Shown here in pieces: positions 1 through 64,000 of a stretch of 64,000 bases of DNA. The notes below the pieces were generated by a model. The model saw nothing but the letters and a program-made list of their open reading frames with translations, was not told the origin of the DNA and did not search any database. Source of the DNA: Lepisosteus oculatus. Its lineage: Eukaryota > Chordata > Actinopteri > Semionotiformes > Lepisosteidae. The position numbers and the translations under genes are program-made. Location: NCBI RefSeq assembly GCF_040954835.1, contig NW_027168383.1:310001-374000 (forward strand). The letters are read 5' to 3'. Position 1 is the first letter of the stretch, and each line of letters opens with the position of its first letter.

Positions 1-1404
1 ACTTGTATGTCATCGGAAAATACAATCAGTTTCTGCTTTGTGTAAGGATGGTGTCAAAAAGTAATCTAAGTGGTGAGAAAGCTGTGCTCCTCAAAGCGCT
101 TTACAGGATAAAAACAATAGTGGCTGGGCAAACGATTTTTTTTTATAGAAATACAAAATGAGATACTGTATAATGATGTGCATGAACAAAGTTATACTGC
201 AATTTTCCTTAGATACGCGATTAAAAAAAATAAAAAATTTTGAATCCCTGGCGGAACACATTCCATAAGAATCAACGCTTTTATACAGTATATCGCCTTT
301 AAACACATATATTTAAACGCGTTTACGATTTAAATCAAAACGTGATTCAAATCAATATAAATGTTTATTTTGTAACGCATAGGTGACTATTCATTGTTAT
401 TAAAAAGACTTAAATTCGATCATGTTGTGATATTTAGAAATATAAATTTGTTTGGTGCGAGTGAGGTTTTATTTAATCTCTGACCCAGGGAAACGTTTAA
501 TTTTTTCAAAGAAATGTTTGTTAAAAAATAAAGTCATAGTTCCATGGGATTCAATCACAGACCATGTGACATGGAAGTCAGGAACCTAACCCACAGCACC
601 ACCAGTCGCATGCTGAGGGCTGAAAACTACAGAAACATTATCGACAATGTACAAATTTGATAAAGCTATAAAATAATGTAATTAGGCACAGAAGAAGTTT
701 ATAGCACAGTACAATAATAAATGCTGACCATGAGTTTAGAAGCATAAATTACCTTACACTCAATTTAAACACAAGCTGTCTTTAGCCCTCTAAGCTGGTT
801 CATACAGAAATGTAGAGATCCAGGCTCAGAACACACAGCTTCATTAGCGAATACATATGCAGGACAAGTGGAGAAGACGTTTTACAGTGGATGGATTTTT
901 AGAAACATCCCATCAGTGACATCACTGAAGTCAACTCCTAGGTAACTGTCGTGTGGATAGTTTCACAAGAATCAGACAAAGGTTTAAGCATCGCTTGTTC
1001 TAGATAAAACTGCAAAAAAAAAACAACAACCCATAATGTACTTCTTTGCGGCTCTGTTTGCCCAAATCATATATTCACAACGTGAAATTAGAAAATAATA
1101 TTACGTAACCAAAATTCGCAATATGGAAACAGAACCTGTGTAATTGTTGACAGATTATGTACTTGTAACATTTTTACAAGACGAACTACAACATTTAAAA
1201 AATGACTTGTATGTACTTGATATCTCTAATCAATCCACTGCACTGCATTAAAACAAAACGAAAACTAAAACGCCCTGGGCATACCGTTTCGCGCTTCTGT
1301 AAATCAAGTTAAAAATATCTCAAGACCGATACTGGTCATAATGAAACCATCTTTCGTGTATGTTTTCTTTAAAGTACCGAGACCAGCCATATACTGTATA
1401 TATA
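1..1404. repeat. Non-coding, diverged copy of 53.38-54.91 kb
   Basis: I see no gene here. Blocks match 53,380-54,910 in the same orientation: the segment with 'agcacagtacaataataaatg' wording near 700-800 recurs near 54,130-54,230, and the text just before the Tc1 insertion at 1,360-1,400 recurs near 54,860-54,900. Within it, about 535-605 reads on the minus strand like a weak tRNA-type Pol III promoter (GATTGAATCCC). The counterpart position, about 54,552-54,630, holds a different tRNA-like stretch (GTTCAAATCC). Either could be a SINE head; neither folds convincingly by eye. Confidence 0.6.
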
Positions 1405-1619
1405 CAGTGCCTTGCGAAAGTATTCGGCCCCCTTGAACTTTTCAACCTTTTGCCACATTTCAGGCTTCAAACATAAAGATATAAATTTTTTATTTTATGT
1501 GAAGAATCACCAACAAGTGGGACACAATTGTGAAGTGGAACGAAATCTATTGGATTTTTGAAACTTTTTTAACTAATAAAAAAATGAAAAGTGGGGCGTG
1601 CAAAATTATTCGGCCCCTT
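1405..1619 (+). repeat. Tc1 left terminal inverted repeat
   Basis: About 215 bp, read inverted at 2820-3034. It starts CAGTGCCTTGCG at the TA target and ends near the internal GGCCCC motif. Long TIRs like this carry outer and inner transposase binding sites in IR/DR-type Tc1 elements. Confidence 0.9.
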
Positions 1620-1795
1620 TACTTTCAGTGCAGCAAACTCACTCCAGAAGTTCAGCGAGGATCTCTGAATGATCCAATCTTGTCCTAAATGACTGATGGT
1701 GATAAATAGAATCCACCTGTGTGTAATCAAGTCTCTGTATCAATGCACCTGCTCTGTGATAGTCTCAAGGTTCTGTTGAAAGCGCAGAGAGCATC

Positions 1796-2815
1796 ATGAA
1801 GACCAAGGAACACACCAGGCAGGTCCGTAATACTGTTGTGGAGAAGTTTAAAGCCGGATTTGGATACAAAAAGATTTCCCAAGCTTCAAACATCCCAAGG
1901 AGCACTGTGCAAGCGATCATCTTGAAATGGAAGGAGTATCAGACCACTGCAAATCTACCAAGACCTGGCCGTCCCTCTAAACTTTCAGCTCAGACAAGGA
2001 GAAGACTGATCAGAGATGCAGCCAAGAGGCCCATGATCACTCTGGATGAACTGCAGAGAACTACAGCTGAGGTGGGAGAGTCTGTCCATAGGACAACAAT
2101 CAGTCTTACACTGCACAAATCTGGCCTTTATGGAAGAGTGGCAAGAAGAAAGCCATTTCTCAAAGATATCCATAAAAAGTCTCGTCTAAAGTTTGCCACA
2201 AGCCACCTGGGAGACACCCCAAACATGTGGAAGAAGGTGCTCTGGTCAGATGAAACCAAAATCGAACTTTTTGCCCACAATGCAAAACGATATGTTTGGC
2301 GTAAAAGCAACACAGCTCATCACCCTCAACACACCATCCCCACTGTCAAACATGGTGGTGGCAGCATCATGGTTTGGGCCTGCTTTTCTTCAGCAGGGAC
2401 AGGGAAGATGGTTAAAATTGAGGGGAAGATGGATGCAGCCAAATACAGGACCATTCTGGATGAAAACCTGTTGGAGTCTGCAAAAGACCTGAAACTGGGA
2501 CGGAGATTTATCTTCCAACAAGACAATGATCCCAAACATACAGCAAAATCTACAAAGGAATGGTTCACAAATAAACGTATCCAGGTGTTTGAATGGCCAA
2601 GTCAAAGTCCAGACCTGAATCCAATCGAGAATCTGTGGAAAGAGCTGAAAACTGCTGTTCACAAACGCTCTCCATCCAACCTCACTGAGCTCGAGCTGTT
2701 TTGCAAGGAAGAATGGGCAAGAATTTCAGTCTCTCGATGTGCAAAACTGATAGAGACATACCCCAAGCGACTTGCAGCTGTAATCGCAGCAAAAGGTGGC
2801 TCTACAAAGTATTAA
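1796..2815 (+). CDS. Tc1 family transposase (DD34E)
   Basis: A 339-residue open frame, the normal length for fish Tc1 transposases, which cut the element out and insert it at TA. The N-terminal paired-like region (about 1-110) has two helix-turn-helix parts separated by a GRPSK stretch at 58-62 (AT-hook-like GRPR motif). The catalytic triad is visible: D152 in LWSDETK, D243 in QQDNDPKHT and E278 in NPIENLW. The spacing between the last two is 34 residues, which defines Tc1 DD34E. The start ATG follows a purine-rich AGAGCATC context and sits about 175 bp inside the left TIR. No internal stop or frameshift is seen, unlike the other Tc1 relics in this window. Confidence 0.93.
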   Translation: MKTKEHTRQVRNTVVEKFKAGFGYKKISQASNIPRSTVQAIILKWKEYQTTANLPRPGRPSKLSAQTRRRLIRDAAKRPMITLDELQRTTAEVGESVHRTTISLTLHKSGLYGRVARRKPFLKDIHKKSRLKFATSHLGDTPNMWKKVLWSDETKIELFAHNAKRYVWRKSNTAHHPQHTIPTVKHGGGSIMVWACFSSAGTGKMVKIEGKMDAAKYRTILDENLLESAKDLKLGRRFIFQQDNDPKHTAKSTKEWFTNKRIQVFEWPSQSPDLNPIENLWKELKTAVHKRSPSNLTELELFCKEEWARISVSRCAKLIETYPKRLAAVIAAKGGSTKY

Positions 2816-2819
2816 CGCA

Positions 2820-3034
2820 AGGGGGCCGAATAATTTTGCACGCCCCACTTTTCATTTTTTTATTAGTTAAAAAAGTTTCAAAAATCCAATAGATTTCGTT
2901 CCACTTCACAATTGTGTCCCACTTGTTGGTGATTCTTCACATAAAATAAAAAATTTATATCTTTATGTTTGAAGCCTGAAATGTGGCAAAAGGTTGAAAA
3001 GTTCAAGGGGGCCGAATACTTTCGCAAAGCACTG
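2820..3034 (-). repeat. Tc1 right terminal inverted repeat
   Basis: Inverted partner of 1405-1619. It begins five bases after the transposase stop and ends at the TA of 3035-3036. Confidence 0.9.
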
Positions 3035-3322
3035 TACCATATACAGTAAGTACAGACGTTTAAAAAGCTCCACTCATGCCGACGATGCAGCATGAAGAAG
3101 CGCAACCTAACGTTTGACAGACAAAAGCCGGGCGCCGCGACGAGCAATATGAAATCAAACTGACAGCACACGGCGTTTCGCGCTGACTCAAAAGTGATCT
3201 CAACAGACGCTGTTCTCTGCATAACGCTGAAAGAGCTAAAGAGCGTTTCAGTTGAGACGTAACAAGCTCGTTTCTTTCTACCATGATGTCACCATGACCA
3301 AATCTGTCTTTAAACACCTTGC

Positions 3323-3468
3323 TCAGTCTCTGACGAGACTGTCAAAAATTGCTTTCGCCGATTGTATTGCAAACCGGCGGAAGCGGGGTATTGGGAAAAG
3401 TTTTCAACTAGCAATAAACGCGCCTCGGCTAAACCTCACAGGCTACGATACTGCCACTGCGCAAAGCT
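3323..3468 (-). ncRNA. U4 spliceosomal snRNA, copy A (promoter probably lost)
   Basis: About 146 nt, close to the vertebrate U4 length of 145. Read on minus, it starts AGCTTTGCGCAGTGGCAGTA (U6-pairing stem II). It then has the 5' stem-loop, the GAAAACTTTTCCCAATA stretch, the Sm site AATTTTTGA and the terminal hairpin CAGTCTC...GAGACTG. A 3' box (GTTTAAAGACAGA) follows at about 3304-3316. Compared with copy B at 28.3 kb, about 140 bp directly upstream are missing (the GGATCC joins straight to GTTGCTT). The proximal promoter region is therefore gone and the ZNF143-like site is only about 92 bp away. Probably a silent copy. U4 pairs with U6 in the U4/U6.U5 tri-snRNP. Confidence 0.88.
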
Positions 3469-3559
3469 GACGGTTGCCAGGCAACCGCGGGGATCCTACC
3501 GTTGCTTCTTTTTAGCAGCAGAAATACAACCCTTTAAATACAAGATGACAGAACAATGA

Positions 3560-3577
3560 CGAAGGGCATGCCGGGAG
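3560..3577 (-). promoter_or_regulatory. ZNF143/Staf-like (SPH) site of U4 copy A
   Basis: CTCCCGGCATGCCCTTCG on minus fits the Staf consensus at all but one position by eye. In copies B and D it lies about 235 bp upstream of U4, the usual distal sequence element distance. Here a deletion brings it to about 92 bp. Confidence 0.55.
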
Positions 3578-3978
3578 GAACTCATGCACTACAGAGGAAA
3601 GGGGGTGGGCACGTACAGTTCACATTCAAGCCACAAGTACTCTTCTCGGATGTTGCACAAACAAATCCTAACGTCCTGAAAGCATTGCAGCATGTTTGTG
3701 TCCCACTTCCCGTGGCTGCAGGACGACTGACACGAACGGACAAACACAATCTGTGGCGTTTAGCGTGACATAGTCTTGCAGGCATCGTGCTGTCTCACTG
3801 CAATACTATACCGCTGGAGGAAACAGTCCATCTGGCCATGAAACTCATTTGAACGTCTAGCTACAGCAACTAAAAATATCATGATTTATTCAGGATGTGT
3901 GGAATCAGCACGTCCCGGAGACAGCTTCCGAAATCGTAAGCATTCTCTGGTGGTGTCCTGCAGGCCTCCTGTGGGCGT

Positions 3979-4020
3979 GCGTTGGTGGTATAGTGGTGAG
4001 CATAGCTGCCTTCCAAGCAG
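3979..4020 (+). pseudogene. tRNA-Gly(TCC), 5' half only
   Basis: 42 bases match the 5' half of tRNA-Gly(TCC), through the anticodon loop (CTTCCAA) to the end of the anticodon stem. Then the sequence jumps to flanking DNA that in the 27.4-kb copy follows a complete tRNA 3' half. The T arm and B box are missing, so this cannot be an active gene. Confidence 0.85.
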
Positions 4021-4589
4021 AAAAATGTTTTCAAATGCTGTCATGAGCCTTGGATTGTGACTAGCAAAGCGAAGCCTTTTGAAAGAGCTAAAGCACTGCA
4101 AAACGGAATTGAAAAAGAATCTTACAGGGGATTCTGAGCGGTGTCTGCAAACATGCAGTCCGATACGGTTGCTGAAAGCTTGAGCTACTCTCAATGTCAT
4201 GCTGCCTTTCCCCGGAGTAAATCTGTTACATTGAAAGAATGCTTCTGGCAGGTTCAAAAAGGGACCCTTGTTAATTGGAGAAATCAATGATTTCGAATGA
4301 ATTCTGTATGCGTTAAAAGACAGCTATACACAGAAAACATGCAGGACACTGCTCATGATGTTTCCCGAGCCGAAAAACAGTGCGTTTTTCCAAGCCATCT
4401 GACAAAGCCCGCCCACTGAAAACTGCAGCAGTTGGACATGAAAAGTGCCCGATAAATGCCATTTCTCATCATTTCTCTTGGCGTCAGTTCTGCTGTTAAA
4501 TGGGACGGAGGCAACGGGCTCAGAGAGCAGGTTAAGTGCACACCGAACGCAGATGTGTCCAAGTGTCTGTAAAAGCGCGGTGCTCCGCT

Positions 4590-4662
4590 GGCGCTGTTCC
4601 CTAGTGGCTTAAAGTGCCTGCCTAGTAAGCAGGCATTCCTGGGTCTGAATACCAGCGGTGCC
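4590..4662 (+). pseudogene. tRNA-Thr(AGT), degenerate
   Basis: 73 nt with the Thr body. The acceptor pairs GGCGCTG with the 3' strand of AGCGGTGCC using wobbles, and the anticodon stem CCTGC/GCAGG is perfect around CTAGTAA (anticodon AGT). The T arm reads GGTCTGAATACC instead of GGTTCGAATCCC, so the B box needed for TFIIIC is damaged. Probably silent or weak. Its flanks recur around the second Thr copy at 9,096. Confidence 0.7.
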
Positions 4663-4906
4663 TCTCTCCGTGTCTTGTTGTGCCGAATGTCTCTTTTCAG
4701 ACAAACATGTACAGCTTGGTTCAGTTTAATGCAAGAATTCATTTCATTTCTGGAATAACTTGTTTTTGAAGAAATCCATACAGCTTGTGAAAGATGAAAT
4801 CCATTTCTTGGTTGTCAGTGGAAAAAGATTGCCGGCTGCAAGAAGCGCAAGTTATTGTTTTCTTTGACCATAAACCTGCAAATGTAGGGAGCGCAAGCGG
4901 CTGTCA

Positions 4907-4926
4907 GTCTCTGTGGCGCAATTGGC

Positions 4927-4973
<47 letters not shown>

Positions 4974-4980
4974 AGGGACG
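4907..4980 (+). tRNA. tRNA-Asn(GTT)
   Basis: 74 nt that match vertebrate tRNA-Asn nearly base for base: acceptor GTCTCTG/CAGGGAC, D arm GGCGCAATTGGCTAGCGC, anticodon stem-loop TTCGGCTGTTAACCGAA with anticodon GTT, and T arm GGTTCAAGCCC. A and B boxes look usable. No clear run of four or more T follows within the first 15 bases, so termination would rely on the TTTTT at about 4990. The copy at 9.4 kb is broken. Confidence 0.93.
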
Positions 4981-5799
4981 CATGTCTCAGTTTTTCCAAT
5001 GTAAACATCATCACCGCTAAAGAAGATGGCGCAGAAGGCTCCACAGTCGAAACGTTGTGCTTCTTTTCTTCTCTTTTCAGCATGGAGTAAACCTTTGCTT
5101 GATCCTTTGCAGCCTACGCATGCTGACACAGCTACCTTTCTCTTAACGCGCCTCAATCATTATTCACCAAAACCATCAGCAGAATGTGTCGCCTTTGTGG
5201 TGATGTCACTCCTCTGCTTCACAAATGTCCTTAGTGACGGACCATTTCTTTCTGCCATTTTTCCGGAGCGGTTATTGATTGCTCCATCATTTCCCTCATA
5301 CTTTCCATCCCTAGATTGAAAAAAAAAACAGAAACAGGCTGACAGGACGACAATCAAATTGCAAAAACTCATCAAAGCACTCAATAGAGTATTTGAATCC
5401 ACAAGTAGCTACGAGCAACCTTGTCCTGGCTTACATGAAAGTCGGAAAATGTCAAAAAGAAAAAGATGGTGGCTTTTTCATATTTGTTCTTTCATTTTTA
5501 GTTCGTTGGCTCTTCTGTCCATTGTCCTCCTGCCTGGCTCTTGACCTGTGACTGTCTGAACGCACACATTAGACTTTCAGGCGGGGGATTTGTCCTGAGC
5601 CTCTGTGAAAGACCCACCCACCCCCATAAATAACTGCTCTAGAAACACATGAATGAAAAACTAAACCACAGCTTAAAGAGGAGCTCCAACTCAGTGCCAT
5701 ACTAATGTAAACGAAGTAATACTAAGACATGTTCTTATGGATTTGTCTTACCTTGAGATATGTAATTGGATTTCAGGATTAACTTCCTCATTCAATGTA

Positions 5800-5890
5800 C
5801 TGGTGATTCTTTGCCTGGTCAGTACCTGGGTGGGAGACCTCCAGCGAACAATTAAGCTTGCTGCTGGAAGTGGTGTTAAGAGACTCTTAG
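5800..5890 (+). repeat. 5S-derived SINE fragment (SINE3-like)
   Basis: The stretch GCCTGGTCAGTACCTGGGTG and the following GGGAGACC match the 3' half of 5S rRNA. It is followed by SINE-type text, not by a 5S end. Only a fragment remains. Confidence 0.6.
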
Positions 5891-6515
5891 GATCTTCCAG
5901 AGGTGTCTGTCCAATAGCACTAGTTGCCTTAGAGCTGGCTCAAACATTGCTCAAGAGTCTACCTTTCACAGATGCGCAAAGATGAATGATGGGGGTGCAC
6001 GCTTCAAGGAGCCTTCCAACTGTAGGGACCGATTAGAGACGTTCCGTAGCATGTGTTCATTTCCATATACGCCCCGTGTCTCAACGGTAGGACAGAGTCA
6101 AATACTGCCTCGACACGTAACAGCGTTATATTAAACCGCAGGACTTGAGGGCTGTTTTGTTTGAATGTTCAAGGCATTGGTAAGAGCGTAGGTCAAGGGC
6201 CATTGGTGCATCTCCTGTAACTGGAGTAAAAATGCTATTCAAAGTGCAGTGACTAAAATCGTCGTCCACATGTCTCCGTTGTTGATTGCTTTCTGTCTAA
6301 GAACGTTCTGTTTTCATGTCCGAACGGGGAGACTTTATCATTCCAACTTGAAGCCACCCTTAAGTCCTCTGAGGTGTGTGTGTGTGTGCTTGCACGTATG
6401 GCGTAAAAGGTTTCTTAAACGGAGAGCGAACTTGAAAAAAGTTGCCTCCGCTGCCGCCGCCGCCTCGCACTCCCTGTTCGATTGTAGCAAGAAGGCAGCG
6501 GCCGCGGCGCTTGCT

Positions 6516-6597
6516 GTAGTCGTGGCCGAGTGGTTAAGGTGACGGACTTGAAATCCGTTGGGGTCTCCCCGCGCAGGTTCAAATCCTGCCAACTACG
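6516..6597 (+). tRNA. tRNA-Ser(TGA)
   Basis: 82 nt with the long variable arm of class II tRNA-Ser. Acceptor GTAGTCG pairs with the 3' strand apart from one mismatch (CAACTAC in place of CGACTAC). Anticodon loop CTTGAAA gives TGA, the variable arm is GGGGTCTCCCC and the T arm is GGTTCAAATCC. A and B boxes look intact. It sits in a unit of about 600 bp that recurs at 13.9, 17.7 and 22.0 kb with other Ser anticodons, and inverted at 61.1 kb. Confidence 0.9.
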
Positions 6598-8146
6598 GCG
6601 TCCTTTGCATTTGGTTGCGTGCGTGCGTGTAAAAGGACCAGCGCTGTTTTGTTTTCGCTGGGACCTTTAACACTCTAAATCGCCTGGACCCACAGCCTGT
6701 GAAATCGATTCTTCAGCACCCACGATGGACGCTTTGCCGCTGGACACAGAGAACGATGCTTTTCTGCAACGAGCTTTCCAGCTGAATTTTCTCGGCAGCT
6801 CCGTACTGAACCTGTTCTCCATTGCAACAGCGGAGGCTCGTCACGTCTATAGCAAGGCTGTGTAGGACCGCATACGCCACAGTGACTTGTACACAGACCA
6901 CATGAAAGGCAAGCAAAATACACTTTTAAAATTCCAAAGACTCACAAGGTCAGAGAAACAGCGATGACCTGAACAGATCTGTTACAGAAGTCTAGGTTGA
7001 CCTTTTTAGAGCTGTAATTGCATTTTTGTTTAATAGAAGATCAAATCTACTCGCATGTACCAGCACCTTACAGTTTATTGATGTTAATTCTGTTTAAGTA
7101 ATAAGATTGCTAACGATGTTGGACTTTAGCCGGTGTTTTTTAGAACAAATTGCTTACACTTCTGTAAGGAATACGCAGTACGTGCCTTTGTCAGTCATTG
7201 CTCACCATACCTGTAACTTTCTTATCTAACTCACTTCCTCAAATGGTGAAGGTCCACAAACATAAATGAAAAAAAAAACCCTTGTTGTAGATGAGGTGCA
7301 CAAAAAAGCAGCCCCTGATAGTGTATAACACATTTATACTATTGCAGAGACACATGTAACATATATATACTGTATATATGAAACAGAAATAGAAACAGAA
7401 ACAGGAATCGCTTACTCACCTGGAGAATCTCTGTAGGAATATCTAGCATTTATCAATGGAAATAAAAGCTGCTTTAATACAGTGCATGTTCAAACTCAAA
7501 CCCTCAGCTGCTGTTCTTGTTTGTTTTGGGACAAATTGCAACTGAGCATCGCATGAGCCGTTACGTACCCTTATCTGTTAGGGAATTTCAAGGGAGGAGT
7601 TAGGTCAGAATGGGTAGGCTGCAAAACAACAAGTAAAGATTTATTCCAAGATGAAACGTTGTGGCGGTTTTCTTATCTTTTCAGCATGGACTAAACTTTT
7701 ACGTGTTCCTTATATGCTATATATGTATATATTAGCACCAATGTCGTTCTTAAAAACTAACATGAAATTGTCAGGGACATTCAGCTATATACAAAGACGA
7801 GACAGACAAAGTAATAATTCTGTATTAACGTGGCCTACATATTGACGCAATGATCAAACTGACTGACATGTTCTGATTCAGATCCCCTGCAGTTCATGCC
7901 AATTAGAACAATAGCAATGCTGAGTCCTCCCCACCCTACTGAGCACAAATTCAGCTGCTCTCCAGTTCTGTTCGGCATGTTTTTTCATTGCAATTGAGCT
8001 CGGAGCTGGAGATGATCTCCATACAGTTCTGTGTTCACCAGCCCGCACTTGCGTGCTAATTTACGGGTTGTGGCAAATGCTTTTCTATAGTTCATATACA
8101 TGACGGCAACCTGTTACCGAGGAACCTGAGAGGTTTAAAAGCCTCA
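6598..8146. other. Intergenic, left arm of large inverted repeat
   Basis: No gene seen. It contains short dinucleotide runs (near 6,375 and 7,360) and matches 59,569-61,120 in inverted orientation with high identity. Confidence 0.7.
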
Positions 8147-8219
8147 CGAGCCAGGCAGGACTCAAACCTACAATCTTCTGATCCGAAATCAGACGCGCTA
8201 TCCATTACGCCACTGGCCC
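8147..8219 (-). tRNA. tRNA-Arg(TCG)
   Basis: 73 nt on minus: acceptor GGGCCAG/CTGGCTC, D arm GGCGTAATGGATAGCGC, anticodon stem CTGA/TCAG around TTTCGGA (anticodon TCG), T arm GTAGGTTTGAGTCCTGC. All stems pair. The B box GGTTTGAGTCC fits the consensus. The inverted counterpart at 59,496 has anticodon TTG. Confidence 0.88.
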
Positions 8220-8937
8220 ATAGAACATGCGCTTGCACTCCACCACAGAGAGCTCTACACTGCTACTAGTAGTACACTTCCCCATCTAAATTTTCACAGC
8301 AAGAAACTTGTGTTTCCTACTATTTTTATCAGGTTTAAAATATCATCTCCTTAAAACAGAAAAAGTGTTGATGTGTCGTGCTGAAATTCCGATTGATTTT
8401 GAATTCAAAGAAAAAAGGTTTTCTTCCAAAACACCATGAAATTGTCACATCTTGCAGACAATAGGTGTATTCCATGTTGAAAAGAGAAGAAAGAAAACCA
8501 TGGAGCCTTTTACAGGTGTGAGGCTTCTTCAGGTGTGAGAAGACCTCACAGTCGAAACGCTGTGTTTCCGTTCTTCTCTTTTCAGCATGCAATAAACCTA
8601 TTACTTGTTCCTTTGCAGCCGAGGCATGCTGACGTAGCTACCCAGCTGAACATCTTGCAGACTCTACAGTACTTCTCTCCTGTAGAAGTAAAGCAGGGCT
8701 TGCTGGGTGAGCTTTTGCTCCGGTAAATTAGGTCACGTGTCATGTTAAATCACTTCTTCTAAACACAACATTTGCTGGTGCTAGCTTTCCCCATGAAAAG
8801 AGACATTTCCCTTACAGTACATGACATATCGTTTTTATTCTATCAATAAGTATAGAAATTAAACAAAAGAAAAAATGGTGTCGCCAAAGAATGCACAGCT
8901 CTGTCGCCTTGGGGAGGTGTCAAGGGCATTGAGCTCC
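8220..8937. other. Intergenic, no gene seen
   Basis: Contains duplicated fragments of the Asn-unit flank (8,460-8,640). Nothing else recognised. Confidence 0.5.
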
Positions 8938-9095
8938 TTGGACATGAAAAGTGCCCGATAAATGCCATTTCTCATCATTTCTCTTGGCGTCAGTTCTGCT
9001 ATTAAATGGGACGGAGGCAACGGGCTCAGAGAGCAGGTTAAGTGCACACCGAACGCAGATGTGTCCAAGTGTCTGTAAAAGCGCGGTGCTCCGCT

Positions 9096-9168
9096 GGCGC
9101 TGTTCCCTAGTGGCTTAAAGTGCCCGCCTAGTAAGCAGGCGATCCTGGGTCTGAATACCAGCGGTGCC
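9096..9168 (+). pseudogene. tRNA-Thr(AGT), degenerate, second copy
   Basis: Nearly identical to 4590-4662, with the same damaged T arm (GGTCTGAATACC). It has an extra anticodon-stem mismatch (CCCGC/GCAGG). Loop CTAGTAA still gives AGT. Damage shared by both copies shows the B-box decay predates the duplication. Confidence 0.7.
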
Positions 9169-9403
9169 TCTCTCCGTGTCTTGTTGTGCCGAATGTCTCA
9201 TTTCAGACAAACATGTACAGCTTGGTTCAGTTTAATGCAAGAATTCATTTCCTTTCTGGAATAACTTGTTTTTGAAGAAATCCATACAGCTTGTGAAAGA
9301 TGAAATCCATTTCTTGGTTGTCAGTGGAAAAAGATTGCCGGCTGCAAGAAGCGCAAGTGATTGTTTTCTTTGACCATAAACCTGCAAATGTAGGGTGCAC
9401 AAA

Positions 9404-9456
9404 AGACTGTCAGACTCTGTGGTGCTGAAAAGTTGGTGGTTCAAGCCCCTCCAGTA
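9404..9456 (+). pseudogene. tRNA-Asn, internally deleted
   Basis: Keeps the first part of the acceptor (ACTCTGTGGTG) and the T arm (GTTGGTGGTTCAAGCCC) but lacks the D arm end and the whole anticodon arm present in the sister copy at 4907-4980. Confidence 0.85.
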
Positions 9457-10166
9457 TGCGTGTCTCAGTTTTTCCAATGTAAACATCATCACCATCGCTA
9501 AAGAAGATGGTGCAGAAGGCTCCACAGTCGAAACGTTGTGCTTCTTTTCTTCTCTTTTCAGCATGGAGTAAACCTTTGCTTTATCCTTTGCAGCCTAAGC
9601 ATGCTGACGCAGCTACCTTTCTCTTAACACGCCTCAATCATTATTCACCAAAACGATCAGCAGAATAAGTCGCCTTTGTGGTGATGTCACTCCTCTGCTT
9701 CACAAATGTCCTTAGTGACGGATCATTTCTTTCTGCCATTTTTCCGGAGCGGTTATTGATTGCTCCATCATTTCCCTCATACTTTCCATCCCTAGATTGA
9801 AAAAAAAAAAACAGAAACAGGCTGACAGGACGACAATCAAATTGCAAAAACTCATCAAAGCACTCGATAGAGTATTTGAATCCACAAGTAGCTACGAGCA
9901 ACTTTGTCCTGGCTTGCATGAAAGTCGGAAAATGTCAAAAAGAAAAAGATGGTGGCTTTTTCATATCTGTTCTTTTATTTTTAGTTCGTTGGCTCATCTG
10001 TCCATTGTCCTCCTGCCTGGCTCTTGACCTGTGACTGTTTGAACGCACACAGTAGACTTTCATGCAGGGGATTTGTCCTGAGCCTCTGTGAAGGACCCAC
10101 CCACCCCCATAAATAACTGCTCTAGAAACACATGAATGCAAAACTAAACCACAGCTTAAAGAGGAG

Positions 10167-10505
10167 CTTGTCATGACCGCCAGGCAGTTAAGACCAACTC
10201 TTAAGCAATCTAAACAGCACCAGCAGAGGGTGATTATTAACAAACGCCGCCGCACGAGTTAACCCACCTGCACACACTCCACCGTGGGGTACGCAGTGCT
10301 ATTTTTACCATCTTTACTTGCTTCCCGCTGGTATTGAGTCTACTCCTTGAGAGCTCTACCTGGCGTTTTTTCCATTACCTCGTTTATTCTGGATATTGGA
10401 CTCCCCTTCTGCCTTTTCGACTTTGGACCTCGCCTCTCACCTCGGACTGTTTGCCACCAGTGTTCTCCCTGGATTACGACTTACCTTACGCCTCTTGACC
10501 ACGAA
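10167..10505. repeat. Possible LTR-type fragment
   Basis: The text from GTCATGACCGCC to CTTGACCACG has the composition and wording of fish LTR-retroelement long terminal repeats as I remember them. Family uncertain. It recurs inverted at about 58,370-58,705 as part of the large inverted repeat. A fossil fragment only. Confidence 0.3.
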
Positions 10506-11231
10506 ACAAAGCAAAGCAGAGCAAAACAAAATGAACAAACGAAAAGCCTCACGTCCCGCACTTGCGTGTAACGCCGTTACGTGCCCAAGCGGTATTGTAC
10601 TTCATCTTAGCACTGCACCCCGGGGCGTACGGTATATGGGAACGAGCACACGCCACAAATCGTCTCGAATCACTCCCTACAGCTGTAAGGCACCTTGAAG
10701 CGTGCACCCCCAACATTTTTCTTTGCGCATCTGTGAAAGGTAAACTCTTGAGCAAACTCTGAACCAGCTCTAAGGAAACTAATCCGATTAGACGTTACTT
10801 TGACTCATCCTTTAAGGGAACCTTGTTAATTGGAGAAATCAATGATTTCGAATGAATTCTGTATGCGTTAAAAGACAGCTATACACAGAAAACATGCAGG
10901 ACACTTCTCATGATGTTTCCCGAGCCGAAACACAGTGCGTTTTTCCAAGCCCTCTGACAAAGCCCGCCCACTGAAAACTGCAGCAGATCGTGTAAAGACG
11001 TTCAACTTTGTAACTACTGCACGCACAGGAAGCAGAATAAATTCCTCTTTTCAAACTGTCAAAGGTTTGCTTTGCGAACACTGCAGGACATCGCACAATC
11101 TCTTTTGAATGGGGACAAACGATTTCTTATGGGGCACAGTAAGTACAGACGTTTAAAAAGCTCCACTCATGCCGACGATGCAGCATGAAGAAGCGCAACC
11201 TAACGTTTGCATTCCTAGCAAATTCCTTTTA

Positions 11232-12811
11232 TTTTTTGATAAATAAAGACAGTCTTGTTTAACAAACAACACACACAACATTTTACATTGTCAATTCAAT
11301 TCAAATCAATGTATTTCTATATAGCGCCTTTCACAACAAGGTTACGTGCTGTCTCTTTGAGGCAGATGTTTAAATCCTCTGAGTTAAGTGCTGAAGTTAT
11401 AGTAGTCCTATCAGTATTGTTGCCTCCGATCAACAGATCCTCATTTTTCTCAGAGTTGAGTAACAAAAAGTTTTCACACATCCAAGTATTTCCTTCCTTA
11501 ATGCATTTAACTAAACTGATAATAGAAGAGTTGTCGTTTGGTGTAAACAAAATGTTTATTTGAGTGTCATCAGCATATGAATGAAAGTTCATATTATTTT
11601 TTCATATTATCCTACCCAGCAGCAGCATGTAGAGAGAGAGAGCAATATTGGTCCCAGCACTGATCTTCTGGTACCCCAAATTGAACTGGTGACATTGATG
11701 AAGCAGTACAATTATTAGATATTTGAACATAATGAAAACGATGAGTAAAATGTGAAGTAAACCACTGAAGGACAGTTCCAGATAAGCCAACCTCAAACTC
11801 AAACCTGTGTAACAAAACAGAGAGGTCAACCGTGTCAAAGGCAGCTCTAAGATCTAGAAGCAAAGCACAAGCACTGTTGCATTCCCTGCATCAGTAGCTA
11901 AGAGAATATCATTTACGACTCTTGTTAATGCAGTTTCAGAAACCAGACTAAAATTTCTCAAGTATATTATTTGAATCCAGATATGATTGACGTTGGGCAA
12001 CAACTATTCTCCCAAGACTTTTAGATTGAAATGGGACCTTTGAGACAGGCCTGTAGTTGTTAAGAACTTGTTGATCCAAATTTGACTTCTTAAGAGCGGT
12101 CTAACAACCGCTACCTTAAATTGATCAGGTACAACGCCTGACGCAAGCGATGCATTCATCATACTAATTATAGGTCCTGCCAGTCCTTCGAGGGAATCTT
12201 TGACTAGCTGAGTGGGGATGGGATCTAGCGAACAGGTGGTTGACTTTGTCTTACGTCTGTGTTTATGAGTCCACCATAAGAAGAAATCTGAACAGGAGCG
12301 GTGATCATGCGAGGTCACCACGGAGGAAACCACTGCTCTCCCCCCCAAAAAAACCACCACTGCCCCTCTCAAGTTTGCTAAAGACCACATGGATGTTCCA
12401 AAGCAACTCCTGGAACAATGTTCTGTGGACAGTGACAAAAGTTGAACATGTTGGTAAATGTGCACAACGTTATGTTTGGAGATAACAAAACACTGCATAC
12501 CAACTCCAAAACCTCATCCCACCTGGGAAGCATAGCGGAGGCTGTACGGCTTGCAATCATCGAGGGACCGATGAATTCCAAGATGTATCAGGAAATTCTA
12601 CAGCAGAATGTCAGGGTGTCTGCCTGTGATCTAAAACTCGAAAGACGCTGGGTCATGCAGCATGACAAAAACAAAGGAGTACATCAACAACAGAGTGGCT
12701 GAAACAATAGAAATTCCGTATTTTGGGATGGCCGAGTAAGAGTCCTGACCCCAATCCCATTGAAGTGCTGTGGCGTGATCTGAAGCAGGCCGTTCAGTGC
12801 AAGACATCTCC
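11232..12811 (+). mobile_element. Tc1-like transposon relic with nested L2, copy 1
   Basis: Tc1-like coding relic on + (about 12,250-12,790; CCACCATAAGAAG, and peptide-level traces such as MYQEILQQNVRVSA and a CGTTATGTTTGGAG segment). It is interrupted near its left TIR by an L2 LINE in reverse. Compared with the copy at 14.56 kb, about 355 bp of its 3' end are deleted (joined at CATCTCCCAACTG). Several frameshifts; no usable transposase. Confidence 0.75.
11290..12247 (-). mobile_element. L2-clade LINE fragment, copy 1
   Basis: On minus, reverse-transcriptase traces of the L2/CR1 type can be read: STTCSLDPIPTQL, an NYRP region, LLDLRAAFDTVD (domain A) and FHSYADDTQ (YADD catalytic motif). 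The 3' end near 11,290-11,340 has the L2-type tail with TATATAGCGCC and an AATTC-rich run. Frames are broken and there is no EN domain. It was inserted into a Tc1 element before the segment was triplicated. Confidence 0.75.
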
Positions 12812-12911
12812 CAACTGTATGTGAGAGAAAAGCAGAGACGCTCACTGAGTAAGGTGGGGTTGCAGCTTTGCAAATCAAAAGGACATTTGTACGCTCAAAA
12901 AGGGACAGTAG

Positions 12912-12984
12912 CACCCCAGATGGGACTCGAACCCACAATCCCTGGCTTAGGAGGCCAGTGCCTTATCCATTAGGCCACTGGGGC
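12912..12984 (-). tRNA. tRNA-Arg(CCT)
   Basis: 73 nt on minus, almost identical to vertebrate tRNA-Arg(CCT): acceptor GCCCCAG/CTGGGGT, D arm GCCTAATGGATAAGGC, anticodon stem CTGGC/GCCAG around CTCCTAA, T arm GTGGGTTCGAGTCCCAT. A and B boxes intact. Copies lie at 16,719 (decayed) and 55,460 (intact). Confidence 0.93.
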
Positions 12985-14409
12985 ACACTGGGTTGGGTCG
13001 ATCACGCTGATGAAGAGCCAGTTTTTTTTTTCCTTTGCTTTTTCAAAGGGATCCCCAAAATTAGGAAAGTTAGGCAGCAGAAGGTTTACTGTGACCTGAG
13101 AAGGACCGGCATCCAATCACGGTGGTACACACACACTCGCTCTCACTCATCTGAGCTACACGGCTACCAAGATGATCTCAGGTGCGCCGAGCTGGTACGG
13201 AACATATTGAACTCATCGACGGCGAATTGTCTCTCAGACAGGCTTTTCACCTCTGAGCTCCCTGACTGACAGTAATCAGCTAGGTAGTGAAACAGTCAGC
13301 TGCTTCTAAGCCTTAAACAGCTGCATCTCGGCGCTTCCACAGAGAGATGATTTGAAAGCCAAACATCGCCCATTGGGAACACCTTACTATCACTAGTTTA
13401 AGAGACTCTTAAGGTCTTGCAGAGGTGCCTGTCTAATAGCATGCGCTTTGCAAGCTATAGGTGTTTAGGCTGAGGCAGAATGCCTGTTAACAAAATGTTT
13501 TTCTAAAGGGGCCTCGCACTCTTTTCCAAGCAATGGTCACCATCCCCACCGAGTGTCACAATGTAGTCATGTCCTAGGACATCACCTGTTAGTCTCCATT
13601 TGTCTGCCACCAACACTTTAGGTTAAGGGGTCACAACCGCACCCCAAAGACCAGAGGAGCCGTTGGCGTTCTGGCGGCGCAGATTGGGCTGAAGGTGGGG
13701 CGCTTGAATCTCGCTGTTGGAGGCCGTCTGAAACTGACCCAAGCCTTTCCCTTGAATTAAATGTAAATAAATAAATGAACCCCAGATGCACATGGAATCA
13801 ATCAAGTGTTTCCTTTGAGCCGTTTCAAAGACTGCTCCAGAGTTTACCTTGCACAGATGCGCAAAGATTAATGATGGGGGTGCACGCTTCCAGGTGCCTT
13901 ACAACTGTAGGGACTGATTAGAGACAATTCGTAGCGTGTGTTCGTTTCCATATACGCCCCGTGTTGCAATGGTAGGATGAAGTCAAATACGGCTTGGACG
14001 CGTAACGGCATTCTATCCAACTGCAGGACTTGAGGGTTTTTTGTGCTTTGTTCTGTTTTCGTTGACATCGCATTCGTAAGAGCGTCAAAAAAAGGCAATT
14101 CCAGCATCTAACACGAATAAAAGTGCTATTGAAACTGCAGGGCTGCGCAGCTTCTAAAATCCTTGCACACAATTCTCCGTTATTGTTACTTCCTTCTTTC
14201 TGTCTAACAAAGTTCCCTTTTCCTGACCGGACGGGGAGACTTTATCATTCCAACTTGAAGCCAGCCTTAAGTCCTCTGAGGCGCATTTGTCTGCTAGCAT
14301 GCATTTTGTGAAAGTTTTTTTTGTTGTTGTTAAACGGAAAGCGACTTTGAAAAAGGTTTCCGCCGCTGCCCGGCACTCTATGTTAGACTGCATCAAAAAG
14401 GCAGTGGCG
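12985..14409. other. Intergenic, duplicated at 16,792-17,756
   Basis: No gene seen. About 13,000-13,955 is repeated directly at 16,800-17,755. The part after 13,860 is the 5' flank shared by all tRNA-Ser units. Confidence 0.65.
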
Positions 14410-14491
14410 GCGGCGGCGGCCGAGTGGTTAGGGCGATGGACTAGAAAGCCATCAAGGTCTCCCTGTGAAGCTTCGAGTCCTGCCGCCTACG
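14410..14491 (+). pseudogene. tRNA-Ser(AGA), decayed
   Basis: Anticodon loop CTAGAAA (AGA) and D arm GGCCGAGTGGTTAGGGC are present. The 5' acceptor strand is replaced by a GGC/CGG triplet run that no longer pairs with CGCCTAC, and the T arm reads AGCTTCGAGTCC. Not expected to fold as a tRNA. Confidence 0.75.
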
Positions 14492-14560
14492 GTGTCATTG
14501 TGTGTCTGCGCAACAAAGGAAAAGCACCTGTTTCGCTTTTCCCGCAACTTTTAAAACGCG

Positions 14561-16625
14561 AATGATCTGGATTTCTACATGATTGGCTCTTAAAATGTGA
14601 TCTGATCTTCATCTGACGCATAATAATAAATAAAGACAGTCTTGTTTAACAAACAACACACACAACATTTTACATTGTCAATTCAGTTCAAATCAATGTA
14701 TTTCTATATAGCACCTTTCACAACAAGGTTGTCTCAAGGCACTTAACAATGCAAGTTGTTAAGAGCCTTGTGTCTAATATGCCACTTAGGTTACGTGCTG
14801 TCTCTTTGAGGCAAATGTTTAAATCCTCTGAGTTAAGTGCTGAAGTTATAGTAGTCCTATCAGTATTGTTGCCTCCGATCAACAGATCCTCAGTTTTCTC
14901 AGAGTTGAGTAACAAAAAGTTTTCACACATCCAAGTCTTTCCTTCATTAATGCATTTAACTAAAGTGATAATAGAAAAGTTGTCGTTTGGTGTGAACAAA
15001 ATGTTTATTTGAGTGTCATCAGCATATGAATGAAAGTTCATATTATTTTTTCGTATTATCCTACCTAGCAGCAGCATGTAGAGAGAGAGAGCAATATTGG
15101 CCCCGGCACTGATCTGTCTGGTACCCCAAATTGAACTGGTGACGTTGATGAAGCAGTACAATTATTAGATATTTGAACATAATGAAAACGATGAGTAAAA
15201 TGTGAAGTAAACCACTGAAGGACGGTTCCAGATAAGCCAACCTCAAACTCAAGCCTGTGTAACAAAACAGAGAGGTCAACCGTGTCAAAGGCAGCTCTAA
15301 GATCTAGAAGCACAAGCACTGTTGCATTCCCCACATCAGTAGCTAAGAGAATATCATTTACGACTCTCGTTAATGCAGTTTCAGAAAGCAGACTGAAATT
15401 TCTCAAGTATATTATTTGAATCCAGATACGATTGACATTGGGCAACAACTATTCTCTCAAAACTTTTAGATTGAAATGGGACCTTTGAGACAGGCCTGTA
15501 GTTGTTAAGAACTTGTGGATCCAAATTTGACTTCTTAAGGAGCGGTCTGACAACCGCTACCTTAAATTGATCAGGTACAACGCCTGACGCAAGCGATGCA
15601 TTCATCATACTAATTATAGGTCCTGCCAGTCCTTCGAGGGAATCTTTGACTAGCTGAGTGGGGATGGGATCTAGCGAACAGGTGGTTGACTTTGTCTTAC
15701 GTCTGTGTCCATGAGTCCACCATAAGAAGAAATCTGAACAGGAGCGGTGATCATGCGAGGTCACCACGGAGGAAACCACTGCTCTCCCCCCAAAAAAAAC
15801 CACCACTGCCCCTCTCAAGTTTGCTAAAGACCACATGGATGTTCCACAGCAACTCCTGGAACAATGTTCTGTGGACAGACATGACAAAAGTTGAACTTGT
15901 TGGTAAATGTGCACAGCGTTATGTTTGGAGATAACAAAACACTGCATACCAACTCCAAAACCTCATCCCACCTGGGAAACATGGCGGAGGCTGTACGGCT
16001 TGCAATCATCGAGGGACCGATGAATTCCAAGATGTATCAGGAAATTCTACAGCAGAATGTCAGGGTGTCTGCCTGTGATCTAAAACTCGAAAGAGGCTGG
16101 GTCATGCAGCATGACAAAAACAAAGGAGTACATCAACAACAGAGTGGCTGAAACAGAAGAAATTCCGTATTTTGGGATGGCCAAGTAAGAGTCCTGACCC
16201 CAATCCCATTGAAGTGCTGTGGCGTGATCTGAAGCAGGCCGTTCAGCGCAAGACATCCCAAAAATATACATGAACTGAAACAGTTTTGCATAGAGGAATA
16301 GGCCAAAATACCTCCTAACCGCTGCTCAGGTCTGACCAGCCGCTACAGAAAGTGGGGATTGAGGTTTTTGTCATAAAGGAGGTTCCACTAGCTCCTTAAT
16401 ATAAGGGTTCACGTACTTTTTCCATCAATGACCTTGATTGTTTAAACCATTTGGTCAATAAAGAAACAGCAATGTCAAATGTTGGGCGTGTGTTGTTTGT
16501 TAAATCAGACTCTCTTTATTAATTATTATGACTTAGATAAAGATAAGATCACATGTTAGGAGCCATTCATGCAGAAATCCACATCATTCCGAAGGGCTGT
16601 TTACAAAAGTTTTTCTCCCAACTGT
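14561..16625 (+). mobile_element. Tc1-like transposon relic with nested L2, copy 2 (most complete)
   Basis: Inverted ends of at least about 120 bp can be matched: ATCTGGATTTCTACATGATT near 14,565 against its inverted partner near 16,570, and TTTAACAAACAACACACAC near 14,648 against its partner near 16,495. Transposase relic on + runs from about 15,695 to 16,330 and the right end carries the Tc1-type GGGTTCACGTACTTTTTCCA. Frames are broken. Confidence 0.75.
14683..15690 (-). mobile_element. L2-clade LINE fragment, copy 2
   Basis: Same insertion as in copy 1: RT traces on minus (NNYRPVSKVPF, LLDLRAAFDTVD, FHSYADDTQ), 3' tail near 14,690-14,730. Same junctions with Tc1 as in the other two copies, so one insertion event later triplicated. 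Confidence 0.75.
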
Positions 16626-16718
16626 ATGTGAGAGAAAAGAAGAGACGCTCACTGAGTAAGGTGGGGTTGTAGCTTTGCAAATCAAAAGGACATTTGTACG
16701 CTCAAAATGGGACAGGAG

Positions 16719-16791
16719 CACCCCAGATGGTACTCAAACCCACAATCTCTGGCTTAGGAGGCCAGTGTCTTAGCCATTAGGCCACTGCGCC
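16719..16791 (-). pseudogene. tRNA-Arg(CCT), decayed
   Basis: Anticodon loop CTCCTAA is kept, but the acceptor 5' strand reads GGCGCAG and mismatches the CTGGGGT 3' strand. The T arm reads GGTTTGAGTACC. Confidence 0.75.
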
Positions 16792-17756
16792 ACACTGGGT
16801 GAGGTCGATCATGCTGATGAAGAGCCATTTTTTTTTCCTTTGCTTTTTCAAAGGGATCCCCAAAATTAGGGAAGTTAGGCAGCAGAAGGTTTACTGTGAC
16901 CTGAGAAGGACCGGCATCCAATCACGGTGGTACACACACACACGCTCTCACTCATCTGAGCTACACGGCTACCAAGATGATCTCAGTTGCGCCGAGCTGG
17001 TACGGAACATATTGAACTCATCGACGGCGAATTGTCTCTCAGACAGGCTTTTCACCTCTGAGCTCCCTGACTGACAGTAATCAGCTAGGTAGTGAAACAG
17101 TCAGCTGCTTCTAAGCCTTAAACAGCTGCATCTCGGCGCTTCCACAGAGAGATGATTTGAAAGCCAAACATCGCCCATTGGGAACACCTTACTATCACTA
17201 GTTTAAGAGACTCTTAAGGTCTTGCAGAGGTGCCTGTCTAATAGCATGCGCTTTGCAAGCTATAGGTGTTTAGGCTGAGGCAGAATGCCTGTTAACAAAA
17301 TGTTTTTCTAAAGGGGCCTCGCACTCTTTTCCAAGCAATGGTCACCATCCCCACCGAGTGTCACAATGTAGTCATGTCCTAGGACATCACCTGTTAGTCT
17401 CCATTTGTCTGCCACCAACACTTTAGGTTACGGGGTCACAACCGCACCCCAAAGACCAGAGGAGCCGTTGTCGTTCTGGCGGCGCAGATTGGGCTGAAGG
17501 TGGGGCGCTTGAATCTCGCTGTTGGAGGCCGTCTGAAACTGACCCAAGCCTTTCCCTTGAATTAAATGTAAATAAGAAATGAACCCCAGATGCATATGGA
17601 ATCAATCACGTGTTTCCTTTGAGCCGTTTCAGAGACTGCTCCAGAGTTTACCTTGCACAGATGCGCAAAGATTAATGATGGGGGTGCACGCTTCCAGGCG
17701 TCTTACAACTGTAGGGACTGATTAGAGACAATTCGTAGCTTGTGCTCATTTCCCTC
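16792..17756. repeat. Direct duplicate of about 13,000-13,955
   Basis: No gene. High identity to the earlier copy, ending where the 236-bp TG...CA repeat is inserted. Confidence 0.8.
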
Positions 17757-17992
17757 TGTAACGCTTACGGCCGACAGGCACTGTGTAAGAGCCGGCGTAC
17801 AAGAGCGGGTGACGTCACCGCCCTTCCCTGTGATAGCAGGACCACAGCTACTGGGCTGTGGAGAGATCTCTCTTTAGCTCACGGGGCTAGGTCGCTGCAG
17901 AGAGACGCGGAAGTCCCGGGTTTGAGCCTCCAGTCGGGATGGGGCCGACCAGATGCGGCAAGGGCGCCCGCCTGAGCCCCCGTTGCGTTACA
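17757..17992 (+). repeat. 236-bp TG...CA-bounded repeat (solo-LTR-like)
   Basis: Starts TGTAACGC and ends GCGTTACA (8-bp inverted ends). The related flank at 22,098 is the empty site, so this is a discrete insertion with a target duplication of about 4 bp (CTCT). Inside, GCTCACGGGGCTAGGTCGC and CCGGGTTTGAGCC resemble Pol III A and B boxes. Other copies: 52,545-52,772 (inverted) and a truncated one at 53,668. It may be a small solo LTR of a Gypsy-like element or a MITE. Confidence 0.65.
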
Positions 17993-18443
17993 TCTCTATT
18001 CCCCGTGTTGCAGTGGTAAGATGACGTAAATTCCTGCTTCGACACGTAACGGGATTATAATCAAGTGCAGGAGCTGAGGGCTTTAGTTTTGTTTCGTTTT
18101 CCATGGTGTTCGTAAGCGCGCAAATCAAAGGCAATTCCTGCGTCTAACACGAATGTAAATGCTTTTGAAAGTGCAGTGTGGTGCAGCTTGTAAAATCCTT
18201 GTCCACATTTTTGGTTTGTTGATGTTTTTTCTGTCTGCCAAAGTTGCATTTTGACATCCGGACTGGGGGACTTTATCATTTGAACGTGAAGCCAGCCTTA
18301 AACCCTCTGAGGCGTGTCTGTCTGCCGGCACAAATCTTGTGAAAGGTATTTTTTTTAACGGAGAGCAACTTTAAAAAGGTTTCCGCAGCCACCTCGCAGT
18401 CCGTGTTAGATTATAGGAGGAATGCGGCGGTGGTGGGCTCGCT

Positions 18444-18525
18444 TTTGTCGTGGTCGAGTGGTTAAGGCGATGGGCTCGAAATGCGTTGGGGCTTCCCCGC
18501 GCAGGTTCGAAACCTGCCGACTCCG
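18444..18525 (+). pseudogene. tRNA-Ser(CGA), decayed
   Basis: 82-nt Ser body with anticodon CGA (loop CTCGAAA), variable arm GGGGCTTCCCC and a good B box GGTTCGAAACC. The acceptor 5' strand TTTGTCG pairs only in its inner four positions with CGACTCC, and the anticodon stem has a mismatch. Probably not functional. Confidence 0.65.
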
Positions 18526-19480
18526 GCGTCTGCCGCACGTCGCCTTGTGCCTGCGCGGCAGAAGTGAAGTGCCGCTTCTCCTTTCCTGGTACTATAACAA
18601 CGCGAAATCACTTGGACCCGCCGCCATGGGAAGCAATTCTTCAGATAACCACACATTTTGCGTTCGCACCTCTGGTGCTCTACTTATGCCTTTGAAAACC
18701 TAATGAATAAAGCTGAAAGAACCGACACGATATGTAGGTGCTGGTAAAGCACGCAGTAAAGAACTGTTAACAGCAAGGGTTTCCGTGGGTTAACTGAGGA
18801 GAAGGCGTGATCGCTAATTGTTGACTTTTTATTTGGTGTTAGAAACACTCTTACTGTGCATGACGTGCAACAAATGTAGCCACAGAAATTGCATCACGCT
18901 TTCATGTATGCTATTGCAGACACCAACGTTGCCTAGATAGAAAACCGAAAAAGCCGTGGGTTTGCTTGCTGGTCTGAAGGATCTCTCTTCGAATCTCTAT
19001 CATTTGTCAATGGAAGTAAAAGGCGCTGCAATCTCATACGTTCAGAATCAAACCCGCAGCTGTTGTTCGACTTTTTTTTCTTGACTAATTACAACTGAGT
19101 GTCGCATGAGCAGTTACATAAACTTGTCTGGTATATTTGAACACAAATGCCGTTCTTCAATTAAAACTAACAGTACATTGTCAGGGACATTCAGTTCTAT
19201 ACAAACAAGAGACAGACAAGAGAATATTTCTACCGTTCATGTGGACTACGTGTTGACTTACTGATCGGAATAATTGAAAAGTTCGGGCTCATAGCCGATG
19301 CAGTGCGTGCTAATTAGAACAGCAACGCTAAGCTCTCAGCACCGTACTGAGCCCAGGTGTTTTTCTAAAGCTGTCAGGTGCAGTTCATTTACATGAAGGA
19401 AATATCTTACTGGGTACGATTACAATGCAGTAAGTAGCACAGACTACTTAGGGAGTAGCCCGATGTGTTTAAAAACGACC
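18526..19480. other. Intergenic, no gene seen
   Basis: From 18,908 on it is the left arm of a second inverted repeat (partner 35,066-38,135). Confidence 0.6.
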
Positions 19481-19553
19481 CGAGCCAGGCAGGAGTCGAA
19501 CCTGCAATCTCCTGATCCGTAGTCAGACGCGTTATCCATTGCGCCACTGGCCC
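19481..19553 (-). tRNA. tRNA-Arg(ACG)
   Basis: 73 nt on minus: acceptor GGGCCAG/CTGGCTC, D arm GCGCAATGGATAACGC, anticodon stem CTGA/TCAG around CTACGGA (ACG), T arm GCAGGTTCGACTCCTGC. All stems pair and the B box fits. Copies: 37,491 (+, intact stems) and 46,187 (decayed). Confidence 0.93.
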
Positions 19554-20025
19554 TGGTGTGACATTGCAGGACTGTAACCCAGTGAGATGAGCACTGCACC
19601 TAGTAAAATATTACCCCCGGTCCATTCTTTTCCAAAAGTGAGAAACACCTGTTTTCTACATTTTGTCTGTTTTAAAACCATATCTCTTTAAACCAAACCA
19701 AGAGTTTGTCTTTTGCACTGATATTCTGATTCATTTCTTCCAGACTCTACTTCTCTCTTGTAGTAGTACAGCAGACCTTTCCAGGTGAGCAGATCACAGA
19801 GTCCGAAATATGCTTCCTCCATCAAGCAAAGTACCTGAACATGACTCTGTCTTCATAAAAGCGCCCCTGTAATAAAGAAATTAAATCCGAAATCAAGAGG
19901 GCAGTTGCCTACTGAAGTTCAAGAAGTCATCAATTTTAACCCAGCAACACATTAAAGGCTGCATCTATACAAGTACGATTCTAGAAATGCTCACCAGATT
20001 ACGTTTTAAGAAGGAACTGTACCTC

Positions 20026-20100
20026 AGGTTCCGCCGAGATCTTAACTCGGATGGCAGGATTCAGAGTCCGGAGTGTGGACTGATGGCGCATGGAGGGTCC
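20026..20100 (-). pseudogene. tRNA-Gln(CTG)-derived relic, copy 1
   Basis: On minus, the 3' half matches tRNA-Gln(CTG): TCCGGACTCTGAATCC (anticodon loop with CTG), CCGAGTTAAGATCTCGG and CGGAACCT. The 5' half is a different sequence beginning GGACCCTCC that does not pair with the 3' acceptor strand and lacks an A box. Four copies share this same chimera. Confidence 0.7.
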
Positions 20101-20669
20101 ATATACTGTGGATCCCTCAGTGATCTTCCGCGTGTTCAAACCGCCAGCGTGTGACTCCCCTGTCCCTGTGACCTCATTGCTCTGCTCTCGCCTCTGTGCA
20201 GCTGAGCCCGACTCATGGTAAAGTGGAAAAAAATATGCCCTCATCGTGGGATTTACTCTGGATCGAGGATAGATGTCACTTTTTTATCGTTGAACAGGAT
20301 GTATGTGATGTGGCGACTAGGTTCAATATTGTATCCTTTTAAAAGATTAAGGACTGGGGTGAGCGTGATTTACCACCCTTTCAGCTAAGAACCCGACATG
20401 AGCACCGTTTAAGCTGCATAGACTCGGTCGTTTAACTCTTCTCCATTAGCAGGGTTAAGGTTAAAGAAAAAAAACATTGCTGACTTCTTTTTTTTTGCCA
20501 GCCGCTAGCGCTGATTAGCAATGTTTGTATTTCATGTTTTGCAAGTTCCATCCATTTTAAGAAAAACAAGTCGCGTTAAAGACAGGAAATGAATACTTGC
20601 ATTTAATTAAGTCTAGCCGTAGGCGGTTGTCTGTAAGGACCAGTTCTGTTCGAGAAGACAGAACAAAGA

Positions 20670-20743
20670 AGGCACCACTGGGATTCGGACTCAGGATCTC
20701 CTGTTTAAGAGACAAGCGCTTTAACCAACTAAGCAACGGCGCC
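20670..20743 (-). tRNA. tRNA-Thr-bodied copy with anticodon CTT
   Basis: 74 nt on minus. Body is Thr: acceptor GGCGCCG/TGGTGCC pairs throughout, D arm GCTTAGTTGGTTAAAGC, anticodon stem CTTGT/ACAGG. The loop is CTCTTAA, giving anticodon CTT (Lys) where Thr has AGT. The T arm reads GAGTCCGAATCC: B box off by two bases and one stem mismatch. Either a decaying Thr copy or a mis-decoding variant; decay is more likely. Confidence 0.65.
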
Positions 20744-21122
20744 CCGGTAGTGTTGTCCTTTTGCAGCCACTTGGACACACCACTCAGACACATCTGCATT
20801 CGGTGTGTGCTCCGCCTGCTCGCTGAGCAAGTTGCCACCTTTACATACAATAGCAACATCGACACCAAGAGAAAGGATGACAAATGGCTTTTATCTGGAA
20901 CTTTTCATGTCCAAGGAGCTCAATGTGCTTTCTGTGTACAACAGGGCCACTGAACTCCACAATGGCCACTGAACCACAGCAGTGGCTTGCTGGCTTGACA
21001 TCTCCCAAGGAAAATGTTGAAATCGCATGTGGAACAGGAAAAGGACCCTTGAGTACGAGGGAAAAAAAAGAAAAAGATCATCTGGAGCGCGCCAACCCAT
21101 GTCTGGACAGCCCGGTTTCATC

Positions 21123-21204
21123 GACGAGGTGGCCGAGTGGTTAAGGCGATGGACTGCTAATCCATTGTGCTCTGCACGCATGGGTTCGAATCCCATCCTC
21201 GTTG
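21123..21204 (+). tRNA. tRNA-Ser(GCT)
   Basis: 82 nt matching vertebrate tRNA-Ser(GCT): acceptor GACGAGG/CCTCGTT, anticodon loop with GCT (GGACTGCTAATCC), variable arm TGTGCTCTGCACG and T arm TGGGTTCGAATCCCA. Complete A and B boxes. Inverted copy at 35,789. Confidence 0.94.
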
Positions 21205-21302
21205 CTCTCTACGTTTGACGTTGGCTCTCCTTTTGTTTGCTCCAGTACTAGAGCCTTACATTTTCTAGCGGTGGCTGAACATGGTATAGTAGGCTAACGT
21301 TG

Positions 21303-21432
21303 GTATCGAGCAGTGGTAGTAACAGTATTTACGTGCCGCTGCTGCCAAGTGGCTCTGGGTTGAGACCGCGTTTTCACTTACTTGCAGCACAAACGGAGAA
21401 AGCGATTTTTGACAGTCTCTCGAGAGACTGCG
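21303..21432 (+). ncRNA. Divergent U4-related snRNA-like locus, copy 1
   Basis: The 3' end is clearly U4: the run AAAGCGATTTTTGACAGTCT (Sm-like site plus start of the 3' hairpin) continues TCTCGAGAGACTG. Downstream GTGTTTAGGGATAGACTTTG aligns with the U4 3'-box flank. The 5' part keeps GAGCAGTGGTAGTA but the 5' stem-loop and most of the U6-pairing region are replaced. Inverted copy at 35,545. It is either an old U4 pseudogene or a derived Sm-class RNA. Confidence 0.5.
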
Positions 21433-22512
21433 CTAGGTGTTTAGGGATAGACTTTGTCAGTTCCCCCTGGGATGATGGCCTCTCAAATAGTTTGTGATTC
21501 CTCTAGACGTTTATACAGTAGAAGCCTGCTTCGTGGCTTAAATCCAAGCTAAGGAAACGAGTTAGAGGTCTGATGCAGAACTGCGAATTCAATGAAGGGG
21601 AACACTACAGTACATTGCACTGTATGTGTGAGGAAAGCTGCCCCCTTCTGTTCCTTGTCGACCGAACAGAGGACTGTAAAGGATACCGCCAAGAAACTTT
21701 AGGATGCTGGTTGGAATCCAGCTCCAAAGAAGCCCCTTTGGGTGTTATGTCATCAAAAAGTAAGAACAGAGAATCTCCCTTTGATCAAAAGCGCAACAGA
21801 ACTGTTTTCCGTGGAGCAGGTTTCAGACCCGTAGACCTGTTTTATTTGTAGGGCAGGGCGCATTCCCAAACGCGAATCTCCTGTTTTAGAAATGCTTTGG
21901 GCGGCGTGAAGTGAAAATAAGAAGTGGGCTCCAGATGCACATGGAAGCAATCAAGTGTTTCATCCGAGCTGTTTCAAAGACTGCTCAACAGCTTTCCTTT
22001 TACAGAGGCCCAACGATTAATGATGGGGGTGCACCCTTCAATGTGCCTTACGACTCTAGGGAGTGATTGAGACGATTCGTAGCGTGTGTTCATTTCCCTC
22101 TATTCCCCATGTTGCAGTGGTAAGATGACGTAAATTCCTGCTTCGACACGTAACGGCGTTATAATCAAGTACAGGAGCTGAGGGCTTTTGTTTTGTTTCG
22201 TTTTCTATGGCGTTCGTAAGCGCGCAAAACAAAGACAATTCCTGTGTCTACCACTAATGTAAGAGCTATTTCAAGTGCGACGTGGTGCGGCTTTTCAAAT
22301 GCTTGTGGGCATTTCTCTGTTGTTGATTCTTTTTTTGTGTGTAACAAAGTGGCATTTTCATGTCCAGACGGGGAGACTTTATCATTCCGACATGAAGCCA
22401 CCCTTAAGTCCTCTGAGGCGTGTCTGTCTGCAAGGCTTGTATTTTGCCTTCCGCCGGCGCCTCGCGATCCAGGTAAGATTGTAGCAAGAACGCAGCGGCA
22501 GTGGGGCTTGCT

Positions 22513-22594
22513 GTAGTCGTGGCTGAGTGGTTAAGGCAATGGACTAGAAATCCATTGGGGTCTCCCCGCACAGGTTCCAATCCTGCCGACTACG
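22513..22594 (+). tRNA. tRNA-Ser(AGA)
   Basis: 82 nt: acceptor GTAGTCG/CGACTAC perfect, D arm GGCTGAGTGGTTAAGGC, anticodon stem TGGA/TCCA around CTAGAAA (AGA), variable arm GGGGTCTCCCC, T arm CAGGTTCCAATCCTG. The single doubtful base is C in the B box (TTCCA for TTCRA). Possibly active. Confidence 0.8.
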
Positions 22595-22807
22595 TTGTCC
22601 GCCTTCAGTCGGTGTGTTTCGGCACAAGCAAAGAAGCGCGCCTCTTTGCTGTTCCTGGTGGTTTTAAAACGCCCAATCGCTTGTATCCGCTGCCTTGGAA
22701 ATAAGTTCTTCAGCGTCCGCAAATGGCATTTTGCAGCTGGAAGCAGATGTCGACGCGTTTTGCACAGAGCACCAAAAAAGCGTCTTTTTTGAAGGCTCAG
22801 GCACTGA

Positions 22808-22878
22808 GCATTGGTGGTTCAGTGGTAGAATTCTCACCTGCCACGCGGGAGGCTCGGGTTCGATTCCCGGCCAATGCA
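22808..22878 (+). tRNA. tRNA-Gly(GCC)
   Basis: 71 nt, nearly identical to vertebrate tRNA-Gly(GCC): GCATTGG/CCAATGC acceptor, GGTTCAGTGGTAGAATTC D arm, loop CTGCCAC (GCC), T arm CGGGTTCGATTCCCG. One anticodon-stem change (CTCAC for CTCGC). A and B boxes good. Confidence 0.9.
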
Positions 22879-22937
22879 GTGGCTTTTGCAGCGAGCGGCT
22901 CCATCACTTGCATCCCCTTGCAACTCGCAACTGAAAA

Positions 22938-23200
22938 CCCACTGAAGCTAAGCAGGTGTGAGCCAGGTCAGTACCTGGATGAGGATGAGCTACAGGGAAA
23001 AACAAAGCTTCCAGCTGGAAGCGGTGTTAATGGTGCCGGCGGGGGGGCGCTCACCCTGAGGTCTGTGCGGGTCCCAATGCCCCAATATAGTGACGGAGAT
23101 GCTGTGTTGTAAAAGGGCGCTGTCTTTTGGATGAGATGTAAAACCGAGGTCACAGCGCTCTGTGGTCATTCAAAATGACCACCAAAACCTTTGACAAAAG
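22938..23200 (+). mobile_element. 5S-derived SINE (SINE3-like)
   Basis: Head resembles the 3' half of 5S rRNA (CTGAAGCTAAGCAGGTGTGA, then CCAGGTCAGTACCTGGATG). The tail carries the GCGCTGTCTTTTGGATGAGA and AAACCGAGGTC wording common to fish 5S-headed SINEs. Copies: 44,691-44,960 and inside each 5S-U1 unit (31,588 and 34,267). Confidence 0.75.
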
Positions 23201-23431
23201 CTCTTGGTAATTGATGGTCTTCAATAATGCTTCTCCTTTAGGTACATTTTAAATCAGCTGAAAAATGCTGTGAAATGGGGGGGCACTTCAGGCCAGTGTA
23301 GGATTTGGGTTACAAGAACCATGAAACTGCACGAGAAAGCCCGTACACTGAATTACACAGCTTTCTATTCAAAGGAGGACAAAATTCCCTGAGTTTGATT
23401 TTTTGCAACACAGAGAGGAGCACTGTCGTGA

Positions 23432-23505
23432 GGCCGGTTAGCTCAGTTGGTTAGAGTGTGGTGCTAATAACGCCAAGGTCGCGGGTTTGAGCCCCGTACG
23501 GGCCA
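23432..23505 (+). tRNA. tRNA-Ile(AAT)
   Basis: 74 nt: GGCCGGT/ACGGGCC acceptor (with the G-G mismatch also known in mammalian Ile(AAT)), GCTCAGTTGGTTAGAGTG D region, anticodon loop GTGCTAATAACGC with AAT, T arm GCGGGTTTGAGCCCCGT. A and B boxes usable. Confidence 0.92.
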
Positions 23506-23526
23506 GGTCTAGGTCCAGGTCCCTGT

Positions 23527-25600
23527 TTGTGAAACAGGCAAATGACTGTCTCAGGGGCCCATTCCTCATTCTCAAGACACATGTATGCAGTATGTACACC
23601 GTGCATTGAGCAATAGGGACTGAATACACCACAGGTAAGGTTAGAAGTCATTCTGAGGTGCCACATGTGAGGGATACAGCTAGGCATCCAAAATGTAGGG
23701 TTTGAGACCCTTCAGGAGTACTGCATCCTTTGAGACAGACCTGTGCATGTTAAACAAATGATCATTTCTTTTGGCATTAGGGACTAAATATACTAAACAT
23801 ATGATGCTAAAATGTTATTTTCACATATATTAATGTAATAAATGATTGCTTATGCTTTATAAACAAATCTAATTAAAATAAAAGCTTAAGTTTTGTATTT
23901 ATCTTGTACCATAGAACATGATTTTCTTTGTATTTCAAGCCCACAAAGTGTCCAAATGACGCACTACATGATATAAGGAAGATTATCACATGCATATCGG
24001 TATTATCTTTCTTATGAAAATGCATTCCTTTCATTACCTTTTACTTTTTAAAATGAACTCAAATTGAGTATAATGTAATAATTTAAGTAGAATAGATTCT
24101 AATAATATAATGATCCAGTGTTTTGCACTACTTCACTGCTTCACTGCTCTATGCCATCTGGAAATAAATCCTCAGACTGCTTACTGCCCTGGGCATGTAC
24201 CAATAAATTAAAGGAGCACATCTGTTTATCACTGCGTTGAAGCAGGAGACACACAGTCTCTGCAAACACATCCTAGATACAGTGTTCCAGCACCTTTGAC
24301 CTCATCCAGAACGTATCATTTCTTGAAAGGGATTGCTGTCCGAATGCACATCTGAATCCCAAACAGAATCTCTAGTAAAATACGATCATTTGTGAAACAG
24401 GCAAATGACTGTCTCAGGGTCAATTCCTAATTGTCAGACACATGTATGCAATGCTTTCACCGTGCATTGAGCAATAGGGATTAAAAACACCGCAGGTAAG
24501 GTTAGATGTCATGTTCTATGATCATTTCTTTCAGCATTAGGGACTAAATATACTAAACGTATGATGCTAAAATGTTATTTTCACATATATTAATGTAATA
24601 AATGATTGCTTATGCTTTATAAACAAATCTAATTAAAATAAAAGCTTACGTTTTGTATTTATCTTGTACCATAGAACATGATTTGCTTTGTATTTCAAGC
24701 CCACAAAGTGTCCAAATGTTCTATGATCATTTCTTTCAGCATTAGGGACTAAATATACCAAACGTATGATGCTAAAATCCTGAAAAAAGGATGTGCTCCA
24801 TCTCGTCAGTAGATTGGATTCCAAAACTGATTTGGGTCAATATACATTACCTTTGAAATTAAAGTACAGTCTACTGTAGGGAACCATCAACTTAGAAAGC
24901 ATTGGCCTTCCCTGGGGGTCAGGTAGGTGCAAAAGATAAACCTTTATCCTATCTTTATCTTAAGATAAGTGGCCAAGCAGTATTTTTCCAAGTTTCACCA
25001 AGCACATCATGTTGCCATAGTAGACAAAGTTCTATAAAATGTTAAATAACTTTTAAAAAAAGCATCTTGGTCTTACAGTACTGTACAAGGTGAATTAAAC
25101 TGTCCCTGGTAATAAAAAGTAATTAGAAGCATCTCAGAAACTTTATCTCTAGAAACATTAGCTGTTTTATATCATGTAATTTAGTGTGATGTTGTCAGAA
25201 TTCAAGGACATTATCACACACAGAAATTGGTTCAGTTAAATCTAAAAAACACAGCTAAACATGGGTTTAAATGTAACAGAAGTCTTACCTCTTGTCAAAA
25301 GATTTAATTCAAGAAGCGATGTAATAAATGATTGCTTATGCTTTATAAAGAAATCTAATTAAAATAAAAGCTTAAGTTTGGTATTTATCTTGTACCATAG
25401 AACATGATTTTCTTTGTATTTGAAGCCCACAAAGTGTCCAAATGATGCACTACATGATATAAGGAAGATTATCACATGCATATCGGTATTATCTTTCTTA
25501 TGAAAATGCATTCCTTTCATTACCTTTTACTTTTTAAAATGAACTCAAATTGTGTATAATGTAATAATTTAAGTAGAATAGATTCAGGTAGGAAATATAG
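23527..25600. repeat. AT-rich region with broken direct repeats, no gene
   Basis: A block at about 23,527-24,098 recurs in pieces at 24,391-24,716, 24,717-24,778 and 25,319-25,586. Marker text 'taataaatgattgcttatgc' and CTTGTACCATAGAACATG appears in several. Parts of 23,530-24,400 recur inverted at 45,600-46,020. I see no RNA gene or transposon ends. Confidence 0.6.
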
Positions 25601-25729
25601 AGTCATGATGTTTATGGCTGACATCATTTCACATGGGTGAATTTTAAGCTAAGAAATAAAAACATTTACAATGAAGATACCATTGCTTAATTTTAAATGC
25701 CTTTAAAAAATAAATACCTCCTGAGAATA

Positions 25730-26468
25730 ATTTGCCACTCCCAGATCCTTGGTAAGGTACTGTTTGAATCCAATCAGGAGAGGAGCATCCAGGGAGTGCT
25801 TTCTATAGAGTCCAGCTTGGGCCACTCTCTTCCGGCCTGCTGATACTTTTTAACTACTCAGGGCCTGTAAGGATATAAAACACCGGTTTAAACATTTTAT
25901 ACCTATAAGACAAATTAGAATTTTAGTAAAAAATAGATACATCTGAAAAATAAAAAGTCTTACTGCTGATAGAGTTCTTCAGAGCTCACATCTTCCCCTT
26001 CCTTATCTGCTTCTGTTTCAGTTTCTAGAGCAGCCTCTGGCATCTCTTCCACCTGGACTGCGGCCTCTTGCTCAGGGCCGCTGGAATGCAGGTAGATTCT
26101 TTTCAACATGCTTTTACATAATATGTTGTAACAATGATTTCAAAAAGAAACTACAGAAGCCTTACAGATTAAAAATATCTCACCTTGCCAATGTGTCTTC
26201 AGGCTTCCCATGTACAAAAAGGCCCAAGGACTCTAGCAGTCTTACAACCACTATCCTGTTTGCCTCACCAGACACGATCTCTATTCTGTGGTAATCCACG
26301 ATGACCCCGTTCTTCAGGTGATTCATCATGTCCTCCCTCGCCTGTTGAGAGGCCATCCTGATCTTTTCTGCCGTGGCGTGCTTCATACACGCCCTCTTCA
26401 AGTGAGCAGGAAGCTGATCAAGAGTATTCAGGCACATCTTGCACACCAGGGGAATCCTCGCGGGTTTC
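25730..26468 (-). CDS. Exon-like blocks of an unrecognised gene (possibly a relic)
   Basis: Read on minus. Block A, 26,468-26,184, starts after a pyrimidine-rich TTTATTTTCAAAG acceptor and ends GGCAAG|GTGAGA (good donor). It encodes about 95 residues with a C2HC-like pattern (CKMC ... HLKRAC). Block B, 26,080-25,964, follows CTGCATTCCAG and ends before GTAAGA; joined to A it stays open and is very acidic (EQEAAVQVEEMPEAALETE). A third open stretch near 25,735-25,840 (GLYRKHSLDAPLLIGF) is flanked by ATCCTTACAG and GTATTT, but does not join in frame with B by the sites I can see. I do not recognise the family. It could be a decayed host gene or part of a transposon ORF. Confidence 0.4.
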
Positions 26469-26506
26469 CTTTGAAAATAAATAATACCATCTGTGTATAG
26501 AAACAA

Positions 26507-27167
26507 GCTAAGACTGATTTCTTAAATTATCCTTAATTTTCTCTCTCATAGTTTGAGCATAATGATTTTATTGCATTTATATAAGAATTGCTCATTGCTC
26601 CTAAATAAATAATGGTTTCATAAAAAAGTGAACACTTGGTCTCAGTCACAGACTTTCCAATAGAAGCCATTGTGGAGTTCAGCAACTGCAGGTCCTAGAA
26701 GTGGGGAAGGAATTTTAAAAGAGAAATTGAATTACAATACAGAAGGAATGGCTGAGGGATCACTGAAATATATATATACAAATTCCAAAGACTGAGTCCA
26801 TATAGAAACAACTACCTTTCATTTTCAGTATAAGAAAAAAAAAACATTATCTTCCAAAGCATCATAAAATTGTCCCTTCTTCCAGACTCTACTTCTCTCT
26901 TGTAGTAGTATAGCAGACCTTTCCAGGTGAGCAGATCACAGAGTCCGAAATGAGCTTCCTCCATCAAGCAAAGTACCTGAACATGACTCTGTCTTCATAA
27001 AAGCGCCCCTGTAATAAAGAAATTAAATCCGAAATCAAGAGGGCAGTTGCCTACTGAAATACAAGAAGTCATCAATTTTAACCTAGCAACACATTAAAGG
27101 CTGCATCTATACAAGTACGATTCTAGAAATGCTCACCAGATTACGTTTTAAGAAGGAACTGCGCCTC
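26507..27167. other. No gene seen
   Basis: 26,880-27,167 is a further copy of the segment between the Arg(ACG) and Gln-relic loci (as at 19,740-20,025). The rest is unremarkable. Confidence 0.5.
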
Positions 27168-27242
27168 AGGTTCCGCCGAGATCTTAACTCGGATGGCAGG
27201 ATTCAGAGTCCGGAGTGCGGACTGATGGCGCACGGAGAGTCC
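27168..27242 (-). pseudogene. tRNA-Gln(CTG)-derived relic, copy 2
   Basis: Same chimera as at 20,026, with two or three base differences. Confidence 0.7.
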
Positions 27243-27412
27243 ATATACTGTGGATCCCTCAGTGATCTTCCGCGTATTCAAACCGCCAGCGTGTGACTCC
27301 CCTGTCCCCGTGACCTCATTGCTCTGCTCTCTCCTCTGTGCAGCTGAGCCCGACTCACGGTAAAATGGAAAAAAATATGCCCTCGACGTGAGATTTATTC
27401 TGGAGCGAGCCA

Positions 27413-27470
27413 GTGTTGCGCATAGCTGCCTTCAAAGCAGTTAACGCAGGTTCGATTCCCGGCCAACGCA
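27413..27470 (+). pseudogene. tRNA-Gly(TCC), A-box region deleted
   Basis: Ends GGTTCGATTCCCGGCCAACG, a perfect Gly 3' half. The D arm and part of the acceptor (about 16 bases) are missing and the anticodon loop reads CTTCAAA. It sits in the U4 block whose other copy (3,979) keeps only the 5' half. Confidence 0.8.
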
Positions 27471-28314
27471 GTTACGAATGTTTTCAAATGCTGTCATGAG
27501 CCTTGGATTGTGACTAGCAAAGCGAAGCCTTTTGAAAGAGCTAAAGCACTGCAAAACGGAATTGAAGGAGAATCTTACAGGGGATTCTGAGCAGTGTCTG
27601 CATACATGCAGTCAGATAAAGGTGCTGAAAGCTTGAGCTACTCTCAATGTCATGCTGCCCTTCCCCGGAGTAAATCTGTTACATTGAAAGAATGCTTCTG
27701 GCAGGTTCAAAAAGAGACCCTTGTTAATTGGAGAAATCAATGATTTCGAATGAATTCTGTATGCGTTAAAAGACAGCTATACACAGAAAACATGCAGGAC
27801 ACTGCTCATGATGTTTCCCGAGCAGAAACACAGTGCGTTTTTCCAAGCCATTTGACAAAGCCCACCCACTGAAAACTGCAGCAGATCGTGTAAAGACGTT
27901 CAACTTTGTAACTACTGCACGCACAGGAAGCAGAATAAATTCCTCTTTTCAAACTGTCAAAGGTTTGCTTTGCGAACGCTGCAGGACATCGCACAATCTC
28001 TTTTGAATGGGGACAAACGATTTCTTATGGGGCGCAGTAAGTACAGACGTTTAAAATGCTCCACTCATGCCGACGATGCAGCATGAAGAAGCGCAACCTA
28101 ACGTTTGACAGACAAAAGCCAGGCGCCGCTACGAGCAATATGAAATCATACTGACAAGCACACGGCGTTTCGCGCTGACACAGAAGTAATCTCGACAGAC
28201 GCTGTTCTCTGCATAAAGCTGAAAGAGCTAAAGAGCGTTTCTGTTGACACGTAACAAGTTCGTTTCTTTCTACCATGATATCACCGTGACCAAATCTGTC
28301 TTTAAACACCTTGC

Positions 28315-28460
28315 TCAGTCTCTGACGAGACTGTCAAAAATTGCTTTCGCCGATTGTATTGCAAACCGGCGGAAGCGGGGTATTGGGAAAAGTTTTCAAC
28401 TAGCAATAATCACGCCTCGGCTAACCCTCACAGGCTACGATACTTCCACTGCGCAAAGCT
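28315..28460 (-). ncRNA. U4 spliceosomal snRNA, copy B
   Basis: 146 nt, all U4 landmarks present (stem II start AGCTTTGCGCAGTGG, 5' stem-loop, AATTTTTGA Sm site, 3' hairpin). The 3' box GTTTAAAGACAGA follows. One change lies in the stem II region (AGTGGAAGTATC against AGTGGCAGTATC in the other copies). Unlike copy A the full upstream region is kept, with the ZNF143-like site at the usual distance, so this is one of two promoter-complete U4 copies. Confidence 0.9.
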
Positions 28461-28694
28461 GACGGTTGCCAGGCAACCGCGGGGATCCTATGGAAATCGT
28501 TATCGATCGTGTCATGGCATGTCGTTGCTATAACGCTTCATATTTGTCGTCTTCTTCTTCTTCTAGCTTGAGGTTTTGAAGAATTTCATGACAGACAAGG
28601 GCTCCGTTGGGAACAAAGGGCGTTGTGAGAAAACCGTTGCTTATTTTCAGCAGCAGAAATACAACCCTTTAAATACAAGATGACAGAACAATGA

Positions 28695-28712
28695 CGAAGG
28701 GCATGCCGGGAG
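28695..28712 (-). promoter_or_regulatory. ZNF143/Staf-like (SPH) site of U4 copy B
   Basis: CTCCCGGCATGCCCTTCG on minus, about 235 bp upstream of the U4 start, the expected position of a snRNA distal element. Confidence 0.6.
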
Positions 28713-29088
28713 GAACTCATGCACTACAGAGGAAAGGGGGCGGGTACGTACAGTTCACATTCAAGCCACAAGTACTCCTCTTGGATGTTGCACAAACAAA
28801 TCCTAACGTCTTGAAAGCATTGCAGCATGTTTGTGTCCCACTTCCCGTGGCTGCGGGACGACTGACACGAACGGACAAACACAATCTGTGGCGTTTAGCG
28901 TGACATAGTCTTGCAGGCATCGTGCTGTCTCACTGCAATATTATACCGCTGGAGGAAACAGTCCATCTGGCCATGAAACTCATTTGAACGTCTAGCTACA
29001 GCAACTAACAATATCATGATTTATTCAGGATGTGTGGAATCAGCACGTCCCGGAGACAGCTTCCGAAATCGTGAGCATTCTCTGGTGG

Positions 29089-29420
29089 TAGGGGCGTTCA
29101 AGATGGCGCTCAGGTGGGAGGTAAAGTTTAGTGGTTGGGGAGTTTTTTTGAGTTTTTCATGACCTGAATGTTAATTTTTTCTTTTTTTGACTACAGAAAA
29201 ATAAGGACTTAACACTAGTTGTTTAAACTTCAGTTATAATTGAAAGAAAAAAAAACGATTTTTTTTTAGGTTTAAAAAGTCCGATATGAGTAACACTGGG
29301 AAAAGAAAAGAGAGTGCTGGGTCTTCGAAGGAGAACTCTAAGATACCTCAATCGTATATGTATAGCACTACAAAAAAATCGATGGCAACTAAAGGGAAAA
29401 GTGAAGCAGCTGCAGGGGTA
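29089..29420 (+). mobile_element. 5' end of an L1-clade LINE, truncated
   Basis: Begins GGGGCGTTCAAGATGGCGCT, typical of L1 5' UTRs. A lysine-rich ORF1-like start follows at 29,286 (MSNTGKRKESAGSS...). After about 330 bp it is cut at ACAAGAGGGCGGAG, the first bases of the 5S-U1 unit. It marks the left boundary of the array. Confidence 0.6.
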
Positions 29421-29752
29421 ACAAGAGGGCGGAGGCGCCGCGCGCCCGGCCGAAGTGTTGGACCGGTGCGCTTTACGTGCTGAAATAAACACGCGACAGC
29501 CCCGAAATGTTTCCAGAGTGCTGTGCACTGAAGACTTGCCTGGTGCTCCTCCGTGCAGATTCTTTGTCCTCCTCCAGTGCGGGACGAGCCAACACAAGGG
29601 AGCGCATTCGCCAACATCCAGGCACGCAATGCGATTTGGAAAGCAGCTCCTTTCCAAAGAGTTTCACACGAACGATCCTTCAGTCCCGCTCGGGGGGCAC
29701 GGAGCCCCCGCCACACACAGCTTCAAGTAGCGAGTCAGGCGCCAGGGCTTTC

Positions 29753-29872
29753 GCTTACGGCCACACCACCCTGAACACGCCCGATCTCGTCTGATCTCGG
29801 AAGCTAAGCAGGGTCGGGCCTGGTTAGTACTTGGATGGGAGACTGCCAGGGAATACCAGGTGCTGTAAGCTT
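29753..29872 (+). rRNA. 5S rRNA, unit 1
   Basis: 120 nt starting GCTTACGGCCACACCACCCT and ending GGTGCTGTAAGCTT, followed by a TTTT terminator. Box A GCTAAGCAGGGTCGGGCC is canonical. In the box C region it reads GGGAGACTGCCAGGG, where vertebrate somatic 5S has GACCGCCTGGG, so two changes lie in or beside an internal control element. Confidence 0.93.
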
Positions 29873-30485
29873 TTGCTCTCCCGGCCAGCAGGGGTCGCCG
29901 TTGGTGCCGTAGGCTTTGGGAGGAAAACCTGCAGGATGGAAAGGTGATCTATAGCCTCATCTCTAGAGATGTTTTGTTGCTGTGGCATGTGTGTGACCCA
30001 TATTCAAAAAAAAAAACCCGTCTGTAAAACGAATATCGAAGCTGCCTCTAAATCTGCAAATGAAGATGAGTCGATAAACCACTCGTTTTTCGTATAACTA
30101 GACATATATTCATTTGTTACCGATTTCATTCATTGAGCACGGATACAATAGAGGTACAGCCATTCACTGTTTGACATGTCTGCACTGGTACAGAACCGAT
30201 CAATCAGAAAACGGGTGAAACTGTCTTTAGACTCAGCATACAGTACCGAGGCCCCCCATGACCAAATAAAGGCTAACCTCGATAATCAGCCTAAAGAACG
30301 CAGACTACAGCAAAACGACTGACTTTGAAAAGGGAATGAACGTCCGGAAGGAGTAGTGGAACTAGCTTGAGATGCTTCTCCGGACCCCTAACTAAAAGCC
30401 AGCGAGAACCAGCAGCGGCGTCCACTCCTGTCGAACCGGGATCCTTCCGCAGCCACGCAGCTCGTGGTGTCCTAACCCTCCCGTA
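29873..30485. other. 5S-U1 spacer
   Basis: No gene recognised. Contains short A runs. Near-identical at 32,567-33,179 and again at 38,136-38,727. Confidence 0.7.
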
Positions 30486-30498
30486 TCTGATTTTGGAC
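30486..30498 (-). terminator. snRNA 3' box of U1, unit 1
   Basis: GTCCAAAATCAGA on minus, about 10 nt past the U1 3' end, fits the 3' box GTTTN(0-3)AAANNNAGA except at the second and third T. Directs Integrator-dependent 3' end formation. Same at 33,180-33,192. Confidence 0.65.
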
Positions 30499-30507
30499 CA
30501 AGCACAT

Positions 30508-30671
30508 CAGGGGAGAGCGCGAACGCAGTCCCCCACTACCAGAAATTATGCAGTCGAGATTCCCACATTTGGGGAATTCGCAGGGGTCAGCACAGCCGGA
30601 GTGCAATGGCCAAGCCTCGCCCTGGGTGAACCTCCTTCTTGATCAAGGTATCTCCCCTGCCAGGTAAGTAT
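30508..30671 (-). ncRNA. U1 spliceosomal snRNA, unit 1
   Basis: 164 nt, the standard vertebrate length. Starts ATACTTACCTGGCAGGGGAG, whose ACTTACCT pairs with 5' splice sites. The 70K-binding loop region GATCAAGAAGGAGG, stem-loops II and III, the Sm site AATTTCTGG and the final hairpin ending CTCTCCCCTG are all present. No TATA upstream, an octamer at -235 and a 3' box downstream, all as expected for a Pol II snRNA gene. Likely functional. Confidence 0.95.
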
Positions 30672-31587
30672 GAGTTAAACAGGCCCCTGCAAGCGGCCCG
30701 CACGCACAGCACAAATCGCGCAGCCTAGGCCACCTCCTCGCCCCGCACGCCACCGCCTCCTGCTGGGCCCACTCTTTCACACACTCACACGCCACACTAA
30801 CACTCAAAAGTGTGGGCAAAACGAGAAAACGAGCGCGCCGTTTCCTACACATCTGCAGTCGCCGTTGCGCATTCGCAGCATGTCCCGGGATGCAATTCGG
30901 CCTCATTTGCATAACTCCAGACCGGCAGATCGCCACGCAAGCTCGCGACGTGCGCCTGCCACGCACCGAACAAACCTTTTCAGCAATTTCCAAAAAACGG
31001 GCCTGCTCGCCTGCCCACAAGGCTCCGTCTCTTACCTGCTCTCCAGAGCCTGCTGCCTTCTTTTCTTTTCTCTCGGCACCGCTGCAGTGCACACAACTCC
31101 TGCAGCGGGAGGGGGGGAGAAAGTTCCCACGCTCCGCCGCAGGGAAGGCTCGCTCCGTGCGCACACGTCCTTTCGATGCCAGTCCAACAAGTGCTCCGCA
31201 TTAGCTGCGTCGGGGCTCCGGCGTGTCGCACCTCACCTCACCTCGCCCTACCCCCTCCTTGAATGTCTGCCGCTGGGCATGCCCCGCTCTCCTCCGCCTT
31301 ATCTTATCGCGTGTGAGCACCGACAATGGCCACAATGCCGGGGAATGGCACCTGTAAAGTGTTAATTGGGGCACAGGAACAGCCCGTCTCGTCTCGGGGG
31401 GGCCGGCTTCAGAGACAATACAGCAAACACAGCGGGGCGGGGGAAGAAGACGACACCACACATGCGGGTACATTCAGCTCCGGCGGGAACGAGACATTTG
31501 TCGGTCTTTTCAAGTGCCGAGAGCCGAGCAATCCTTCACTTGTATCGTTTCTCCCCGGTGACTAGATCTGGCCCTGCGACTCTCGAC
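30672..31587. other. U1 upstream region and unit spacer
   Basis: GC-rich, no convincing gene. Open frames on both strands are a by-product of composition. Holds the U1 distal element. Duplicated at 33,366-34,266. Confidence 0.7.
30905..30912 (-). promoter_or_regulatory. Octamer (DSE) of U1, unit 1
   Basis: ATGCAAAT on minus, 235 bp upstream of U1, the normal Oct-1 site of a snRNA distal sequence element. Confidence 0.75.
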
Positions 31588-31880
31588 TGGGCTCACCCCC
31601 GGGGCAGCCCAGCAGGTGTGAGCCTGGCCGGCACCCGGATAGGAGATTCCACCCCGGAAAAGCTCCGGTTGCTGCTGCTCCTGCAAGAGGTGTGACTGGG
31701 ACCAGTAGGGAGCGCTCACCCTGCGGGCTGTGTGGCTCTCTTACGCCCCAGCCTCCTGATGGCGACACTCTGCTGCACAAACAGAGGTCAAACCGAGGTC
31801 CCGACCCTCCTTGGCCATTAGGAAACCCCAGGGCGTCTCTCAAAAAGAGACGCCGGGGGTGTCCCTCTGGTGTTAGTGCT
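31588..31880 (+). mobile_element. 5S-derived SINE in unit 1
   Basis: CAGCAGGTGTGAGCCTGGCC and CACCCGGATAGGAGATTCC echo 5S box A/C sequence. The tail AAACCGAGGTCCCGACCCTC and CTCAAAAAGAGACGCC is SINE3-type. Present in unit 2 at the same place, so inserted before amplification. Confidence 0.7.
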
Positions 31881-32446
31881 CCCCTTTACCCATCAGTCGG
31901 GGTCTCCTCCTAATCCCCGTCTCACCTGTAACAATCAATGACGAGGCCCCCCTGTCCGTGAAATTTAGTACTCGCGCAAGAGACCGGGGGCAGAGCGCGA
32001 ACGCGGTCCCCCGCCCCCCACAAAGTGCGCGCTCCGGGTCCTGCAACACAGCGGAAGGGCAGCGAGAAGGAGCCTCTTGCTCTGACGCCGCAAGGCCACA
32101 AGAGGGCGGAGGCACCGCGCGCCCGGCCGACGTGTTGGACCGGTGCGCTTTACGTGCTGAAATAAACACGCGAAAGCCCCGAAATGTTTCCAGAGTGCTG
32201 TGCACTGGAGGTTTTTGTCTGGTGAAGACTTGCCTGGTGCTCCTCCGTGCAGATTGTTTGTCCTCCTCCAGTGCGGGACGAGCCAACACAAGGGAGCGCA
32301 TTCGCCAACATCCAGGCACGCAATGCGATTTGGAAAGCAGCTCCTTTCCAAAGAGTTGCACACGAACGATCCTTCAGTCCCGCTCGGGGGGCACGGAAGC
32401 CCCGCCACACACAGCTTCAAGTAGCGAGTCAGGCGCCGGGGCTTTC

Positions 32447-32566
32447 GCTTACGGCCACACCACCCTGAACACGGCTGATCTCGTCTGATCTCGGAAGCTA
32501 AGCAGCGTCGGGCCTGGTTAGTACTTGGATGGGAGACTGCCTGGGAATACCAGGTGCTGTAAGCTT
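32447..32566 (+). rRNA. 5S rRNA, unit 2 (variant)
   Basis: 120 nt with TTTT following. Differs from unit 1 at CGGCTGATC (CGCCCGATC in unit 1), in box A (AGCAGCGTCGG against AGCAGGGTCGG) and at GACTGCCTGGG. The box A change may lower TFIIIA/TFIIIC use. Could be a weaker or silent copy. Confidence 0.88.
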
Positions 32567-33201
32567 TTGCTCTCCCGGCCAGCAGGGGTCGCCGTTGGTG
32601 CCGTAGGCTTTGGGAGGAAAACCTGCAGGATGGAAAGGTGATCTATAGCCTCATCTCTAGAGATGTTTTGTTGCTGTGGCATGTGTGTGACCCATATTCA
32701 AAAAAAAAAACCCGTCTGTAAAACGAATATCGAAGCTGCCTCTAAATCTGCAAATGAAGATGAGTCGATAAACCACTCGTTTTTCGTATAACTAGACATA
32801 TATTCATTTGTTACCGATTTCATTCATTGAGCACGGATACAGTAGAGGTACAGCCATTCACTGTTTGACATGTCTGCACTGGTACAGAACCGAGCAATCA
32901 GAAAACGGGTGAAACTGTCTTTAGACTCAGCATACAGTACCGAGGCCCCCCATGACCAAATAAAGGCTAACCTCGATAATCAGCCTAAAGAACGCAGACT
33001 ACAGCAAAACGACTGACTTTGAAAAGGGAATGAACGTCCGGAAGGAGTAGTGGAACTAGCTTGAGATGCTTCTCCGGACCCCTAACTAAAAGCCAGCGAG
33101 AACCAGCAGCGGCGTCCACTCCTGTCGAACCGGGATCCTTCCGCAGCCACGCAGCTCGTGGTGTCCTAACCCTCCCGTATCTGATTTTGGACCAAGCACA
33201 T

Positions 33202-33365
33202 CAGGGGAGAGCGCGAACGCAGTCCCCCACTTTTAGAAATTATGCAGTCGAGATTCCCACATTTGGGGAATTCGCAGGGGTCAACACAGCCGGAGTGCAA
33301 TGGCCGAGCCTCGCCCTGGGTGAACCTCCTTCTTGATCAAGGTATCTCCCCTGCCAGGTAAGTAT
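33202..33365 (-). ncRNA. U1 spliceosomal snRNA, unit 2 (Sm-site variant)
   Basis: 164 nt, same landmarks as unit 1, with an identical splice-site-pairing 5' end. The Sm region reads AATTTCTAAAAGTGGGG where unit 1 has AATTTCTGGTAGTGGGG; the two Gs that end the Sm site are lost. Sm ring assembly may be weakened. Octamer at 33,599-33,606 and 3' box at 33,180-33,192 are intact. Confidence 0.9.
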
Positions 33366-33598
33366 GAGTTAAACAGGCCCCTGCAAGCGGCCCGCACCCA
33401 CAGCACAAATCGCGCAGCCTAGGCCACCTCCTCGCCCCGCACGCCACCGCCTCCTGCTGGGCCCACTCTTTCACACACTCACACGCCACACTAACACTCA
33501 AAAGTGTGGGCAAAACGAGAAAACGAGCGCGCCGTTTCCTACACATCTGCAGTCGCCGTTGCGCATTCGCAGCATGTCCCGGGATGCAATTCGGCCTC

Positions 33599-33606
33599 AT
33601 TTGCAT
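33599..33606 (-). promoter_or_regulatory. Octamer (DSE) of U1, unit 2
   Basis: ATGCAAAT on minus at -235, as in unit 1. Confidence 0.75.
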
Positions 33607-34266
33607 AACTCCAGACCGGCAGATCGCCACGCAAGCTCGCGATGTGCGCCTGCCACACACCGAACAAACCTTTTCAGCAATTTCCAAAAAACGGGCCTGC
33701 TCGCCTGCCCACAAGGCTCCGTCTCTTACCTGCTCTCCAGAGCCTGCTGCCTTCTGTGCTTTTCTCTCGGCACCGCTGCAGTGCACACAACTCCTGCAGC
33801 GGGAGGGGGGGAGAAAGTTCCCGCGCTCCGCCGCAGGGAAGGCTCGCTCCGTGCGCACACGTCCTTTCGATGCCAGTCCAACAAGTGCTCCGCATTAGCT
33901 GCGTCGGGGCCTCACCTCACCTCGCACTGCCCCCTCCTTGAATGTCTGCCGCTGGGCATGCCCCGCTCTCCTCCGCCTTATCTTATCGCGTGTGAGCACC
34001 GACAATGGCCACAATGCCGGGGAATGGCACCTGTAAAGTGTTAATTGGGGCACAGGAACAGCCCGTCTCGTCTCGGGGGGGCCGGCTTCAGAGACAATAC
34101 AGCAAACACAGCGGGGCGGGGGAAGAAGACGACACCACACATGCGGGTACATTCAGCTCCGGCGGGAACGAGACATTTGTCGGTCTTTTCAAGTGCCGAG
34201 AGCCGAGCAATCCTTCACTTGTATCGTTTCTCCCCGGTGACTAGATCTGGCCCTGCGACTCTCGAC

Positions 34267-34559
34267 TGGGCTCACCCCCGGGGCAGCCCAGCAGGTGTGA
34301 GCCTGGCCGGCACCCGGATGGGAGATTCCACCCAGGAAAAGCTCCGGTTGCTGCTGCTCCTGCAAGAGGTGTGACTGGGACCAGTAGGGAGCGCTCACCC
34401 TGCGGGCTGTGTGGCTCTCTTACGCCCCAGCCTCCTGATGGCGACACTCTGCTGCACAAACAGAGGTCAAACCGAGGTCCCGACCCTCCTTGGCCATTAG
34501 GAAACCCCAGGGCGTCTCTCAAAAAGAGACGCCGGGGTTGTCCCTCTGGTGTTAGTGCT
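34267..34559 (+). mobile_element. 5S-derived SINE in unit 2
   Basis: Same element and position as 31,588-31,880, with a few substitutions. Confidence 0.7.
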
Positions 34560-35544
34560 CCCCTTTACCCATCAGTCGGGGTCTCCTCCTAATCCCCATC
34601 TCACCTGTAACAATCAATGACGAGGCCCCCCTGTCCGTGAGATTTAGTACTCGCGCAAGAGACCGGGGGCAGAGCGCGAACGCGGTCCCCCGCCCCCCAC
34701 AAAGTGCACGCTCCGGGTTCCCTCTCGGGGCCCTGCAACACAGCGGAAGGGCAGCGAGAAGGAGCCTCTTGCTCTGATGCCGCAAGGCCACAAGAGGGCG
34801 GAGGCGCCGCGCGCCCGGCCGACGTGTTGGACCGGTGCGCTTTACGTGCTGAAATAAACACGCGAAAGCCCCGAAATGTTTCCAGAGTGCTGTGCACTGG
34901 AGGTTTTTGTCTGGTGAAGACTTGCCTGGTGCTCCTCCGTGCAGATTGTTTGTCCTCCTCCAGTGCGGGACGAGTCAACACAAGGGAGCGCATTCGCCAA
35001 CATCTGATGAGGCCTAATTTGGGAAAGCTCAGAAACACTTAATTATTTCTTATTAATAAGCCTCGCCGCTACACCGCCCAAAGCACTTCTAAAACAGGAG
35101 ATTCGCATTTGGGAATGCGCCCTGCCCTACAAATAAAACAGGTCTACGGGTCTGAAACCTGCTCCACGGAAAACAGCTCTGTTGCACTTTTGATCAAAGG
35201 GAGATTCGCTGTTCTTACTTTTTGATGACATAACACCCAAAGGGGCTTCTTTGGAGCTGGATTCCAACCAGCATCCTTAAGTTTCTTGGCGGTATCCTTA
35301 ACAGTCCTCTGTTCGGTCGACAAGGGACTGAAGGGGGCAGCTTTCCTCACACATACAGTGCAATGTACTGTAGTGTTCCCCTTCATTGAATTTGCAGTTC
35401 TGCATCAGACCTCTAACTTGTTTCCTTAGCTTGGATTTAAGCCACGAAGCAGGCTTCTACTGTATAAACGTCTAGAGGAATCACAAACTATTTGAGAGGC
35501 CACCATCCCAGGGGGAACTGACAGTCTATCCCTAAACACCTAGC

Positions 35545-35675
35545 GCAGTCTCTCGAGAGACTGTCAAAAATCGCTTTCTCCGTTTGCGTTGCAAGTAAGT
35601 GAAAACACGGTCTCAAGCCAGAGCCACTTGGCAGCAGCGGCACGTAAATACCGTTACTGTTACTGCTCGATACCG
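35545..35675 (-). ncRNA. Divergent U4-related snRNA-like locus, copy 2
   Basis: Inverted copy of 21,303-21,432: the same Sm-like GATTTTTGA and hairpin CAGTCTCTCGAGAGACTG, and the same altered 5' part with small differences (GAGCAGTAACAGTAACGG). Confidence 0.5.
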
Positions 35676-35788
35676 ACGTTACCCTACTATACCATGTTCA
35701 GCCACCGCTAGAAAATGCACGGCTCTAGAACCGGAGCAAACAACAGGAGGGCCAACGCCGAACGGGCACACGTGTCAGACATGGAGCG

Positions 35789-35870
35789 CGACAAGGATGG
35801 GATTCGAACCCATGCGTGCAGAGCACAACAGATTAGCAGTCCATCACCTTAACCACTCGGCCACCTCGTC
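35789..35870 (-). tRNA. tRNA-Ser(GCT)
   Basis: 82 nt on minus, inverted copy of 21,123. Acceptor GACGAGG/CCTTGTC pairs with one wobble, anticodon GCT, T arm TGGGTTCGAATCCCA. Looks intact. Confidence 0.92.
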
Positions 35871-36249
35871 GAGGGATCGGGGCTGTCCAGACATGGGTTG
35901 GCGCGCTCCAGATGATCTTTTTCTTTTTTTTCCCTCGTACTCGAGGGTCATTTTCCTGTTCCACGTGCGATTTCAACATTTTCCTTGGGAGATGTCAAGC
36001 CAGCAAGCCACTGCTGTGGTTCAGTGGCCAGTGTGGAGTTCAGTGGCCCTGTTGTACACAGAAAGCACATTGAGCTCCTTGGACATGAAAAGTTCCAGAT
36101 AAAAGCCATTTGTCACCCTTTCTCTTGGTGTTGATGTTGCTATTGTATGTAAAGGTGGCAACTTGCTCAGCGAGCAGGCGGAGCACACACCGAATGCAGA
36201 TGTGTCTGAGTGGTGTGTCCAAGTGGCTGCAAAAGGACAGCTCTCCTGG

Positions 36250-36323
36250 GGCACCGTGGCTTAGTTGCTTAAGGCGCCTGTCTAATAAACAGGAGACCCT
36301 GGCTCCAAATCCCAGCGGTGCCT
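36250..36323 (+). tRNA. tRNA-Thr-bodied copy with anticodon AAT
   Basis: Acceptor GGCACCG/CGGTGCC and anticodon stem CCTGT/ACAGG are perfect, and a T6 terminator follows at once. The loop is CTAATAA, giving AAT (Ile) in place of AGT. T arm GGCTCCAAATCC has a damaged B box and one stem mismatch. Its counterpart at 20,670 carries CTT, and 47,316 carries AGC. Confidence 0.65.
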
Positions 36324-36891
36324 TTTTTGTTCTGTCTTCTCGAACAGAACTGGTCATTATGGACAACCGCCTACGGCTAGCCTTAATTAAATGCAAGCAT
36401 TCATTTCCTGTCTGAACGACTTGTTTTCCTTAAAATGGATGCAACTTGCAAAACATGAAATACAAACCTTGCTAATCAGCACTCGCGGCTGGCAAAAAAA
36501 AAAAGAAGTCAGCAATGTTTTTTTCTTTACCCTTAACCCTGCTAATGGAGAAGAGTTAAACGACCGAGTCTATGCAGCTTAAACGGTCCGCACGTCGGGT
36601 TCTTAGCTGAAAGGGTGGTAAATCACGCTCATCCCAGTCCTTAATCTTTTAAAGAGGATACAAAATTGAACCTAGTCGCCACATCACATACATCCTGTTC
36701 AACGATAAAAAGGTAACGTCTATCCTCGCTCCAGAGTCAATCTCACGTTGAGGGCATATTTTTTTCCACTTTACCATGAGTCGGGCTCGGCTGCAAAGAG
36801 GCAAGAGCAGAGCAATGAGGTCACGGGGACAGGGGAGTCACACGCTGGCTGTTTGAACACGCGGAAGATCACTGAGGGATCCACAGTATGT

Positions 36892-36966
36892 GGACCCTCC
36901 GTGCGCCATCAGTCCACACTCCGGACTCTGAATCCTGCCATCCGAGTTAAGATCTCGGCGGAACCT
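36892..36966 (+). pseudogene. tRNA-Gln(CTG)-derived relic, copy 3
   Basis: Same chimera as at 20,026, on +. Confidence 0.7.
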
Positions 36967-37490
36967 GAGGCGCAGTTCTTTCTTAAAACGTAATCTGGTG
37001 AGCATTTCTAGAAATGTACTTGTATAGATGCAGCCTTTAATGTGTTGCTAGGTTAAAATTGATGACTTCTTGAACTTCAGTAGGCAACTGCCCTCTTGAG
37101 TTCGGATTTAATTTCTTTATTACAGGGGCGCTTTTATGAAGACAGAGTCATGTTCAGGTACTTTGCTTGATGGAGGAAGCTCATTTCGGACTCTGTGATC
37201 TGCTCACCTGGAAAGGTCTGCTGTACTACTACAAGAGAGAAGTAGAGTCTGGAAGAAGGGACAATTTTATGATGCTTTGGAAGATAATTTTTTTTTCTTT
37301 GAAATCGAAATGAATCAGAATATCAGTGCAAAAGACAAACTCTTGGTTTGGTTTAAAGAGATATGGTTTTAAAACAGACAAAATGTAGAAAACAGGTGTT
37401 TCTCACTTTTGGAAAAGAATGGACCGGGGGTAATATTTTACTAGTTGCAGTACTGATCTCACTGGGTTACAGTCATGCAGTGTCACACCA

Positions 37491-37563
37491 GGGCCAGTGG
37501 TGCAATGGATAACGCGTCTGACTACGGATCAGGAGATTGCAGGTTCGACTTCTGTCTGGCTCG
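37491..37563 (+). tRNA. tRNA-Arg(ACG)
   Basis: 73 nt, anticodon ACG in CTACGGA, acceptor GGGCCAG/CTGGCTC. T arm GCAGGTTCGACTTCTGT keeps pairing through wobbles; the B box ends TTC not TCC. Slightly eroded compared with 19,481, possibly still active. Confidence 0.85.
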
Positions 37564-38749
37564 GGTCGTCTTTAAACGCATCGGGCTACTCCCTAAGTAG
37601 TCTGTGCTACTTACTGCATTGTAATCGTACCCAGTAAGAGATTTCCTTCATGTAAATGAACTGCACCTGACAGCTTTAGAAAAACACCTGGGCTCAGTAT
37701 GGTGCTGAGAGCTCAGCGTTGCTGTTCTAATTAGCACGCACTGCATCGGCTATGAGCCCGAACTTTTCAATTATTCCGATCAGTAAGTCAACATGTAGTC
37801 CACATGAACGGTAGAAATATTCTCTTGTCTGTCTCTTGTTTGTATAGAACTGAATGTCCCTGACAATGTACTGTTAGTTTTAATTGAAGAACGGCATTTG
37901 TGTTCAAATATACCAGACAAGTTTATGTAACTGCTCATGCGACACTCAGTTGTAATTAGTCAAGAAATAAAGTCGAACAACAGCTGCGGGTTTGATTCTG
38001 AACGTATGAGATTGCAGCGCCTTTTACTTCCATTGACAAATGATAGAGATTCGAAGAGAGATCCTTCAGACCAGCAAGCAAACCCACGGCTATTTCGGTT
38101 TTCTATCTAGGCAACGTCGGTGTCTGCAATAGCATACGTTGGTGCCGCAGGCTTTGGGAGGAAAACCTGCAGGATGGAAAGGTGATCTATAGCCTCATCT
38201 CTAGAGATGTTTTGTTGCTGTGGCATGTGTGTGACCCATATTAAAAAAAAAAAACCCGTTTGTAAAACGAATATCGAAGCTGCCTCTAAATCTGCAAATG
38301 AAGATAAGTCGATAAACCACTTGTTTTTCGTATAACTAGACATATATTCATTTGTTACTGATTTCATTCATTGAGCACGGATACAATAGAGGTACAGCAA
38401 TTCACTGTTTGACATGTCTGGTACAGAACCTACAGAACCTAGCAATCAGAAAACGGGTGAAACTGTCTTTAGACTCAGCATACAGTACTGAGGCCCCCCA
38501 TGACCAAATAAAGGCTAACCTCGATAATCAGCCTAAAGAACGCAGACTACAGCAAAACGACTGACTTTGAAAAGGGAATGAACGTCCGGAAGGAGTAGTG
38601 GAACTAGCTTGAGATGTTTTTCCGGACCCCTAACTAAAAGCCACCGAGAACCAGCAGCGGCGTCGATTCCTTTCGAACCGGGATTCTTCCGCAGCCACGC
38701 AGCTCGTGGTGTCCTAACCCACCCGTATCTGATTTTGGACCAAGCACAT
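37564..38749. other. No gene; end of inverted block, then unit 3 spacer
   Basis: 37,564-38,135 matches 18,908-19,480 inverted; 38,136-38,749 matches 29,899-30,507 of unit 1. Confidence 0.75.
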
Positions 38750-38874
38750 CAGGGGAGAGCGCGAACGCAGTCCCCCACTACCAGAAATTATGCAGTCGAG
38801 ATTCCCACATTTGGGGAATTCGCAGGGGTCAGCACAGCCGGAGTGCAATGGCCGAGCCTCGCCCTGGGTGAACC
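38750..38874 (-). pseudogene. U1 snRNA unit 3, 3' part (nt 40-164)
   Basis: 125 nt of U1, from GGTTCACCC to CTCTCCCCTG, with the normal Sm site AATTTCTGG. It stops exactly where the LINE begins. The missing 5' end lies on the far side of the LINE at 44,017-44,045, minus seven bases. Confidence 0.92.
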
Positions 38875-39078
38875 GATTTCGATTTTTAAGAACTTGATTT
38901 TCTTTTCACAAAAAAATACAGGACATCACAAATCAGAAAGCTTTACATTAATATACATACTTAAAACAGTATATATGATCACATCTCATTACATTTTGAC
39001 ACGGTAACAGTTACATAGCAACAATTTTCTTTTTTTCTGGTGCAAATCACATTCTTTACTTAAACATGATAATGTTTT

Positions 39079-42000
39079 TCACAGTTTCTTGAGATATTGA
39101 CCTATGCTCTCTATTTCCCACAGATTTTCTGCTTCCTCCCTCCCTTCTCTCCACAGATCTCTGAGGTAATAGTTCTCTCGGGTGATGAACAGGGCCAGGC
39201 TACCTGCTGCCTTGACTGGGACCTCGATGCCTTTGAACAGCCCCATGTTCCTCACTCTCCACAGGGCGTCTTTCCCACTGTTCACCACGGCCCAGATCCT
39301 GTCAAACACGTCGGGAGGAAGTTTGACAGGAGAGATGCCGTATATGACGAAAGCAGCGGTCAGGGTAAATTGGGGCGAGAGAGCCTGCAACCAATCTTCA
39401 AACTGTGCCCAGAAGGCCTTAGCAAAAAAGCAGGACCACAGGAGATGGGTCACAGTCTCCCCCTCGCCGCAGCCCACCCTAACGCAGCGAGGGCTGGGGG
39501 TGAGGCCCCTACGGTACAAGAAAGTTCGTACCGGTAAGCACTGGTGGACGACACTCCAGGCAAAATCTCTGTGAATGTTGCACAGAAACTTAGAGGATGT
39601 GTGTTTCCACACCTTCCTTGTTTGGGCTGATGTTAAAATGCCCACAGGGGTCTGCCTATTGTTCTGGGGTGCAACAAAATCTTCCAGTTTTTGAACGCTG
39701 ACATCTCGGAGGGGAATATGGCCAATTGGGTGAGATCTTAGAAAACTTTTAACTGTCCCATAAATTGCAGGGCATGTGTCAGAGAGTGGGACGTCCAGCT
39801 TGGGTCTGACATCCCACACTCTGAACACCTCCTTACCTACCCAGAGCCTGGAAAAATAAGTCCAGGTACGCGCTGCAGGTGCTGTTGCAAAGCCTCTCAG
39901 CACAGAGGCCAGGAAAATGCACAGCAGCTTCGTAGCAATATCTGGGACAGACTTCCCCCCTGAGGGTAGCGGCCTGTACATTATTTCCCTTCTGAGTCTT
40001 TCCTGCTTCCCACCCCATAGAAATTGAAACATCAATCTCCTCAGCACCGCCGCAACACGGTGTGGGATTGGGAAGGTAGAAGCCAGAAAATTCAAGACAG
40101 GCAAGAGCTCGGCTTTGATGACCAGCACCTTCCCTGTCATGGTGAGGTCTCGGTCCTTCCATTGCATCAGTTTTTTGTTTAAGATTGGCAATTTGTTCTG
40201 CCAATTTACTGTTCCCATCTCTTCTCCAAAATACACCCCCAGGACCTTAATTCTCTTCTCTTGCAGCCTGAGATCATGTCCTTCTTTTGGCTCCCTCCAG
40301 TTCTGATAAAAAATCTCACTCTTAGATTTGTTAATTTTTGCGGAGGAAGCCAAAGAGAAACGCTCACAACACTGCAGAGCTCTGCTAATTGAGGCATTGT
40401 CAGAGAGGAGCAGGGTGACGTCATCCATGTATAGAGATGTCTTTACCTCTCCCCCCCCACTTCCAGGCACTGGTATCCCATTAATGGCCTGATCCTGGCG
40501 CAAGGCACAGGCTAAGGACTCCATAGCCAAAACGAATAACAAGGGGGATAATGGGCAGCCCTGCCTCACCCCTGAACAGACTTCAAAGGGGTGTGATCTA
40601 TTGCCATTAACCATTACTCTGCTGTTGCTACCTGTGTACAGCAGGTTAATCCACTTTCTCATGATGGGGCCAAAATTCATGTGCTCAAGTACCGATGTTA
40701 AGTACTGCCGGTTTAGGCGGTCAAAGGCCTTTTCTAGGTCTACACCTAAAATGCACAGAGGGAGGGAGCGATCCTCTGAGTACAGACAGACATCCCTCAA
40801 CAAGGCCAGGTTGTCGCTCATCAGGCGTCCTGCTATCCCACAAGTCTGTTCTTTCCCTACCAGTGAGGCCACTACATTTTGTAGGTGCAGGAAAAGGGCT
40901 TTGGACAGGATCTTAGTGTCCACGCCTAACAGGCTGAGGGGTCTCCAGTTCTTTATGTCATTCTTTGCTCCTTTCTTAAACAGGAGAGAGATAGTGCCTT
41001 CTCTTAAGGAGTCAGGCAGCAATTCTGTCTTATAGCTTTCCTCGAATAGGAGCAGTAGCGGATCCTGAAGCAGATCCCAAAAGGTGCAATAAAATTCTTT
41101 AGGGAGCCCGTCAGCACCCGGAGTTTTCCCCTTCTGTAAGCTCTCCATAGCCTGTCTCAGCTCTTCTACTGTCAAATCCCTCTCAAGTACTTCCCTATCT
41201 TCTTCACTCAAAACGTTTTCTAGCTTTGAGGTAAAAAAAAAGAATTTCTTTATCCTTTACCTCTGTAGAGCTGTACAGTCTTGAGTAGAAGGCCTCGGTG
41301 CAGGAGAGGATAGCACTCGGCTCTGTTCTCTCTCGTCCCTCCTCATCAACTACACTTTCCATGACAGACTTGGAGCCCACCACTTTCCTGAAAAAGAAGC
41401 GAGTACACTTCTCATTTTCTTCCAAGAACTGCACTCTGCTTCTTAACAGCACTCCTCGACTACTTTCTTCGGCTATGCTCCGGATGTCCTTTTTTAAAAG
41501 GGTGATATCCTCGAGCACATCGAAGCCACTGTGCAGCATCGTGTAGAGACGCTGCAGCTGCCTCTGTTTCCTGGCTAGCACTCCTCTCCGTCTGGCAGCA
41601 GCCTTCCTTCCCTCAGCCATGAAAAAGGCCTTTGTCCTCATCTTCACCTCCTCCCACCACTCTCCTACTGACCCGTACAGACACTGCAAGGACAGCCACT
41701 GTGATAGTTTCTCCTTGTAGCGGGATACTACCCCCTCGTTCTCTAGCAGCTTTGTGTTGAGTTTCCAGAGGCCTGGGCCAAAGACAGTCCCGCCCTGGAG
41801 TTCCACTCTACACCCTAAAGCCTGATGATCTGAGAAGAAGACAGGCTGAAGAGTGACCCCAACAACTTTCACTCTCTCTGAAACAAAGCAATAGTCAATT
41901 CTGGAGCTGCTATTCCTCCCTGACCATGTATATCCTGCTGTTGTGGGATATATACATCTATATGTGTCTGAGAGTTTAAAGTCTTGAACTAAGTTTTGCA

Positions 42001-42499
42001 GGGCCAGTGAGCTAGAATCCAATTTTATCGGAGAGCTAGACTGCCTGTCTGTGTGCTCTAAGATACAGTTAAAATCCCCTCCCACTATCACGTCTGTGCT
42101 ACTTAACAATAGGGGGGAGAGTGCCTTGAGTAGCTCCTCCCTTCCTCCCACGTCAGTAGGACAATACACATTGATTAGCCGCAGGTTAACGGTCCCCCAT
42201 TCCACATCCACACACAGCAACCTGCCATCTATGACCCTCTGAATACTTTTCAATTTGAAAGCCCATCCTTTGAAAAGAATGGCCACGCCAGAGGCTCTGT
42301 TGTTATTGTCCCCTGACCAAACAGAAGGCCCTTTATCCCACCTATCTTCAAAGCTTTTATACCTCTCTTGATAGGCTAAAGCACACTCCTGCAACATCAA
42401 CACATCTCTCTCTCTCTGCTGGAGGTAATCAAAGACAGACTGGCATTTAACTCTGTCATTGATACCTCTGGTGTTAAGAGAAATTATGTTTAGAGCCAT
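39079..42499 (-). CDS. LINE ORF2 (APE endonuclease-reverse transcriptase), one frameshift
   Basis: Starts MALNIISLNTRGIN at 42,499. The endonuclease has GGDFNCIL, SSRIDYCF and FSDHQAL motifs. After a run of nine A on + (41,233-41,241) the frame shifts by one, and RT continues as a 710-residue open frame: TPGADGLPKEFY, GVDLEKAFDRL, SGVRQGCPLSPLLF and the catalytic YMDD (residues 261-264 of that part). A cysteine/histidine cluster (CVRVGCGEGETVTHLLWSC) is near the C-terminus. Together about 1,150 residues, normal for the clade. The enzyme nicks target DNA and copies its own RNA there. Confidence 0.92.
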
Positions 42500-42525
42500 A
42501 TTACATAAGAAAGTGGAACCAGTCT

Positions 42526-43979
42526 TTACAAAACACATTTCTCTTCGGTCTCACCTGTTACCTTCTTCTTTTTCTTCTTACCAATTTCCTGCCAGCCATC
42601 CTCTGAATGAGCCTTCATCAGGATGGCAGCAGTAAAAGCGTTCACGGAGTCCATTTCAAGGAAGGGGGTAGAGGGAGGGGTGGAGGGGTTCCAGCTGTCC
42701 CCATCTCCTTCCTCCTCGCTCGGGGAGAAAACAGAGTCATTTTTCCTTTTCCTCAAGTCCAGCTCCTGGGAGCACTGAGGGGAAAGGGGTGCAGCCGATG
42801 CACCAGTCTCCTCTTCCCCCTCACCCACCAGCTGCTGCAGATCCTCCGTGATGGACTGGATGGAGGAGAGGAGGGCATCTGTAGCACTTGCAGAGTTTGA
42901 GAAAAGTTTGAGAAAAGCAGCTCCGCTGAATCCTGGGTATCGTCGCTGGACCCGCTCCACCGGGGGGCCCCACACTGGCCCTCGTTCTGAGGAGCAGGAG
43001 TGGGGGAGGGGTCCTCGCTGTTCTCTGGGGTTTTCAAACCCTCGTGCTTGTCTGGTGCAGTCTGCGGTTGTGGGAGCGTAGTGGATTTCTCTTCCACCGG
43101 CCCCGGAGCCACAGCAGGACTGATCCTGGCTGGAGGCTGAGACTCTTTGTCCAACAAGGGTTCTTTGTTTGACTTGTTGTTTGCTTTGGCTTTTCGGGCC
43201 GGTTTGGCTGAAACAAGCACTGCCTCATCCTTTCTCATTTTGAGTTTATTGGCGTAGGCGTGAGGGCAGTTCTTAAAAACGTGTCCTTCCGAGCCACATA
43301 AATTGCACTTTGGCAGCATTGAACAGTCAGAGGCTAAATGTCCCTGTTTGCCACAGGTCTTGCAGAATTTCACAGTGCAGGACGATGCCAGGTGTCCCAC
43401 AGCACCACAGCGCCGACACACCTTTGGTTGTCCCACATAAAAAACATAGCCATTGCAGGCGCCCAGCCGGATTGTAGAGGGCAGGTGCCTTAAGCCTCCA
43501 TTTACATTGTCTGGTAGCAAGCGAACCTCAAATTTCCTTGCTCCTGTTTTTATACCGTCAACATCTCTAACCTCAGTTCCATGGTGGACGGTGCAGTACT
43601 GCTTAAGCCAGGTGTGAATGTCCTCCGTCTTTGCCAGTTCCGAGAACATAACAACATGCACCGTTTTCCTCTCTCTCTGTGTCAGAGGCTGCAAGTTGAT
43701 CTTCTCAAGGGCAGGAACTTTCCCTCTTTTTGCCTCAAACACATCCACACATTGTTCAAACAGAGAATAGGTAGCAAAAACAACCTCAAATGCTTTCTGA
43801 CCTGGGAGAGCGAAGATGAAATCCAAGTGCCGAGGTTCAAAGCCAAGTTCCTTCTGTAACACTTTTCTGCTGAACTGCATACGATCCATGAAGAGGTCAT
43901 CCAAAAGCTCAAAACGTACAGCATTCTTGCGGGATCCAAAGGTTGCCATCTCAAACTGCAAAACAAACACTGCTTCCAC
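42526..43979 (-). CDS. LINE ORF1 (zinc-knuckle nucleic-acid-binding protein), frameshifted
   Basis: The first 350 or so residues are open from ATG at 43,979. They include three CCHC knuckles at about 185-250 (CRRCGAVGHLASSC, CKTCGKQGHLASDC, CNLCGSEGHVFKNC), the usual ORF1 hallmark of Tx1-clade LINEs. A low-complexity P/S/E-rich tail follows. An 11-bp tandem duplication (GTTTGAGAAAA twice, about 42,892-42,915 on +) shifts the frame; the tail continues in the second frame to 42,526. ORF1 proteins bind the element RNA. Confidence 0.88.
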
Positions 43980-44016
43980 AAAACAAGAAAACTATCCAAC
44001 TACTCCAACTACAGGC

Positions 44017-44045
44017 TGATCAAGGTATCTCCCCTGCCAGGTAAG
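44017..44045 (-). pseudogene. U1 snRNA 5' fragment (nt 4-32)
   Basis: CTTACCTGGCAGGGGAGATA then CCTTGATCA on minus. It ends at the LINE 5' junction. Bases upstream of nt 4 do not match the unit 1 and 2 upstream region, so a second break lies right at the U1 start. Confidence 0.85.
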
Positions 44046-44218
44046 CCGAGAGCCGCAGGCGATGAGCCCGGAGCTGAACGGGCCCCACTGGCTCGTTTGT
44101 AAGGCCAGGTGCAAGCTAGAAGAAGAAGAAGATAAATATGAAGCGTTACCGCAACGACATGCCATGAGACGATCGATAACGATTTCCATAGGATCCCCGC
44201 GGTTGCCTGGCAACCGTC

Positions 44219-44364
44219 AGCTTTGCGCAGTGGCAGTATCGTAGCCTGTGAGGTTTAGCCGAGGCGCGATTATTGCTAGTTGAAAACTTTTCCCAATACC
44301 CCGCTTCCGCCGGTTTGCAATACAATCGGCGAAAGCAATTTTTGACAGTCTCGTCAGAGACTGA
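44219..44364 (+). ncRNA. U4 spliceosomal snRNA, copy C (distal promoter replaced)
   Basis: 146 nt with all U4 landmarks, 3' box GTTTAAAGACAGA at about 44,371. About 120 bp of the usual upstream region are kept, then the sequence changes to the U1 fragment and LINE; the ZNF143-like distal site is absent. Confidence 0.9.
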
Positions 44365-44557
44365 GCAAGGTGTTTAAAGACAGACTTTGTCAGGCATCGT
44401 GCTGTTTAACTGCAATACTATATCGCTGGAGGAAACAGCCCGGGTTCAATGAGCCTTGGAATGTGACTAGGAAAGTGAAGCCTTTTGAAAGAGGTAATGT
44501 CGACGCTTTTTTAACAGAGCACCAAAAAAGCGTCTTTTTTGAATGTCTGGGTACTGA

Positions 44558-44628
44558 GCATTGGTGGTTCAATGGTAGAATTCTCGCTTCCCACGTAGGA
44601 GGCTCTGGTTCGATTCCCAGCCAAAGCA
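44558..44628 (+). pseudogene. tRNA-Gly copy with anticodon CCC, decayed
   Basis: 71 nt, sister of 22,808. Loop TTCCCAC gives CCC in place of GCC. The anticodon stem has a mismatch and the acceptor reads GCATTGG/CCAAAGC (one mismatch). B box GGTTCGATTCC is intact. Confidence 0.6.
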
Positions 44629-44690
44629 GTGGCTTTTGCAGCGAGCGGCTCCATCACTTGCATCCCCTTGCAATTCGCAACTGAAAACCC

Positions 44691-44960
44691 ACTGAAGCAA
44701 AGCATTTGTTAGCCAGGTCAGTACCCGGATGAGGGTGAGCTACAGGGAAAAACAAAGTTTCCAGCTGGAAGCGGTGTTAATGGTGCCGGTGGGGGGGCGC
44801 TCACCCTGAGGTCTGTGCGGGTCCCAATGCCCCAGCATAGTGACGGAGACGCTGTGTTGTAAAAGGGCGCTGTCTCTTGGAAGAGATGTAAAACCGAGGT
44901 CACAGTGCTCTGTGGTCATTAAAAATGACCACCAAAACCTTTGACAAATGCTCTTGGTAA
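44691..44960 (+). mobile_element. 5S-derived SINE, copy with 44.5-kb block
   Basis: Near-identical to 22,938-23,200, part of the duplicated Gly-SINE-Ile block (22,740-23,505 against 44,490-45,259). Confidence 0.72.
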
Positions 44961-45185
44961 TTGATGGTCTTCAATAATGCTTCTCCTTTAGGTACATTTT
45001 AAATCAGCTGAAAAATGCTGTGAAATGGGGGGTCACTTCACGCCAGTGTAGGATTTGGGTTACAAGAACCATGAAACTGCACGAGAAAGCCCGTACACTG
45101 AATTACACGGCTTTCTATTCAAAGAAGGGCAAAAGAAATTCCCTGAGTTCGATTTTTTGCAGCACAGAGAGGATTGCTGTCGTGA

Positions 45186-45259
45186 GGCTGGTTAGCTCAG
45201 TTGGTTAGAGTGTGGTGCTAATAACGCCAAGGTCGTGGGTTCTATCCCCGTACGGACCA
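45186..45259 (+). pseudogene. tRNA-Ile(AAT), eroded
   Basis: Sister of 23,432. Anticodon AAT kept, but the acceptor has a further mismatch (GGCTGGT/ACGGACC) and the T arm reads GGTTCTATCCC, breaking the B box. Confidence 0.65.
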
Positions 45260-46186
45260 ATCCTTTCCTCCTCTCTTACAAAAGCTGTTAGGTTCCTTTC
45301 CGTGGTGAGATGGGTTGTTATGCAACGCTGCCACATAGTGCCGACAGACAATTAAATGACAAAAATGAAGAGAATTAAAGCAGCTGGAAAAGTTTTCTTA
45401 CAACTTTTGAGCTGACACAGTTTTGGAAAATGTTTTCTTCACACTGCACTGTACCACATAGGCAGCCAAGAGTCTCCAAAACAAAACAGAATTGACAGTC
45501 ATATAATGTCCATTAACCCCGGTTTTAAACATAGCATCATGTCTGCCATCATAAGAATATGAGTCCAATATTTTAGAATATAGTCAGAATGTCTTCTAAC
45601 CTTACCTGTGGTGTCTTTAATCCCTATTGCTCAATGCATGGTGTACGTACTGCATACATGTGTCTTGAGAATGAGGAATGGGCCCCTGAGACATTTACCT
45701 GTTTCACAAATGATCGTATTTAGTAGAGATTCTGTTTGGGATTCAGATGTGCATTCGGACAGCAATTCCTTTCAAGAAATGATACGTTCTGGATGAGGTC
45801 AACGGTGCTGGAATACTGTATTTAGGATGTGTTTGCAGTGATTGTGTCTCCTGCTTCAACGCAGTGATATATAGATGTGCTCCTGTAATTTATTGGTACA
45901 TGCCCAGGGCAGTAAGTAGTCTGAGGATTTATTTCCAGACGGCATAGAGCAGTGAAGCAGTGAAGTAGTGCAACACACTGGATCATTATATTATTAGAAT
46001 CTATTCTACTTAAATTATTACATTATACACAACTTGAGCTCTCAGCACCGTACTGAGCCCAGGTGTTTTTCTAAAGCTGTCAGGTGCAGTTCATTTACAT
46101 GAAGGAAATCTCTTACTGGGTACGATTACAATGCAGTAAGTAGCACAGACTACTTAGGGAGTAGGCTGATGTGTTTAAAAACAACC
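45260..46186. other. No gene; inverted and direct repeat pieces
   Basis: 45,600-46,020 matches parts of 23,525-24,400 inverted. 46,030 onward matches 19,325 onward, direct. Confidence 0.6.
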
Positions 46187-46259
46187 AGCGCCAGGCAGGA
46201 GTCGAACCACCAAACTCCTAATCCATAGTCAGACGCATTATCCATTGCACCACTGGCCC
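46187..46259 (-). pseudogene. tRNA-Arg(ACG)-derived copy, anticodon now ATG
   Basis: 73 nt, sister of 19,481. Loop CTATGGA gives ATG. The anticodon stem (CTGA/TTAG) and T arm stem (GGTGG/TCCTGC) are eroded. Changes are mostly C-to-T type at former CpGs. Confidence 0.7.
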
Positions 46260-46786
46260 TGGTGTGACACTGCAGGACTGTAACCCAGTGAGCTTAGCAC
46301 TGCAACTAGTAAAATATTACCCCCGGTCCATTCTTTTCCAAAAGTGAGAAACACCTGTTTTCTACATTTTGTCTGTTTTAAAACCATATCTCTTTAAACC
46401 AAACCAAGAGTTTGTCTCTTGCACTGATATTCTGATTCATTTCGATTTCAAAGAACAAAAAAAACATTACCTTCCAAAGCATCATAAAATTGTCCCTTCT
46501 TCCAGACTCTACTTCTCTCTTGTAGTAGTACAGCAGACCTTTCCAGGTGAGCAGATCACAGAGTCCGAAATGAGCTTCCTCCATCAAGCAAAGTACCTGA
46601 ACATGACTCTGTCATCATAAAAGCGCCCCTGTAAAAAGAAATTAAATCCGAAATCAAGAGGGCAGTTGCCTACTGAAGTTCAAGAAGTCATAAATTTTAA
46701 CCTAGCAACACATTAAAGGCTGCATCTATACAAGTACGATTCTAGAAATGCTCACCAGATTACGTTTTAAGAAAGAACTGCGCCTC

Positions 46787-46861
46787 AGGTTCCGCCGAGA
46801 TCTTAACTCGGATGGCAGGATTCAGAGTCTGGAGTGTGGAATGATGGCGCACGGAGGGTCC
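46787..46861 (-). pseudogene. tRNA-Gln(CTG)-derived relic, copy 4
   Basis: Same chimera as at 20,026. Confidence 0.7.
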
Positions 46862-47315
46862 ACATACTGTGGATCTCTCAGTGATCTTCCGCGTTTTCAA
46901 ACCGCCAGCGTGTGACTCCCCTGTCCCCGTGACCTCATTGCTCTGCTCTCGCCTCTCTGCAGCTAAGCCCGACTCATGGTTAAGTGGAAAAAAATATGCC
47001 CTCAACGTGATATTTACTCTGGAGTGAGGATAGTTGTTACCTTCTTATCGTTGAAACGGATGTATGTGATGTGGCGACTAGGTTCTTCTCCATTAGCAGG
47101 CTTAAGGTTAAAGAAAAAAACATTGCTGACTTCTTTTTTTTTTGCCAGCCGCGAGCGCTGATTAGCGATGTTTGTATTTCATGTTTTGCAAGTTGCATCC
47201 ATTTTAAGAAAAACAAGTTGTTAAAGACAGGAAATAAATACTTGCATTTAATTAAGTCTAGCCATAGGCGGTTGTCCATAATGACCAGTTCTGTTCGAGA
47301 AGACAGAACAAAAAA

Positions 47316-47389
47316 AGGCAACGCGGGAATTCGGACTCAGGATCTCCTGTTTGCTAGACAGGCGCTTTAAGCAACTAAGCCACGGTGCC
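47316..47389 (-). pseudogene. tRNA-Thr-bodied copy with anticodon AGC
   Basis: Anticodon stem CCTGT/ACAGG is perfect around CTAGCAA, so the anticodon is AGC (Ala). Acceptor GGCACCG/CGTTGCC has one mismatch and the T stem two; B box GAGTCCGAATTCC. Decayed. Confidence 0.6.
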
Positions 47390-47969
47390 CCAGAAGTACT
47401 GTCCTTTTGCAGCCCCTTGGACACACCACTCAGACACATCTGCAGTCGGTGTGTGCTCCGCCTGCTCGCTGAGCAAGTTGCCACCTTTACATACAATAGC
47501 AACATAGACACCAAGAGAAAGGATGACAAATGGCTTTTATCTGGAACTTTTCATGTCCAAGGAGCACAATGTGCTTTCTGTGTACAGCAGGGCCACTGAA
47601 CTCCACACCGGCCATTGAACCACAGCAGTGGCTTGCTGGCTTGACATCTCCCAAGGAAAATGTTGAAATCACATGTGGAACAGGAAAATGACCCTCGAGT
47701 ACGAGGGAAAAAAAGAACTGTACAACATAGGCAGCCAAGAGTCTCCAAAACAAAACAGAATTGACAGATAGGAGAAAAGTCCCACTCGTCCTGAAGTTCC
47801 CAAAATCCAGCACTGAGCGTAAACAAAGTGTCTAAGTAGCGTGGGAATGCTAACCCTAACCCTAGCTGGAGTTTGAGCAATCCAGCACTGAGCGTAAAAA
47901 GATGAGTCAAAGTAATGTCTAATCGGATTAGTTTCCTTAGAGCTGGTTCAGAGTTTGCTCAAGAGTTTA
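47390..47969. other. No gene; duplicated flank
   Basis: To about 47,710 it matches 20,744-21,065. The rest is short fragments joined together, ending in a piece of the 10,740-10,810 flank. Confidence 0.6.
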
Positions 47970-48295
47970 CCCAGTGGGCATTGATTCGTCGAATATACGT
48001 ATATTCACGGCGAAAATACGGCTATACGTTTATATACGTCGCCTCGACGTATAATCAACGTCGAATTGCAACCGTAAAATCGACGACATTAATAAACGCA
48101 TATACAACGTCGAAAACACATCTAACACAGTGCCTGAGGCTTTTTACTGTACGTATCGCGTGTGCCGCAACTAGGAGTATACGGCTGTCTGCACAGTGTA
48201 CGAAGTAAATTATTTTCGCAATAATTAATTTACACGTGTATAATAAATATAGTAAATATAATAAATTAATTACTGCGAAAATAATTTTCTTCGTA
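47970..48295 (+). repeat. CCCAGTGGGC element with hairpin, copy 1
   Basis: Starts CCCAGTGGGCATTGATTCG and is rich in TATACGT/ACGTCG words. Ends in an inverted repeat: left arm 48,189-48,232, loop 48,233-48,261, right arm 48,262-48,295 (cut short). Interrupts a flank known intact at 58,120. Second copy at 53,001. Confidence 0.75.
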
Positions 48296-48299
48296 AATC

Positions 48300-49780
48300 C
48301 TGCAATCCAGATGATTGGGGCATTGATGCATGGCTACAGTCTGTGCTAGGAACATGGAGAGGGTCTCTGGTTCAATACATATTTGTGGGTCTGGTATTAT
48401 TCGTTATGATCATATCGTTAATATCCTATTTGAAAAACATGTGGACTAAAGCTGCTGCTTCTGTGCTAATTGTACGCCCTGAAGGGATCATGAAGGTCAA
48501 AAAATGATTTCATGGGAAAGGTTCTCTTATCTAGTGGCAGAACCTGATGGGTAGAACAATATAGTTTTAAGGGGGGTTACCCTTGGGAGTGATTCCCCTA
48601 GATGCAAATGATTATTGTGGTTTGTTTGTTCATAATAAGATGTTTTGCAGGAACGGAACAAAGAGAAATTTTACAACTTCAGCTAGAATTGTTCTGCAAA
48701 ACGTCACAGCTGAGGCAGGGGAACAATGTGTAGATTTTTCTAAGAGTTATTACCCAGTTGTTGACCAATCTGTTGACCAAAGTTGACCAAAAAAGCCTAA
48801 GATTATGCTGGGCTCCAGCCCACAGGGATTTACCTGTGCTGTAAGAACTAATGAGTGAATAAGGAGACTGGATTCTGGTGAAAGACTTCAGGAAAAAGAA
48901 ATGGTGTTCACTCAGGTGGAGGGGGCTGTACCAGGTGCTGCTGACCACTGCCACTGCTGTGAAGGTCACAGAAATGGTGCCCTGGATTCATGCTTCCCAC
49001 TGTAAAAAGGTCACAAACGAACTGAGCAAAGCGCAGGAGTGATGTCTCCACAAGGACAGATGGGGATAACCTGCTTGGGACTGATGTGCACAGCCTTTTT
49101 CCTTTTTATGTAGAAGCCTGTCACCACCCCAAAAGAGGAAGAAACTAAACACGAAGCGTCTTTGTATACAAACTGGCTGAATGAAACTGATAATGAGGGG
49201 GATATGAGTAATTTGTGGTAGAAATTTATAAATCATACTGTAAAGTTAAAGAAATTTAATGCATCTTGTTATATATGTGCTTTAATGCCTCATTCTACAG
49301 CCTCACCCATGCGACTTTTTATGAAATGTACTCTTTTATTAATATCACGTTAGAAGGCTTAGACGCTATCAAACAAGAATTAAGGGGAGTTAGATTAATG
49401 GCACTTCAGAACAGGTTCGTGCTGGACCTTCAAAATGCAGCATCTGGAGGAGTCTATGCTTTAGTAGGAGACTCCTGTTGTACATATATTCCAGCTAATG
49501 ACTATGATTACGGAAATCTTACGCTCGCTATTCAGCATTTGAAAGAACTAAAAGACAAGGTGAATAAAGAGAGAGGCATAAAAGATACACCGGCTTTTCT
49601 CTCCTGGTTAGAATCACTGTTTGGGCCAGGGGGAATGTTTTTCTTTTAAGTTACTAACACCGATTATAGGGGCTGTGATACTTGTCTTCCTGTTTTTATG
49701 TTGCTGTATGACATGTATTATTCCAATGCTTCGAAATATGGAAATATGGTACCTAGGGGGATAAACTGTTCATCCTTCCA
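48300..49780 (+). mobile_element. Endogenous retrovirus envelope fossil
   Basis: Two partial envelope pieces in the same orientation. One near 48,310-48,780 has a membrane-anchor-like stretch and surface-subunit-like text. One near 49,270-49,760 is a transmembrane subunit with the immunosuppressive-like and CX6CC-type region (LQNRFVLDLQ, GDSCCTYIP), then a membrane span. Gamma-type envelope architecture. No gag or pol and no clear LTRs seen. Broken in many places; an old fossil. Confidence 0.75.
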
Positions 49781-50583
49781 GTCTGGAGAATTGGCAGCTG
49801 TCTGACGTCAGTAAGTGATCCTTAAAAAAATTAATAGTTCCATGACAGTGTGCATCACCAGAAAATCAATTTCAATGCATTAAAACTCTTGTTATCCTTC
49901 TGATCATTGAAGTGTCATTGCCCCAGCACTGTATACTCTTACTTTTGACGCCTGTCTGAAGTTGGATCCATTTCTAAGAATGGTGACTCACATATCCTCA
50001 TGCTCAACTTTGGCTCAACCACACAAACTATGAAGTTAATCATCTGCTTTTGCTCCAAGATTTATGTTACTAGGCTCTCTCCTGGGGATCCACGTGGATC
50101 CATGACAGAATTCAGGGAATTCAGAATTCTGATACCTCAGCTCAGATTCTGACTGGGCAGACTGTCATTGTCTGGTGTGAATGTGTGCATATCTGTTTTT
50201 GTGCATGTTCTGTGGCCTGTTGTACAGTACATCACAAATGAAAGGGAAATGGAAAACTAAAATAAGACTCAAGTGTTTTATCTTTCATTAACAGTGTTTC
50301 ATTAGTATCTGTGCTAGATCCTGTCATCCACTGCTTACCATGACAGGCTCTAGCACAGGATAGCAGCTAATACATTTAACAATCTCACTGCACAATGTTG
50401 TATATTCAAGGGCTGATCTTCTGTACTTTTTCTTTCACTTTTCATTTCCTAGAAACTCAGTCCTGCCAGGAATAATCTGAGAACAAAATCAATCTGAGTG
50501 AAAATCTAAACAGAGGAAGATTGTTTTACAGAGTCAACAAGGTCTAATTCAAGGTCATCAGCACTAACAACATTCTCTCTGGA
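49781..50583. other. Unassigned sequence between two retroelement fossils
   Basis: Nothing recognised. Might be residual retroviral 3' sequence. Confidence 0.35.
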
Positions 50584-51571
50584 GACAGGCGATAAGAAAA
50601 TTGAAAGTGTGGGCCTCATGCTGGGCCGGGAAATGCGATCACCGGTGGACCTGGTCTTCGGCCTGTTGCCCGGAGACGGGTCGGCACCACCGGCTGGACC
50701 GGACTACGAGTGGGACCTGCGGCAGCGGATGCAGCGGGTGCACAGCTTTGCACGGACCCACCTGACACAGGCGGGGGTCCGGCAGAAGCGGCACTACGAC
50801 CTGCGCTGCAGGGGGCCTGCCTTCCAGCTCGGGGACTCGGTTTGGGTGTACAACCCGCGCCGCCGCAAAGGCCTCAGCCCTAAGCTGGCGCCGTCGTGGG
50901 AGGGGCCCGCTGAGGTACTCGGGGTGGTGGGCGAGGTCTGCTACCGTGTCCGGTTGCAAACACGGGGGAGAGTGGTGGTCCTGCACCGAGACCGCCTGGC
51001 CCCCTACCGGGCCCGGGAGGAGGAGCCGTGTGGGGAGGCTCCAGAGGAGCAGCCGGGGCCGGAGCCGGCCGATAGTGGGGCGTCTGTGGATCGCCAGCCG
51101 TCACCGCGGCGCAGCGGCCGCTCACGCAGGGTTCCGCAGCAGTTGGCCGAATACGAGTACAGCCTGAGGGGGGTGTTCGACGTCGGCGAGACGCCAGACG
51201 CTTCAGGTGGGGGCAGTGTAACGCCCTCGCCTGGTGGTGAGGAGGAAGCGCCCCCAGGCGCTCGTAGTACCGCTGGGCATGCTGGGAGTGGTAGCCGGGG
51301 AGAGTCTGAGGGTCAGCACGATGACCAGCGGCTGACCCTACCTGTGTTAATAATGTCCTAGTGATTCTTGTGCCCTGTGTAGTCCTGTAAAAGTGTAGTG
51401 TGTTGTTAGGTAATTACCACCCTAACTATGTGTACGTGTTCCGTCAGTCTCCTCATGTGTGTGTAGATCCTGTGTTTGGTTTTGTGTGGTTGTAAACGAA
51501 TAAAGCTAATGCTTGTTTGTTAATCGCGTCTCCACTCGTCCTTGTTCTGTAAAGAACCTGTAAACGCTACA
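50584..51571 (+). mobile_element. Gypsy-family LTR retrotransposon, 3' end fossil
   Basis: Contains the C-terminal part of an integrase with a GPY/F-type region (LGDSVWVYNPRRRKG, PSWEGPAEVLG), GC-rich, followed by a 3' LTR. The 5' half of the element is absent. It sits in the flank of the inverted U4 block, whose other copies lack it. Confidence 0.8.
51217..51571 (+). repeat. 3' LTR of the Gypsy fossil
   Basis: About 355 bp from TGTAACGCC to CGCTACA, preceded by a short purine-rich tract, with an AATAAA at about 51,500. Confidence 0.7.
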
Positions 51572-51873
51572 ATATTGTTAGTTGCTGTAGCTAGACGTTC
51601 AAATGAGTTTCATGGCCAGATGGACTGTTTCCTCCAGCGGTATAGTATTGCAGTGAGACAGCACGATGCCTGCAAGACTATGTCACGCAAAACGCCACAG
51701 ATTGTGTTTGTCCGTTCGTGTCAGTCGTCCTGCAGCCACGGGAAGTGGGACACAAACATGCTGCAATGCTTTCAAGACGTTAGGATTTGTTTGTGTAACA
51801 TCCGAGAAGAGTACTTGTGGCTTGAATGTGAACTGTACGTGCCCGCCCCCTTTCCTCTGTAGTGCATGAGTTC

Positions 51874-51891
51874 CTCCCGGCATGCCCTTCG
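51874..51891 (+). promoter_or_regulatory. ZNF143/Staf-like (SPH) site of U4 copy D
   Basis: CTCCCGGCATGCCCTTCG, about 235 bp upstream of U4 copy D. Confidence 0.6.
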
Positions 51892-52121
51892 TCATTGTTC
51901 TCTCATCTTGTATTTAAAGGGTTGTATTTCTGCTGCTGAAAATAAGCAACGGTTTTCTCACAACGCCCTTTGTTCCCGACGGAGCCCTTGTCTGTCATGA
52001 AATTCTTCAAAACCTCAAGCTAGAAGAAGAAGACGACAAATATGAAGCGTTACAGCAATGACATGCCATGAGACGATTGATAACGATTTCCTAGGATCCC
52101 CGCGGTTGCCTGGCAACCGTC

Positions 52122-52267
52122 AGCTTTGCGCAGTGGCAGTATCATAGCCTGTGAGGTTTAGCCGAGGCGCGATTATTGCTAGTTGAAAACTTTTCCCAAT
52201 ACCCCGCTTCCACCGGTTTGCAATACAATCGGCGAAAGCAATTTTTGACAGTCTCGTCAGAGACTGA
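52122..52267 (+). ncRNA. U4 spliceosomal snRNA, copy D
   Basis: 146 nt, all U4 landmarks. One change in the 5' stem-loop region (ATCATAGCC against ATCGTAGCC). Complete upstream region and the 3' box GTTTAAAGACAGA downstream. With copy B, the best candidate for an active gene. Confidence 0.9.
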
Positions 52268-52544
52268 GCAAGGTGTTTAAAGACAGATTTTGTCATGGTG
52301 ACATCATGGTAGAAAGAAACGAGCTTGTTACGTCTCCACAGAAACGCTCTTTAGCTCTTTCAGCATTATGCAGAGAACAGCGTCTGTCGAGATTACTTTT
52401 GTGTCAGCGCGAAACGCCGTGTGCTGTCAGTTTGATTTCATATTGCTCATAGCGGCGCCCGGCTTTTGTCTGTCAAACGTTAGGTTGCGCTTCTTCATGC
52501 TGCATCGTCGGCATGAGTGGAGCTTTTTAAACGTCTGTACTTAT

Positions 52545-52772
52545 TGTAACGCAACGGGGGCTCAGGCCCTTGCCGCATCTGGTCGGCCCAAAGTATAGGT
52601 GGCTCGAACCCGGGACTTCCGCGTCTCTCTGCAGCGACCTAGCCCCGTGAGCTAGAGAGAGATCTCTCCACAGCCCAGTAGCTGTGGTCCTGCTATCACA
52701 GGGAAGGGCGGTGACGTCACCCGCTCTGGTACGCCGGCTCTTACACAGTGCCTGTCGGCCGTAAGCGTTACA
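52545..52772 (-). repeat. 228-bp TG...CA-bounded repeat, second copy
   Basis: Inverted relative to 17,757-17,992. Inserted into flank seen uninterrupted at 57,715, with a near-perfect 4-bp target duplication (TTAT/TTAC). Keeps the B-box-like GGGTTCGAGCC. A truncated third copy starts at 53,668. Confidence 0.65.
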
Positions 52773-53000
52773 TTACTGCGCCCCATAAGAAATCGTTTGT
52801 CCCCGTTCAAAAGAGATTGTGCGATGTCCTGCAGCGTTCGCAAAGCAAACCTTTGACAGTTTGAAAAGAGGAATTTATTCTGCTTCCTGTGCGTGCAGTA
52901 GTTACAAAGTTGAACGTCTTTACACGATCTGCTGCACTTTTCAGTGGGCGGGCTTTGTCAAACGGCTTGGAAAAACGCACTGTTTCGGCTCGGGAAACAT

Positions 53001-53336
53001 CCCAGTGGGCATTGATTCGTCGAATATACGTATATTTACGGCGAAAATACGGCTATACGTATATATACGTCGCCTCGACGTATAATCAACGTCGAATTGC
53101 AACCGTAAAATCGACGACATGAATAAACGCATATATAACGTCGAAAACACATCTAACACAGTGCCTGAGGCTTTTTACTGTATGTATCGTGTGTGCCGCA
53201 ACTAGGAGTATACGGCACTCTGCACAGTGTACGAAGTAAATTATTTTCGCAGTAATTAATTTATTATATTTACTATATTTATTATACACGTGTAAATTAA
53301 TTACTGCGAAAATAATTTACTTCGTACACTGTGCAG
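53001..53336 (+). repeat. CCCAGTGGGC element with perfect hairpin, copy 2
   Basis: Same family as 47,970. Perfect 44-nt arms (53,220-53,263 and 53,293-53,336) around a 29-nt loop (53,264-53,292). The loop is the exact reverse complement of that in copy 1. Interrupts the GGGAAACAT|CATGAG flank known from 4,365 and 57,950. Confidence 0.8.
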
Positions 53337-55160
53337 TATCAGCGGTTTTACAGTATATATCGCCTTTAAAGGTGGCTTCTCAAAACGCTTTATGGGATAA
53401 AAACAACCAGAACAGCAGCAACAACAATATTGTATTTCGTTGCACTTTGAAAACCAAGTAATAACTTAACTATACAGTACGTGCAAACGTTTCGTATGTT
53501 GCTGTCGTGAATGCCTGCGTACCCATAAGTATCTTATTTGCCTTGAGTCTGTCTACAGTATATCTGTCCCACTACCCCCCTCCCTCCCTCCCTCAATTCA
53601 ATTCAATTCAATTCAAGGTGTTTTATTTGCATGACAGATGGGTACAAGCAGTTTTGGGTATGTATATTGTAACGCTTACTGCTGACAGGCACTGTGTAAG
53701 ACCCGGCGTACCAGAGCAGCGCACCGAGGAAGCGTTTGCATTTATAACTTAGTTTTTAAAATTAGTCAAGCAATATGAACTCCCGGAGTGCTGGCTGTGA
53801 CGAATTAAACCGGTCTCACAGGTATTCAAAGTAGGAAGTACAGTGTTAAGTGGTAGCTGGGCTACTCCCTCAATAGAATCGCTTTAAGGAAAAGCATTTT
53901 CAGAGAGCAATCACGCTGTGTTTATGTAGAAAAAGCGATTAGGTTTATGATCAATCTAATTACCTATTCGCTTAAAACGCTATATAAAATAAAGTTTATT
54001 TAGAGATGAATGATCAGTGTCGCAGTTTAAATAATGGGAGTCAGGAAACTAACACACAGCGCCACCGGATTTAATAACGCAATAAAAACGCTATAAAATA
54101 ATGTGACTAGGCACAGAAAAAGTTTACAGCACAGTACAATAATAAATGCTGACCATGACTTTAGAAGCATAAATTACCTTACACTCAATTTAAACACAAG
54201 CTGTCTTTCTGTATGAACCTCTAAGCTGGTTCATACAGAAAATGTAGAAATGCATTAGCCTGATTATGATTAAAAAACACATAATTAAACACGCGTTTGC
54301 GATTTAAATCACAACACGATTTAAATCAATATAAATGTTTATATTGTAACGCATACTGTCCAGCCTCCATTTCTTTATAAAAATTTACTCTGTTGCACAC
54401 ACACACTAGAAGCAGGAACCGCTGTCAGAAGGGAAGATATGTTCAAAATATCGCAAATATCGATCATGTTGCGATATTTTGAAATATAAAAGTCAATTGA
54501 TTGTCCATAATATCGCTTACCTATTTTTTCGAAGAAATGTTTGTTAAAAGAAAAGTCCAGCACCAGCTGGATTTGAACACACAACCTGACAGTTGGTAGT
54601 CATGCACCTAGACCAGTCGGCTACAAGACAGCTCACATGAACAGGCAGGCGAAACAGCCCTACACAGCCCTACACAGCCCTGTCGCAGTACACGGATATA
54701 ATCATACCGTTATTAAATTCTTTAGATACGCGATTCCATATTATATTCCCTTTTAATCAAATTCTAAAAGTATGCTTGTTGACTTCGGTATCACGTTAGT
54801 TAAAGACTTCGAAGCTTACAATGTTTAGGGAGAAATGGAATACTGGTGTGTATTTTTTTCTTTAAAGTACCAAGACCAGCTATATACTGTATGTTTATGT
54901 TCCAAAATTAATATCGTTTATGGCCTTCACACGCGTTACAGTATGCTCCTATTCTTTTTATGCTCAGCTACTAAGATTTCCCTTCAGTGGTAAAATTCAA
55001 TATCTACAACGGGCACAGTAAAGACGTTTACAGTAAGTCTTTCTACGACAGACCAACGGACCACGAGTGCCCCTGTCGGTCAACCAATCACGCACCGCGG
55101 TACCCCGTGTCATCTTACCTGCGGTACGTGTCTGTACCACTCACTTTGAATGGCTGCATC
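53337..55160. other. No gene; diverged copy of 1-1,404
   Basis: Contains simple repeats at 53,570-53,615 (CCCT and AATTC runs), a truncated TGTAACGC repeat at 53,668 and a tRNA-like stretch on minus at about 54,552-54,630 that does not fold well. Confidence 0.55.
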
Positions 55161-55459
55161 TGTAGCTGATCACTGTCAGTCAGGGAGCTCAGAGGTGAAA
55201 AGCCTGTTTGAGAGACAATTCGCTGTCGATCAGTTCAATATGTTCCGTACCAGCTCGGCACACCTGAGATCATCTTGGTAGCTGTGTAGCTCAGATGAGT
55301 GAGAGCGTGTGTGTGTGTATCACCGTGATTGGATGCCGGTCCTTCTCAGGTCACAGTAAACCTTCTGCTGCCTAACTTCCCTAATTTTGGGGATCCCTTT
55401 GAAAAAGCAAAGGAAAACTAAACTGGCTCTTCATCAGCGTGATCGACCCCACCCAGTGT

Positions 55460-55532
55460 GCCCCAGTGGCCTAATGGCTAAGACACTGGCCTCCTAAGCC
55501 AGGGATTGTGGGTTCGAGTCCCATCTGGGGTG
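55460..55532 (+). tRNA. tRNA-Arg(CCT)
   Basis: 73 nt, inverted sister of 12,912: GCCCCAG/CTGGGGT, anticodon loop CTCCTAA, T arm GTGGGTTCGAGTCCCAT. One D-arm difference (GGCTAAGAC). A and B boxes good. Confidence 0.92.
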
Positions 55533-55624
55533 CTCCTGTCCCATTTTGAGTGTACAAATGTCCTTGTGATTTGCAAAGCTACAACCCCACCTTACTCAGT
55601 GAGCGTCTCTGCTTTTCTCTCACA

Positions 55625-57640
55625 TACAGTTGGGAGAAATAATTTTGTAAACAGCCCTTCGGAATGATGTGGATTTCTGCATGAATGGCTCCTAACATGT
55701 GATCTTATCTTTATCTAAGTCATAATAATTAATAAAGAGAGTCTGATTTAACAAACAACACACGCCCAACATTTGACATTGCTGTTTCTTTATTGACCAA
55801 ATGGTTTAAACAATCAAGGTCATTGATGGAAAAAGTACGTGAACCCTTATATTAAGGAGCTAGTGGAACCTCCTTTATGACAAAAACCTCAACCCCCACT
55901 TTCTGTAGCGGCTGGTCAGACCTGAGCAGCGGTTAGGAGGTATTTTGGCCTATTCCTCTATGCAAAACTGTTTCAGTTCATGTATATTTTTGGGATGTCT
56001 TGCGCTGAACGGCCTGCTTCAGATCATGCCACAGCACTTCAATGGGATTGGGGTCAGGACTCTTACTTGGCCATCCCAAAATACGGAATTTCTTCTGTTT
56101 CAGCCACTCTGTTGTTGATGTACTCCTTTGTTTTTGTCATGCTGCATGACCCAGCGTCTTTCGAGTTTTAGATCACAGGCAGACACCCTGACATTCTGCT
56201 GTAGAATTTCCTGATACATCTTGGAATTCATCGGTCCCTCGATGATTGCAAGCTGTACAGCCTCCGCCATGCTTCCCAGGTGGGATGAGGTTTTGGAGTT
56301 GGTATGCAGTGTTTTGTTATCTCCAAACATAACGCTGTGCACATTTACCAACAAGTTCAACTTTTGTCACGTCTGTCCACAGAACATTGTTCCAGGAGTT
56401 GCTGTGGAACATCCATGTGGTCTTTAACAAACTTGAAAGGGGCAGTGGTGGTTTTTTTGGGGGGGAGAGCAGTGGTTTCCTCCATGGTGACCTCGCATGA
56501 TCACCACTCCTGTTCAGATTTCTTCTTATGGTGGACTCATGAACACAGACGTAAGACAAAGTCAACCACCTGTTCGCTAGATCCCATCCCCACTCAGCTA
56601 GTCAAAGATTCCCTCGAAGGACTGGCAGGACCTATAATTAGTATGATGAATGCATCGCTTGCATCAGGCGTTGTACCTGATCAATTTAAGGTAGCGGTTG
56701 TTAGACCGCTCCTTAAGAAGTCAAATTTGGATCCACAAGTTCTTAACAACTACAGGCCTTTCTCAAAGGTCCCATTTCAATCTAAAAGTCTTGAGAGAAT
56801 AGTTGTTGCCCAACGTCAATCGTATCTGGATTCAAATAATATACTTGAGAAATTTCAGTCTGCTTTCTGAAACTGCATTAACAAGAGTCGTAAATGATAT
56901 TCTCTTAGCTACTGATGCGGGGAATGCAACAGTGCTTGTGCTTCTAGATCTTAGAGCTGCCTTTGACACGGTTGACCTCTCTGTTTTGTTACACAGGCTT
57001 GAGTTTGAGGTTGGCTTATTTGGAACCGTCCTTAAGTGGTTTACTTCACATTTAACTCATCGTTTTCATTATGTTCAAATATCTAATAATTGTACTGCTT
57101 CATCAACGTCACCAGTTCAATTTGGGGTACCAGAGGGATCAGTGCCGGGACCAATATTGCTCTCTCTCTCTACATGCTGCTGCTAGGTAGGATAATCCGA
57201 AAAAATAATATGAACTTTCATTCATATGCTGATGACACTCAAATAAACATTTTGTTTACACCAAACGACAACTCTTCTATTATCACTTTAGTTAAATGCA
57301 TTAATGAAGGAAATACTTGGATGTGTGAAAACGTTTTGTTACTCAACTCTGAGAAAACTGAGGATCTGTTGATCGGAGGCAACAATACTGATAGGACTAC
57401 TATAACTTCAGCACTTAACTCAGAGGATTTAAACATTTGCCTCAAAGAGACAGCACGTTACCTAGGCGGCATATTAGACACAAGGCTCTTAACAACTTGC
57501 ATTGTTAAGTGCCTTGGGAAGCCCTTGTTGTGAAAGGCGCTATATAGAAATACATTGATTTGAACTGAATTGACAATGTAAAATGTTGTGTGTGTTGTTT
57601 GTTAAACAAGACTGTCTTTATTTATAAAAAAATAAAAGGA
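55625..57640 (-). mobile_element. Tc1-like transposon relic with nested L2, copy 3
   Basis: Inverted copy of 14,561-16,625: Tc1 relic on minus at about 55,640-56,565, L2 on + inside it, then the far Tc1 end at about 57,570-57,640. Broken frames. Confidence 0.75.
56565..57570 (+). mobile_element. L2-clade LINE fragment, copy 3
   Basis: RT traces in forward orientation: STTCSLDPIPTQLV, ILEKFQSAF, LLDLRAAFDTVD, FHSYADDTQ; 3' tail near 57,530-57,570. Several frame breaks. Same insertion as the two other copies. Confidence 0.75.
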
Positions 57641-59495
57641 ATTTGCTAGGAATGCAAACGTTAGGTTGCGCTTCTTCATGCTGCATCGTCGGCATGAGTG
57701 GAGCTTTTTAAACGTCTGTACTTACTGCGCCCCATAAGAAATCGTTTGTCCCCGTTCAAAAGCGATTGTGTGATGTCCTGCAGTGTTCGCAAAGCAAACC
57801 TTTGACAGTTTGAAAAGAGGAATTTATTCTGCTTCCTGTGCGTGCGTGCAGTAGTTACAAAGTTGAACGTCTTTACACGATCTGCTGCAGTTTTCAGTGG
57901 GCGGGCTTTGTCAGATGGCTTGGAAAAATGCACTGTGTTTCGGCTCGGGAAACATCATGAGAAGTGTCCTGCATGTTTTCTGTGTATAGCTGTCTTTTAA
58001 CGCATACAGAATTCATTCGAAATCATTGGATTCTCCAATTAACAAGGGTCCCTTAAAGGATGAGTCAAAGTAACGTCTAATCGGATTAGTTTCCTTAGAG
58101 CTGGTTCAGAGTTTGCTCAAGAGTTTACCTTTCACAGATGCGCAAAGAAGTATGTTGGGGGCGCACGCTTCAAGGTGCCTTACAGCTGTAGGGAGTGATT
58201 CGAGACGATTCGTGGCATGTGCTCGTTCCCATATACCATACGCCCCGGGGTGCAGTGCTAGGATGACGTACAATACCGCTTGGGCACGTAACGGCGTTAT
58301 ATGCAAGTGCGGGACGTGAGGGTTTTCGTTTGTTCGTTTTGTTTTGCTCTGCTTTGCTTTGTTTCGTGGTCAAGAGGCGTAAGGTAAGTCGTAATCCAGG
58401 GAGAACACTGGTGGCAAACAGTCCGAGGTGAGAGGCGAGGTCTAAAGTCGAAAAGGCAGAAGGGGAGTCCAATATCCAGAATAAACGAGGTAATGGAAAA
58501 AACGCCAGGTAGAGCTCTCAAGGAGTAGACTCAATACCAGCGGGAAGCAGGTAAAGATGGTAAAAATAGCACTGTGTACCGCACGGTGGAGTGTGTGCAG
58601 GTGGGTTAACTCGTGCGGCGGCGTTTGTTAATAATCACCCACTGCTGGTGCTGATTAGATCGCTTAAGAGTTGGTCTTAACTGCCTGGCGGTCATGACAA
58701 GCTCCTCTTTAAGCTGTGGTTTAGTTTTGCATTCATGTGTTTCTAGAGCAGTTATTTATGGGGGTGGGTGGGTCTTTCACAGAGGCTCAGGACAAATCCC
58801 CTGCATGAAAGTCTACTGTGTGCGTTCAAACAGGTCAAGAGCCAGGCAGGAGGACAATGGACAGAAGAAGCAACGAACTAAAAATAAAAGAACGAATATG
58901 AAAAAGCCACCATCTTTTTCTTTTTGACATTTTCCGACTTTCATGCAAGCCAGGACAAAGTTGCTCGTAGCTACTTGTGGATTCAAATACTCTATCGAGT
59001 GCTTTGATGAGTTTTTGCAATTTGATTGTCGTCCTGTCAGCCTGTTTCTGTTTTTTTTTTCAATCTAGTGATGGAAAGTAAGAGGGAAATGATGGAGTAA
59101 TCAATAACCGCTCCGGAAAAATGGCAGAAAGAAATGGCCCGTCACTAAGGACATTTGTGAAGCAGAGGAGTGACATCACCACAAAGGCGACTTATTCTGC
59201 TGATCGTTTTGGTGCATAATGATTGAGGCGCGTTAAGAGAAAGGTAGCTGCGTCAGCATGCTTAGGCTGCAAAGGATAAAGCAAAGGTTTACTCCATGCT
59301 GAAAAGAGAAGAAATTCAAAATCAATCGGAATTTCAGCACGACACAACACTTTTTCTGTTTTAAGGAGATGATATTTTAAACCTGATAAAAATAGAAGGA
59401 AACACAAGTTTCTTGCTGTGAAAATTTAGATGGGGAAGTGTACTACTAGTAGCAGTGTAGAGCTCTCTGTGGTGGAGTGCAAGCGCATGTTCTAT
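57641..59495. other. No gene; inverted-repeat flank
   Basis: Matches 9,545-11,220 reversed, including the LTR-like fragment (about 58,370-58,705). At about 59,315 it jumps from the counterpart of 9,545 to that of 8,409, the deletion that removed the Thr and Asn copies. Confidence 0.65.
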
Positions 59496-59568
59496 GGGCC
59501 AGTGGCGTAATGCATAACGCGCCTGACTTTGGATCAGAAGATTGTAGGTCTGAGTCCTGCCTGGCTCG
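59496..59568 (+). pseudogene. tRNA-Arg(TCG)-derived copy, anticodon now TTG
   Basis: 73 nt, inverted sister of 8,147. All stems still pair: acceptor GGGCCAG/CTGGCTC, anticodon stem CTGA/TCAG, T stem. The loop is CTTTGGA so the anticodon is TTG (Gln). B box GGTCTGAGTCC is weakened. If transcribed it would be an Arg-like tRNA reading CAA; silent decay is more likely. Confidence 0.6.
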
Positions 59569-61124
59569 TGAGGCTTTTAAACCTCTCAGGTTCCTCGGTA
59601 ACAGGTTGCCGTCATGTATATGAACTATAGAAAAGCATTTGCCACAACCCGTAAATTAGCACGCAAGTGCGGGCTAGTTAACACAGAACTGTATGGAGAT
59701 CATCTCCAGCTCCGAGCTCAATTGCAATGAAAAAACACGCAGAACAGAACTGGAGAGCAGCTGAATTTGTGCTCAGTAGGGTGGGGAGGACTCAGCATTG
59801 CTATTGTTCTAATTGGCATGAACTGCAGGGGATCTGAATCAGAACATGTCAGTTAGTTTGATCATTGCGTCAATATGTAGGCCACGTTAATACAGAATTA
59901 TTACTTTGTCTGTCTCGTCTTTGTATATAGCTGAATGTCCCTGACAATTTCATGTTAGTTTTTAAGAACGACATTGGTGCTAATATATACATATATAGCA
60001 TATAAGGAACACGTAAAAGTTTAGTCCATGCTGAAAAGATAAGAAAACCGCCACAACGTTTCATCTTGGAATAAATCTTTACTTGTTGTTTTGCAGCCTA
60101 CCCATTCTGACCTAACTCCTCCCTTGAAATTCCCTAACAGATAAGGGTACGTAACGGCTCATGCGATGCTCAGTTGCAATTTGTCCCAAAACAAACAAGA
60201 ACAGCAGCTGAGTGTTTGAGTTTGAACATGCACTGTATTAAAGCAGCTTTTATTTCCATTGATAAATGCTATATATTCCTACAGAGATTCTCCAGGTGAG
60301 TAAGCGATTCCTGTTTCTGTTTCTATTTCTGTTTCATATATATATACAGTATATATATATATGTTACATGTGTCTCTGCAATAGTATAAATGTGTTATAC
60401 ACTATCAGGGGCTGCTTTTTTGTGCACCTCATCTACAACAAGGGTTTTTTTCATTTATGTTTGTGGACCTTCACCATTTGAGGAAGTGAGTTAGATAAGA
60501 AAGTTACAGGTATGGTGAGCAATGACTGACAAAGGCACGTACTGCGTATTCCTTACAGAAAAGTAAGCAATTTGTTCTAAAAAACACCGGCTAAAGTCCA
60601 ACATCGTTAGCAATCTTATTACTTAAATAGAATTAACATCAATAAACTGTAAGTTGCTGGTACATGCGAGTAGATTTGATCTTCTATTAAACAAAAATGC
60701 AATTACAGCTCTAAAAAGGTCAACCTAGACTTCTGTAACAGATCTGTTCAGGTCATCGCTGTTCCTCTGACCTTGTGAGTCTTTGGAATTTTAAACGTGT
60801 ATTTTGCTTGCCTTTTATGTGGTCTGTGTACAAGTCACTGTGGCGTATGCGGTCCTACACAGCCTTGCTATAGACGTGACGAGCCTCCGCTATGTTGCAA
60901 TGGAGAACAGGTTCAGTATGGAGCTGCCGAGAAAATTCAGCTGGAAAGCTCGTTGCAGAAAAGCATCGTTATCTGCGTCCAGCTGCAAAGCGTCACTCGT
61001 GGGTGCTGAAGAATCGATTTCCAAGGCAGTGGGTCTAGGCGATTTAGAGTGTTAAAGGTCCCAGCGAAAACAAAACAGCGCTGGTCCTTTTTCATGCACG
61101 CACGAGAGCAAATGCAAAGGACAC
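59569..61124. other. No gene; inverted copy of 6,598-8,146
   Basis: High-identity reverse copy. Nothing recognised beyond simple repeats near 60,340. Confidence 0.65.
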
Positions 61125-61206
61125 CGTAGTCGGCAGGATTTGAGCTTGCGCAGTGAGACCCAAACATATTTCAAGTTTGTTGCCTTAACCACTCGGCCAC
61201 GATTAC
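61125..61206 (-). pseudogene. tRNA-Ser(TGA), decayed
   Basis: Inverted sister of 6,516. Anticodon TGA kept (CTTGAAA). The anticodon stem is changed (CAAA/TATG), one acceptor mismatch, and the T arm reads AGCTCAAATCC. Confidence 0.7.
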
Positions 61207-61835
61207 AGCGAATACGCCAGCTGTTGGCTTCTTGCTACAATCGAACAGGGAGTGCGAGGCGGCGGCGGCGGCAACTTTTTTCAAGTTCGCTCTCCGTTTA
61301 AGAAACCTTTTACGCCATACGTGTAAGCAGACACACACCTCAGAGTACTTAAGGGTGGCTTCAAGTTGGAATGATAAAGTCTCCCCGTTCGGACATGAAA
61401 ATAGAACTTTCTTAGACAGAAAGAAATCAACAACGGAGAGATGTGGACGACGATTTCAGTCACTGCACTTTGAATAGCATTTTTACTCGAGTTACAGGAG
61501 ATGCACGAATGGCCCTTGACCTACGCTCTTACGAATGCCTTGGAACATTCAAAGACAACAGCCCTCAAGTCCTGCGGTTTATTATAATGCTGTTGCCTGT
61601 CGAGGCAGTATTTGACTCCGTCCTACCGTTGAGACACGGGGCGTACTGTAAATGAACTGCACCTGACAGCTTTAGAAAAACACCTGGGCTAAGTACGGTG
61701 CTGAGAGCTCAGCGTTGCTGTTGTTCTAATTAGCACGCACTGTATCGGCTATGACCCGAACTTTTCAATTATTCCGATCAGTAAGTCAACACGTAGTCCA
61801 CATGAAAGGTAGAAATATTCTCTTGTCTGTCTCTT

Positions 61836-62330
61836 CCCAGTGGGCAAAAGACGTATAATATACGTCTATTAAACGTATACCTTAGACGTCTAAATGTGGT
61901 CTACAATTCGTCTAGAATGAAATTCTAATATACGTCTAAAGTTATACGTCAATTATACGTCTATGTTTAGACGTTCATTATACATAAATGGTTGGAGTTC
62001 TATTATACGGATAAATTTAGAGGACTATAATACATATATGGTTGGAGTTCCGGATAACTTTAGAGGTCTATTATACGGATAACTTTAGAGGACTATTATA
62101 CGTATATGGTTAGAGGTCTATTATACGTATAACTTTAGACGTCTATTATACGTATATGGTTAGAGGTCTATTATACGGATAACTTTAGACGTCTATTATA
62201 CGTATATGGTTAGAGGTCTATTATACGGATAACTTTAGACGTCTATTATACGTATATGGTTAGAGGTCTATTATACGGATAACATTAGAGGTCTATTATA
62301 CATCAAAGATAGATTTTATAGGTGTAGAAA
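61836..62330 (+). repeat. CCCAGTGGGC element with 50-bp minisatellite
   Basis: Starts CCCAGTGGGCAAAAGACGTA. From about 61,900 to 62,300 it is tandem repeats; the clearest units of 50 bp start at 62,111, 62,161, 62,211 and 62,261 (TAGAGGTCTATTATACGGAT...). Each is two similar 25-bp halves. No coding potential. The flank that it interrupts (GTCTCTT) does not resume in this window. Confidence 0.75.
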
Positions 62331-64000
62331 CAAGTAAACCAAGCCAATGATTAGGTTTAGAAATTTATTCTGAAAATACACATTCACACCTGAAACATAC
62401 GTATTTCAAATTATACATTGTATACAATCAATCAACAATCAACATATGGGCAATAATCATAAAAAACACAACTAGTCTTAAACTTCAGCTACAAATTCTG
62501 GTAACATGGCAATATACAGTATAGTAATGACAAACACAAAACTAATTACATTAACACACTAACTCAAAACCACATTTTGATTCAAATATACATTTTAAAA
62601 TGTACAACTTCTATATTTCCAAGAAAAAAAATATTACAATGGAAGTTAAGACGATTTTTGTCCACTATTTGCAAACCCTGTCTAATTGTCCTAACAGTTA
62701 GAACCAAAAACCTATTATTTTCAGAGTCCAGATCTCCTGGCCCCCTGCCTTGCATATGCATTCTTCAAGTAACACATTGCGTGCTCCTTTATTTCTTTTT
62801 CTGTTGATGTAGGGTGGGACTTCAGCACCGCAGCTAGGAGAAAATTATATAATATTACTTCCCAAATAAATGATGATTAATATCTTCTTTAGTATAATCT
62901 AAAAAATGAACGGTTTACTAAGCTCAAAGCTGAAATAAATGTATAAAATTTGGCTTGCATCATAGCAGTTGAGCAATAAAGTCTGTCCTAATTACCCAAA
63001 GTTTGAAAGTACAACATAGAATAAGAATAAGAGAAACGGCAAAACGATTTTGTGTCATCTTCCCCATTCACACTATTTTATGTGCCATTTTTTTGCTTAT
63101 TCACGTACTATTTTAATCAAAATAATATTAAGAAAGATCTGTATGTATTCAGATAGTATTATTATTGTTCATACTTACTCGTCAAAAGAGGATTGCTGAG
63201 ATATTTGCAGATATACTTCTACGTTTGAAAAACGTGTCCAAAATGGTGACCAACGAATACTAGCAATGCATTGTGATATATAACCGGAAAATATGCTGGG
63301 TTCGATATTTTCTCAACGTATGCGTTTATTAATGTTGTCGATATTATGGTTGAAATTTAACATTGATAATACATCGCGGCTATGTGCCCCCTGCTATGAG
63401 CTGATGTGCAATTTTAACGCATGCAGTTAGTAAGGATCGGTCACTGTTGTATGGTATTATATATAATGACATTATGGAATAGGATGGGGACAGGCCTGGC
63501 ATCATGGGGGGAGGGGGGAATGTCGCCCCTTCAGTTTTGGGCAAAAAGATTTACCTAACTTAATTTGCGCCCTAAAAAAATAGTTGTACTTTGTCAATGG
63601 TCAGACAACACTAAATGACACGAACAGTCACTCAGTCTGTTTGATGGGCAGGAGGGCTATCCGTCCAGGAACTGCACATATCAGTGTCGTTATTGAGTGT
63701 CAACATTACGATCCTGTTTGCTCAGGTGGACCGATTCCTTGCAGTAGTTTATCATTATACTTAAAATCGTTATATAACTAGGACTAGTTATAGCAGTCTG
63801 TGCTTTCTGTTGGTTTTACATTTTTTTCTTAACGATTCAGAACGTCCATGTAGCTGCAAAAATGAACGCTTATGGTACTTTTCGCTCCAGGCAATACAAA
63901 CCGTGAGAGTGACGAAAAATGTGAAACTGAACTTCATCGCAAATACCAGATTGCTAGTCGTTATCTTCTATCATGAAGCACTAATCAATGGCATAGCTGC
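62331..64000. other. No feature recognised
   Basis: AT-rich, not obviously duplicated elsewhere in the window. No convincing gene, RNA or transposon end. Confidence 0.5.

Follow-up and report, generated by a model that had tools for sequence, protein, structure and literature searches.

A Tx1-like LINE family of Lepisosteus oculatus with a strong preference for nucleotide 40 of U1 snRNA genes

R2 is a LINE of the 28S rDNA that is co-transcribed from the promoter of its host gene and whose 5' end is freed by a ribozyme. Keno belongs to the Tx1 clade, which is defined by an ORF1 with RNA-binding domains and CCHC knuckles and by a separate ORF2. SINEU elements, reportedly treated by Kojima in 2015, are said to be SINEs with heads derived from U1 or U2 that are linked to Tx1 LINEs and target a Mariner repeat. 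Keno is described as an APE LINE at a fixed site of U2 snRNA genes (PMC4640811), and chimeras of snRNAs and LINEs have been reported (PMC13174262). U2-targeting relatives are on record, but no U1-targeting LINE was found in the literature searched. Research on target-specific LINEs treats them as safe tools for gene insertion and as test cases for how parasites live in essential genes; a LINE aimed at U1 would widen the range of targets and bring an uncommon way of dealing with the 5' end.

The sequence analysed here ("the window") is a stretch of 64,000 nucleotides from L. oculatus (NW_027168383.1, positions 310,001 to 374,000), the features of which are listed in Table 1. An Rfam scan of the window reports a broken U1 gene at 38750-38919 (-). 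The initial annotation had described a LINE inside a U1 gene, with U1 nt 40-164 adjoining its 3' end, U1 nt 4-32 adjoining its 5' end, nt 33-39 lost and no poly(A) tail. These end structures were confirmed: BLAST puts nt 40-164 at 38874-38750 and nt 4-32 at 44045-44017 (29/29 identical to both intact U1 copies), and AGAAGGA, nt 33-39 of the intact local U1, is replaced by GCCTGTA of the LINE. The stretch of flank plus U1 at 38600-38874 shares 96-97% identity with the corresponding DNA of the intact U1 copies (30358-30632 and 33052-33326). Two other DNA searches of this analysis scored the best 40 of 1411 and the best 40 of 816 candidates. Upstream of 44045, however, the DNA does not resemble that preceding either intact U1 gene; its match is the spacer of a ~508-bp U5 snRNA repeat (best 40 of 1252 candidates scored in one search behind this assignment), which adjoins U4 upstream DNA at about 44112. 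Since the surroundings of the U1 5' fragment are not those of a U1 promoter, the phrase "inside a U1 gene" holds literally for the window copy on its 3' side only. This copy (L009 in our numbering) is not behind a U1 promoter, an observation that runs against the life cycle proposed below.

Table 1. Features of the window around the LINE copy
Position	Strand	Feature	Basis
30508-30671	-	Intact U1 gene, uninterrupted target for comparison	Rfam
33202-33365	-	Intact U1 gene, uninterrupted target for comparison	Rfam
38750..38874	-	U1 gene nt 40-164, 3' part of target; normal U1 downstream flank next	Rfam, BLAST
38875..44016	-	Tx1-like LINE, 5,142 bp	5' end full length vs other copies
38875..38889	-	LINE 3' end, ...TTAAAAATCGAAATC; short tail units GAAATC/GAATC vary across copies; no poly(A)	
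39079..41211	-	Reverse transcriptase frame, RVT_1 and zf-RVT, 710 aa	
41204..42538	-	APE-type endonuclease frame, Exo_endo_phos, 444 aa	
42753..43979	-	ORF1 frame, 408 aa; two ZCCHC3-type RNA-binding domains and CCHC knuckles	
44017..44045	-	U1 nt 4-32, the U1 head, judged element-borne	BLAST
44046..44111	-	5' flank, spacer of U5 snRNA tandem repeat; not U1 promoter	

By its sequence, the LINE classifies as an APE-type element of the L1/Tx1 group, nearer to L1 than to R2. Among solved structures, human L1 ORF2p is the top match of the reverse transcriptase (RT) frame (205 bits vs 76 bits for R2), and the hallmark arrangement of the Tx1 clade is present: ORF1 encodes RNA-binding domains together with CCHC knuckles, and ORF2 is separate. 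A "ZCHC3 protein, partial" of Atractosteus spatula matches ORF1 with 95% identity across 69% of the length of ORF1. In an RT tree built without Tx1/Keno references and without an L1 outgroup, the LINE falls among relatives that are mostly unnamed (30 rows, SH-aLRT 99); the neighbouring clade holds a Danio protein named TX1. Its nearest protein relatives (P0001-P0024) show 44-55% identity among the best 120 of 1319 matches, and a scan of viral_contigs found no LINE relatives with flanking DNA. The window copy looks broken, since endonuclease and RT lie in different frames; so does its ORF1, since a second frame (42526-42975) overlaps and continues the ORF1 frame.

The suggestion of the initial annotation that this is a U1-targeting family is supported by what follows the 3' ends of other copies. 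Genome-wide, GGTTCACC (U1 nt 40) was found within 25 bp after 238 of 314 exact LINE 3' ends, and the reversed-pattern control gave 0; with about 0.1 junctions expected by arithmetic, chance is excluded. The pattern searches need exact letters and miss diverged copies, so that each count is a lower bound, and all junction counts come from one genome. The first 100 of the 314, those listed, were all classified: 64 continue in U1 nt 40, 8 in the start of another LINE copy, and 28 lie elsewhere. Independent copies sit at one nucleotide of the target, as expected of a target-specific LINE; strict absence from other sites is not seen. Identical 3' ends at unrelated sites, which the initial annotation would have counted against targeting, are a minority, and many of these copies are short and 5'-truncated. 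The specificity for U1 nt 40 is therefore strong, not absolute, and the hundreds of natural junctions record both on-target and off-target outcomes. After TTAAAAATC, LINE copies carry no, one or two GAAATC/GAATC units before they end, and the G that opens most flanks may derive from this tail; the insertion point is nt 39/40 or 40/41, because the first G may belong either to U1 or to the tail unit. Five re-insertions lie at LINE nt 8, where U1 nt 1-32 plus GCCTGTA/GGTGG matches the spacing of GATCA plus 7 nt/GGTTC in U1. The other sites include small-RNA genes (7SL, U7-like, beside U5 repeats), as would be expected if the element had no sequence target and preferred small-RNA loci through chromatin or protein recruitment. 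We consider this very unlikely, because the 3' junction falls on one U1 nucleotide in most exact copies and the re-insertions keep the spacing of the U1 target.

The flanks of the U1-embedded copies were compared among those of L001-L068 with a pattern-matching tail and U1 start (55 loci, 37 distinct after merging identicals). The 37 distinct 3' ends form 9 groups by downstream flank, one of which (L014) is a contig end without flank, and the comparison rests on the other 8. Between these groups the LINEs are 95.9-98.9% identical (L068: 90-91% over 278 bp), whereas the flanks are either unalignable or 80% up to ~97% identical (one pair 98% over 62 bp). In the pair L001/L040, flank identity is 80.5% vs 98.2% for the LINE; in L001/L057 the flanks are not alignable and the LINEs are 98.4% identical. 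LINEs that are ~98% identical thus lie in U1 genes with ~80% identical or unalignable flanks, and we conclude that repeated insertions were later multiplied with the gene arrays. Three copies record new insertion events at nt 40: L042, where a second element directly follows the first (duplication GGTTCACCCAGGG), L068, which is truncated (duplication GGTTCACCCAGA), and L081, truncated at nt 59, with GGTTCACC repeated. LINE sequence was not found at the expected 5' end of L078-L080, L085 and L087, nor a LINE 3' end in L130, L140 and L148. A single chance insertion that was passively multiplied with the snRNA arrays, with no targeting, is extremely improbable. Passive amplification is real, as flanks within groups are at least 97% identical over at least 400 bp, and the type-B copies L069 and L070 have one other sequence in common at the expected 5' end; yet the differing U1 flanks of near-identical LINEs already contradict a passive-only history, several 5' truncation points and target-site duplications fall on one nucleotide, and tail units vary among copies. 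Array amplification alone is ruled out by the flank/LINE contrast together with these truncations and duplications. Since passive amplification accounts for many of the copies, neither the 238 junctions above nor the 471 below count events. The genome holds 398 exact intact 38-mers vs 238 exact LINE/U1 3' junctions, which bears on how a genome tolerates very many disrupted U1 genes.

At the other end of the element, 471 junctions of U1 nt 15-32 to the LINE were found vs 495 LINE 5' ends (two overlapping exact patterns, controls 0), and the recurrent chimeric junction joins U1 nt 32 to LINE nt 1. Among 100 listed 5' ends, 22 lack an exact head; 9 of these were read, and all 9 have a mutated, duplicated or truncated one. 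The head, whole or 5'-truncated, is also present on copies outside U1 genes, namely in a 7SL gene (duplication GGGAGGCTGAGA), in a U7-like sequence (GGTTTTCTGAAG on both sides) and at anonymous sites; the copies at C1:49692236, C7:28116785 and C13:33800746 have a truncated one. In the C13 copy, U1 nt 40 to ~101 come after the LINE, which we read as read-through sequence, although insertion in a U1 pseudogene fragment could also account for it. In two neighbouring U1 genes (L138 and L139, which may be one event), U1 nt 1-47 are intact and are followed by a second TTGATCA, taken as the end of a head brought in by the element, and then by the LINE. The U1 5' fragment hence appears to be carried by the element and is not merely the left half of the target; judged from these sequences, U1 nt 1-32 look like part of the mobile unit, a feature new here. 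That U1 was joined anew by template switching every time the element inserted is ruled out, as the junction recurs at one nucleotide.

We consider it probable that this Tx1-like APE LINE family aims mainly at U1 snRNA genes, entering them in sense orientation at nt 39/40 by target-primed reverse transcription, and that it is transcribed from the U1 promoter. The repeated insertion at nt 40, the recurrent U1 nt 32/LINE nt 1 junction and the head that accompanies the element elsewhere are observed directly. That the head travels with the element suggests that the U1 gene's own promoter is borrowed for copying. An element just downstream of this promoter would be transcribed into an RNA of the form U1(1-32)-LINE-U1(40-), probably starting at U1 +1, since heads reach nt 3-4 at non-U1 sites. 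At nt 39/40, the APE endonuclease would nick the bottom strand; the RNA would be brought into position by its short tail and by the U1 3' sequence gained through read-through, and target-primed reverse transcription would follow. Once the cDNA extends into the U1 head, homology to U1 nt 1-32 of the target could resolve the 5' junction, regenerating the promoter and U1(1-32)-LINE and dropping nt 33-39; this homology-directed resolution is deduced solely from the end structures. A cDNA that ends early, or one joined without recourse to the homology, would leave a target-site duplication some 8-13 bp long (GGTTCACC...). Occupied U1 genes would then be multiplied by array duplication.

We lean slightly towards a stricter form of this model, an obligate U1 parasite whose mRNA would always be a U1-promoter chimera. 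The head would serve transcription and guide homology, the promoter would be rebuilt at each insertion, and the head with its GCCTGTA/GG junction would form a new target that allows tandem stacking. The head may, on the other hand, go back to one event of template switching or RNA joining that supplied a U1-derived 5' UTR, comparable to U6/L1 chimeras or SINEU heads; it would simply have been inherited since, with targeting a separate property of the endonuclease and no need for the U1 promoter. The one recurrent junction (471 vs 495 ends), the snRNA/LINE chimeras known from other work and a U2-like piece ahead of one head speak for such an acquisition. This piece, in a tandem array on C16, presumably resembles U2 nt 1-23, and an Rfam scan of the array reported no U2. 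We nevertheless think a single acquisition rather unlikely, as only a 67-nt leader precedes the first ATG of the LINE, 16 of the 26 junctions inspected have U1-promoter-like DNA (judged by eye) ahead of the head, and one copy away from a U1 promoter has U1 nt 40 onward after the LINE. RNA-to-RNA joining may also occur alongside the promoter-driven cycle that we favour, and might have made the first head.

Like R2, the gar LINE has a multicopy RNA gene as its home and would rely on the host gene's promoter; endonuclease, target and clade all differ, and in R2 it is a ribozyme that releases the 5' end. SINEU elements share a U1-derived 5' head on a retroposon, but are non-coding, and their reported target is the Mariner repeat instead of U1 genes. 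Dada-U1 DNA transposons also use one site of fish U1 genes; they have a DDE transposase and a 6-8-bp duplication at GCGAAT/GCGAAC, at another place in U1, and membership is ruled out, since the gar element encodes RT and APE endonuclease and its site is nt 40. Utopia resembles the gar LINE in its snRNA gene target (U2), its strong-to-weak specificity and its tandem insertions (PMC4640811). It has a restriction-like endonuclease and another target gene, and the APE-type domain of the gar LINE rules out membership. Keno likewise has an APE endonuclease and inserts at one set position in a spliceosomal snRNA gene that is present in many copies, and the passages covered describe no head for it (PMC4640811). 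It targets U2, whereas the main target of the gar LINE, which is thereby excluded from Keno, is U1, the gene from which its head derives.

A search of the 1.2-Gb genome for the terminal 21 bases of the LINE gives 314 exact matches, against 0 for the reversed control. In 238 of the 314 places, GGTTCACC (U1 nt 40-47) follows within 25 bp of the 3' end. All of the first 100 places were classified by site: 58 show an exact match to GGTTCACC, 6 more lie in U1 genes with the first or second base altered (loci L052, L067, L111, L112, L128 and L145), 8 abut the start of another LINE copy, and 28 are found at other sites. Junctions between LINE copies fall at LINE nt 8 in five cases (L113-L116, L147) and at about nt 20 in three (L089, L094, L149). 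Since five of the off-target ends share one site (L125, L126, L143, L144, L146) and three another (L120-L122), there are fewer than 28 separate off-target sites. Eleven off-target copies are visibly 5'-truncated (L053-L056, L060-L066), and the 5' ends of L059 and L117 are complete and bear U1 heads (L090, L093). The U1-targeting family proposed in the initial annotation is thus borne out by the recurrent junction to the U1 nt 40 region, but a minority of copies with this 3' end, many of them short and 5'-truncated, do lie at unrelated sites, which the annotation had named as a refuting observation. The element behaves as a target-specific LINE, yet is not strictly bound to its target. It ends in GAAATC/GAATC units of variable number and has no poly(A). 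The site shared by five off-target ends was found on five contigs, and its flank sequence also occurs in L070. L118 holds two LINE 3' ends separated by 238 bp, which may form a short non-autonomous unit.

If a single insertion had merely been copied along with its array, LINE and flank should have diverged equally. The sequences downstream of U1 at 37 distinct U1-embedded LINE ends were grouped at a threshold of at least 97% identity over at least 400 bp. This gave 9 groups, or 8 without L014, a contig end that has no flank. Between these 8 groups, identity across the final 900 bp of the LINE is 95.9-98.9% (the LINE of L068 is 90-91% identical to other groups, compared over 278 bp only), and the flanks are 80-97% identical or unalignable, except for L008/L039 with 98% over only 62 bp. 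L001 and L040 share 80.5% identity in the flank versus 98.2% in the LINE, and L001 and L057 have no flank alignment and 98.4% LINE identity; the pair L001/L008 (flank 96.2%, LINE 97.1%) cannot tell the two histories apart. Differing 5' ends also indicate separate insertion events: L042 is a second, truncated LINE directly after a first, with GGTTCACCCAGGG at both sides, L068 is truncated and flanked on both sides by GGTTCACCCAGA, and L081, whose truncation is at nt 59, repeats GGTTCACC. Passive amplification is plain within the flank groups, so the number of copies cannot be read as the number of insertion events.

An overlapping exact pattern located 495 LINE 5' ends, and the junction of U1 nt 15-32 with LINE nt 1 occurs exactly 471 times genome-wide. 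Among the first 100 5' ends listed, 22 had no entry among the matches listed for the exact head junction. Nine of these were read, and all hold a head: L134-L137 with a base changed, L138 and L139 with the end duplicated, and L131-L133 truncated. The DNA before the head was judged by eye in 28 loci, 26 of which show the junction; it is U1-promoter-like in 16, U5 spacer in 3 and other sequence in 7. U1 head and LINE also lie at sites that lack an upstream U1 gene. One is a 7SL RNA gene (duplication GGGAGGCTGAGA), another a U7-like sequence that scores 30.3 bits in Rfam, under the gathering score of 34; here GGTTTTCTGAAG stands at either side, and a few additional bases lie ahead of the head. 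Further heads without an upstream U1 gene are located at C16:18305298 and C16:19312083, and truncated heads at the non-U1 sites C1:49692236, C7:28116785 and C13:33800746. The last copy runs on through U1 sequence, from nt 40 as far as about nt 101, before departing from it, an extension that would be as expected for a read-through RNA; a U1 pseudogene fragment already at the site is a possible alternative. L138 and L139 show, in order, the U1 promoter, intact U1 nt 1-47, a second TTGATCA and the LINE. The target is whole through nt 47, and the element supplies its own end of the head. Two type-B copies, with a tail and GAATC (L069, L070), carry other sequence at the expected LINE 5' end, probably from a nested or recombined element. 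In an array on C16 (L088, L089, L092, L094, L149), LINE copies stand head-to-tail about 5,126 bp apart. We take the stretch ahead of the U1 head there to be U2-like; Rfam reported no U2 at this array.

The window copy begins with U1 nt 4-32, and its upstream DNA is unlike the promoter found at the two intact U1 genes nearby. Elsewhere, this DNA forms a tandem repeat with U5 snRNA genes, and the same 5' flank occurs in L071, L073-L077 and L091. The uninterrupted repeat reads CTCTCGGCTTGCGGG and LINE-bearing copies CTCTCGGCTTACCTGG, so CTT is common to the join. With U5-repeat DNA in place of a U1 promoter, the window locus is a rearranged product of U5 spacer, U1 head, LINE and U1 3' part, multiplied with the array. 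By ARAGORN the window contains 21 tRNA genes, and an Rfam search of it gives four U4 genes, two 5S genes and two intact U1 genes. U1 and 5S form a repeat spaced 2,694 bp.

Coordinates of the LINE and associated features
Feature	Location	Strand	Remarks
Dense small-RNA gene region	window 1-64000 (G000:C761:310001-374000)		
LINE	window 38875-44016	-	5,142 bp
LINE ORF1	window 42753-43979		
U5 snRNA tandem repeat	C12:11061050-11061650 (L154)		~508 bp; spacer = 5' flank of window LINE
Two LINE 3' ends	C16:18314430-18314870 (L118)		
Head-to-tail LINE array	C16:20318918-20339418		

The sequences establish the insertion site, repeated events there, a chimeric 5' end that recurs, U1 heads at further sites and duplications of ~8-13 bp; beyond this we infer the following course. 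Because only 67 nt precede the first ATG in the leader, transcription of the LINE would be driven by the U1 promoter. A putative nick at U1 nt 39/40 and target-primed reverse transcription would bring about integration, and the 5' join may be resolved by homology to the target's own U1 nt 1-32, which would account for full-length LINE copies in U1 without a duplication and without nt 33-39. The five LINE-into-LINE insertions at nt 8 are consistent with a GATCA + 7 nt + GG rule, a spacing found in U1 (GATCAAGAAGGA/GGTTCACC) and at the chimeric junction (GATCAGCCTGTA/GGTGGAG). For L147, the only one of the five read there, the copy upstream (L096) starts with a U1 head behind U1-promoter-like DNA.

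According to Pfam, ORF1 encodes ZCCHC3-type RNA-binding domains and CCHC knuckles, and further domains of the LINE are an APE-type endonuclease, a reverse transcriptase (RT) and a zinc-binding region; these domain features are those of APE LINEs in the L1/Tx1 group. With frames taken as found, without repair, the window copy looks broken: endonuclease and RT do not share a frame, and ORF1 is divided between two. Its ORF1 matches a 'ZCHC3 protein, partial' of the alligator gar Atractosteus spatula at 95% identity across 69% of the ORF1 length, and on this match the host is taken to be a gar. The Atractosteus protein is probably a mis-annotated LINE ORF1. In a tree built without Tx1, Keno and L1 references, the RT groups within a clade of 30 rows, most of them proteins without a name, adjoining a clade with a Danio protein named TX1.

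Among the matches listed in literature titles and abstracts, a scope outside which Repbase and subscription papers lie, there was no U1-targeting LINE. SINEs with U1 or U2 heads are known as SINEU. Chimeras of LINE and snRNA, as well as L1 promoter co-option, are described in PMC13174262. Dada-U1 also inserts in U1, but according to PMC3706591 and PMC8869645 it differs from the gar LINE in being a DNA transposon and in using another U1 site.
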